This document shows, piece by piece, positions 1 through 35,746 of a stretch of 35,746 nt of DNA (position 1 is the stretch's first letter; the number at the start of each line of letters is the position of its first letter). Below the pieces are notes generated by a model. That model was not told the origin of the DNA and did not search any database. It saw nothing but the letters and a program-made list of their open reading frames with translations. The position numbers and the translations under genes are program-made. Origin of the DNA: a virus. The DNA is taken from IMG/VR virus record IMGVR_UViG_3300047557_003109, positions 1 to 35,746 of that record. One strand, 5' to 3'.

Positions 1-1499
1 GCAAAATCCGTGGCGGAGAAGTTCAGCACACAGGTGTTGTCCCTTTCCTCAAGAAGTTTGAATCAACTGTCCGCTGCTGCACTCAAAATGGCATCCGTGG
101 TGGATCAGCAACTGTCCACTTCCCAATATGGCACCAAGAAATAGAAGACATCCTAGTACTAAAAAATAATAAAGGAACTGAAGATAATCGCGTTCGTAAG
201 TTAGACTACAGCATCCAAATCAGCAAACTCTTCTATGAGAGATTCATTAAAAACGAAGAGATTTCTCTCTTCTCTCCCCATGCCGTTCCTGGTCTGTATG
301 ATGCTTTTGGTACTGATGGATTTGACGAGTTATACATTCGTTATGAACAAGATGAGTCTATTCCAAGAAAAACTATCAGTGCTCAAGAACTCTTTCTAGA
401 TCTCCTAAAAGAACGCGCTGAAACTGGTCGTCTTTATATTATGAATATCGACCATTGCAACTCTCACTCTTCCTTTATGGATAAGGTTGAAATGAGCAAT
501 CTCTGTCAGGAAATTACTCTGCCAACTAAACCGATTCAACATATTGATGATCCAAATGGTGAAATTGCTCTCTGCATTCTTAGTGCTATTAACGTTGGAA
601 AAATCCGGGATCATGAAGATCTTGAAGTTCTTTGTGATCTTGCTGTTAGGAGTCTTGATGAACTCATTGATTTTCAGGGATACCCCGTTAAAGCAGCAGA
701 AATCGCAACTAGAGCACGTCGTTCACTTGGGGTAGGTTATATTGGGTTGGCACACTATCTTGCGAAATATGGCGCAAAATATGAAGATCAAAAAGCATGG
801 GAATTAGTTCATGATTTAACTGAGGCATTTCAATATTACCTCATTCAAGCAACTGTAAATCTTGCTAAAGAAAAAGGTGCATGTGAATATTCACATCGAA
901 CAAAGTATGGTCAAGGTATTCTTCCAATTGATACATACAAAAAAGATGTTGACGAAATCGTACCTAACGACTTAAAATATGATTGGGAGAATCTTAGACA
1001 GCAGGTTAAGCAATACGGTGTTAGGAACTCAACACTGTCCGCACAGATGCCATCGGAGAGCAGTTCCGTTGTGTCAAATGCAACCAACGGAATCGAACCA
1101 CCTCGCGGATACTTGTCCATTAAAAAATCAAAGAAAGGACCTCTCAAGCAAATTGTTCCTCAGTATCAAACACTTAAGAACAATTATACGCTTCTTTGGG
1201 ATATGCCTAGCAATCGTGGGTATATCAATATTGTTGCAGTTATGCAAAAATTCTTTGATCAAGCAATTTCTGGAAACTGGTCATATAATCCAGAAAATTA
1301 TCCAGATAATGAAGTTCCTACTTCAGTAATGGCGCAAGACCTTTTGACTACATATAAGTACGGTTGGAAAACCAGCTACTATCAAAATACACACGACATG
1401 AAGAATGATGAGGTTGAAGAAACCCGTCAGTCTCTTGAAAATTTAATTTCCAATATTCTAGATACGGAGGAGGAAGATTGTGAGTCTTGTAAGATTTAA
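1..1499 (+). CDS. nrdA: Ribonucleotide reductase class Ia, large subunit (3' part; 5' end outside window)
   Basis: The alpha subunit reduces ribonucleoside diphosphates to deoxy forms for phage DNA synthesis, partnered with NrdB. The frame is open from base 3, giving 498 residues; against a usual length near 760, roughly the first third lies upstream. Visible family landmarks are the conserved block RGGSATVHFPIWH near the window start, the active-site loop NLCQEI (thiyl-radical Cys codon at 504-506, with the Asn and Glu partners), the paired radical-transfer tyrosines in SYYQNT, and the C-terminal redox pair CESCKI that accepts electrons from thioredoxin or glutaredoxin. The in-frame ATG at 441 is internal and is not the gene start. 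nrdB follows after 22 bases. The call is secure; only the N-terminus is missing. Confidence 0.97.
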   Translation, partial: KIRGGEVQHTGVVPFLKKFESTVRCCTQNGIRGGSATVHFPIWHQEIEDILVLKNNKGTEDNRVRKLDYSIQISKLFYERFIKNEEISLFSPHAVPGLYDAFGTDGFDELYIRYEQDESIPRKTISAQELFLDLLKERAETGRLYIMNIDHCNSHSSFMDKVEMSNLCQEITLPTKPIQHIDDPNGEIALCILSAINVGKIRDHEDLEVLCDLAVRSLDELIDFQGYPVKAAEIATRARRSLGVGYIGLAHYLAKYGAKYEDQKAWELVHDLTEAFQYYLIQATVNLAKEKGACEYSHRTKYGQGILPIDTYKKDVDEIVPNDLKYDWENLRQQVKQYGVRNSTLSAQMPSESSSVVSNATNGIEPPRGYLSIKKSKKGPLKQIVPQYQTLKNNYTLLWDMPSNRGYINIVAVMQKFFDQAISGNWSYNPENYPDNEVPTSVMAQDLLTTYKYGWKTSYYQNTHDMKNDEVEETRQSLENLISNILDTEEEDCESCKI

Positions 1500-1521
1500 A
1501 ACAGGTTTGGAGGATAAAACT

Positions 1522-2664
1522 ATGGTCGAATCTATGACCGTTTTTAACTCCCAAGAAGTAGATACCAAAAAGCAACCTATGTTTTTTGGTCAACCATTAG
1601 GAATACAAAGATACGATTCTTACAAGTATCCAATTTTCGATAAATTAACAACACAGCAACTGGGTTATTTCTGGAGACCCGAAGAGGTATCTCTTCAAAA
1701 AGATCGTAGCGATTATCATATGCTACGCCCAGAGCAAAAACACATCTTTACTAGTAACCTTAAGTATCAAGTTATGCTTGATTCCGTTCAGGGTCGTGGT
1801 CCTGGTATGGCGTTCGCGCCATACTGTTCTCTCCCTGAACTGGAAGCATGTATGAAAGTTTGGGAGTTCATGGAAATGATTCACTCTCGTTCATACACCT
1901 ATATCATCAAAAATGTTTATTCTGACCCATCTGAAGTCTTTGATACAATCTTAAAAGAAGATCGTATTATGGAACGTGCAGTGAGCGTAACACAAGCATA
2001 TAATGATTTTATTAATAGTGCTCAACATTATGGAACTTCTGAAATTTGGAAATATGCCCAAGAACAAGTTCCACATGCACTAGGAGAAAGGTATGAACTC
2101 AAGCGCAAACTGTTCAGAGCAGTTGCAAATGTTAATATTCTTGAAGGTATTCGCTTTTACGTCAGTTTTGCTTGCAGTTTTGCATTTGGCGAACTCAAGC
2201 TTATGGAAGGAAGTGCAAAAATCATCTCACTGATTGCCCGTGATGAGAATCAGCATCTTGTCATTACTCAGAATATTCTGAATAAGTGGAAAGAAGGTGA
2301 TGATCCTGAAATGGCACGTATCTCTAAAGAAGAAGAGCAATGGGTTTATAAGACCTTTGAGAATGCTGTAAATCAAGAAAAACTATGGGCAGAATATCTG
2401 TTCAAAGATGGTTCTATGATTGGTCTGAATGACAAACTGTTGCAGCAGTATGTTGAATGGATTGCCAATCGTAGAATGAGAGCAATCGGTCTTAAACCAC
2501 TTTATGACATTCCAGCAAAAAATAATCCTCTTCCTTGGACAGAGCATTGGATTTCTTCTAAAGGTCTTCAAGTTGCCCCACAGGAAACTGAAGTCGAGTC
2601 CTATATCGTCGGAGGAATCAAACAAGATGTTACCAAGGATACTTTCTCAGGATTCCAACTATGA
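1522..2664 (+). CDS. nrdB: Ribonucleotide reductase class Ia, small subunit
   Basis: The beta subunit of 380 aa houses the diiron-tyrosyl radical cofactor that starts catalysis in NrdA. Ligands can be placed by comparison with the E. coli protein: Asp87 (LDSVQGR), Glu118 and His121 (EMIHSRSY), Glu208 (ILEGIRFY), Glu242 and His245 (ARDENQH), with the radical tyrosine at Tyr125. All are intact, so the enzyme should be active. The ATG at 1522 is chosen because GGAGG lies at 1509-1513. An in-frame GTG at 1480 would extend it by 14 residues into nrdA but has no better ribosome site. It forms an operon with nrdA upstream and the small gene at 2627 downstream. Confidence 0.96.
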   Translation: MVESMTVFNSQEVDTKKQPMFFGQPLGIQRYDSYKYPIFDKLTTQQLGYFWRPEEVSLQKDRSDYHMLRPEQKHIFTSNLKYQVMLDSVQGRGPGMAFAPYCSLPELEACMKVWEFMEMIHSRSYTYIIKNVYSDPSEVFDTILKEDRIMERAVSVTQAYNDFINSAQHYGTSEIWKYAQEQVPHALGERYELKRKLFRAVANVNILEGIRFYVSFACSFAFGELKLMEGSAKIISLIARDENQHLVITQNILNKWKEGDDPEMARISKEEEQWVYKTFENAVNQEKLWAEYLFKDGSMIGLNDKLLQQYVEWIANRRMRAIGLKPLYDIPAKNNPLPWTEHWISSKGLQVAPQETEVESYIVGGIKQDVTKDTFSGFQL

Positions 2665-2788
2665 TGAATGGTGCGAACAGGATATCCTGAACGCGTATAA
2701 AGAAGCAGCAGAGTATGATGACTTTTTATTCGGTGACTATAATTATGAAAAGGAGTGGTTAGGCAATCAAACTAACGACATTAAGTGA
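2627..2788 (+). CDS. Small acidic hypothetical protein after nrdB
   Basis: A 53-aa acidic protein rich in Asp, Glu and Tyr (motifs YDEWCEQ, EYDDFLFGDY). It starts inside the 3' end of nrdB, overlapping it by 38 bases in another frame. The start is supported by GGAGGA at 2611-2616, ten bases upstream. The stop codon lies at the foot of a terminator stem, so it closes the nrdAB operon. Function is not recognised. Many phages carry a glutaredoxin at this place, but no CxxC motif is present here, so it is not one. A role linked to reductase is only positional inference. Confidence 0.65.
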   Translation: MLPRILSQDSNYDEWCEQDILNAYKEAAEYDDFLFGDYNYEKEWLGNQTNDIK

Positions 2789-2811
2789 GGGTCTTCGGAC
2801 CCTCTTTTTTT
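2787..2811 (+). terminator. Rho-independent terminator of the nrdAB operon
   Basis: Perfect 7-bp stem GAGGGTC/GACCCTC (2787-2793 with 2798-2804) closed by a UUCG tetraloop with C-G closure, followed by seven T. The stem begins within the stop codon of the small gene before it. Confidence 0.93.
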
Positions 2812-2818
2812 ATAAATA
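2811..2818 (+). promoter_or_regulatory. T4-type late promoter (TATAAATA)
   Basis: An exact match to the T4 late box TATAAATA immediately after the nrd terminator, 27 bases before the structural gene at 2845. T4-like phages read such boxes with gp55 sigma and the sliding clamp, which fits late expression of a virion gene. Confidence 0.8.
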
Positions 2819-2844
2819 AAATTATAAAGAAATAAAAAGAAAAA

Positions 2845-4050
2845 ATGTCTAGACTTACTGGCAGTGAAGCAAAAACTTTGATGGAAGCATATCAGTCAAT
2901 TTATGCTTCACAAGAAGAAGTTACTGAAGAGCAAATTTGGGAGGAAGTTGAATATTGGGTCAACTCACTCCTAGAAGATGGTCATGACCTAAGTGAGTAT
3001 ACTTGGGAAGATATGTATGAAGCGTATCTAAATGAGGCACCAAATCCTGTTTTTAATGTATCTGCAGGTTTGCAGCAGCAAAGACAAAAAAATCTTGAAT
3101 CTGGTACAAGACAAAAAGTTCAATCACAAGTTTTTGGTGATCCATTGACAAATAAAGATGCCAGAAATATTGCAATAGGAAGAGCACAGCAACAGCAACT
3201 GCAAAGTAAATTTAAAATTGGTTCAGGTGGGTTTAGTTTTAGTGGCAAACCTACAGGTCAACCCCCAAGACCCACTGGAAGCGGCGGTCAACCCCCAAGA
3301 CCCTCTGGCGGTTCTCCATCTGCCCCTGCTACAGCAAAATCTGCTCCCGCTGGCGGAACAGTTCTTGCCAAAAGACAGGGTGTTCAGGGAACGTTAGATA
3401 AAGCAACTGGTAAATTTACAGAAAAATCTTGGACTGATTCTGATACAACCAGATATCAAGCACAAGCAGCAAAATCTGCACCAAAACCAGGAACTCAAGC
3501 TGCTGGTCCGGAGTCAATTAAACCAAAAACTCCAAATCCACTTATGAAGGATGGTGAAATTAAGCGTATGCAAGCATCCTCTCAGGCAAGGCAGACAGGT
3601 CAATCTGCATTTAAACCAGAAACTACTGCAGTTGCCACAAAACCAGACACTGGCGTTGTGGCTCAGACTGCAAAGGTTGCAGCAACACCAAAAACACCAG
3701 AAGCAAAACCATCCCCCTTCAGCACTAAGCAAGGTGATAACAAACCTTATAAGGATGGACCCCTCTGGGAGCGTTATGATGCCTATGATATTGTTCTTGA
3801 CTATCTCCTCTCTGAGGGGCACGTAGACACCTTAGAAGAGGCTCTTTATGTAATGATGGAAATGGATGCAGAAATGATTGCTGACATTGTTGAGGAAACA
3901 AGAAGAACCGAATATCTTCAAAAAAAGTTCAATAAAGAAAACAAAAGAAAGTCAGGATCTGCTCATATTGCTATTCCAGGAAAACAGAATACAGGGCAAG
4001 CACTGCAAAAAGCAAGGGAGTCTGAAAGACATATGAGAGGTGACAATTAA
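2845..4050 (+). CDS. Probable virion structural protein with proline/alanine/glutamine-rich middle
   Basis: 401 aa in three parts. Residues 1-65 form an acidic helical head that begins MSRLTGSEAKTLMEAYQ and contains a WEEVEYWVNSLLEDG motif, a start shared by several cyanomyovirus structural proteins as I recall. Residues about 70-305 are low-complexity, rich in Pro, Ala, Gln, Ser and Lys, with a short repeat GGQPPRP. Residues about 310-360 form an acidic C-terminal module (AYDIVLDYLLSEGHVDTLEE) also typical of cyanophage virion proteins, then a basic tail. The late promoter upstream and terminators on both sides make it a single late unit. The exact place in the virion cannot be told from sequence. 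Confidence 0.65.
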   Translation: MSRLTGSEAKTLMEAYQSIYASQEEVTEEQIWEEVEYWVNSLLEDGHDLSEYTWEDMYEAYLNEAPNPVFNVSAGLQQQRQKNLESGTRQKVQSQVFGDPLTNKDARNIAIGRAQQQQLQSKFKIGSGGFSFSGKPTGQPPRPTGSGGQPPRPSGGSPSAPATAKSAPAGGTVLAKRQGVQGTLDKATGKFTEKSWTDSDTTRYQAQAAKSAPKPGTQAAGPESIKPKTPNPLMKDGEIKRMQASSQARQTGQSAFKPETTAVATKPDTGVVAQTAKVAATPKTPEAKPSPFSTKQGDNKPYKDGPLWERYDAYDIVLDYLLSEGHVDTLEEALYVMMEMDAEMIADIVEETRRTEYLQKKFNKENKRKSGSAHIAIPGKQNTGQALQKARESERHMRGDN

Positions 4051-4081
4051 TTTTTAAGACAAATAACATCATATGTGAAGA

Positions 4082-4108
4082 AAGGGGTCTTGACAAGACC
4101 CCTTTTTT
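4082..4108 (+). terminator. Rho-independent terminator after the structural gene
   Basis: Stem AAGGGGTCTT (4082-4091) pairs with AAGACCCCTT (4095-4104) around a 3-base loop, followed by T residues. The loop side contains TTGACA, which also serves as a candidate -35 box. Confidence 0.92.
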
Positions 4109-4119
4109 ATTGCTAGACT
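4090..4119 (+). promoter_or_regulatory. Candidate sigma-70 promoter embedded in the terminator
   Basis: TTGACA at 4090-4095 spans the terminator loop; an 18-bp spacer leads to TAGACT at 4114-4119, a four-of-six match to TATAAT. It would drive the genes from 4167. The -10 is weak, so confidence is moderate, but the same terminator/-35 layout recurs at 32937. Confidence 0.5.
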
Positions 4120-4137
4120 AGGTTTGTCTCCATTGAA

Positions 4138-4145
4138 GATAAATA
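4138..4145 (+). promoter_or_regulatory. T4-type late promoter (GATAAATA)
   Basis: ATAAATA at 4139-4145, 22 bases before the start codon at 4167, in the right place and orientation for late transcription. Confidence 0.65.
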
Positions 4146-4166
4146 ATAGCTCTAAGATACTTTAAT

Positions 4167-4616
4167 ATGAGCTATGAGAATCCTTGGAGATTCAATGGAG
4201 AAATTTTTGAGTCTTCTGATATTCAAGATTATTTTGGTTTTGTATACCTTATTTCTTGTACTAAAACTGATCGTAAATACTGGGGTAGAAAGTATTTTTG
4301 GTCTTTTAGAACACCTCCTGGAAAGAAGAGAAAAGTAAAACAAGAATCAGATTGGAAAAAGTATTATGGTTCTTGTCCTGAATTAAAGGAGGATATTAAA
4401 AAGTATGGTAAAGAGTTTTTCAATAGAGAAATTATAAGTCTTCATAAAACAAAAGGTGATTGTAACTATGAAGAAACAAGGCAACTTTTTCTAAATAATG
4501 TACTGAGAGAATCACTTGACGATGGGCGTCCTGCATACTACAATAGTAATATCCTAGGACGCTATTTGAGAAAAGATTATGGTCACTTTAGAGCAGACTC
4601 TTCGGCAGTCTCATGA
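4167..4616 (+). CDS. GIY-YIG-like domain protein, putative endonuclease
   Basis: 149 aa. Residues about 22-48 read as a GIY-YIG-type opening: FGFVYLIS, then KYWGRKYFWSFR, where the first strand (GxVY), the second (YWG) and the following Arg fit the family pattern. A later stretch (SDWKKYYGSCPELKEDI, then KEFFNREI) is common in phage-encoded GIY-YIG-related proteins of this length. Such proteins are often free-standing or homing endonucleases; others in T4-like phages have no known activity. A clear metal-binding Glu is not assigned, so nuclease activity is inference. The small gene at 4579 begins within its last 38 bases. Confidence 0.6.
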   Translation: MSYENPWRFNGEIFESSDIQDYFGFVYLISCTKTDRKYWGRKYFWSFRTPPGKKRKVKQESDWKKYYGSCPELKEDIKKYGKEFFNREIISLHKTKGDCNYEETRQLFLNNVLRESLDDGRPAYYNSNILGRYLRKDYGHFRADSSAVS

Positions 4617-4755
4617 TTGGGCAATAGACCGTATTCATTATTTGAGTGAGCAAGATATTGATGATGCTCAATCAATTCAGGCAGAATTTAGTGAATGGTT
4701 AAATCCTGATATTTTAGAGCATGATATTTTTTCATTAGAATATATCGGAGAATAA
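4579..4755 (+). CDS. Small acidic hypothetical protein
   Basis: 58-aa open frame beginning MVTLEQTLRQSHDWAID and ending EYIGE, overlapping the 3' end of the GIY-YIG-like gene by 38 bases in another frame and ending one base before the peptidase start. It is acidic and probably helical, with no recognised domain. Its stop region contains the GGAG used by the next gene, which argues for translational coupling. No strong ribosome site precedes its own ATG. Function unknown. Confidence 0.55.
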   Translation: MVTLEQTLRQSHDWAIDRIHYLSEQDIDDAQSIQAEFSEWLNPDILEHDIFSLEYIGE

Positions 4756-4756
4756 A

Positions 4757-5446
4757 ATGCAAATCGATCTTCATAACTTTTTTAAGCATTATGATGAGAA
4801 GAATCCAAAGCACGTTGCTGCAGTAGAGCAACTTGAAAAAGATTTACTTGCAAAGGCAAATGACCTAATGCAAGATGAAGCAAATTGGGTAAGAATTTAT
4901 AGAACGCAACCAGAAAAACCAAAGTCTGATATTCTTTCCGTTCCATTTTATCCGCAGACTGATAATTACAGAGATGCACAAAGAACCTGTAATTCTTCTT
5001 CCTGCGCAATGTGTCTTGAATACTTTAAACCAGGCACGTTAAAGGGAGCCAAAGGCGATGATGCCTATATTCAAAAAGTATTTGCAGTTGGTGATACAAC
5101 GGATCATTCAGTCCAGACCCGTGTTCTGGAATCTTATGGTGTCAAGTCACGCTTTAGTTACAATCTTTCTTTTGCTGATCTTGATAGGGAATTATCTAAC
5201 TGCCGACCTGTTGTTATTGGTATCTTACATCGCGGTTCTTTATCTGCACCTACTGGTGGGCACATGGTTGTAGTCATCGGAAAAACACCTTCTGGGGATT
5301 ATGTTGTCAATGACCCATATGGTTCATTAAACGATGGTTACACTGGTCCAGTTGGAAATGGTAAAGGTGCAGTGTACAAGCGTTCAGATCTCTCTCGTAG
5401 ATGGTGCCCGGCAGGTAATGATGGTTGGGGTAGAATTTTTAATTAA
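4757..5446 (+). CDS. C39-like cysteine peptidase family protein
   Basis: 229 aa. Residues 1-55 form a charged helical N-terminus; residues about 60-225 look like a papain-fold Peptidase_C39-like domain. The catalytic set is visible: Gln67 (oxyanion hole, YPQTDNY), Cys78 in RTCNSSSCAM, His169 in GGHMVVVIG and Asp186 in NDPYG. There is no signal peptide and no ABC exporter nearby, unlike bacteriocin C39 peptidases. It may process a virion protein or cleave cell-wall peptides during entry or lysis; both are inference. GGAG at 4747-4750 sets the start. It converges with minus-strand genes, its stop abutting theirs. Confidence 0.75.
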   Translation: MQIDLHNFFKHYDEKNPKHVAAVEQLEKDLLAKANDLMQDEANWVRIYRTQPEKPKSDILSVPFYPQTDNYRDAQRTCNSSSCAMCLEYFKPGTLKGAKGDDAYIQKVFAVGDTTDHSVQTRVLESYGVKSRFSYNLSFADLDRELSNCRPVVIGILHRGSLSAPTGGHMVVVIGKTPSGDYVVNDPYGSLNDGYTGPVGNGKGAVYKRSDLSRRWCPAGNDGWGRIFN

Positions 5447-5557
5447 TTAATCTTTGGTCTCCAGGTATGCTTCTTTGAGAATATAAAAAATTACCCAAGC
5501 AGTTCCTAGGAGACCAATTCCAAGAATAATATTGACACTCCATACAATGTCAGTCAT
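5447..5557 (-). CDS. 36-aa single-TM small membrane protein
   Basis: Reads MTDIVWSVNIILGIG followed by a hydrophobic run and a charged end (KEAYLETKD). One membrane span covers residues about 6-27. The ATG overlaps the stop of the minus-strand gene before it, and GGAGGG (complement of 5563-5568) gives a good ribosome site. Last gene of a three-gene minus-strand set; function unknown, possibly a small inner-membrane modulator. Confidence 0.7.
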   Translation of the reverse strand: MTDIVWSVNIILGIGLLGTAWVIFYILKEAYLETKD

Positions 5558-5747
5558 TCCAACCCTCCTGTTTGTGTATCCAGGTTTTTAAATCTTTTAC
5601 GTATTTTCGTAATATTTTTGCTTGTTCTTCGTGCCAATAGTCGCCAGTTTCTAACCACAGTCGAGTATGATTATCGACTGCTTTTAATATCTGGTGAATC
5701 GGAGCATTCCAACACTCACGTTTAGGAGTGTTCCATTCTCGCGGCAT
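5550..5747 (-). CDS. 65-aa hypothetical protein
   Basis: Small protein rich in Trp, His, Lys and Glu (motifs WNAPIHQILKAVDNHTRLW and WIHKQEGWND), predicted helical and soluble. It sits between a 33-aa basic gene and a 36-aa membrane gene on the minus strand and overlaps the latter by 8 bases, so the three are probably one transcript. Not recognised beyond resemblance in style to small conserved cyanophage proteins. Confidence 0.65.
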   Translation of the reverse strand: MPREWNTPKRECWNAPIHQILKAVDNHTRLWLETGDYWHEEQAKILRKYVKDLKTWIHKQEGWND

Positions 5748-5753
5748 ATAAAG

Positions 5754-5855
5754 TTATTTCTTTTTACCGCCATTTTTTGCTTTTTTCGCAGTCGCATTAC
5801 CTTGATTTTGTTTTGAAGGACCTTTTTTACCCTTCTTGTTAGGCGACTTAGCCAT
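5754..5855 (-). CDS. 33-aa strongly basic small protein
   Basis: Reads MAKSPNKKGKKGPSKQ and continues to a KAKNGGKKK end: about a third of residues are Lys and there are no acidic ones. The composition suggests a disordered nucleic-acid-binding peptide, histone-tail-like. First gene after a late promoter box on the minus strand at 5878-5884. No ribosome site stronger than AACTAAG precedes it. DNA packaging or condensation is a guess. Confidence 0.65.
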   Translation of the reverse strand: MAKSPNKKGKKGPSKQNQGNATAKKAKNGGKKK

Positions 5856-5877
5856 CTTAGTTACGGTTATTACACAA

Positions 5878-5884
5878 TATTTAT
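5878..5884 (-). promoter_or_regulatory. T4-type late promoter on the minus strand
   Basis: The complement reads CATAAATATT, an ATAAATA late box 23 bases before the ATG of the 33-aa basic protein. It makes the three tiny minus-strand genes a probable late unit. Confidence 0.6.
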
Positions 5885-5909
5885 GGTGGACAGTCTAAAA
5901 ATTGGACCC

Positions 5910-5938
5910 TTGACAAAAACTAAATATTCACTTATTAT
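5910..5938 (+). promoter_or_regulatory. Sigma-70-type promoter
   Basis: TTGACA (5910-5915), exact 17-bp spacer, TATTAT (5933-5938). Transcription would start near 5945 and carry a structured leader of about 135 bases before the RlpA-like gene. Confidence 0.75.
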
Positions 5939-5944
5939 GTAAAA

Positions 5945-6057
5945 TCCCTTCGGGGGTCCCTATTATGAGTAGGGTTTTCTTATTATGAGTCCTTGAGTTT
6001 GATTTAGAGCCGTGGGTACTGCCCCTGAGAAGGGGAACTTCTCCTTTGCCTATACGG
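5945..6057 (+). other. Structured leader RNA candidate ahead of the RlpA-like gene
   Basis: Three sets of pairing follow the promoter. TCCC-TTCG-GGGG lies at 5945-5956. CCCT/AGGG (5958-5961 with 5971-5974) is followed by TTTTCTT, like a weak early terminator. Then CCGT (6010-6013) and ACGG (6054-6057) could enclose a region where CCCC/GGGG (6022-6025 with 6032-6035) and GAGAAG/CTTCTC (6027-6032 with 6038-6043) cannot both form. This looks like an attenuator or regulatory leader. No known riboswitch class is recognised. Confidence 0.4.
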
Positions 6058-6080
6058 ATGTAGAGTTCTATTAATCTTTA

Positions 6081-6440
6081 ATGCTAAAACTTTTTTCAAT
6101 TATTGCCATTGCCACTGTAGGATTAGCGCCCCTTCAAGCAAAGGCAGCAAGCGGATGTTCCCTTGCCTCACATTATGGTATTGGTGATGGATATCACGGG
6201 CAGACAACTGCCAATGGTGAAAGATTCAATGCTTATGGAAAAACAGTAGCACATCGCTATCTACCATTTGGTACAAAATTAAGAGTAACGAATAGATCTA
6301 ATGGTAAATCAGTCATTGTGCGTGTAAATGATCGTGGACCGTTTGTAGGCGGCAGAGACCTTGACCTGTCTTATGGTGCGTTCTCGTCTATTGCCCACCC
6401 AGGGCAAGGTGTTGCTAGTATCTGCTATGCCACTCTGTAA
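6081..6440 (+). CDS. Secreted RlpA-like double-psi beta-barrel protein
   Basis: 119 aa with a signal peptide (hydrophobic residues about 4-19, cleavage likely after AKA at 20-22). The mature part is almost entirely an RlpA-like domain: ASHYGIGDGYHGQTTANGERF, TVAHRYLPFGTKLRVTN and the conserved VNDRGPF with Asp84. Bacterial RlpA is a lytic transglycosylase acting on denuded peptidoglycan at the septum. The short form lacks the SPOR domain. In a phage it could loosen the host wall during infection or lysis, or be a captured host enzyme. No Shine-Dalgarno is evident. A late box and a terminator follow. Confidence 0.82.
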   Translation: MLKLFSIIAIATVGLAPLQAKAASGCSLASHYGIGDGYHGQTTANGERFNAYGKTVAHRYLPFGTKLRVTNRSNGKSVIVRVNDRGPFVGGRDLDLSYGAFSSIAHPGQGVASICYATL

Positions 6441-6446
6441 ATGTAA

Positions 6447-6453
6447 ATAAATA
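6447..6453 (+). promoter_or_regulatory. T4-type late promoter-like box
   Basis: ATAAATA within AAATAAATAA, 31 bases before the gene at 6484. The terminator hairpin lies between it and that gene, which lowers confidence. Confidence 0.4.
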
Positions 6454-6455
6454 AC

Positions 6456-6482
6456 GGGGAGTGCTGCAGAACTCCCCTTTCT
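6456..6482 (+). terminator. Terminator after the RlpA-like gene
   Basis: GGGGAGT (6456-6462) pairs with ACTCCCC (6471-6477) around an 8-base loop, followed by TTTCTT. A short T run makes it moderate in strength. Confidence 0.8.
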
Positions 6483-6483
6483 T

Positions 6484-6900
6484 ATGTTCAATTTTAATTT
6501 TGGAAATAAGAAACCAGATATAAAACAATATGCAATAGTAGGAATTGTATTAACTTCGATTATTGTGGCACTTTCTCAATGTAGTGGAATCAAAGAAAGT
6601 ACCTTATGGGATTTACTTGACGAGATACAGAGAAGATATTTTCCTCAGACAATCATTAACGACTTTATTATTAAGGACCCAGAAAAACTTGATAGAAGAG
6701 TTAAACGTGATGTTGATAGGGCAATTTTGGATGTAACGCCAGAGTATGACCGCATTATCAGGGAGGCAAATAAAAAATATCAACCAAGATATATGGACTT
6801 GTCGAATGATGAGAATGTGTGTTATACTGATGAATGTAAAGCACTCGCCCCACCAATGAGAGTTTGTGCTCCATGGCTTGACGGGTGCTTTACGAAGTGA
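6484..6900 (+). CDS. Hypothetical protein with one N-terminal membrane span
   Basis: 138 aa. A short basic N-terminus (GNKKPDIKQ) precedes a membrane span at about residues 17-33, then a charged helical region (residues 40-100, RRYFPQ, DRRVKRDVDRAILD) and a C-terminal tail with four cysteines (VCYTDECKALAPP, VCAPWLDGCF) that could form two disulfides outside the cytoplasm. Family not recognised. Its 3' end carries the promoter for the tRNA cluster at 6878-6906. Confidence 0.7.
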   Translation: MFNFNFGNKKPDIKQYAIVGIVLTSIIVALSQCSGIKESTLWDLLDEIQRRYFPQTIINDFIIKDPEKLDRRVKRDVDRAILDVTPEYDRIIREANKKYQPRYMDLSNDENVCYTDECKALAPPMRVCAPWLDGCFTK

Positions 6901-6906
6901 TAAGAT
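6878..6906 (+). promoter_or_regulatory. Sigma-70-type promoter for the tRNA cluster
   Basis: TTGACG (6878-6883), 17-bp spacer, TAAGAT (6901-6906), inside and just after the end of the preceding gene, about 14 bases before tRNA-Tyr. Confidence 0.65.
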
Positions 6907-6919
6907 AAGAAGGTTCCAA

Positions 6920-7001
6920 GGGCAGGTGTCCGAGTGGTTAATGGAGGCGGACTGTAAATCCGCTGGCTCTGCCTACGGGGGTTCAAATCCCTCTCTGCCC
7001 A
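6920..7001 (+). tRNA. tRNA-Tyr (anticodon GTA)
   Basis: Acceptor GGGCAGG (6920-6926) pairs with TCTGCCC, discriminator A at 7001. The anticodon loop CTGTAAA is held by GCGGA/TCCGC. It has the long variable arm expected of bacterial tRNA-Tyr and the T-loop GTTCAAATC. CCA is not encoded. Confidence 0.95.
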
Positions 7002-7005
7002 CCTT

Positions 7006-7094
7006 GGAGGATTGGTTGAGTGGTTTAAAGCGGGAACCTGCTAAGTTCTTGAGATCTTTACAGGTCTCCGTTGGTTCAAATCCAACATCCTCCG
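7006..7094 (+). tRNA. tRNA-Ser (anticodon GCT)
   Basis: Acceptor GGAGGAT (7006-7012) pairs with ATCCTCC (7087-7093), discriminator G. Anticodon loop CTGCTAA; long variable arm GAGATCTTTACAGGTCTC; T-arm GTTGGTTCAAATCCAAC. Only four bases separate it from tRNA-Tyr. Confidence 0.95.
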
Positions 7095-7097
7095 CTT

Positions 7098-7170
7098 GGG
7101 TTTGTAACTCAGTTGGTAGAGTAGCGGGCTTTTAACCTGTAAGTCGTCGGTTCGATCCCGACCAAACCCA
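7098..7170 (+). tRNA. tRNA-Lys (anticodon TTT)
   Basis: Acceptor GGGTTTG (7098-7104) pairs with CAAACCC (7163-7169), discriminator A. D-arm ACTCAGTTGGTAGAGT, anticodon loop CTTTTAA, T-arm GTCGGTTCGATCCCGAC. Confidence 0.95.
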
Positions 7171-7174
7171 CCTT

Positions 7175-7247
7175 GGGAGATTAGCTCAGCGGTTAGAGCA
7201 ATCGGTTGATAACCGATAGGTCGCTTGTTCAAATCAAGCATTTCCCA
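7175..7247 (+). tRNA. tRNA-Ile (anticodon GAT)
   Basis: Acceptor GGGAGAT (7175-7181) pairs with ATTTCCC (7240-7246), discriminator A. Anticodon loop TTGATAA in stem ATCGG/CCGAT. The -35 box of the next promoter begins two bases after the gene ends. Confidence 0.94.
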
Positions 7248-7248
7248 C

Positions 7249-7277
7249 TTGACAACTCATATCTAGTCTGGTATGAT
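7249..7277 (+). promoter_or_regulatory. Sigma-70-type promoter inside the tRNA cluster
   Basis: TTGACA (7249-7254), 17-bp spacer, TATGAT (7272-7277), placed directly after tRNA-Ile. It can drive the spacer RNA at 7284-7363 and tRNA-Arg onward. Confidence 0.75.
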
Positions 7278-7283
7278 TGTCTC

Positions 7284-7363
7284 ATGAGCAACGGGGGTCC
7301 AAACCTCGCGTAAGTCTCTCACCTCCTATGCCTCTCAACGATGCACAAACCAGGAGGTCTCTT
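7284..7363 (+). other. Spacer between tRNA-Ile and tRNA-Arg with an inverted repeat
   Basis: This spacer of about 85 bases lies just downstream of the promoter at 7249. It contains ACCTCCT...AGGAGGT, a 7-bp inverted repeat that would close a loop of about 30 bases, plus GGGGGTCC/ACCTC-type pairing. No tRNA fold or convincing gene is seen. It may be a leader removed during tRNA processing or a small RNA. Confidence 0.3.
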
Positions 7364-7437
7364 GTCTCAGTAGCTCAGTTGGATAGAGCATCTGCCTTCT
7401 AAGCAGTTGGTCGGGGGTTCAAGTCCCTCCTGAGACG
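7364..7437 (+). tRNA. tRNA-Arg (anticodon TCT)
   Basis: Acceptor GTCTCAG (7364-7370) pairs with CTGAGAC (7430-7436), discriminator G. Anticodon loop CTTCTAA, T-arm GGGGGTTCAAGTCCCTC. Confidence 0.95.
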
Positions 7438-7524
7438 CTTGGAGTTATAAACTCCATATATAAAAGTGATAGAGATTAAGTCACTGTTATATCCTTATGA
7501 GATATATTACACTTAATCCATCAT

Positions 7525-7597
7525 TCCCCTATAGCTCAATTGGCAGAGCACGGAGCTGTTAACTCTGGGGTTCCTGGTTCGAGTCCAGGTGGGGGAG
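7525..7597 (+). tRNA. tRNA-Asn (anticodon GTT)
   Basis: Acceptor TCCCCTA (7525-7531) pairs with TGGGGGA (7590-7596), discriminator G. Anticodon loop CTGTTAA, T-arm CCTGGTTCGAGTCCAGG. The spacer before it (7438-7524) holds two or three short hairpins but no gene. Confidence 0.95.
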
Positions 7598-7661
7598 TTA
7601 GAAGGTCTGGAAATGTTCGGGTCTTCTAAAACGAGTCTGGATCATCATATCCGACTCACCT

Positions 7662-7733
7662 GCCTCTGTAGCACAACGGTAGTGCATCTCACTTGTAATG
7701 AGAAGGTTGCTGGTTCAAATCCAGTCGGGGGCT
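7662..7733 (+). tRNA. tRNA-Thr (anticodon TGT)
   Basis: Acceptor GCCTCTG (7662-7668) pairs with CGGGGGC (7726-7732, with two G-U pairs), discriminator T. Anticodon loop CTTGTAA in stem TCTCA/TGAGA. Its discriminator T is the first base of the next TTGACA box. Confidence 0.94.
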
Positions 7734-7761
7734 TGACAGAATATTAATTCTGTCTTAAAAT
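7733..7761 (+). promoter_or_regulatory. Sigma-70-type promoter overlapping the 3' end of tRNA-Thr
   Basis: TTGACA (7733-7738), 17-bp spacer, TAAAAT (7756-7761). The -35 box shares its first base with tRNA-Thr. GACAGAAT/ATTCTGTC forms an 8-bp inverted repeat over the -35 and spacer. It drives tRNA-Gly and probably the porin. Confidence 0.75.
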
Positions 7762-7805
7762 CCCTTCCGTGTGAAATGTGTTGGGAGAAAAATCTCCCAC
7801 CGTTT

Positions 7806-7876
7806 GCGAAATTGGTGTAGTGGTAACATCCCATCCTTCCAAGTTGGTGTCACGGGTTCGAATCCCGTATTTCGCT
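7806..7876 (+). tRNA. tRNA-Gly (anticodon TCC)
   Basis: Acceptor GCGAAAT (7806-7812) pairs with ATTTCGC (7869-7875), discriminator T. Anticodon loop CTTCCAA; the anticodon stem CCATC/GTTGG has one T-T mismatch. T-arm ACGGGTTCGAATCCCGT is perfect. Last of the eight clustered tRNAs. Confidence 0.92.
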
Positions 7877-7933
7877 TGCTCCAATCCTGGAGCGTCTAAA
7901 TACACATCGTAGTTGTAATTCTTAACAAACTGT

Positions 7934-9445
7934 ATGAAACTCAAACAACTGATGCTTGCACCTGTTGCTCTGGGAATGGTTGCTCCTGCTGTTGCTAACG
8001 CAGCAGATCTGAATATGTCGGCAGTCAACCAATACTCAACTTCAGATCAGGTCACAAGTATCAATCAATTCTCTGATGTGCAACCAACTTCTTGGGCATA
8101 TCAGGCACTCAGCAATCTTGTTGAGCGTTATGGATGTGTAGCTGGTTATCCTAACGGTACATTTGCTGGTGGTAAAGCAATGACTCGTTATGAGGCAGCT
8201 GCTCTTCTGAATGCTTGCCTCGATCGTGTATCAGAAACTACTGATGAACTTCAACGTCTTCTAAAAGAATTTGGTACTGAACTTGCCGTTCTTCGTGGTC
8301 GTGTAGATGGACTAGAGCAAAAAGTTGGTCAACTAGAAGCACAACAGTTTTCCACCACTACCAAACTTCGCGGTGAAACCAACTTCATTCTTGGTGGTGT
8401 TCCCGGTGCCCTTCTGCAACCAACTAAGGCATATCCTAATGGGCAAAATGTAGGTAATACTGCATTTAACTATGACCTTCGCCTGAACTTTGATACTTCA
8501 TTTACTGGTAAAGATCTGCTTCGTGCTCGCCTGCGTTCTGGTAACTTCTCTAGTCAACCCTTTGGTTCTTCCTCTTCAGTTCTGAAACTGGATAAGGCAG
8601 AAACTTCACAAGGCACTGGTACTTCTAGTAATGTATGGCTTGATCGACTGTATTATCAGTTTCCAGTTAGCAATGGTGTAACTCTAACTGCTGGTGCTCT
8701 AGTTCGTAACACTGAGATGTCATGGATTCCTAGTGCATATCGCTCAGAAATTCTTGACTTCTTTACTACTGCTGGTGCTCCTGGCGTTTATAACAAGGCA
8801 GTTGGTTCTGGTTTTGGTGCCCAGTATTTCCAACCTGGCAAAAAAGGTGGTTTTGTTGCTGGTGTAAACTATGTCGCTCAAAATGGTGATAATTCTGAAA
8901 CTGGTGTGTTCAATGAGCAAGGTGCTCTGAATACTCTTGCGCAGATTGGTTATCGTGCTCCTCAGTGGGGTGTTGCCTTTGGTTATCGTTATGGTACTCA
9001 AGGAACTCGTGTTCGCACTTATAATGGTCTGCTTGGTGCTAACGGTACTCTTGCTGCAAATCAAACCTCAAATGGTTATGCAGTGAACGCTTATTGGCAA
9101 CCTAAGACCTCTGGTATCCTTCCCTCCGTGAGTGGTGGTTATGGTTGGAATACTGTAAGTGGTACTTCTACTCCTAACAATGCAACCAATACTTCTACTT
9201 GGTTCGCTGGTCTTCAGTGGTCTGATGTATTTGCTAAGGGTAATAGTGCAGGCGTTGCTTATGGTCAACCTGGAAACTCTGCTGGTCTGAGTAAAAAAGC
9301 ATCACTACTTGAAATTTTCTACAAGTACAAGGTATCTGATAATATTAGTGTCACTCCTGCAATCATCTATGTTGCAAACGATCAAGCATTTAAAAATGCT
9401 TCTTCTAATTGGGGTGGTGTAATCCAAACCAAGTTCACTTTCTGA
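7934..9445 (+). CDS. Cyanobacterial-type outer-membrane porin with SLH domain
   Basis: 503 aa. A signal peptide (residues 1-24, cleavage after ANA) is followed by an S-layer-homology domain at about 45-98 (FSDVQPTSWAYQALSNLVERYG, GYPNGTFAGGKAMTRYEAAALL), a coiled-coil at about 100-138 (LKEFGTELAVLRGRVDGLEQK) and a long beta-barrel region rich in Gly, Ser, Thr, Asn and aromatics, ending in Phe. This order matches cyanobacterial SomA/OprB-like porins, in which SLH binds the wall and the barrel forms the pore. A phage copy may alter uptake across the host outer membrane, for example of ions or phosphate, or mask a receptor; the choice is open. It lies close to pstS. No Shine-Dalgarno; the start is placed by the signal peptide. 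Confidence 0.88.
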   Translation: MKLKQLMLAPVALGMVAPAVANAADLNMSAVNQYSTSDQVTSINQFSDVQPTSWAYQALSNLVERYGCVAGYPNGTFAGGKAMTRYEAAALLNACLDRVSETTDELQRLLKEFGTELAVLRGRVDGLEQKVGQLEAQQFSTTTKLRGETNFILGGVPGALLQPTKAYPNGQNVGNTAFNYDLRLNFDTSFTGKDLLRARLRSGNFSSQPFGSSSSVLKLDKAETSQGTGTSSNVWLDRLYYQFPVSNGVTLTAGALVRNTEMSWIPSAYRSEILDFFTTAGAPGVYNKAVGSGFGAQYFQPGKKGGFVAGVNYVAQNGDNSETGVFNEQGALNTLAQIGYRAPQWGVAFGYRYGTQGTRVRTYNGLLGANGTLAANQTSNGYAVNAYWQPKTSGILPSVSGGYGWNTVSGTSTPNNATNTSTWFAGLQWSDVFAKGNSAGVAYGQPGNSAGLSKKASLLEIFYKYKVSDNISVTPAIIYVANDQAFKNASSNWGGVIQTKFTF

Positions 9446-9452
9446 TAGATAT

Positions 9453-9476
9453 GGGAGGAGAAATCCTCCCTTTTAT
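9453..9476 (+). terminator. Terminator after the porin gene
   Basis: Stem GGGAGGA (9453-9459) with TCCTCCC (9464-9470), GAAA loop, then TTTTAT. Confidence 0.88.
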
Positions 9477-9493
9477 ATTTTAGGAGATAGTAA

Positions 9494-9805
9494 ATGAAGA
9501 AGATTCTTTCGACACTTGGAGTCGCGGCACTTCCATTTATTCCATCAATTGCTCTTGCTGGTCCAACTCTAACCTATGGATTCAAGCAAATTGGATACGG
9601 GCAAATTTCTTGTATTCAAAAAGCAGAAGCAAAACTTTTCCAAATTTCTGCTTCAAGTGTGAGTAGAAATAATAATGTTCATGTTTTTGGGGAATTTCCA
9701 AATACTACGATTGGAATTTTTTGTCGCAATAATGGTGAAGTAATGGTTAGTGTTGCAGGTAATGATGCATATCTTTTTAGGGATGAAATTTTAAGTTTCT
9801 TTTGA
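9494..9805 (+). CDS. Small secreted hypothetical protein
   Basis: 103 aa with a clear signal peptide (MKKILSTLGVAALPFIPSI, cleavage after ALA near residue 22). The mature part is a compact alternating sequence with two cysteines (GQISCIQKAEAKL and IGIFCRNNGE) likely to form one disulfide in the periplasm. AGGAG at 9482-9486 supports the start. It sits between two exported proteins, porin and PstS, so a periplasmic or outer-membrane role fits. Family not recognised. Confidence 0.72.
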   Translation: MKKILSTLGVAALPFIPSIALAGPTLTYGFKQIGYGQISCIQKAEAKLFQISASSVSRNNNVHVFGEFPNTTIGIFCRNNGEVMVSVAGNDAYLFRDEILSFF

Positions 9806-9825
9806 GACTACTCACAACCTGAGTG

Positions 9826-9854
9826 AAACCATCCAGTTATTGGGTGGTTTTTTT
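9826..9854 (+). terminator. Terminator ahead of pstS
   Basis: AAACCATCCA (9826-9835) pairs with TGGGTGGTTT (9841-9850, one G-U) around a 5-base loop, followed by a run of T. Confidence 0.9.
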
Positions 9855-9868
9855 ATGATTTCCAAACA

Positions 9869-9901
9869 CTTTACTTTCTCTTAATTTTTCCATAGTATAA
9901 T
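9869..9901 (+). promoter_or_regulatory. Pho box plus -10 element of the pstS promoter
   Basis: Two 8-base direct repeats three bases apart, CTTTACTT (9869-9876) and CTTAATTT (9880-9887), match the cyanobacterial PhoB box pattern PyTTAAPyPyT (the second perfectly, the first with one difference). TATAAT at 9896-9901 follows with no good -35, as expected for an activator-dependent promoter. Host PhoB control of phage pstS is established in other cyanophages; for this site it is inferred. Confidence 0.72.
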
Positions 9902-9924
9902 TCTTACGTAGTCATTCATCTTTT

Positions 9925-10890
9925 ATGAAACTCAAAAACTTTATTGCTATTGGTGCTGTTGCTTCTATTCCTGCAACTGCTTTTGCAAATGTAAACCTAA
10001 ATGGTGCTGGTGCTACCTTTCCCGCACCAATTTATCAGCGATGGTTCCAGGATTATGCAAAATCTTCTGGTGGTCGTGTAAATTATCAGTCAGTTGGTTC
10101 TGGTGCTGGAGTTCGCCAGTTTGTAGCAGGTACTGTTGATTTTGGTGCCTCTGACGAACCTATTACTTCTAAAGAGTCATCCCGCGTGAAGCGTGGTGTT
10201 GTTCAATTTCCTGCCGTTGGCGGGACAATTGCTGTTGCTTATAATAAGAAAGGATGTGATCTAAAACTGACTCAGAAACAACTTGTAGATATCTATCAAG
10301 GTCAAATTAAAGATTGGAATCAACTGAAGTGTGGTAATGGTCCTATCCGTGTCGTTTATCGTTCTGATGGTTCCGGAACTACTTATGCTTTCACTAACTC
10401 CCTGAATGCTTTTGATGCCTCTTGGAAGTCTGTTGGTAAGGCAATCAACTGGCCTGTAGGTATTGGTGGTAAAGGAAACGAAGGTGTTGCTGGTATCATC
10501 CGCAATACTCCTGGTTCTATTGGTTATGTAAATACTGGTTTTGTGAAGGCAAATAAACTTCAAGTTGCTGCTCTGCAGAATCGAGCAGGTAAGTTTGTTC
10601 TTCCTACTGCTGCCACTGGTGCTGCTGCTCTGAATAACATTAAACTGGACTCCAACCTTGCCGGTGAAAATCCAAATCCCTCTGGTGCTAATGCTTATCC
10701 AATTTCTACTCTGACTTGGATTCTTGCTTATCGCACTGGTAATGGTGCTAAGACTGATGATCTCCAAAAAGCATTTAACTATATGCTAAGTGGTAAGGCA
10801 CAATCAATTGCCGATGATCTTGGATATGTTCCTCTTTCGGGAAGTATCTTGAATCGTTCGCGGATTGCCGTAAAACGTATTATCAATTGA
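9925..10890 (+). CDS. pstS: Periplasmic phosphate-binding protein of the Pst transporter
   Basis: 321 aa, the usual PstS length. Signal peptide at residues 1-22 (cleavage after AFA). Phosphate-site motifs are intact: NGAGATFPAP at the mature N-terminus, VGSGAGVRQF, FGASDEPIT and the YRSDGSGTTY loop. The protein delivers phosphate to the host PstCAB permease and is a well-known auxiliary metabolic gene of cyanophages. The ATG at 9925 has no Shine-Dalgarno but is fixed by the signal peptide. A Pho box precedes it and a strong terminator follows, so it is a single-gene unit likely induced when the host is phosphate-starved. Confidence 0.96.
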   Translation: MKLKNFIAIGAVASIPATAFANVNLNGAGATFPAPIYQRWFQDYAKSSGGRVNYQSVGSGAGVRQFVAGTVDFGASDEPITSKESSRVKRGVVQFPAVGGTIAVAYNKKGCDLKLTQKQLVDIYQGQIKDWNQLKCGNGPIRVVYRSDGSGTTYAFTNSLNAFDASWKSVGKAINWPVGIGGKGNEGVAGIIRNTPGSIGYVNTGFVKANKLQVAALQNRAGKFVLPTAATGAAALNNIKLDSNLAGENPNPSGANAYPISTLTWILAYRTGNGAKTDDLQKAFNYMLSGKAQSIADDLGYVPLSGSILNRSRIAVKRIIN

Positions 10891-10901
10891 TATCTGATGT
10901 A

Positions 10902-10930
10902 GGGGTGGGTTGGAAAACCTACCCTTTTTT
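10902..10930 (+). terminator. Terminator of pstS
   Basis: GGGTGGGTT (10903-10911) pairs with AACCTACCC (10916-10924, one G-U) around a GGAA loop, followed by six T. TTGGAA in the loop side and TATACA 17 bases on (10933) form a weak promoter-like pair. Confidence 0.92.
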
Positions 10931-10962
10931 AGTATACATATAAAATAATATAAAATGTAAAA

Positions 10963-11127
10963 ATGAAAATTAATCTCTGGTATTGTGATAGTATGAAACA
11001 ATGGCGTTGGACTTTAACCGACGACCATCGACCAATTATAAAACAAGAATCTGGACAAAGACAAAATCTTCGTGATGCTATGAATGATATAGCAAATACG
11101 GTAGAGTATCTTATTGGTCAAAGATAA
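10963..11127 (+). CDS. 54-aa hypothetical protein
   Basis: Reads MKINLWYCDSMKQWRWTLTDDHRP in two parts: an aromatic, beta-like first half and a helical second half (LRDAMNDIANTVEYLI). The Trp-rich opening resembles a small conserved cyanophage protein as I recall, but no function is known. It follows the pstS terminator and AT-rich sequence with two TATAAAAT boxes that could act as late promoter variants. It ends three bases before the late box of the Dps-like gene. Confidence 0.65.
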   Translation: MKINLWYCDSMKQWRWTLTDDHRPIIKQESGQRQNLRDAMNDIANTVEYLIGQR

Positions 11128-11130
11128 AAA

Positions 11131-11138
11131 TATAAATA
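11131..11138 (+). promoter_or_regulatory. T4-type late promoter (TATAAATA)
   Basis: Exact TATAAATA 18 bases before the Dps-like start codon at 11157. Confidence 0.75.
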
Positions 11139-11156
11139 TTTTAAAAGTATAATGTG

Positions 11157-11594
11157 ATGGAAAAATTATACAAAATTTTATCAGATACTCAGGCAAGTCT
11201 TTTTGTCTTATTTCAAAAAACTTGGGTGTATCATTGGCATATAATTGGACCTGATTTTTATCAAGTTCATACGATGTTTGGTGAGCAATATACGTCTTTA
11301 TTCGAAGAAATTGATAGATTATCAGAGCACATTCGTTTTCTTGGAGCAAAACCTGTCAGTGCTCTATCAAGAGTTTCAGAAGTATCGAGAATTTCAGAAG
11401 CAAAAAGCGGTCTTTCTGAAATGGACATGATTGAAGATTTGCTTAAAGATCATAAAACTCTTATAGATATGTTTAGTGAAGCGGCAAAAGTTGCTGAAGA
11501 ACTAAATTCAAGAGGAACAACAAACCTACTTGATGATTTAAACGAAGCACACGGTAAGTTTGTTTGGTTTTTAAGATCATTTACTGAAAAATAA
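11157..11594 (+). CDS. Dps-like ferritin family protein
   Basis: 145 aa, the length of a Dps monomer. The core motif YHWHIIGPDFYQVH, then EIDRLSEHIRFLGAKP, matches the Dps ferroxidase region. By spacing with E. coli Dps, His26 (His51), His38 (His63), Asp53 (Asp78) and Glu57 (Glu82) are conserved, but the Asp67 position is Gly42 in MFGEQY. Dps proteins form 12-subunit shells that store iron, detoxify peroxide and often bind DNA; here iron oxidation may be altered. It could protect phage DNA or host from oxidative stress. A GTG three bases upstream (11154) is an alternative start. Late promoter upstream. Confidence 0.82.
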   Translation: MEKLYKILSDTQASLFVLFQKTWVYHWHIIGPDFYQVHTMFGEQYTSLFEEIDRLSEHIRFLGAKPVSALSRVSEVSRISEAKSGLSEMDMIEDLLKDHKTLIDMFSEAAKVAEELNSRGTTNLLDDLNEAHGKFVWFLRSFTEK

Positions 11595-11597
11595 ATA
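11591..11597 (+). promoter_or_regulatory. T4-type late promoter-like box
   Basis: ATAAATA overlapping the stop of the Dps-like gene, 12 bases before the ATG at 11610. The distance is short, so an RNA starting here would have almost no leader. Confidence 0.45.
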
Positions 11598-11609
11598 ATT
11601 TATAATGTC

Positions 11610-11867
11610 ATGGAAAATTTAAGAATCAGATGCCGCTCCTGTGGAAAGGAGTTAGAGGGGCATCCTACTAAAACAGTAACGTGTGGTTGCCCCAATATGG
11701 CAACCATTCGCGGTGATAAGATTTCAGCAGTTGACTTATCTAAAGTTATTATGCTAAACTCTAATCAAATCAAAAAGAAATCTGGAGTTCTTACAAACGA
11801 AGATATTGCTTGGCAAGAAGCAAGGCGTCAACGTAAAGTAAGAAAACTCGATTTTGAAGTCCGCTGA
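11610..11867 (+). CDS. Small zinc-ribbon-like protein
   Basis: 85 aa. Cys8 and Cys11 (RCRSCGKEL) with Cys25 and Cys27 (VTCGCPN) form a CxxC...CxC knuckle that probably binds zinc. The rest is helical and basic, ending RRQRKVRKLDFEVR. Small zinc-ribbon proteins of this kind occur in cyanophages without known function; nucleic-acid binding is likely from charge. tRNA-Ser begins 9 bases after the stop. Confidence 0.65.
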   Translation: MENLRIRCRSCGKELEGHPTKTVTCGCPNMATIRGDKISAVDLSKVIMLNSNQIKKKSGVLTNEDIAWQEARRQRKVRKLDFEVR

Positions 11868-11876
11868 GGACTTTTT

Positions 11877-11963
11877 GGAGGGGCAATCCGATTGGCGACG
11901 GAACCTGTCTTGAAAACAGTTGAGGTGTTAAAGCCCTTAGGAGTTCGACTCTCCTTCCCTCCG
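11877..11963 (+). tRNA. tRNA-Ser (anticodon TGA)
   Basis: Acceptor GGAGGGG (11877-11883) pairs with TCCCTCC (11956-11962), discriminator G. Anticodon stem CTGT/ACAG with loop CTTGAAA, long variable arm, T-arm GGAGTTCGACTCTCC. Followed by TTTTT. Second serine tRNA in the window. Confidence 0.93.
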
Positions 11964-12006
11964 TTTTTAATAATTTCTTCAGGTATGTTTTGATATTCTC
12001 ACATAC

Positions 12007-12034
12007 TTGACAGTCTAAAACTACTTGTTAGTAT
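12007..12034 (+). promoter_or_regulatory. Sigma-70-type promoter before the talC-gnd operon
   Basis: TTGACA (12007-12012), 16-bp spacer, TAGTAT (12029-12034); an alternative -10 TATAAC lies at 12032-12037. It would transcribe the two small genes, talC, the 67-aa gene and gnd. Confidence 0.65.
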
Positions 12035-12061
12035 AACTAGTAGTATTCAATTTAAAAACCT

Positions 12062-12211
12062 ATGGATCAGCACACCTACCTTAATTGGGTGAAGATCAAG
12101 GCAATTTTTGAAGAGTCTGGTAATACAGATAACATGTTTTATAAAAGAGCAGTGGAAATCGTAAAGACTCGCAAGGATCCTCTTTCTAAGTTTCTTGGAG
12201 ATGAAAAATGA
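12062..12211 (+). CDS. 49-aa hypothetical protein
   Basis: Reads MDQHTYLNWVKIKAIFEESG and on to KDPLSKFLGDEK. Helical and charged, no domain recognised. It lies just after a promoter, and its TGA overlaps the next ATG (ATGA at 12208-12211), so it is translationally coupled to a membrane micro-protein and then talC. Confidence 0.6.
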   Translation: MDQHTYLNWVKIKAIFEESGNTDNMFYKRAVEIVKTRKDPLSKFLGDEK

Positions 12212-12297
12212 TTAAAACCATAATCACTTCAATTGCACTTTTTGGTTCCATTGCACTTTTTATTACTTGGGGACTTAATAATGCCTATCCACAATAA
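12208..12297 (+). CDS. 29-aa membrane micro-protein
   Basis: Reads MIKTIITSIALFGSIALF and ends WGLNNAYPQ, essentially a single membrane span. ATGA overlap with the preceding gene; AAGGAG right after its stop is the ribosome site of talC. Its size and position suggest either a real membrane peptide or a leader that couples translation into talC. Not recognised. Confidence 0.55.
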   Translation: MIKTIITSIALFGSIALFITWGLNNAYPQ

Positions 12298-12308
12298 GGA
12301 GTTATTGT

Positions 12309-12974
12309 ATGAAAATTTTTTTAGATACCGCTGATATTTTATCAATTAAATCGGCATACGACACGGGATTACTGGATGGTGTAACTACAAATCCATCAAT
12401 TATTCTTAAAAGTGGTAAACAACTTTTAGAAGTGATCAAAGAAATATCAACTAATTTCTCAAACTTAACTAGCATCTCTGCGGAAGTTGTTGCAGATACT
12501 GCGGAAGAGATGCTTTCTGAAGCAAGGCAATATTATACAATTGCGCCTTCTGTAACTATTAAAGTTCCTTGTACTGTTGAAGGACTTAAAGCGTGTAAAT
12601 TTCTTTCAGATAATGGAATTCAAACAAATGTGACGTTAGTTTTTTCTGTTGCGCAAGCAATACTTGCATCAAAGGCAGGTGCGACATTTATTTCACCTTT
12701 TATCGGTCGTTGGATGGATAATTCAATTGATGGAGTTGAATTAATTAAAAATATCCGTAAGGCATTTGATTATTCAGGAACATCAACTCAAATTCTCGCT
12801 GCATCTATTCGTGACGTAAGACAAGTGGAACAATCTGCATTGAATGGTGCTGATGTAGTTACTATTCCTCCAATTGTATTTTGGGCAATGTACAAAAATA
12901 TTTTAACAGACAAGGGACTAGATCTTTTTCAGAAAGATTGGCAAGAAGTGTTGAATTCAGCTGACAAAAAGTGA
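12309..12974 (+). CDS. talC: Transaldolase, TalC/MipB type
   Basis: 221 aa, typical for the short transaldolase class carried by cyanophages. It moves a dihydroxyacetone unit between sedoheptulose-7-P, glyceraldehyde-3-P, erythrose-4-P and fructose-6-P. Schiff-base Lys85 lies in TIKVPCT; the N-terminal MKIFLDTAD and GVTTNPS blocks and the ASIRDVRQVEQS stretch are diagnostic. AAGGAG at 12297-12301 sets the start. With gnd it pushes carbon through the pentose phosphate pathway for NADPH and ribose during infection. Four-base overlap with the next gene. Confidence 0.96.
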   Translation: MKIFLDTADILSIKSAYDTGLLDGVTTNPSIILKSGKQLLEVIKEISTNFSNLTSISAEVVADTAEEMLSEARQYYTIAPSVTIKVPCTVEGLKACKFLSDNGIQTNVTLVFSVAQAILASKAGATFISPFIGRWMDNSIDGVELIKNIRKAFDYSGTSTQILAASIRDVRQVEQSALNGADVVTIPPIVFWAMYKNILTDKGLDLFQKDWQEVLNSADKK

Positions 12975-13174
12975 AATCTGAACATCAATGTTGGCATTTT
13001 GTGATGTCTTCTCTTGCGAGAATTTATGGTGTACCTAAAGTAAAAAGTGAAGAATCATTTCATGCATTTGCATTGGAGTGGTGTGATGAGCATAATTATA
13101 GTTGTGATATTCTTGGTGGATTAAGTGAGGTTGATAGTTATTTTAGACAACAATACGAATCTTGGGAGAATTAA
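12971..13174 (+). CDS. 67-aa hypothetical protein between talC and gnd
   Basis: GTG start overlapping the talC stop (GTGA). Reads KSEHQCWHFVMSSLARIYG, then ALEWCDEHNYSCDIL; Trp-, Cys- and His-containing and probably helical. It ends directly before the gnd ATG, and its 3' end carries the GGGAG ribosome site for gnd. No family recognised; its place suggests a pentose-phosphate accessory or filler gene. Confidence 0.6.
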   Translation: MKSEHQCWHFVMSSLARIYGVPKVKSEESFHAFALEWCDEHNYSCDILGGLSEVDSYFRQQYESWEN

Positions 13175-14209
13175 ATGAAAGTAGGATTAATTGGACTTGG
13201 TAGAATGGGTGAAGGGATGTCCCGTCGTATGATGAAATCGGGAATAGAAGTTTGGGGTTATCGTAGAAACTATGAGAAAGCAAACGAAGCATATGAAAAG
13301 GGATATGTGAATGGAATTGCAACTACTATTGAAAATCTTGTTAAAGTAGTTAAACAAAATAAAAATGGTAGACCGCAACCAGGAATTTTTCAGATGGTTG
13401 TACCTGCTGAAACAGTAGAGGAGACGATCAATGAATTACTACGATATTGTAGTGAAGGAGATATTATTATTGATCATGGCAATAGCAATTTTAAAGACAG
13501 TCGGAAAAGAGCAGAACGTTTGGCAAAATTGGGTATCCAATATATTGATTGTGGCACTAGCGGTGGTGTTTATGGTTTGGATCGTGGATACTGTCTTATG
13601 GTTGGTGGTGGAGATACTGCAGTCTCCACTTGTTCGCGCATTTTTAATGCCCTTGCCCCAGGAATCGATGCTGCCCCCAGAACTCAATTTGACTCAGATA
13701 TAACTTCTGCTGAGTATGGTTGGTTGCATTGTGGTGGACCAGGTGCGGGGCATTTTGTGAAGATGGTGCATAATGGTATTGAATATGGCATTATGCAAGC
13801 GTATGCTGAAGGATTCAATATCATTAAGAATGCTAATGTGGGATCTAAGTACGTTAAGGAAGGAGATGCTGAAGTTGCCCCCATGGCAGATCCAGAAAGT
13901 TACTGCTATGATATTGATGTTGCTGAGGTTGCTGAGTTATGGCGTCGTGGTAGTGTTGTTGGTTCTTGGTTACTTGACCTTACCGCTGATGTTCTTCGCA
14001 ATGATGGTCAACTTAAAAAGTTCTCTGGGGGCGTATCCGACAGTGGTGAGGGTCGTTGGACTGTTTCTGCCGCTGTGGACCTTGGTGTACCCGCTCCTGT
14101 CATTACTACTGCCCTTTATGAGAGATTTAATTCGCGCAATCTGGGTACTTTCGCTGCCAAGGTTCTAAATGGTATGAGATATATGTTTGGGGGACATCAC
14201 GTAAGGTAA
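13175..14209 (+). CDS. gnd: 6-phosphogluconate dehydrogenase, decarboxylating (short form)
   Basis: 344 aa. N-terminal Rossmann motif GLIGLGRMGEGM, then the family signatures IDCGTSGGVYG and GPGAGHFVKMVHNGIEYG containing the catalytic Lys and substrate Asn. The C-terminal helical part (GGVSDSGEGRWT) is of the short type (about 300-350 aa) rather than the 470-aa E. coli type. It oxidises 6-phosphogluconate to ribulose-5-P and CO2 with production of reduced cofactor. The later half is visibly richer in G+C than the start. End of the talC operon. Confidence 0.95.
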   Translation: MKVGLIGLGRMGEGMSRRMMKSGIEVWGYRRNYEKANEAYEKGYVNGIATTIENLVKVVKQNKNGRPQPGIFQMVVPAETVEETINELLRYCSEGDIIIDHGNSNFKDSRKRAERLAKLGIQYIDCGTSGGVYGLDRGYCLMVGGGDTAVSTCSRIFNALAPGIDAAPRTQFDSDITSAEYGWLHCGGPGAGHFVKMVHNGIEYGIMQAYAEGFNIIKNANVGSKYVKEGDAEVAPMADPESYCYDIDVAEVAELWRRGSVVGSWLLDLTADVLRNDGQLKKFSGGVSDSGEGRWTVSAAVDLGVPAPVITTALYERFNSRNLGTFAAKVLNGMRYMFGGHHVR

Positions 14210-14222
14210 GATCTTTTACGAC

Positions 14223-14251
14223 TTGACATGATTTTGGTATTGCTATATAAT
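14223..14251 (+). promoter_or_regulatory. Consensus sigma-70 promoter for tRNA-Pro
   Basis: TTGACA (14223-14228), 17-bp spacer, TATAAT (14246-14251): a perfect match, 13 bases before the tRNA. Confidence 0.88.
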
Positions 14252-14264
14252 ATGTGAGTTGAAA

Positions 14265-14338
14265 CGGAACGTAGCTCAGTTTGGTAGAGCACCCGCTTTG
14301 GGAGCGGGATGCCGTAGGTTCAAATCCTATCGTTCCGA
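14265..14338 (+). tRNA. tRNA-Pro (anticodon TGG)
   Basis: Acceptor CGGAACG (14265-14271) pairs with CGTTCCG (14331-14337), discriminator A. Anticodon loop TTTGGGA in stem CCCGC/GCGGG, T-loop GTTCAAATC. GCCAGT/ACTGGC hairpin at 14341-14358 follows, without a T run. Confidence 0.95.
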
Positions 14339-14362
14339 TCGCCAGTTTCTTCACTGGCACAC

Positions 14363-14391
14363 TTGACACAAAACTCTCTAACCCTTATAAT
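14363..14391 (+). promoter_or_regulatory. Consensus sigma-70 promoter
   Basis: TTGACA (14363-14368), 17-bp spacer, TATAAT (14386-14391), 22 bases before the ATG at 14414. It drives the small genes 14414-15135. Confidence 0.88.
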
Positions 14392-14413
14392 ACTAGAGTA
14401 ATCAATCAAAAAA

Positions 14414-14629
14414 ATGTCTCTGATTCAAAAATTCAAAAAAGATGTTAGCACTCTTCAACTTGCTGCTAACGGGGAAATCTACCTTGATGTAAAGAATCCG
14501 AAACTTTATAAAAAGGTTCGCCGCTTCTATGAAAATGAAGGGGTGGTGTTCTCGGGTGACCCCCTTGATGACTACGAAATTCTTATGGAGTATGTCGCCC
14601 AAGATCTTGAGTCTATTGAGGTTGCTTGA
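14414..14629 (+). CDS. 71-aa hypothetical protein
   Basis: Reads MSLIQKFKKDVSTLQL, a central beta-like stretch (GEIYLDVKNPKLYKKVRRFYENEG) and an acidic C-terminus. No domain recognised. First gene after a perfect promoter, so probably expressed early in infection; many early cyanophage genes of this size are host-takeover factors, which is inference. Stop and next ATG overlap (TGATG). Confidence 0.7.
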   Translation: MSLIQKFKKDVSTLQLAANGEIYLDVKNPKLYKKVRRFYENEGVVFSGDPLDDYEILMEYVAQDLESIEVA

Positions 14630-14859
14630 TGAAAGTTCTTCTGGAACGTGAAGGATATCGCTTCGTTGAGGCAGGTATTCTTGAGATAAATGGAAAACCA
14701 GATTATCGAATGCAGAAGCAGAATTTTTACACCAAACGATGGAATGATATCTATCTTTTTGATAATGTTATACAATGTTCTCTAGCAATGGAAGACATTG
14801 ATTATGCTAAATGGTTAGATCCAGATAGAGTTCCTTGTTATGTTAGAGATGATGATTAA
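14629..14859 (+). CDS. 76-aa hypothetical protein
   Basis: The ATG at 14629 overlaps the preceding stop. Reads MKVLLEREGYRFVEAGIL, with beta-like N-terminus, YRMQKQNFYTKRW and an acidic end (VRDDD). Not recognised. Likely coupled to the gene before it in an early transcript. Confidence 0.68.
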   Translation: MKVLLEREGYRFVEAGILEINGKPDYRMQKQNFYTKRWNDIYLFDNVIQCSLAMEDIDYAKWLDPDRVPCYVRDDD

Positions 14860-14907
14860 ATAGTCACGGATGGACTAAAACAGTACTGGTCGGGAGCAAC
14901 CCCCTTT

Positions 14908-15135
14908 ATGTCTAAAGCAAGTATCTTAAGATATCTTGGTAATATTCTTCTCATCATTGGTTATCAAACTATGTTATGGGGAGATTTTAAATTTGGTTTA
15001 ATTGCTAAGTGTATAGGGGGTTTACTCACAGTACCTTTTGCTATTAAACTTAAACTTTGGGATGTATTATTCCTATGTGCTTTCTTTGGTATTACTGAAA
15101 TAACAAAGGTAGTGCAACTTTTCTTAGTTTCGTAA
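14908..15135 (+). CDS. 75-aa small membrane protein
   Basis: Hydrophobic, with spans at about residues 8-24, 30-47 and 50-72 (LGNILLIIGYQ, IAKCIGGLLTVPF, VLFLCAFFGI), so two or three transmembrane helices and short loops. Family not recognised. The 48-base gap before it contains GTCGGGAGCAACCCCC, which could fold and place a GGGAG ribosome site in a hairpin. Confidence 0.68.
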   Translation: MSKASILRYLGNILLIIGYQTMLWGDFKFGLIAKCIGGLLTVPFAIKLKLWDVLFLCAFFGITEITKVVQLFLVS

Positions 15136-15155
15136 AACTAAGTGGTGGAGTCAAA

Positions 15156-15263
15156 ATGACCCCTTATGGTTTCTTGCCTTTCCACAAAAGGCAAGTGGTG
15201 CGGATGGGATCTTACTCCCGCCTGGTTTCCAATTTCCAGTCAAAGAATTGGTGGCGAGCCTGA
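15156..15263 (+). CDS. Putative 35-aa basic peptide within a structured region
   Basis: Open frame MTPYGFLPFHKRQVVRMG continuing to a KNWWRA end, with GGTGGAG at 15144-15150 as a reasonable ribosome site. The same DNA folds strongly: a perfect 9-bp hairpin at 15173-15195, then GGGA/TCCC and CGCC...CCAATT/AATTGG...GGCG. It may therefore be a small RNA, a peptide or both. It is closed by a terminator. Coding is plausible but not shown. Confidence 0.4.
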   Translation: MTPYGFLPFHKRQVVRMGSYSRLVSNFQSKNWWRA

Positions 15264-15270
15264 GCACATG

Positions 15271-15300
15271 AAGGTGGGTTGCATAAACCCACCTTTTTTA
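15271..15300 (+). terminator. Terminator ahead of the sugar cluster
   Basis: AAGGTGGGTT (15271-15280) pairs with AACCCACCTT (15286-15295) around a short loop, followed by TTTTT. Confidence 0.92.
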
Positions 15301-15307
15301 GTATAAT
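15279..15307 (+). promoter_or_regulatory. Candidate promoter of the glycan gene cluster, overlapping the terminator
   Basis: TATAAT at 15302-15307 lies directly after the T run. With a 17-bp spacer the -35 would be TTGCAT at 15279-15284, in the terminator loop; only three of six bases match TTGACA, so an activator or a phage factor may be needed. It is the only clear promoter before the 22-gene cluster. Confidence 0.5.
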
Positions 15308-15327
15308 AAAATAAAAGATATTTGACT

Positions 15328-15828
15328 ATGAAAATAGGATTTAATTGTAGTTCATTCGATCTTTTTCATGCTGGACATGTTACAATGTTAAAAATGGAAA
15401 AAGAAATGTGCGATTACCTGAAGGTTGCACTTCAAGTAGATCCCACAGTGGATCGTCCAGGAATTAAAAACAAACCAGTACAATCTGTTTATGAAAGATA
15501 CGTTCAACTTCAAGCATGTAAGTATGTTGATGAAATTTTAGTCTATGAGACTGAGGAAGATCTACTTAATTTAATTCAAACTCAAACTATTAATATTCGT
15601 TTTTTAAGTGAGGAGTACATAGACAGAGATTTTACTGGTAAACAATATTGTATTGATAATAATATAGAGTTGTTTTATCATTTAAGAAAACATAAATATT
15701 CTTCAACCGAAATAAGAAATAGGGTATATAATCTGGAAAAGAAAAAAAGAGAAGAGGGGGGAGAGACAAGTTCTTTAGATCAATATTCGCCACAACTTTT
15801 AGAAAAATATTCAATTAAAAATATTTAA
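15328..15828 (+). CDS. Nucleotidyltransferase, glycerol-3-phosphate cytidylyltransferase-like
   Basis: 166 aa. The N-terminal FDLFHAGHVTML contains the HxGH nucleotide-binding motif, and SSTEIRNRV near residue 135 matches the second signature of the TagD/GCT-type family. It probably joins CMP (or another NMP) to an alcohol phosphate to make an activated donor. First gene of the glycan cluster. The ATG at 15328 is preferred over an in-frame TTG at 15322. The charged tail (KKKREEGGETSS) is extra. CDP-glycerol synthesis is the nearest known role; the real substrate is unknown. Confidence 0.78.
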   Translation: MKIGFNCSSFDLFHAGHVTMLKMEKEMCDYLKVALQVDPTVDRPGIKNKPVQSVYERYVQLQACKYVDEILVYETEEDLLNLIQTQTINIRFLSEEYIDRDFTGKQYCIDNNIELFYHLRKHKYSSTEIRNRVYNLEKKKREEGGETSSLDQYSPQLLEKYSIKNI

Positions 15829-15831
15829 AAA

Positions 15832-16773
15832 ATGACAATTCTTGTTACGGGAGGTGCAGGTTTTATTGGAAGTAATTTTCTTCAACATCTAGTTACCTGC
15901 ACTACAGAAAAAATCATATGCATTGACAGTTTAACCTATGCTTCTGATTGGAATAATATTCCAGATAAAGTTAAATTGTATAAAATTGATATTACAAATG
16001 AACATGATTGTGAGTTTGTTTTTAAAGAACATAAACCTTCTACAGTTTTTCATTTTGCTGCAGAAAGTCATGTTGATAACTCAATCAAAGATTGTTTACC
16101 ATTCATTTTTACTAATATTAATGGGACAGTAAATCTTTTAAATTTATCTTTGAAATATGATATTCAGAAGTTTATTCATATTTCTACGGATGAGGTTTAT
16201 GGTTCTATTGAGGATGGTTACTTTACCGAGAAATCTAACTATGATCCTAAAAATCCATATTCTGCATCTAAAGCAGCAAGTGACCATTTTGTTATGGCTT
16301 ATCACAACACATATGGATTACCTGCAGTAATTACCAATTGTTCTAATAATTATGGACCAAGACAGTATCATGAAAAGATGATACCTAAAACTATTAGTAA
16401 TCTTTTGGTGGGGAAAAAAGTTCCAATCTATGGAGATGGAAAACAAATTCGTGATTGGTTATATGTGCAAGATCATTGTGAAGCACTAATTGAGGTGTGG
16501 TTAAACGGTAAATTTGGACAAAAATATAATATTGGTGGTGATTGTGAACTTAGAAATATTGATTTAGTTCGTATGATTTTGGATCGTATGAATATGAAAG
16601 AAGACATGATAGAATATGTTAAAGACCGTCCGGGACATGACCGTCGATATTCCACGGATATTACAAAAATTCGACATGAATTGAAGTGGTCTCCACGGGT
16701 TTCTTTGGAGGATGGTATTGATAAAACGATAGAATGGTACACACTTAAACACGTAAATCTACTTAATAAATAA
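15832..16773 (+). CDS. rmlB: dTDP-glucose 4,6-dehydratase (RmlB-type)
   Basis: 313 aa extended short-chain dehydrogenase. NAD site GGAGFIGSNF at the N-terminus, HFAAESHVDNSI at 74-85, catalytic STDEVYG (Thr119, Asp120, Glu121) and Tyr143-Lys147 in YSASK. These are the full RmlB signature: oxidation at C4, loss of water across C5-C6, giving NDP-4-keto-6-deoxyglucose, the shared precursor for deoxy sugars. RmlC follows two genes later and an RfbH-type 3-dehydratase later still. No RmlA-type pyrophosphorylase lies in the window, so the activated glucose must come from the host. Confidence 0.92.
   Translation: MTILVTGGAGFIGSNFLQHLVTCTTEKIICIDSLTYASDWNNIPDKVKLYKIDITNEHDCEFVFKEHKPSTVFHFAAESHVDNSIKDCLPFIFTNINGTVNLLNLSLKYDIQKFIHISTDEVYGSIEDGYFTEKSNYDPKNPYSASKAASDHFVMAYHNTYGLPAVITNCSNNYGPRQYHEKMIPKTISNLLVGKKVPIYGDGKQIRDWLYVQDHCEALIEVWLNGKFGQKYNIGGDCELRNIDLVRMILDRMNMKEDMIEYVKDRPGHDRRYSTDITKIRHELKWSPRVSLEDGIDKTIEWYTLKHVNLLNK
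16766..16772 (+). promoter_or_regulatory. Late-promoter-like box inside the cluster
   Basis: ATAAATA at the 3' end of the dehydratase gene, 20 bases before the next start. In such AT-rich DNA a chance match is possible. Confidence 0.3.
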
Positions 16774-16792
16774 TTTTTTAAAATTATATAAT

Positions 16793-17449
16793 ATGAATGA
16801 TACTGCTGTTTTAGTTACAACTTATTGCGGAGGAGAGCATGAAGAAAAGCAAAGGAGGATGACAAAAATAATTTGTAGAAATTTATTTAAATCTGGTCAT
16901 TTTGTTATTCTTGCTTCTCATTCCCCAATAGATTTGGAGACACAAAAATATTGCAATATATTTTTATATGATTCTGACAACAGTTTTTCTATAAATGGAA
17001 TTCCTTCGAATCATAATCGTAATCATGGTATTGCTGAACTTAGGTTATTCCATAGTGCATTAGACGTATTGCCTAAAAAATTTAAATATGTTTTTAAACT
17101 TGCTTATGATAATAACCCTGATTTAGATTATCACGATATAATTGCTAAATGTAAAGAAACTAATAAGAGATTGGTTACTGGAAAATGGGGGAATGATACT
17201 ACTTTCGGTCTTCATACATGTTTTTTTGAAACTAATTTTTTTAGAGAAACTTTTTCTTATGATGAACTTTATCGTTTTGAAACCTCTGTGAATATAGAAC
17301 ATGTTTGGTTTGAGTCTGTAAGAGATAAAAATTTATTGGGAGAAACTCATAGAGAGTTATATCATACTCCTCCATATTTCTTTGGTTATTACATTAATGA
17401 TTATTCCAATGATGGTGGAAAATCTGTTCAAGATTATCCGCACAATTAA
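16793..17449 (+). CDS. Hypothetical protein, possible glycosyltransferase
   Basis: 218 aa. The opening (AVLVTTYCGGEHEEKQRR, then VILASHSPI) and the later FLYDSDN, ELRLFHSALDVL and YVFKLAYDNNPD look like a GT-A Rossmann half with a possible acidic metal motif, and C-terminal aromatic loops. It has no signal peptide or membrane span. The context between two deoxysugar enzymes supports a transferase or sugar-modifying role, but I do not recognise a named family. SD is weak. Confidence 0.5.
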   Translation: MNDTAVLVTTYCGGEHEEKQRRMTKIICRNLFKSGHFVILASHSPIDLETQKYCNIFLYDSDNSFSINGIPSNHNRNHGIAELRLFHSALDVLPKKFKYVFKLAYDNNPDLDYHDIIAKCKETNKRLVTGKWGNDTTFGLHTCFFETNFFRETFSYDELYRFETSVNIEHVWFESVRDKNLLGETHRELYHTPPYFFGYYINDYSNDGGKSVQDYPHN

Positions 17450-17471
17450 TTAAATTTATAAACTAAATGAT

Positions 17472-18011
17472 ATGGTTGCAATTGAAACGAAATTAAAAGA
17501 TGCTTATTTAATAAAAAATAATATTTTTGCTGACAATAGAGGATCTTTCAGAGAATCATTTAATCTTTCTGAGATTCAAAAAATTATTGGAAAATACGAA
17601 TTTGTGCAAGACTGCCATTCTATTTCTTCGAAGAATGTAGTTCGTGGTATGCACTACCAAATTCAACATGCTCAAGGAAAAATTGTAAGATGTATTGTTG
17701 GAGAAGTTTATGATGTTATAGTTGATATTCGCAAAAAATCACCTACATTTGGGCAATGGTTTGGAGTTACTCTTTCTCCTGGACCATTGCAATTATGGGT
17801 TCCTCCTGGATTTGCCCATGGATTTAGATCTATTGTTGATGGTTCTGAAGTTCTTTATAAGGTTACTGACTATTATTATAAAGACTATGATAGAACTTTA
17901 ATGTGGAATGATAAGGATTTGAATATTGATTGGGGAGATGATTTTTCTCCATTATTGTCAGATAAAGATCAAAACGGAAAATCTTTAGTTGATTGTGATA
18001 AGTATGAGTAA
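17472..18011 (+). CDS. rmlC: dTDP-4-dehydrorhamnose 3,5-epimerase (RmlC-type)
   Basis: 179 aa, the usual RmlC length. Cupin fold with DNRGSFRESF near the N-terminus, VVRGMHYQ carrying catalytic His61, the QLWVPPGFAHGF strand and the TDYY tyrosine near 134. It epimerises C3 and C5 of NDP-4-keto-6-deoxyglucose made by the RmlB-type enzyme. An RmlD reductase is not certain, but the SDR protein that overlaps its 3' end by 8 bases could serve. The product may be an L-rhamnose-like or 6-deoxy-talose-like sugar. Confidence 0.9.
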   Translation: MVAIETKLKDAYLIKNNIFADNRGSFRESFNLSEIQKIIGKYEFVQDCHSISSKNVVRGMHYQIQHAQGKIVRCIVGEVYDVIVDIRKKSPTFGQWFGVTLSPGPLQLWVPPGFAHGFRSIVDGSEVLYKVTDYYYKDYDRTLMWNDKDLNIDWGDDFSPLLSDKDQNGKSLVDCDKYE

Positions 18012-18828
18012 AATATCCGTCTTTGGTGGAACTGGGTATATTGGTGGAAATTTTTGTCAGATGTATTCTGACAAAACAATTTTAGTACCAAGAAATGAAA
18101 AAAATTTTGATACAGAGCAAGCTCTATATTTTATTAGTACAACAACTAATCAAAATGTTTTCAAGGACCTTCATATTGATATTGATACAAATTTGAGTTT
18201 ATTTGTCGATGTTCTGTCTAAGTGCAAAGATAAAGATATTATTTTCAACTTTATTAGTTCTGCATTTGTTTATGGCAATGATATTCTAGATGCAAAGGAG
18301 ACTGATTATTGTAATCCAACTGGTTTTTACTCTATTACGAAAAGAACCGCTGAGCAACTTTTAATTTCTTTTTGTGAAACTTTTGACATTAAATATAGAA
18401 TTTTAAGAATTGGCAATGTTTACGGTTTAGATAAAACAATTAGTCCAGGAAAAAATGTTCTTGGTTATATGATTGAATTATTGAAAAATAATAAAGAAAT
18501 TAAATTATATGATGGTGGAAATTTTTACAAAGATTATATGTCGGTTGATGATGTTTGTAGAGCAATAAATTTAGTCATTCAAAAAGGTGAAAAAAATCAA
18601 ATCTACAATATTGCTTCGGGAACTTCTTTTCTTTTTAGAAATATTATTGAAAATGCAAGGAATCTGACATCTAGCAAGAGTGAACTTATCTATGTTCCTA
18701 TGCCAGACAATCAGAAATATATTCAAGTAAAAAATATGACATTGAATATTGATAAAATAAAATTTCTTGGTTTTTCACCTTTGATGAGTTTTGAAGATGG
18801 CTTGCAAACTTTATGTAAATTGTGTTAG
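18004..18828 (+). CDS. NAD-dependent sugar epimerase/dehydratase or reductase (extended SDR)
   Basis: 274 aa. NAD motif GGTGYIGGNF, the SSAFVYGND region and catalytic Tyr-Lys in FYSITKRTAEQLL, then RIGNVYG and DGGNFYKDYMSVDDV. It belongs to the extended SDR sugar enzymes. It lacks the typical RmlD signatures, so it may be a C4 reductase or epimerase acting on the RmlB/RmlC product. The ATG at 18004 overlaps the rmlC stop by 8 bases. Substrate unassigned. Confidence 0.78.
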   Translation: MSKISVFGGTGYIGGNFCQMYSDKTILVPRNEKNFDTEQALYFISTTTNQNVFKDLHIDIDTNLSLFVDVLSKCKDKDIIFNFISSAFVYGNDILDAKETDYCNPTGFYSITKRTAEQLLISFCETFDIKYRILRIGNVYGLDKTISPGKNVLGYMIELLKNNKEIKLYDGGNFYKDYMSVDDVCRAINLVIQKGEKNQIYNIASGTSFLFRNIIENARNLTSSKSELIYVPMPDNQKYIQVKNMTLNIDKIKFLGFSPLMSFEDGLQTLCKLC

Positions 18829-18852
18829 AATTGTAGAAAATATTTTTGACGG

Positions 18853-19584
18853 ATGCAATTAACATCTAAAACTCTAGTTGTTAGTAATCATGCTAATCAT
18901 GATTTGGAATGGTTAAAACTTACATACGATTATGGATTTTCACCAGAAAATACTTTAATCTACGATAGAACTCCTGATGATTTTCCTGGAAAATTTAAAA
19001 TTGATCATTTGGGTAAAGTAATTAAATCTCCTAATGTCGGTTCAAACCCATATGATATTGGTAGATATATTGTCGATCATTATGAAAATCTTCCTGATAT
19101 GATGATTCATATTAAAGGTAATCTTCTTCAAAAAAAGTACACGACAAAAGAAAAGTTTATCTATGCATTAAAAGCAAATTGGTTTGTTCCGATTGATGGG
19201 GGTTCTTTATGTGAAAGTTATTTTTCTTATCTAGTAAATGATAACTGGTTTGCACAACCAATGGAATGGGAAGACCGAATAGAGCAAGAAAAATCTGAAG
19301 AAATAAAACAAATGAAAGTATATCCAAGAATATCAAGTTTAAGAGAATTTATTCAAGATCTTTTTATTGTTCAAGATATTCCAAAGTTTTTAAGTTTTGC
19401 ACCAGGAGCAAACTATGCAGTTCCTAAAAATTGCATTTTAAAATATAGTAAAAACTTTTACAAAAAAATAATGAATTATACTGACTATAGTAATAATCCT
19501 ATCGAAGCCCACTGGTTTGAAAGAGTATTACAAATGGCTTGGCAGGGTTGCTTAGAAGAAAATCTATCATATGTTGTTGAATAG
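18853..19584 (+). CDS. DUF3431-like protein, probable glycan-related
   Basis: 243 aa. Motifs NVGSNPYDIGRYIVDHYENLP, MMIHIKGNLLQKK and FAPGANYAVPKNCILK followed by HWFERVLQMAWQG resemble the DUF3431 family, in which a glycosyltransferase-like function is often suspected but not proved. No signal peptide or membrane segment. AT-rich, in line with neighbours. It overlaps no gene but ends 4 bases before the RfbH-type gene. Activity is unknown; placement makes transfer or recognition of a sugar likely. Confidence 0.5.
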   Translation: MQLTSKTLVVSNHANHDLEWLKLTYDYGFSPENTLIYDRTPDDFPGKFKIDHLGKVIKSPNVGSNPYDIGRYIVDHYENLPDMMIHIKGNLLQKKYTTKEKFIYALKANWFVPIDGGSLCESYFSYLVNDNWFAQPMEWEDRIEQEKSEEIKQMKVYPRISSLREFIQDLFIVQDIPKFLSFAPGANYAVPKNCILKYSKNFYKKIMNYTDYSNNPIEAHWFERVLQMAWQGCLEENLSYVVE

Positions 19585-19588
19585 TAAA

Positions 19589-20887
19589 ATGAAAGAACAA
19601 ATTAAAAACTTTTTAGACGATCTATTTGAAAATAATGACAATTTTTTCCCCTATCTTTATAATAAAAATTATGTGAAGGGTGAAAGTAATATTTTTTATT
19701 CTGGACCATATTGGGACAATCAAGAAATTGAAGCAGCATTAAAAACATTTTTAACTGGTAAGTGGCTTTCATCTGGAGAAGCAGTTAATAAATTTGAAAA
19801 GGAATTTTCTAATAAATTTGACTTTAAACATTCTGTAATGGTCAATTCTGGAAGTTCTGCAAATCTTGTGATGGTTGCTGCTCTTAAAAAATATTTTGGG
19901 TGGAATGATGGAGATGAAATTATTGTTTCTGTCTGTGGATTTCCAACTACACTAAATCCAATTATCCAGAACAACTTAAAACCTGTTTTTGTTGATATTG
20001 ATTATTCTGATTTGAATTGGAACATCCAAGAACTTGAAAGCAAAATAACTCACAAAACTAGAGCAATTTTTTCTTCACCAGTTCTTGCTAATCCTTATGA
20101 TTATGATGCAATTCTAGATATTTGCTCTGAATATGATATCCATTTGATCGCAGATAATTGCGATAGTCTTGGATCTAAATGGCGAGGAGAATATTTGACA
20201 AAGCACGCTGTTGCAGCATCTTGTTCTTTTTATCCAGCACATCACATTACTACTGTAGAAGGTGGTATGGTATCTTCTGATATTAAAGAGGTTGTAGATT
20301 TAGCTCGTAGTTTTGCCTGGTGGGGAAGAGATTGTTATTGTGTTGGATCTCAAAATCTTTTAGCATGTGGAACATGTGGGAAAAGATTTGATAAATGGTT
20401 GGTTGGTTATGATAAAGTTGTTGATCACAAATACATTTTTGGTCAGATTGGTTATAATTTAAAACCAATTGATATGCTTGGTGCAATTGGATCTGTTCAA
20501 CTTAAAAAGTTTGATGAGATTCATGCCAAACGTAGATATAATAAAGAAAAATTACATAAAATATTTGAAACTATTCCTGGTGTTCGTGTTGTTGGGGAAC
20601 TTGAAAATGCAGAAACTAGTTGGTTTGGAGTTCCTATTGTGTGTGATGGTGATAAAACTGAACTAGTCAAATTTCTTGAAGATAGTAAAATTCAAACTAG
20701 AAATTATTTTGCTGGTAATCTTCTTATTCATCCAGCTTATCGTCATCTTGAGTCTGCGTTTAATTATCCAAACGCAATGAAAGTCTTAGATAATGTATTC
20801 TTTATTGGTTGTTCTCCAGTAATTACTGATTCTATGATAGAATACATAGAAGAGACTGTTAACTTGTACAAAACAAAAACGTTATGA
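19589..20887 (+). CDS. rfbH: PMP/[2Fe-2S] 3-dehydratase, RfbH (E1) type
   Basis: 432 aa DegT/AHBA-fold protein. In place of the Schiff-base Lys of aminotransferases there is His218 in SFYPAHHITTVEGG, the hallmark of 3-dehydratases such as E1 and ColD. The [2Fe-2S] cysteines of E1 are also present: Cys191 (ADNCDSLG), Cys249 and Cys251 (RDCYC) with the same 57-residue gap, and Cys260 (LLACGTCGKRF), one residue further than usual. E1 removes the C3 hydroxyl from CDP-4-keto-6-deoxyglucose en route to 3,6-dideoxyhexoses. The partner reductase (E3) is not in the window; host ferredoxin could serve. The ATG at 19589 is chosen over upstream non-ATG codons. Confidence 0.9.
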   Translation: MKEQIKNFLDDLFENNDNFFPYLYNKNYVKGESNIFYSGPYWDNQEIEAALKTFLTGKWLSSGEAVNKFEKEFSNKFDFKHSVMVNSGSSANLVMVAALKKYFGWNDGDEIIVSVCGFPTTLNPIIQNNLKPVFVDIDYSDLNWNIQELESKITHKTRAIFSSPVLANPYDYDAILDICSEYDIHLIADNCDSLGSKWRGEYLTKHAVAASCSFYPAHHITTVEGGMVSSDIKEVVDLARSFAWWGRDCYCVGSQNLLACGTCGKRFDKWLVGYDKVVDHKYIFGQIGYNLKPIDMLGAIGSVQLKKFDEIHAKRRYNKEKLHKIFETIPGVRVVGELENAETSWFGVPIVCDGDKTELVKFLEDSKIQTRNYFAGNLLIHPAYRHLESAFNYPNAMKVLDNVFFIGCSPVITDSMIEYIEETVNLYKTKTL

Positions 20888-21933
20888 CTGATTATAGAAA
20901 AACAGCACTTGTTCTTGGTGCTGGTGGTTTTATTGGAAGCCATATGGTGAAAAGATTGCGATCTGAAGGTTATTGGGTACGTGGTGTAGATCTAAAGCGT
21001 CCAGAATTTTCTTCTACTGAAGCACATGAGTTCATTCAGGGAGATTTGAGAGATGTGAGATTTGTTGAGAGATGTATTCGTTATGCTGGACCATATCATA
21101 ATTTTTATGCATCTATTGTAGATAAATTTTTGGAACCTTTTGATGAAATCTATCAGTTTGCTGCCGATATGGGTGGTGCGGGGTTTGTCTTTACTGGGGA
21201 AAATGATGCAGATATTATGCACAATTCCGTAACAATTAATTTGAACGTTCTTGAAGCACAGCGTGAGTTCAATGAACTTAAGGGGATAAACAAGACTAAA
21301 ATTTTCTACTCTGGTTCTGCTTGTATGTACCCTGAGCATAATCAGTTAGACCCAGATAACCCTGATTGTAGAGAAGAATCTGCATACCCAGCAAATCCAG
21401 ATTCAGAATATGGATGGGAAAAACTATTCTCCGAACGACTTTATTTTGCTTATCATCGCAATCATGGTATTCCAGTTAGAGTTGCTCGTTATCATAATAT
21501 TTTTGGACCCGAAGGAACTTGGGAAGGCGGTAGAGAAAAAGCACCAGCAGCAATATGCCGTAAAGTAGCTTATCTTCCACCAGAGGGAGGTGTTATTGAG
21601 GTCTGGGGAGATGGTAAACAAACACGTTCATTCCTTTATATTGATGAGTGTATTGAAGCGACTCGTAGGATGATGGAGTCTGATTTTATTGGACCTGTTA
21701 ATATTGGTTCTGAAGAGATGGTAACCATCAATCAACTTGTAGAAACTGCTGCCAAAGTTTCTGGTAAGACAGTATCTAAAAATTATATTGATGGACCTCT
21801 TGGCGTTCGAGGACGTAATTCGAATAATGATCTTATTCGTGAAAAACTTGGGTGGGATTATTCGCAGACTTTAGAGGACGGCATTTGTAAAACTTACAAT
21901 TGGATTGTGGGGCAAATCAATGCAAAAGCATAA
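20884..21933 (+). CDS. GDP-mannose 3,5-epimerase-like extended SDR
   Basis: 349 aa. NAD motif LGAGGFIGSHM, FAADMGGAGFVF, catalytic YGWEKLFSERL with SGSACMYPEHN, and RYHNIFGPEGTWEGGREKAP are the GDP-mannose 3,5-epimerase signature, as are VNIGSEEMVTINQL and GPLGVRGRNSNND. The enzyme turns GDP-D-mannose into GDP-L-galactose (and some L-gulose). It could feed the GT10/GT11 transferases of the cluster, which use GDP-L-fucose-like donors. Codon use looks more GC-rich than its neighbours, perhaps a separate acquisition. Four-base overlap with rfbH. Confidence 0.88.
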   Translation: MTDYRKTALVLGAGGFIGSHMVKRLRSEGYWVRGVDLKRPEFSSTEAHEFIQGDLRDVRFVERCIRYAGPYHNFYASIVDKFLEPFDEIYQFAADMGGAGFVFTGENDADIMHNSVTINLNVLEAQREFNELKGINKTKIFYSGSACMYPEHNQLDPDNPDCREESAYPANPDSEYGWEKLFSERLYFAYHRNHGIPVRVARYHNIFGPEGTWEGGREKAPAAICRKVAYLPPEGGVIEVWGDGKQTRSFLYIDECIEATRRMMESDFIGPVNIGSEEMVTINQLVETAAKVSGKTVSKNYIDGPLGVRGRNSNNDLIREKLGWDYSQTLEDGICKTYNWIVGQINAKA

Positions 21934-22723
21934 ATTTAATCTTGTTGGTGATACTTTCAATTATATTGGTGCCCCTAGATGTTCAGTGTCTGGAAAAATT
22001 TCTAAGTTTACTGAGTGGGTTGATCAGGGTGGAGATGGAACTTTTTATGTAGATTCTGCTATTGGATTGGCATTTCATGATCAAAGAGTTGGACCAAAGT
22101 ATGCGTGGATTTTAGAATCTGCTGCCATTCTGCCCCAAATCACTGATTGGGTCAAAATGAATTCTGATCTAGTCATTAATACTTTTGATATTATCTTTAC
22201 TCACAATCAAGAATTACTTAATATTGATCCTGATAAATTTAAGTGGGTTCCTGCACAAGGAACTTGGATTAAAGATCTTAAGATCTATGATAAAACCAAA
22301 ATGATATCCATGATATCCTCAAATAAAAATATGTGTCTTGGGCATCGCAAACGCCTAGAATGGGTTGAAAGATTCAAAGACCAGGTTGATTTTTTTGGTC
22401 GCGGATTTCCAACAGAAATTGCAACAAAGGAGGAGGGTTTATGTGATTATATGTTCTCAATATCAATTGAGAACGCATCTTATGAGACATATTTTACTGA
22501 AAAACTTTTAGATTGTTTTGCTACAGGAACTATTCCTGTTTATTATGGTGCTCCCAATATTGGGGACTATTTTAATAAGGATGGTATTATTGATTTGAGT
22601 GAAGAGTTTGATGTGTCTGATGAACTTTATTATAGTAAAATGGATGCAATCAAAGACAATTTAGAAAGAACTAAAAAAATGGAAGTATTAGAAGATTTTA
22701 TTTGGGAGACTTATTTTCAATGA
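21920..22723 (+). CDS. GT10-family (alpha-1,3/1,4-fucosyltransferase-like) glycosyltransferase
   Basis: 267 aa. The C-terminal block FSISIENASYETYFTEKLLDCF, then GTIPVYYGAPNIGDYF, is the GT10 donor-binding signature (FxxxxENS...TEKxxxxxxxGxxPVxxG). Upstream HRKRLEWVERFKDQVDFFGRGF also fits. Bacterial GT10 enzymes put L-fucose from GDP-fucose on O-antigen-like glycans. No signal or membrane anchor. The ATG at 21920 overlaps the epimerase end by 14 bases. The real donor may be GDP-L-galactose or fucose. Confidence 0.82.
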   Translation: MQKHKFNLVGDTFNYIGAPRCSVSGKISKFTEWVDQGGDGTFYVDSAIGLAFHDQRVGPKYAWILESAAILPQITDWVKMNSDLVINTFDIIFTHNQELLNIDPDKFKWVPAQGTWIKDLKIYDKTKMISMISSNKNMCLGHRKRLEWVERFKDQVDFFGRGFPTEIATKEEGLCDYMFSISIENASYETYFTEKLLDCFATGTIPVYYGAPNIGDYFNKDGIIDLSEEFDVSDELYYSKMDAIKDNLERTKKMEVLEDFIWETYFQ

Positions 22724-23262
22724 CAAAGGAATTTTATAATAGAGCAGCTGCAGAAGGAAAAAATCCTATGTATTACATTTATGAAGATCTTGGTATTAAG
22801 AAGAATTGTAAATATTTTGTTGAAACTGGAACTCACCTTGGTGGAAGTGTTAGTGTTGCACTTGAACTTGGGTTTGAAAAGATTTTTAGTTGTGAATTAA
22901 TGAAAGATAGATTTAATCATTGCATGGAAAAGTTTGAGAGTGATGAAAATGTCTATCTTTGGAATGGAACTTCTCTTGATTGCTTTCCTGAAATTGTAGA
23001 TAAACTTGATCAAAAATCTTTGTTCTGGTTAGATGCTCACGGTGAAGGGGGTGGTGTTCCTACTTTTGAAGAACTTGATATTATAGCAAATTCTCCTATT
23101 AAAGATCATAGTATTCTGATAGATGACATTCCCATATATTTTTCAGAAAATAGGGAAGAATTAAAGCAAAAAATTCTTTCAATTAACAGTAATTATAAAA
23201 TCATAGAATATCAAACAAATCATGGTTCAGACTTTGACGTTCTAGGAGCATACATTGAATGA
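22720..23262 (+). CDS. SAM-dependent methyltransferase-like protein
   Basis: 180 aa. The motif KYFVETGTHLGGSVSVALELGF is a glycine-rich SAM loop, IFSCELMKDRF gives the acidic ribose-binding strand end, and SLFWLDAHGEGGGVPTFEEL is the motif-IV region of small Rossmann methyltransferases near cephalosporin-hydroxylase/FkbM types. It may O-methylate a sugar in the glycan. ATG overlaps the preceding stop (ATGA). Substrate unknown. Confidence 0.65.
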   Translation: MTKEFYNRAAAEGKNPMYYIYEDLGIKKNCKYFVETGTHLGGSVSVALELGFEKIFSCELMKDRFNHCMEKFESDENVYLWNGTSLDCFPEIVDKLDQKSLFWLDAHGEGGGVPTFEELDIIANSPIKDHSILIDDIPIYFSENREELKQKILSINSNYKIIEYQTNHGSDFDVLGAYIE

Positions 23263-24014
23263 GTGATAAAGTTTGTGTTATTAAACAACCTGCAGGAATA
23301 GGTGATATTTTTTTCTGCCAAAAAATTGCTCAATCTGTTAGAGAAGAGACTCAATATAAGAAAGTTATCTGGCCTGTAGCATCTACATATTCCTATCTAA
23401 AGGATTATATGATTGCTGAGGGTGTTGAATTTGTTGATGAGGAGAAAAATTTTTCTTATAAAGAAGTCTATAATTTGAATAGTTTGTATATGGTACAGAC
23501 TGATGAATATTTGTTTGTTCCATTGCAAACTTCTGATTATGTACAAAAAACATGCAAATGTCATAATAATCATTTAGCGCATGGTCATATGAAATATGAT
23601 TTTTGTAATGTTGATTATTCTGATTGGAAGGATTATTTCAATTTCAAAAGGAATGATGAAAGAGAAACTTCTTTAATCAAAAGAGTTGGTGTTGACATTA
23701 CAAAACCATATAATTTGATTAATAATAATTGTGGAACTTATCCCAATTATGGGAAAAGAGAAGATCTTGTACCTAATAATGAACATCCTAATATCTACAT
23801 GGATTTTTATGAAGGTGTAAATTTATTTGATTGGATTAAAATTTTTGAAAATGCAAAAGAAATTCACACTGTAGAAACTTCAATTTATTATATTTTAGAA
23901 AAGTTGAATTTAGAAAACGTTTATATCTACGCTAAACCAACACCACAAAATAGAGCAAATGATTTTTCTTATATGAAAGACCATTGTAACAAAAATTGGA
24001 AATACATTAACTGA
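23259..24014 (+). CDS. GT9-like (heptosyltransferase-fold) glycosyltransferase, putative
   Basis: 251 aa. The N-terminal CVIKQPAGIGDIFFCQKIAQ resembles the glycine-rich first loop of GT-B enzymes of the heptosyltransferase (GT9) class (GIGDxxxxxP). The C-terminal LFDWIKIFENAKEIHTVETSIYYIL resembles the donor domain helix with its conserved small-residue motif. It is short for GT9 (usually about 330-350), so one half may be trimmed. The presence of an ADP-heptose pathway downstream supports the call. Four-base overlap with the gene before it. Confidence 0.55.
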   Translation: MSDKVCVIKQPAGIGDIFFCQKIAQSVREETQYKKVIWPVASTYSYLKDYMIAEGVEFVDEEKNFSYKEVYNLNSLYMVQTDEYLFVPLQTSDYVQKTCKCHNNHLAHGHMKYDFCNVDYSDWKDYFNFKRNDERETSLIKRVGVDITKPYNLINNNCGTYPNYGKREDLVPNNEHPNIYMDFYEGVNLFDWIKIFENAKEIHTVETSIYYILEKLNLENVYIYAKPTPQNRANDFSYMKDHCNKNWKYIN

Positions 24015-24019
24015 AAAAA

Positions 24020-25039
24020 ATGAAAGCAGCTGTTTTAGAGAAAATTAATTCACCACTTTCAATCAAAGATGTAGAACTTACTGAATTGAAAGTTGGTCAA
24101 GTTCTAGTAAAAGTTTTAATGAGTGGGTTATGCGGTGCTCAACTTCACGAAATTAAAGGTTATAAGGGAAATGAAAAATTTCTTCCACATTTAATGGGAC
24201 ATGAGGGATGTGGAATTATTCAAGAAGTTGGACCTGGAGTTACAACGGTTAAAGTTGGAGACAAGGTTGTAATGCATTGGCGCCCTGGTTCCGGTATTGA
24301 ATCACCATTTCCTTCATATATTCTCGATGGGAAGACTATGAGTAGTGGAAAAGTGACAACATTGAGTGAATATTCAATTGTATCTGAAAATCGACTTACC
24401 GTAGTTCCTCAAGACACACCACCAGAATTGTGCGCAATTCTTGGTTGTGCATTGACTACTGCAATGGGAATTATTGATAATGAAATTGATTTAAAGTTTG
24501 GAGAAAGTGTTGCTATTATTGGATGTGGAGGCGTAGGTCTTAACTTAATTCAAGCATCCGCTATGAAGAGTGCCTGTCCTATTATTGCTGTTGATAATAA
24601 CCCAAGCAAAAAAGAAATTTGTTTGGATCATGGTGCTTCTAAATTTGTTTTGTCATTGGATGAAATTAAAGATAAAGTTGATATTGTTATTGATACGACA
24701 GGTATTCCTGAAGTTATCAGTAAAGGAATATCAATTCTTTCTGGAACTGGTAGAATGGTTCTTGTTGGTCAACCTGCTCCTGGAAAGTTTGTAGAAGTAA
24801 TGAATGCTATTAATCTTTTTAATGGTATTGGGCAAAGTATCAAAGCTACTCAAGGTGGTAAAACAAACCCACAAGAAGATATCCCTAGATACGTAAAACT
24901 ATATAATCAGGGTATTCTTGATATCAGTAAGTTAATTACTCATAAGTTTAATTTAGATCAAGTAAATGAGGCATTTGACTTGCTTAAAACTGGAAATGCT
25001 GGTAGAATTATGATTAAAATTGCAGAGGAAACCGTATGA
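24020..25039 (+). CDS. Zinc-type alcohol dehydrogenase (MDR family)
   Basis: 339 aa. Catalytic zinc ligands are recognisable: Cys in SGLCGAQLHE, His-Glu in MGHEGCGI, and a later Cys in ILGCALTTAMG. The NAD(P) loop IIGCGGVGLNLIQ is intact. The usual structural-zinc cluster of four close cysteines is absent, replaced by a Gly/Ser/Pro stretch (GSGIESPFPSYILDGKTMSSGK). It overlaps the TPP-enzyme gene by 4 bases, so the two probably act on one pathway, for example reducing a ketone or aldehyde group of a modified sugar. Substrate unknown. Confidence 0.8.
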   Translation: MKAAVLEKINSPLSIKDVELTELKVGQVLVKVLMSGLCGAQLHEIKGYKGNEKFLPHLMGHEGCGIIQEVGPGVTTVKVGDKVVMHWRPGSGIESPFPSYILDGKTMSSGKVTTLSEYSIVSENRLTVVPQDTPPELCAILGCALTTAMGIIDNEIDLKFGESVAIIGCGGVGLNLIQASAMKSACPIIAVDNNPSKKEICLDHGASKFVLSLDEIKDKVDIVIDTTGIPEVISKGISILSGTGRMVLVGQPAPGKFVEVMNAINLFNGIGQSIKATQGGKTNPQEDIPRYVKLYNQGILDISKLITHKFNLDQVNEAFDLLKTGNAGRIMIKIAEETV

Positions 25040-26238
25040 GAAAAGAGTGGACTAAAGAAGAACTTATCGCCTTTGAAGATAGAATTGGAGATTTGTATCT
25101 TGATAATAAACTTCCCTTTCTATTTCATCTGTCTGGGGGTAATGAAACTCAACTAATTGAAATCTTTAAAGACATTAAAGATGGTGATTATGTAATTTCT
25201 AATCATCGTAGTCATTATCATGCTCTTCTTCACGGTATTCCTCCTGAAGTCGTTGAAGATCGTATTCTTAATGGTCGTAGTATGTTCATTTATGATCGTG
25301 AACGTAACTTTTTTTGCTCTGCTATTATTGGAGGTACGCCTGCAATCGCTGCTGGTATTGCTTGGGCATTGAAACGAAAAGGTTCTGATAAAAAAGTTTG
25401 GTGTTTCGTTGGCGATGGCACTGAAGATAATGGGCATTTATTTGAAGCAGTTCGTTATGTTGATGGTTGGGATCTTCCTTGTAAATTTGTGATTGAAAAT
25501 AATGATCGTTCTGTTGAAGCAAGTAATGCTGAACGATGGGGAAGTACTGGCGATTATCATTGGCAGTCACCCTCAGTAATTAAATATTATTATGACATTA
25601 CCTACCCTCATGCAAGAAAGCCGGGAATGATTGATCTTTCTAAGGCGGTGAAAAAAACTGATGATGAATATTTTCCTCCTCTCCCCGAATTCGTGTATCC
25701 AGAATATTCGGAACTTAATGATCGTGATATTTCTTATAAAGATGCAATGAATGAAGCAATGACCTCATTGGGAGATTTAGGTGCTATTTTTATCGGTTAT
25801 AATGTTGCTCGTGGCGATGCAATGGGAACTCTTAAGGGAGTGTCAAATGATCAAAAACTCGAAACCCCAGTTGCAGAAAATCTAATGTCTGGTCTTGCGA
25901 TTGGTATGTCTTTTGAGGGATTTCTTCCTGTACTTTATTTTGAACGTCACGACTTTATGCTGGTTGCAATGGATGCTATTGTAAATCATATTGATAAGAT
26001 TGAACGTATTTCTCATGGGGAATACAAAGTTCCAGTTATTATTCGTGCAGTAACAGCCGATGCTGGTCCTTTCTACTCAGGTATTACTCATTCACAAGAC
26101 TTTACTGAAATGCTACGTAATGCAGTGAGCTTCCCAGTTCATGACCCTGTAACTGGCGTTGATGTTTTGAAGGCATTTAAAGGTGCTGTAGATAGTCAAA
26201 AACCTTCTATAATCGTAGAAAGAAAATCTAGGTATTGA
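25036..26238 (+). CDS. Thiamine-diphosphate E1-type enzyme, alpha and beta parts fused, short
   Basis: 400 aa. Residues about 1-215 are a 2-oxoacid dehydrogenase E1-alpha-like part: ISNHRSHYHALLHGI, GGTPAIAAGIAWALKRKG, and the ThDP motif GDGTEDNGH...ENND (126-156). Residues about 230-400 are an E1-beta/transketolase pyrimidine-binding part: TPVAENLMSGLAIGMSFEG carries the catalytic Glu, then YFERHDFM. The C-terminal domain of E1-beta is missing, so it is shorter than a full alpha+beta pair. It could transfer a two-carbon unit from pyruvate (or another ketoacid or ketose) to an NDP-keto sugar, as E1-like pairs do in some branched-sugar pathways. Its codon use is closer to core phage genes than to the AT-rich neighbours. 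Confidence 0.78.
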   Translation: MRKEWTKEELIAFEDRIGDLYLDNKLPFLFHLSGGNETQLIEIFKDIKDGDYVISNHRSHYHALLHGIPPEVVEDRILNGRSMFIYDRERNFFCSAIIGGTPAIAAGIAWALKRKGSDKKVWCFVGDGTEDNGHLFEAVRYVDGWDLPCKFVIENNDRSVEASNAERWGSTGDYHWQSPSVIKYYYDITYPHARKPGMIDLSKAVKKTDDEYFPPLPEFVYPEYSELNDRDISYKDAMNEAMTSLGDLGAIFIGYNVARGDAMGTLKGVSNDQKLETPVAENLMSGLAIGMSFEGFLPVLYFERHDFMLVAMDAIVNHIDKIERISHGEYKVPVIIRAVTADAGPFYSGITHSQDFTEMLRNAVSFPVHDPVTGVDVLKAFKGAVDSQKPSIIVERKSRY

Positions 26239-26246
26239 GTTATTAT

Positions 26247-27095
26247 ATGAAAACTTATATTTGCACTGGTATTGGCGACATGATGTCGTTAGATACTGTA
26301 ATATCACCAGAAGAAAAGGAAAGTATTTCTGAAATTTATTGGGCTTGTAGATTTGGTAAGAATTTAATCCCACTTTTTGAAAATAACCCAGAATATCCCA
26401 ATCTCAAAATGCAGCATGTTATTGATGATGAGATTGGCAAAAAGGCAATGTCAACTCTTGACCCAGTTGCCATTCCTTTTTGGCATTTTAGACCAGATAT
26501 TCCCAGAAATCTTCAGGTTGGTTTAGAATTATTTGGTATTGAAAATGAAGAAATTCAAATAGTTGATGCTGCAGAAAGATTTCTTGATGTTGGTAGAATG
26601 GTTAGATCTGGAGAAAATATTAATGAATTTTATTATGGATCTTCTTTGATACGAAATTCTAAAAATCCAGATATTGGAAATTATATTCTGTTTCATTACC
26701 CAACATCAACTAGACCTAGAAATGATATATCTACTATAGATTCTTCTGATTGGAATTTTGTTGAAAAATTATCAATTGATACTGGGTTAAAAGTTATCGT
26801 AGTATCTGATTGTGAAATTAATGTTCCTTTGACAAATCATTCTTTGCTTATTAACCCAGACATTAATTTTATTGTGGACTTAGCATCTCACTGCGATTAT
26901 TATGTTGGATGCGATTCTTTTTGTGGAATTCTTTCTACGAACAGACTTCCAAAAGAAAGAATATATATGAAAACACATGATAAAAATATTAAGCAAAATG
27001 TAAGAGCTGAATCAGCTTATTATTGTTGTCATTTTCTTCCACATCCACCAAATGACATCGCTTATTTCTATAAACCTTATATTGGGGAACCGTGA
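26247..27095 (+). CDS. GT9-like glycosyltransferase, putative
   Basis: 282 aa. The opening YICTGIGDMMSLDTVI and the later donor-site-like stretch VDLASHCDYYVGCDSFCGIL followed by RLPKERIYM resemble heptosyltransferase-type GT-B enzymes (the C/GxDSG-like loop). The central HYPTSTRPRND region is a plausible linker. It directly precedes the ADP-heptose genes with 4-base overlap, which supports a heptosyl donor. ATG at 26247 chosen; an in-frame TTG at 26235 lies within the preceding stop region. Confidence 0.55.
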   Translation: MKTYICTGIGDMMSLDTVISPEEKESISEIYWACRFGKNLIPLFENNPEYPNLKMQHVIDDEIGKKAMSTLDPVAIPFWHFRPDIPRNLQVGLELFGIENEEIQIVDAAERFLDVGRMVRSGENINEFYYGSSLIRNSKNPDIGNYILFHYPTSTRPRNDISTIDSSDWNFVEKLSIDTGLKVIVVSDCEINVPLTNHSLLINPDINFIVDLASHCDYYVGCDSFCGILSTNRLPKERIYMKTHDKNIKQNVRAESAYYCCHFLPHPPNDIAYFYKPYIGEP

Positions 27096-27820
27096 AAAAA
27101 ATTTTAGTAATTGGTGAAAGTTGCAGAGACATTTTTGTATACTGCAACTCCAATAGGTTGTGCCCAGAAGCACCTGTTCCAGTTTTGAATGTTGTAGACC
27201 AGAGAGAAAACCCCGGAATGGCTGGCAATGTTCGTAGAAACATTGAAAGTATATATGGAAAAGCTGATATTCATACAAATAAAAATTGGTATGAGATAAC
27301 TAAAATTAGGTATGTTCACCAAGAAACTAATCATATGTTTTTTAGGGTTGATACTACTCAGGAAATAAAAAGAACAAATGTTAAAAAAATAGATTTGGAT
27401 TGTGAAGTTGTTGTTATTTCGGATTACAATAAAGGATTTCTAACAGAAGAAGATATCGAATATATTTGTTCTAATCATAATAATGTTTTCATAGATACTA
27501 AAAAAATTCTTGGTGATTGGGTAAAAAAGGCAAAGTTTATTAAAATTAATGACTACGAATATAACAATTCTAAACCGTTTTTGACCGATGAGTTAAATTC
27601 AAAAATAATTCATACTATGGGTGAATTGGGTTGTGAATATCAAGGTAAAAGATACCCAACAAAAAAAGTAGAGGTTAAGGATTTGTCTGGTGCTGGAGAT
27701 ACATTTATATCTGCATTTGTAGTTAAATTTTTAGAAACAGATGATATTGAGCAGAGTATTAATTATGCAAACCAGTGTGCATCAAAAGTTGTTTCCCAAA
27801 GAGGAGTGACTACTATATGA
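27092..27820 (+). CDS. Heptose-7-phosphate kinase, HldE N-terminal-domain type (PfkB)
   Basis: 242 aa. ILVIGESCRDIFVY, RLCPEAPVPVLNVV and ENPGMAGNVRRNIES mirror the HldE (RfaE1) kinase start (PEAPVPV and PGGAANV blocks). DLSGAGDTFISAF near residue 200 is the PfkB catalytic motif with the base Asp. It is about 70 residues shorter than the usual kinase domain. In the ADP-heptose pathway it adds phosphate at C1 of D-glycero-D-manno-heptose-7-P. GTG start overlapping the preceding stop. HldD follows immediately and the nucleotidyltransferase half of HldE is two genes down. Confidence 0.85.
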   Translation: MKKILVIGESCRDIFVYCNSNRLCPEAPVPVLNVVDQRENPGMAGNVRRNIESIYGKADIHTNKNWYEITKIRYVHQETNHMFFRVDTTQEIKRTNVKKIDLDCEVVVISDYNKGFLTEEDIEYICSNHNNVFIDTKKILGDWVKKAKFIKINDYEYNNSKPFLTDELNSKIIHTMGELGCEYQGKRYPTKKVEVKDLSGAGDTFISAFVVKFLETDDIEQSINYANQCASKVVSQRGVTTI

Positions 27821-28593
27821 TAGTATTGACAGGATCTAAAGGATTCATTGGTAGAAATTTTCTTAAGAATCTCGATAATGTTATTGAATTAGACCAACAT
27901 AATTGTTGGTCTTTCTTTCGTGATTTTAGAGATTGGAAAAAAGTTGATATGATAATTCATCAGGGAGCGATATCGTCTACAACTGAAACCAATATTAATA
28001 AAATTCATTCGTGGAATGTTGATTATAGTCTTCTCTTATTTGAACATGCTATTCAATATGGAATACCTGTCAAATATGCATCATCTGCATCAGTTTACGG
28101 AAATCAGCAAGGTATCTTTAACCCATTGAATTACTATGCAATTTCAAAGTTACAAGTTGATTATTGGGTGATTGACAATCTTGATAAATTTTCAAGTATT
28201 CAGGGATTTAGATATTTTAATGTTTATGGTGATGGTGAGGAAGATAAGGGTGATCAAGCAAGTCCCGTGAGTAAATTCACAAAACAAATTAAAGAAACTG
28301 GGAAATTAAAGTTATTTGAAGGATCTGATAATTTTTTACGTGACTTTATTTGTGTGAATGATGTTGTAAAAATTGTTTTATGTAATAATAAACCATCCGG
28401 TGTTTATGATCTGGGGACCAGTAAACCTGTAAGTTTTCAATATGTTGCTGAGTGTGTTTCTGAGAAATATAATGGTGAAATAGAATATGTACCATTTCCG
28501 GATCATCTAAAAGGTAAGTATCAAGATTATACTTGTGCTAAAAATGAATGGGATGACTATGAATTTATTAGTATTAGAGATTATTTGAAATGA
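27817..28593 (+). CDS. hldD: ADP-L-glycero-D-manno-heptose 6-epimerase (HldD-like)
   Basis: 258 aa, a little short of the usual 310. NAD loop LTGSKGFIGRNF, the HldD-specific HQGAISSTTETN, SSASVYGNQQG, catalytic Tyr-Lys in YYAISKLQVDYW, FRYFNVYGDGEEDKGDQAS and KLFEGSDNFLRDFICVNDVV are all HldD signatures. It converts ADP-D-glycero- to ADP-L-glycero-manno-heptose. ATG at 27817 overlaps the kinase stop; GAGGAG at 27801-27806 is the ribosome site. It lies between the two separated halves of HldE. Confidence 0.9.
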   Translation: MIVLTGSKGFIGRNFLKNLDNVIELDQHNCWSFFRDFRDWKKVDMIIHQGAISSTTETNINKIHSWNVDYSLLLFEHAIQYGIPVKYASSASVYGNQQGIFNPLNYYAISKLQVDYWVIDNLDKFSSIQGFRYFNVYGDGEEDKGDQASPVSKFTKQIKETGKLKLFEGSDNFLRDFICVNDVVKIVLCNNKPSGVYDLGTSKPVSFQYVAECVSEKYNGEIEYVPFPDHLKGKYQDYTCAKNEWDDYEFISIRDYLK

Positions 28594-28994
28594 CTACTGT
28601 TTGGGTAAACGGATGTTTTGATATTTTGCATCCAGGACATATAGAACTTTTTAAGGTTGCTAAATCTCTTGGTGATCGTTTAATTGTTGGTATTGATGAG
28701 GATAAAAAGGTAAAGCATGATAAAGGATCTGATAGACCAATCAATTCTTTGTTGTTTAGAAAAACTATGCTAGAATCTATCAGATACATTGACATAGTTC
28801 TCCCTTTTGGGAGTAGAAAAGAATTAGAGAATCTAATTGAGCTTTATTCGCCTGATATTCTTTTAGTTGGGAGTGATTGGAGAGATGGTGATGTTGTCGG
28901 AAGACAATATGCAAAAGAAGTTAGATTTTTTAATAGAATTGGTAATTATTCAACAACAAACATTATTTCTAAAATAAATGAAATACGTAATTGA
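28590..28994 (+). CDS. Heptose-1-phosphate adenylyltransferase, HldE C-terminal-domain type
   Basis: 134 aa. VNGCFDILHPGHIELF holds the HxGH nucleotide motif; KSLGDRLIVGIDEDKKV, KGSDRPIN, LLVGSDWRDGDVVGRQY and the terminal NYSTTNIISKI match the RfaE2 half of HldE along its whole length. It makes ADP-heptose from heptose-1-P and ATP. As a separate protein it pairs with the kinase at 27092. ATG overlaps the hldD stop. Confidence 0.88.
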   Translation: MTTVWVNGCFDILHPGHIELFKVAKSLGDRLIVGIDEDKKVKHDKGSDRPINSLLFRKTMLESIRYIDIVLPFGSRKELENLIELYSPDILLVGSDWRDGDVVGRQYAKEVRFFNRIGNYSTTNIISKINEIRN

Positions 28995-29301
28995 TATTGA
29001 TGGGACAATTTGTACCGCATCATCCGACGGAGATTATGAGTCCGCTTCTCCCATTGTGCATAGAATTCAAAAAATAAATAAACTGTACGATGAAGGTCAT
29101 TACATTGTATATCTAACTGCTAGAGGAATGGGTCGATATGATAATAATAGTGATCTAGCAAAAGCAAGGTTTTATGACATTACTGAACTTCAACTTAGGT
29201 TGTGGGGTTGTAAGTATCATAAATTAATGCTCGGTAAACCTTCTGGCGATTTTTATATTGACGATAAAGGCATTAATTCAAATGAATTCTTCAGAGATTA
29301 A
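28978..29301 (+). CDS. HAD-family phosphatase
   Basis: 107 aa. N-terminal YVIDIDGTICTA gives the DxDGT nucleophile motif, YLTARGMGRYD the Thr of motif II, and GKPSGDFYIDDKG the Lys and acidic pair of motifs III/IV. It is close to small capsule-cluster HAD phosphatases. In the heptose pathway a GmhB phosphatase must remove the C7 phosphate of heptose-1,7-bisphosphate; this gene, directly after the adenylyltransferase, is a good candidate although it is shorter than GmhB. Overlaps both neighbours. Confidence 0.8.
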   Translation: MKYVIDIDGTICTASSDGDYESASPIVHRIQKINKLYDEGHYIVYLTARGMGRYDNNSDLAKARFYDITELQLRLWGCKYHKLMLGKPSGDFYIDDKGINSNEFFRD

Positions 29302-29638
29302 ATTTGTCCCTAAGGGTTGGGGATTTGAAAAATGGATTGTTAATTGCGATAAGTATTGCGGAAAACTTCTTTATTTTGTAAAAGGTAAAAAGTGTTCTTG
29401 GCATTACCATAAAATCAAAGATGAAGTTTTTTACATTCAGAGTGGAAAAATTTTATTGAGATATTATGATGAAGATAATATTGATCTTGCATATGAAATT
29501 ATCTTAAAACGTGGTGATAAGTTTCATGTCTATCCAGAGCTTAGACATCAAATGGAAGCTCTTGAAGACACTGAACTATTTGAATTTTCTACTGAACATT
29601 TTGATGATGATAGTTATAGGGTTATAAGGGGGGATTGA
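29282..29638 (+). CDS. Cupin-domain protein (mannose-6-P isomerase type II-like)
   Basis: 118 aa single cupin. GWGFEKWIVN, then KGKKCSWHYHKIKDEVFYIQSGKI and a second motif around GDKFHVYPELRHQMEAL give the metal-binding His set of the cupin fold, as in the C-terminal part of type II phosphomannose isomerases. It may isomerise or epimerise a sugar phosphate, perhaps sedoheptulose-7-P (the missing GmhA step) or a mannose precursor; this is inference. ATG at 29282 overlaps the HAD gene by 20 bases. Confidence 0.72.
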   Translation: MNSSEIKFVPKGWGFEKWIVNCDKYCGKLLYFVKGKKCSWHYHKIKDEVFYIQSGKILLRYYDEDNIDLAYEIILKRGDKFHVYPELRHQMEALEDTELFEFSTEHFDDDSYRVIRGD

Positions 29639-29639
29639 T

Positions 29640-30494
29640 ATGATTGGTATGAATAAGTTAGGAACTAGAGGAAGACTTGGAAACCAAATGTTCCAGTATG
29701 CTTCTTTAGTTGGTATTGCAAAAAATATGGGGTATGAACATTGTATCCCAGATCATTCAAAATCTACTTGGTTCCATAAGCATGAAAATGGAAACGTTAT
29801 TACTGTCAATCATCAATTGCAGCATATTTTCAAATTGAGTCATTTGAATGGTAGATTTGGATTGATTGATGGATATGAAATTGATGTCCATCAACATGAA
29901 TTTTGTGAAGAACTTTTTAATGAATGTCCCGACAACTCAAGTCTAAATGGTCATTTTGAAAGTTATAAGTATTTTGAAAATGCACAAGAGGAGATAAAAA
30001 AAGATTACACATTTAAAGATCAATTGTTAGAGTCTGCACTAAATTTTCATAATAATCACAAACTAGACAACCCTGTTTGTATTAATATTAGAAGAGGCGA
30101 TTTTATTAAATTTCAAGAATATCACCCAGTTTGTACCGAAAAATATTATTTTGAATGTATAGAAAAAATTGGAAAAGATCGCCAGTATTTAATCATATCT
30201 GATGATATAAATTGGTGTAAAAATATTTTTATCGGTAATAATTTTGTCTTTAACGATGAAGAAAAAGATGAAATATCTAAAGCACATTTTGATATGTGTG
30301 TTGGATCTCTTTGTGATGACTTTATTATTGCAAATAGTACATTCTCATGGTGGATGGCATATCTCTCCGAAAACAAAAATAAAAAAGTTTATATGCCAGA
30401 TCCTTGGTTTGGTTCATCTCTCAGTCATTTAGATGTATCTGGATACTATTTTGCGGGAACAGTTAAAGTCAGTCGTGAGGTTGTAAATTTATGA
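29640..30494 (+). CDS. Alpha-1,2-fucosyltransferase-like protein (GT11), copy 1
   Basis: 284 aa. GRLGNQMFQYASLVGIAKN at the N-terminus, CINIRRGDFIKF (the HxRRxD-type GDP-binding motif, with Asn-Ile in place of His-Val) near residue 147, and IIANSTFSWWMAYLS near 225 are the three GT11 motifs. It would add L-fucose or a related GDP-sugar in alpha-1,2 linkage. A second GT11 copy lies at 31294, separated by a GT7C-like gene. Confidence 0.88.
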   Translation: MIGMNKLGTRGRLGNQMFQYASLVGIAKNMGYEHCIPDHSKSTWFHKHENGNVITVNHQLQHIFKLSHLNGRFGLIDGYEIDVHQHEFCEELFNECPDNSSLNGHFESYKYFENAQEEIKKDYTFKDQLLESALNFHNNHKLDNPVCINIRRGDFIKFQEYHPVCTEKYYFECIEKIGKDRQYLIISDDINWCKNIFIGNNFVFNDEEKDEISKAHFDMCVGSLCDDFIIANSTFSWWMAYLSENKNKKVYMPDPWFGSSLSHLDVSGYYFAGTVKVSREVVNL

Positions 30495-31297
30495 TGGATT
30501 TAACTTTTCTCATTCCAACAAGAATAGAAACGGAAGATCGTTTACGGAATATCATTTCTTCAGTTTCTTATCTTCTTAAACATATTCCTGCAAAGGTAAT
30601 TGTTAAAGAAGTTTCTAAACAACCTACTTTTAAATTCAGAGCTATACCTGAGATTAAAAAATATGTCGATATTTCTAATTTAGAATATTTGTATGAGGAG
30701 AATCAAGACCCTTGGTTTTGTAAAAGTAAAGTATTAAATGATTTGATTATTGCATCAAATACAAAAATTGTAGCAAATTATGATGCTGATGTAATTTTGC
30801 CAATTCAGTCATACTTTGATGCATATCAATTAATTTTTCAGAACCATGCAGACGTTGTTTATCCTTATCAGTGTGGAGTTTATCAGTGGAAAGCAAAATA
30901 TGATTTAGATACCTATAACCAATTCGTATTGCATCTAGATACAACAGTTTTAGATAAAAATAAAACTCTTTATAATTCTACAATTGGATGGAGTCAATTT
31001 GTAAATCGTAAAATTTATATCGATTCATTTATGATGAACGAAAACTTTATATCTTGGGGGTGCGAAGATGATGAGTTTTATTATCGTATGAAATGTCTTG
31101 GTAATAGAATTGCTAGAGTAAATAATTATGCGTATCATTTAGAGCATTCTAGAACACCTAACTCTTGGTTTAATAATCCAAATTTTAATAACAATTATCA
31201 ATTATGGAATAAAATAAGAACATTTGACAAAAATCAATTGATACAGTATTATGAAAGTCAAGACTATCTAAAAAAACGTAGGCAAGAATTAATATGA
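30491..31297 (+). CDS. Galactosyltransferase-like glycosyltransferase (GT2/GT7C-like)
   Basis: 268 aa. LTFLIPTRIETEDRLRNI is a GT-A start; KIVANYDADVILP contains the DxD metal motif; FISWGCEDDEFYYRMKCLGNRI is the WGxEDDD-type motif of the GT7 C-terminal domain. It probably transfers Gal or GalNAc (GT7) with an inverting mechanism. Sits between two GT11 genes with 4-base overlaps on both sides. A second ATG at 30494 is an alternative start. Confidence 0.82.
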   Translation: MMDLTFLIPTRIETEDRLRNIISSVSYLLKHIPAKVIVKEVSKQPTFKFRAIPEIKKYVDISNLEYLYEENQDPWFCKSKVLNDLIIASNTKIVANYDADVILPIQSYFDAYQLIFQNHADVVYPYQCGVYQWKAKYDLDTYNQFVLHLDTTVLDKNKTLYNSTIGWSQFVNRKIYIDSFMMNENFISWGCEDDEFYYRMKCLGNRIARVNNYAYHLEHSRTPNSWFNNPNFNNNYQLWNKIRTFDKNQLIQYYESQDYLKKRRQELI

Positions 31298-32118
31298 TAG
31301 GATTCAATGCTCTTGGTAGAATGGGACGTTTGGCAAATCAAATGTTTCAATATGCATCTCTTAAAGGCATTGCTAGAAATGTAGGTGCAGATATAATCAT
31401 TCCTTACTATAGTGATGCCGTAGACGATGGGATTGGTAATAAACTTAGGACAGAATTATTTGATTCTTTTGATTTAAAGGTAAATATTGGTTTACTAAAC
31501 AATGGACATGCCCCTGTAGTTAATGAGAGATTTCATGAGTTTGATGAAGAACTTTTTAATCTTTGTCCAGATCATGTAAGTCTTCAAGGATATTTTCAAA
31601 CTGAAAAGTATTTTAAACATATCGAACAAGAGATTCGTGAAGATTTTACTTTTAAGAGTGAAATTTTTGAACCTTGTAAAGAAATGATTTCTACTGTTGA
31701 AAATCCTATTGCCCTACATGTTAGACGAACAGATTATCTAATTAATAGTGAAAATCATTTTAATCTTCCTCTTGAATATTATGAGTCTGCATTGAGTTAT
31801 TTTGGTAAAGAAAGAAATGTAATTGTTTTTTCTGATGATCCTAAATGGTGTAATCAGCAAAAACTTTTTTCAGAGGACAGATTTTTAATTTCCGAGAACG
31901 TTGATAATCGAGTTGACCTTTGCTTAATGTCATTATGTGACGATTTTATTATTGCAAACTCTTCATTTTCTTGGTGGGGTGCCTGGTTGTCCAAAAATAA
32001 AAATAAAAAAGTTATTGCACCGACACAATGGTTTGGGAAGACGGGTTATACAAAGGATTTAAATACTAAAGATTTAATACCTCAAGAGTGGACAAAGATT
32101 AATGACGGACAAGAATAA
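31294..32118 (+). CDS. Alpha-1,2-fucosyltransferase-like protein (GT11), copy 2
   Basis: 274 aa. MGRLANQMFQYASLKGIARN, ALHVRRTDYLINSENH (the canonical HVRRxD motif) and FIIANSSFSWWGAWLS define GT11. It is a diverged paralog of the gene at 29640, sharing the same order of motifs and the FDEELFNLCPD/CEELFNECPD block. This copy keeps HVRR, whereas copy 1 has NIRR, so donor or acceptor preferences may differ. Overlaps the GT25-like gene by 17 bases. Confidence 0.9.
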   Translation: MIGFNALGRMGRLANQMFQYASLKGIARNVGADIIIPYYSDAVDDGIGNKLRTELFDSFDLKVNIGLLNNGHAPVVNERFHEFDEELFNLCPDHVSLQGYFQTEKYFKHIEQEIREDFTFKSEIFEPCKEMISTVENPIALHVRRTDYLINSENHFNLPLEYYESALSYFGKERNVIVFSDDPKWCNQQKLFSEDRFLISENVDNRVDLCLMSLCDDFIIANSSFSWWGAWLSKNKNKKVIAPTQWFGKTGYTKDLNTKDLIPQEWTKINDGQE

Positions 32119-32890
32119 ATCAATTTTTAAAATTAAAGGATTGCCAAAAATTCTATGGTTAAATCTTGATACCGATACTCATCGACGTGATTATATGGAA
32201 TCTCAATTTAGTCATTGGGAGATTGAAAATCATTTCAGAGTTTCTGGATTTGATGGTAGGACAGATGATGTTTGTAGTTATTTAAGTGGACGTGCTCCAG
32301 ATAACATGTCACCAAATGAAATTGGTTGTTGCATGTCGCATCTAAATGCCATTAAGTATTTTTATGAGAATACTGAAGATGACTATGTTCTTATTTTTGA
32401 AGATGATGTTGTTTTAGATACAGTCAAGTATTGGAATTTTACTTGGAAAGATTTTATTTCTAAACTTCCTCATGATTGGGATTGTGTACAATTGACAACA
32501 ATTTGCACAGGAAATATTCATGTATGCTTACATCATTACTTTATCAATGACTTTTCTGCAGCTGCATATTTAATTACCAGGCATCATGCTGCTAAAATTA
32601 TTAAGAATCATGTTCGCGGCGATAAGTTTAAACTTGATAATGGTGTTAAGCCTAGAGCAGTTTCTGAAGATACTATTTTCGGTTCAGGTAAGACTTACTC
32701 TATTCCTTTATTCTTATATCGACTTGATCTTGGTTCTGCAATTCATCCAGAACATATTGACATCTATCATAAAGGAAGTCACGATGCTCTGATGAACTTT
32801 TGGCAGACTCAGGGATGTCAAATGGATATAACTGATTTGATGAAATATGACCCATATTTGGGTAGAATATCAGAACCATCTCAACAATAA
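32102..32890 (+). CDS. GT25-family (LPS glycosyltransferase-like) protein
   Basis: 262 aa. LNLDTDTHRRDYMESQF, NEIGCCMSHLNAIKYF and YVLIFEDDVVLD are the GT25 signatures, including the EDDV metal site. GT25 enzymes add galactose or glucose to LPS cores (LgtB/LpsA type). Last gene of the cluster; after 37 bases comes a strong terminator. No signal peptide, so it acts on the cytoplasmic side. Confidence 0.88.
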   Translation: MTDKNKSIFKIKGLPKILWLNLDTDTHRRDYMESQFSHWEIENHFRVSGFDGRTDDVCSYLSGRAPDNMSPNEIGCCMSHLNAIKYFYENTEDDYVLIFEDDVVLDTVKYWNFTWKDFISKLPHDWDCVQLTTICTGNIHVCLHHYFINDFSAAAYLITRHHAAKIIKNHVRGDKFKLDNGVKPRAVSEDTIFGSGKTYSIPLFLYRLDLGSAIHPEHIDIYHKGSHDALMNFWQTQGCQMDITDLMKYDPYLGRISEPSQQ

Positions 32891-32927
32891 GTTAGAGAAT
32901 CATAACATAATAAGTATAAATGACTAC

Positions 32928-32956
32928 GAAAGGGGCTTGACGCCCCTTTCTTTTTG
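32928..32956 (+). terminator. Terminator at the end of the glycan cluster
   Basis: GAAAGGGG (32928-32935) pairs with CCCCTTTC (32943-32950) around CTTGACG, followed by TTTTT. TATAAATG at 32914-32921 just before it resembles a late box. Confidence 0.93.
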
Positions 32957-32965
32957 CTATATAAT
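32937..32965 (+). promoter_or_regulatory. Sigma-70 promoter with its -35 in the terminator loop
   Basis: TTGACG (32937-32942) is the loop of the terminator; the 17-bp spacer is the 3' half-stem plus T run; TATAAT lies at 32960-32965. It drives hli and the photoprotection genes. Confidence 0.82.
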
Positions 32966-32992
32966 GTTGTAACAATTCTTAACGAATTTACA

Positions 32993-33187
32993 ATGACTGT
33001 AACAACTAATGAGCGTGGGCAGCAAAACATGTTTGCTAAAGAGCCCACTATGTATTATCAAAATTACGGGATGTATTCCCCTGCAGAAATCAAGGAGCGA
33101 ACCAATGGGCGTTGGGCTATGGTCGGTTTTGTTGCTGGCATCATTTCTTATTCTATCACTGGCAACTTCTTCTTCGGTATCTTCTGA
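32993..33187 (+). CDS. hli: High-light-inducible protein
   Basis: 64 aa. The EIKERTNGRWAMVGFVAG helix is the chlorophyll-binding ExxNGRxAMxGF motif of Hlips, followed by ISYSITGNFFFGIF in the membrane. Hlips bind chlorophyll and carotenoids near photosystem II and dissipate excess light energy; cyanophages carry them to protect host photosynthesis. The ATG at 32993 is the natural start; an extension upstream would begin with a non-ATG codon inside the promoter. The stop region overlaps the next ATG. Confidence 0.95.
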   Translation: MTVTTNERGQQNMFAKEPTMYYQNYGMYSPAEIKERTNGRWAMVGFVAGIISYSITGNFFFGIF

Positions 33188-33273
33188 TGACTGAACTATT
33201 CTGGACAATTACGTCAGTTGCATTTTTTGTGCTTTTGGGTTATTCTTTGAATCAACTTTCTGAAACTTACTGA
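33187..33273 (+). CDS. 28-aa single-TM micro-protein
   Basis: Reads MTELFWTITSVAFFVLLG and ends NQLSETY: one membrane span. It overlaps the hli stop and its own TGA overlaps the next ATG, so it is translated as part of the hli operon. Its size is like that of small photosystem or cytochrome b6f subunits, but the sequence does not match PsbI, PsbM, PsbT, PetL, PetM or PetN as I know them. Confidence 0.6.
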   Translation: MTELFWTITSVAFFVLLGYSLNQLSETY

Positions 33274-33554
33274 TGATTGATGGATCTGATATTCTAGAGC
33301 AACTTTCTTTTGCTCTTAAAGAACTTGGGTGGAATGTTAATGATGAACTCTCGGTTGAGATTGGTGGTGTAGCAGTCACAGGAACCGCTACTCACCCAGA
33401 CGCAAATGCTAAGTGGGCAAAACCATTTGGAACTGTATCGTATCAGAACGACGCTTTTATTGTTGTCAAAAATAAAACCAGAAGTCCCATGGTCTTCTCC
33501 CAACCAAATCCTGAACTTAAACAAAAACACACTTATCAAGGAGAAATCAAATGA
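33273..33554 (+). CDS. 93-aa hypothetical protein between two hli genes
   Basis: Soluble, mixed alpha/beta protein (ILEQLSFALKELGWNVND, AVTGTATHPDANAKW, FIVVKNKTRSPMVF). No signal peptide, membrane span or recognised domain. Start and stop overlap both neighbouring genes. The link with hli genes suggests a role during light stress, but this rests on position only. Confidence 0.65.
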   Translation: MIDGSDILEQLSFALKELGWNVNDELSVEIGGVAVTGTATHPDANAKWAKPFGTVSYQNDAFIVVKNKTRSPMVFSQPNPELKQKHTYQGEIK

Positions 33555-33670
33555 AAAAATTCTTTACTGAAAAGGCAGAACGTATTAATGGATGGTTTGC
33601 AATGATTGGAATCGTTGCTGCTATGGGTTCTTATCTTGTCACTGGTCAGGTAATTCCCGGAGTGTTCTGA
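33551..33670 (+). CDS. hli: Short high-light-inducible protein
   Basis: 39 aa. FTEKAERINGWFAMIGIVAA holds the Hlip helix motif (ERxNGxxAMxG), then SYLVTGQVIPGVF, a typical short Hlip ending. The chlorophyll-ligand Glu and Asn are present; the Arg of NGR is Trp. Second Hlip of the operon; ATG overlaps the preceding stop. Confidence 0.9.
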   Translation: MKKFFTEKAERINGWFAMIGIVAAMGSYLVTGQVIPGVF

Positions 33671-33672
33671 TT

Positions 33673-34242
33673 ATGTTTAATATTATTCGTCGTAAAAAAA
33701 CTATGGAAGTAAGTATGCGTAAAGAAGGTTATCAAATTCCTCAAGTTGAATTCGTGTTTCGTGAGAATGGTGAGTTTGTAACTCGCACCACCTCTGAACT
33801 TTTTGCTGATAAGCGTGTGGTAATCTTCTCACTTCCTGGTGCATTTACTCCCACTTGCAGTGCGTATCAACTTCCTGGTTTTGAAGAGAAGTATGATGAT
33901 TTCATTGGTCTTGGTATTGATGAAATTTACTGTATCTCGGTGAATGATGGTTTCGTAATGAACGCTTGGGCACAGGACCAAAATATTCAAAACGTAAAAC
34001 TTATTCCTGATGGAAATGCTTATTTCACCCGTTCGATGGGTATGCTCGTTCGCAAATCAAATCTTGGGTTCGGTGAGCGTAGTTGGCGTTACGCTGCTGT
34101 GGTAGATCATGGTATAATTGAAAAACTATTTGTTGAAGCAGGGCAGTCTGATAATGCTGCCACTGACCCTTATGATGAAACTACTCCAGAAAAAGTATTG
34201 GAGTATGTAAAGTCTGAAGTGCGAGAAGCAGTAATCGCTTGA
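33673..34242 (+). CDS. Peroxiredoxin (Prx5-type)
   Basis: 189 aa. FSLPGAFTPTCSAYQLPGFEE carries the peroxidatic Cys62 in the PxxxTxxC motif of the Prx5 type; FVMNAWAQDQ, FTRSMGMLV and RYAAVVDHGIIEKLFVE complete the Redoxin fold. It reduces peroxides with help from thioredoxin or glutaredoxin. Its place between hli and psbA supports a role against light-driven oxidative damage. Starts at ATG 33703 or 33715 are also possible because the first ten residues are basic and not conserved. Confidence 0.9.
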   Translation: MFNIIRRKKTMEVSMRKEGYQIPQVEFVFRENGEFVTRTTSELFADKRVVIFSLPGAFTPTCSAYQLPGFEEKYDDFIGLGIDEIYCISVNDGFVMNAWAQDQNIQNVKLIPDGNAYFTRSMGMLVRKSNLGFGERSWRYAAVVDHGIIEKLFVEAGQSDNAATDPYDETTPEKVLEYVKSEVREAVIA

Positions 34243-34249
34243 TAATTAT

Positions 34250-34287
34250 AAAGACTCTCTTCTATATAAGAAAGAGAGTCTTTTTTT
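34250..34287 (+). terminator. Terminator after peroxiredoxin
   Basis: AAGACTCTCTT (34251-34261) pairs perfectly with AAGAGAGTCTT (34272-34282), followed by a T run ending at the next ATG. Confidence 0.92.
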
Positions 34288-34449
34288 ATGCCTAGAAATA
34301 TTTTGACCAAAGATGAAATGAGAGTGCATGTTGAAAAATTGAAGAAAGAGTTGTATAATGAGGATGTCACTTGGAGCTCTGACCCGAAAGCAATCGCTCA
34401 CCAGTATCTCAATCGAGTCTTAGACAAGATTGCCGAGTACAGGGCTTGA
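34288..34449 (+). CDS. 53-aa hypothetical protein upstream of psbA
   Basis: Reads MPRNILTKDEMRVHVEKLKKEL, then a helix-rich tail (IAHQYLNRVLDKIAEYRA). Starts directly after the terminator T run with no clear ribosome site, so it may be read through or from a separate promoter. The stop codon lies inside the -35 box of the psbA promoter. Function unknown; predicted all-helical, soluble. Confidence 0.65.
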   Translation: MPRNILTKDEMRVHVEKLKKELYNEDVTWSSDPKAIAHQYLNRVLDKIAEYRA

Positions 34450-34479
34450 CGGGAAACCGACCAAGTGCTATAATAAATA
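34446..34479 (+). promoter_or_regulatory. psbA promoter: sigma-70 promoter overlapping a late box
   Basis: TTGACG (34446-34451), 17-bp spacer, TATAAT (34469-34474). ATAAATA (34473-34479) overlaps the -10, so the same site can be read as a host-type early promoter and a T4-type late promoter. Confidence 0.8.
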
Positions 34480-34482
34480 AAT

Positions 34483-34508
34483 GTTAAGGAATCAACACAT
34501 TCCTTAAC
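34483..34508 (+). other. 5'-end hairpin of psbA mRNA
   Basis: Perfect 10-bp inverted repeat GTTAAGGAAT (34483-34492) and ATTCCTTAAC (34499-34508) with a 6-base loop. It starts about where transcription should begin, so the RNA would start with a hairpin that can protect against decay. No T run follows. Confidence 0.7.
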
Positions 34509-34540
34509 AATTCATGTAAACCTAACGTTCTTTTAAAACT

Positions 34541-35545
34541 ATGACTGCTACCATCGCTCGTCAGCGTGGTGGAAGTAACACTTGGGAACAGTTCTGCGAG
34601 TGGGTAACTTCTACCGATAACCGTCTTTATGTCGGTTGGTTTGGAACTCTAATGATTCCAACCCTTCTCGCTGCTACTATCTGTTTCATTGTTGCTTTCA
34701 TCGCTGCTCCTCCAGTCGATATCGACGGAATCCGTGAACCCGTTGCTGGTTCACTTCTCTACGGTAACAATATCATCTCTGGTGCTGTTGTTCCTTCTTC
34801 AAATGCCATCGGTCTTCATTTTTATCCTATCTGGGAAGCATCAAGTCTCGATGAATGGCTCTATAATGGTGGTCCTTACCAACTTGTAGTCTTCCACTTT
34901 CTGATTGGCATCTATGCTTATCTGGGTCGTGAGTGGGAACTTTCATACCGTCTAGGTATGCGTCCTTGGATCTGCGTTGCTTACAGTGCTCCTGTTGCTG
35001 CTGCTTCTGCTGTATTTCTAGTCTATCCTTTCGGTCAAGGTTCTTTCTCTGATGGTATGCCTCTGGGTATCAGTGGTACTTTCAACTTCATGCTTGTGTT
35101 CCAGGCAGAGCACAACATTCTAATGCACCCCTTCCATATGCTTGGTGTTGCTGGTGTTTTCGGTGGTTCTCTGTTCAGTGCTATGCACGGTTCTCTAGTA
35201 ACTTCCTCACTGGTTCGTGAAACCACTGAGAACGAGTCACAGAATTATGGTTACAAGTTCGGTCAAGAAGAAGAGACTTATAACATTGTTGCTGCTCATG
35301 GTTACTTTGGTCGTCTAATTTTCCAATATGCCTCATTCAACAACTCTCGTTCACTTCACTTCTTCCTTGCCAGCTGGCCTGTAGTTGGTATTTGGTTCAC
35401 TGCTCTTGGTGTTAGCACCATGGCTTTTAATCTCAACGGACTGAATTTCAACCAATCAATTCTAGACTCACAAGGTCGCGTATTGAATACTTGGGCTGAT
35501 GTACTCAACCGTGCAGGACTAGGAATGGAGGTAATGCATGAGCGT
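34541..35545 (+). CDS. psbA: Photosystem II reaction-centre protein D1, exon 1
   Basis: 335 codons of D1 (usual length about 360) from [11 protein letters not shown] through GMEVMHER. All five membrane helices and the plastoquinone and P680 region are present (for example [20 protein letters not shown] and [18 protein letters not shown]). The coding part ends after HER at 35545, where a group I intron begins; the frame then runs 28 meaningless codons to a stop at 35632. The split falls right after the Mn-cluster ligands His332 and Glu333 (standard numbering) and before His337, Asp342 and Ala344, which must be in exon 2 beyond the window. Maintains photosynthesis during infection. No Shine-Dalgarno. 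Confidence 0.96.
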
Positions 35546-35746
35546 TTTGTGAACGCATGGCGCTCGTTAAATCGGATGAATTGCTGGGACTCTCTTGTAG
35601 ACAATCAGCAGCCAAGCCTTGCAGGCGTGTAAGGAAGGTTCAGAGACTAGGCGGTGGATGACGCTTCATCCGTAATACGCCACTAGCGTCCGACACTCTT
35701 ATGAGTGATGATATAGTCCGCTCCCTTTGGCGACAAAGGTTAAAAC
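35546..35746 (+). other. Group I self-splicing intron in psbA (5' 201 bases)
   Basis: P1: exon GAGCGT (35540-35545) pairs with guide GCGCTC (35560-35565), giving the U-G pair at the splice site. P element AATTGCTGGGAC (35579-35590) and Q AATCAGCAGCCAAGC (35603-35617) pair as P4. R GTTCAGAGACTA (35638-35649) and S ending ATAGTCC (35719) pair as P7. Extra hairpins (GGATGA/TCATCC; CACTC/GAGTG) match P7.1/P7.2 and P8. P9 CCTTTG-GCGA-CAAAGG has a GNRA loop. The 3' splice site and exon 2 lie outside. psbA introns are known in some cyanophages, sometimes with a homing endonuclease downstream. Confidence 0.93.

Follow-up and report, generated by a model that had tools for sequence, protein, structure and literature searches.

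Does a glycine at a position where Dps proteins are expected to carry a ferroxidase ligand mean that a phage-borne Dps has lost, or altered, its iron chemistry? This question is raised by a gene within a viral DNA stretch of 35,746 nucleotides (IMGVR_UViG_3300047557_003109), analysed at its full length and hereafter called the window. The first-pass annotation described its product as a phage Dps-like protein with four of five ferroxidase positions conserved, and with Gly42 where Dps has Asp67. The two features that define the problem are the following.

11157 to 11594, plus strand: dps, a 145-residue Dps-family miniferritin with an ATG start, ligands H26, H38, D53 and E57, and Gly42 at the Asp67 position.
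11280 to 11282, plus strand: codon 42 (Gly), equivalent to the Asp67 position of E. coli Dps by translation and alignment; all 104 phage proteins have Gly there.

The identity of the gene was confirmed by its matches to PF00210 (E=4.2e-24; 85.5 bits against a Pfam cut-off of 24.5), to phrog_3636 (E=1.9e-34) and to numerous Dps chains of solved structure (best E=7.3e-21). The protein scored below the curated cut-offs of NF006975, the E. coli-type DNA-binding Dps (45.2 bits against 114), and of NF052461, the cyanobacterial DpsA equivalog (52.7 bits against 300). Its ATG is backed by viral relatives, which have the same first Met, and a GTG at 11154, three bases 5' of this ATG, extends only the mechanical reading frame. 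A Dps match was obtained for 89 of 50,697 phage records, of which only two accessions of Synechococcus phage S-SRM01 exceeded 60% identity. The closest annotated phage Dps is that of S-SRM01 (Kyanoviridae, Serangoonvirus), at 86.1% identity, annotated as a DNA starvation/stationary phase protection protein, and it has the same Gly, downstream gene and late promoter as the window. The words 'Dps' and 'starvation' occur zero times in the main text of PMC8557907, and open-licence literature listings yielded no publication on a cyanophage Dps. The window gene encodes a phage Dps of a known kind, an identification that we hold more firmly than any function proposed below, and the fragment that bears it is that of a T4-like cyanophage.

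The conservation of Gly42 was evaluated in 227 viral loci, namely, 225 from three scans of viral contigs (the best 80 were kept from each, and several contigs recur across scans), the S-SRM01 record and the window itself, which together gave 104 distinct proteins with 57-100% identity to the window Dps. A genome search with the phage-only alignment as query found no bacterial relatives; a broader query gave at least 487, of which the best 80 were used, and the bacterial counts in this work describe these 80, which lie nearest to the window protein, rather than Dps at large. First, alignment with E. coli Dps pairs H26, H38, D53 and E57 with H51, H63, D78 and E82, and G42 with D67, so that both the four conserved positions and the substitution reported at first pass hold. 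Second, none of the 104 distinct phage proteins lacks Gly42 or any of the four ligands, and the H/H/D/E set is kept in 80 of 80 bacterial relatives (best 80 of at least 487). Third, the equivalent of position 67 in these best 80 of at least 487 is E in 54, M in 20, G in 4 and Q in 2; that is, 26 of the 80 naturally have a non-acidic residue there, including Met in all five picocyanobacterial proteins among them (L118, L130, L132, L137 and L161).

Judged from these alignments, an acid at position 67 is not what defines the Dps family, since Glu is found in only 54 of the 80 bacterial relatives and Gly in all 104 phage proteins. A 'missing ligand' call based on E. coli Dps is therefore misleading, because within the nearest bacterial subfamily this position is variable, and the viral clade has Gly there without exception. 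The first-pass annotation had itself named family members naturally devoid of this Asp as evidence against its reading, and such members exist. The sharing of Gly by 104 of 104 phage relatives also rules out a recent lesion or a sequencing error. Invariance alone is unexceptional, as 47 of the 145 columns are invariant across the 104 phage proteins, yet in these sequences it shows Gly42 to be stable rather than decaying. The first-pass suggestion that the neighbouring Glu43 might compensate did not find support: position 43 is acidic in 94 of the 104 phage proteins (E in 79, D in 15) and non-acidic in the other ten (K in 3, N, G and A in 2 each, T in 1), so a replacement ligand there is not needed, and the corresponding residue of NpDps4, Asp68, is no ligand according to PMC6675082.

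To read what the glycine may do to the ferroxidase centre, the phage protein was compared with known systems. Canonical Dps proteins have Asp or Glu at residue 67, which contacts the metal, at site B, solely via water, and in NpDps4 neither Asn67 nor Asp68, the equivalent of position 43, takes part as a ligand (passages of PMC6675082). PA0962 of P. aeruginosa (8ff9), the closest bacterial sequence type by its features, has as the only protein ligands of its di-iron site two His of one subunit and an Asp and a Glu of the other, as given in part of PMC10002758. The four ligands and their spacing (H37, H49, D64 and E68 in PA0962) are common to this enzyme and the phage Dps, as are an FxxQY motif after the second His, an HxK..W[M/F]L motif near the end and the absence of a basic tail. 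However, the two proteins are only 27% identical, and where PA0962 has Glu at position 67, the phage protein has Gly; Y27 and Y30 are both replaced by Phe, the His that precedes the first ligand by three residues is replaced by Trp, and the Arg following the ligand Glu by His. According to the same part of PMC10002758, PA0962 oxidises Fe2+ with H2O2 but not with O2, the mutant is sensitive to H2O2, and the enzyme cleaves DNA in vitro. Taken together, the precedents of PA0962, canonical Dps and NpDps4 suggest that Gly42 removes an outer-shell group and not a direct ligand.

The first-pass annotation had proposed that iron oxidation may be slower or altered, and that the protein may mainly bind DNA or hold iron. 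That residue 67 is acidic in canonical Dps, with a water-mediated contact to site B (passages of PMC6675082), speaks for this reading, and the fixation in the phage clade of a Gly that is rare in bacteria (4 of the 80 nearest, the best 80 of at least 487) may reflect a function of its own. Nevertheless, complete conservation of the four ligands would be unexpected for a dead ferroxidase centre, PA0962, the solved relative of the nearest type, oxidises iron without a ligand from residue 67 (part of PMC10002758), and the phage proteins have neither an N-terminal tail nor a basic C-terminal one, with net charges from -5 to -17. We thus regard an impaired centre in a protein devoted to DNA or to iron storage as unlikely. 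An effect of Gly42 on rate or on the affinity of site B is possible, since the bacterial majority (54 of 80) keeps Glu at 67, and Gly42, a fixed change at a secondary position, is probably tolerated.

The reading that we consider likely is that of a dodecameric phage miniferritin, made late, which would carry out peroxide-dependent iron oxidation at a four-ligand centre as PA0962 does. The protein would assemble into a dodecamer and be synthesised late in infection, and Fe2+ and H2O2 would be removed at a centre formed by H26 and H38 of one subunit and D53 and E57 of its partner. Gly42 would leave empty the place of the accessory, water-mediated carboxylate of site B, and H2O2-dependent oxidation should continue because site A is complete, as in PA0962. 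In this manner the phage Dps would limit Fenton damage while the phage finishes its cycle in a light-driven infection. Ferroxidase activity, the preference for H2O2 and the protective role are what we infer here, and the first-pass idea of a late-infection role in countering oxidative or iron stress is plausible.

Other residues near the site are invariant in the phage proteins and unlike those of most bacterial relatives, so the chemistry may differ as well. W23 is found in 104 of 104 phage proteins where the 80 nearest bacterial ones have H (64), Q (14) or R (2); H58 is equally invariant, against R in 79 of 80; and F16 and F19, also in 104 of 104, stand where Tyr is found in 64 and 68 of the 80, respectively, and align with Y27 and Y30 of PA0962, two Tyr of its radical-trapping network. 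It is therefore conceivable that the centre has been retuned, with position 67 lacking an acid and W23 and H58 close by, towards good use of O2 or another metal, as in the His-type cyanobacterial Dps (NpDps4, TeDpsA and TlDps1). Among these, NpDps4 likewise lacks an acidic ligand at 67, where it has Asn, and takes O2 as its oxidant for Fe2+, PMC6675082 offering no evidence that it uses H2O2; and W23, H58 and G42, each in 104 of 104 phage proteins, are rare or absent in the 80 nearest bacterial relatives. Yet the use of O2 by NpDps4 is not attributable to Asn67 alone, and the residues that mark a His-type centre, His78 and His164 (parts of PMC6675082 and PMC7327923), are absent from the phage proteins: Asp53 occupies the former position in 104 of 104, and position 138, matched to 164 from the structural ranges 1..145 and 26..171, is M in 83 and F in 21, the window protein having D53 and F138. 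H132 was considered as the counterpart of His164 and rejected, because the structural ranges place position 138 there; it is general to the bacterial subfamily (79 of 80 nearest relatives, best 80 of at least 487). A retuned chemistry accordingly receives a small probability, owed to the replacement of the radical-trapping Tyr by F16 and F19 and to the phage-specific W23, H58 and G42.

The fold was evaluated with an AlphaFold2 monomer model, for which 34 proteins from the window and the fetched loci served as the input alignment (pLDDT 96.0, pTM 0.91). The modelled helices, at 2-28, 34-61, 70-76, 88-115 and 119-143, form a four-helix bundle with a short BC-loop helix, which superimposes over 145 residues on 2c41, a Dps from T. 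elongatus (Z 24.5, rmsd 0.9), and on 8ff9 (Z 23.7, rmsd 1.1); the top solved matches are Dps proteins, in agreement with Foldseek. Canonical Dps from E. coli, Listeria innocua and B. brevis (1n1q) have this fold and four of the five named ferroxidase positions in common with the phage protein, which differs in having neither Asp nor Glu at 67 and no N-terminal DNA-binding tail. E. coli Dps binds DNA through its tail. No basic terminal tail was found in the model or in the 104 phage sequences, with helix A beginning at residue 2, and net charge runs from -5 to -17 across them. Tail-type DNA binding thus appears unlikely from model and sequences, although binding through surface patches is possible, and the DNA-binding role offered at first pass is the less likely function: the lack of a DNA-binding tail and the acidity of the protein favour detoxification of peroxide and iron. 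As a separate observation, two phage proteins (L285 and L307) are extended at the C-terminus by about 27 mostly acidic residues, unlike the other 102.

Phylogenetic reconstruction, with 14 phage rows in the tree (13 of 20 named loci plus the window, the rest being non-representatives of identical groups), recovered the phage Dps as one clade with support of 100/99 and a long stem, apart from picocyanobacterial Dps. The join of this clade with L128 was flagged as long branches meeting, its bootstrap not having settled. Recent capture from a picocyanobacterial host is not supported, as the phage clade stands apart from L118, L130, L132, L137 and L161. On the evidence of these sequences, Gly at 67 is an old, fixed trait of one cyanophage Dps clade and not a recent loss. 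In the same tree, the Dps of L163, filed as a Bifidobacterium breve metagenome-assembled genome, groups with that of a cyanobacterium (support 80/58), and its contig is probably mis-binned.

The surroundings of the gene bear on when, and with what, it is expressed. Three further features are needed here.

11131 to 11138, plus strand: T4-type late promoter TATAAATA, ending 18 nt 5' of the dps ATG.
11136 to 11150, plus strand: short inverted repeat with arms at 11136-11141 and 11145-11150 and one G-U pair, overlapping the promoter end.
11610 to 11867, plus strand: 85-residue, Cys-containing reading frame of phrog_8074, the constant downstream neighbour of phage dps.

The late promoter seen at first pass is present as described, TATAAATA lying 18 nt upstream of the ATG. 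Of the viral dps loci, 224 extend far enough upstream to be scored, some of them being repeats of one contig; NATAAATA was found within 45 nt upstream in 219 of these and was lacking in five, and three further loci were too short upstream. It lies at 14-23 nt in 68 of 68 distinct dps leaders. Since the same element precedes just 20 of 342 other reading frames of at least 80 codons in the same loci, as opposed to 219 of 224 dps loci, its presence exceeds what chance would give. A late promoter would also fit a virion or DNA-packaging component with no enzymatic role, but the invariance of the ligands argues against this reading, and the near neighbours of dps are a tRNA and small genes of no assigned function, not structural genes; nothing positive emerged in its favour, and we consider it very improbable.

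A phrog_8074 homologue was found within 800 nt downstream of dps in 89 of 91 distinct loci, which makes this gene a constant partner of dps, and a tRNA gene precedes dps in 73 of 99 distinct loci, being tRNA-Val in 69 of those. The window has the downstream gene and lacks the upstream tRNA: whereas S-SRM01 has tRNA-Val directly 5' of dps (part of PMC8557907), the window has pstS (identified by eye) and a 54-residue reading frame. The latter, at 10963-11127 on the plus strand, matches phrog_2818 (E=2.3e-28) and occupies the place that tRNA-Val has elsewhere upstream of dps. The window also encodes, at 7934-9445 on the plus strand, an OprB-type porin with an SLH domain (PF04966, E=2.2e-14; PF00395, E=1.5e-9), and S-SRM01 has an annotated porin three genes 5' of dps. 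A peroxiredoxin-like gene (Redoxin/AhpC-TSA) is located at 33592-34242 on the plus strand, with 33703-34239 matching PF08534 (E=4.7e-25), and is a second peroxide-handling gene on this phage fragment; just 3' of it lies a reading frame, 34541-35632, that is psbA-like by eye. An apparently functional miniferritin lacking a DNA-binding tail is thus placed in T4-like cyanophages beside peroxiredoxin-like and psbA-like genes, and this company suggests that control of iron and peroxide in the late phase of light-driven infection is a task taken on by some phages.

The inverted repeat in the leader, whose left arm takes in the last bases of the promoter, is weak in the window, where the longest Watson-Crick run is three pairs. 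Across the 68 distinct dps leaders, however, stems of at least five pairs are found in 57 when G-U pairs are counted and in 49 when they are not, and are absent in 11. The arms covary (ATACC..GGTAT, ATACTC..GAGTAT and ATACTTC..GAAGTAT), and the arms of one leader pair better with each other than after permutation of the right arms between leaders (mean 5.09 against 4.40, SD 0.096; none of 1000 permutations was as good). In the same loci, Watson-Crick stems of at least five pairs occur in 21 of 25 dps leaders and in 10 of 36 other TATAAATA leaders, and shuffling gave p<0.05 in 17 of 25 and 4 of 36, respectively, although all of these leader-repeat figures are inflated by the common descent of the leaders. 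The presence of stems in just 10 of 36 other leaders rules out a general late-gene feature. To judge from these leaders, the repeat is a conserved feature of the phage dps clade, and its overlap with the late promoter is a new finding of this study.

The layout resembles that of T4 gene e, where the 5' arm of a start-site repeat and the promoter overlap. In T4 e, soc, 49 and I-TevI the late promoter lies within the stretch encoding the 5' arm of a hairpin, which blocks read-through mRNA and leaves late mRNA, lacking that arm, free (parts of PMC3014915 and PMC2988022). The dps leaders differ from T4 hairpins in their short stems, mostly of 5-8 pairs, and in a Shine-Dalgarno that is weak by eye. 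We estimated the mean cost of opening positions -12 to +13, which in read-through mRNA was 10.66 kcal/mol, against 9.09 with the left arm shuffled (intact higher in 53 of 68). The assumed late mRNA, with start points taken from T4 by assumption, cost 7.75 kcal/mol, below read-through in 59 of 68, partly owing to its shorter length. The unpaired probability of -8 to +3 showed no clear change from the arm (p=0.085), and the window's own leader gave 7.50 against 9.28, the reverse of the predicted effect. A literature search for cyanophage transcript starts found nothing. By analogy, a T4-type delay of translation may operate in dps leaders, and the repeat makes the timing of dps testable.

These elements could be joined into a more elaborate account, in which a cyanophage Dps lineage of its own, long apart from host Dps, would have rebuilt its centre round Gly67, with a Trp fixed one turn ahead of the first His ligand, a His fixed behind the Glu ligand, and a different oxidant preference (e.g. 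O2 as well as H2O2), its synthesis being delayed by a hairpin of the gene e type over the late promoter; taken as a whole, we hold this account to be doubtful, and the PA0962-like miniferritin is the reading that we prefer.

Leader stems of 6-10 pairs after TATAAATA, with p<0.05, were also observed at four small late-type genes (L003:3242, L002:7644 on the minus strand, L064:8260 on the minus strand, and L037:5836), whose starts resemble, by eye, those of small homing-endonuclease proteins, as in T4 I-TevI.
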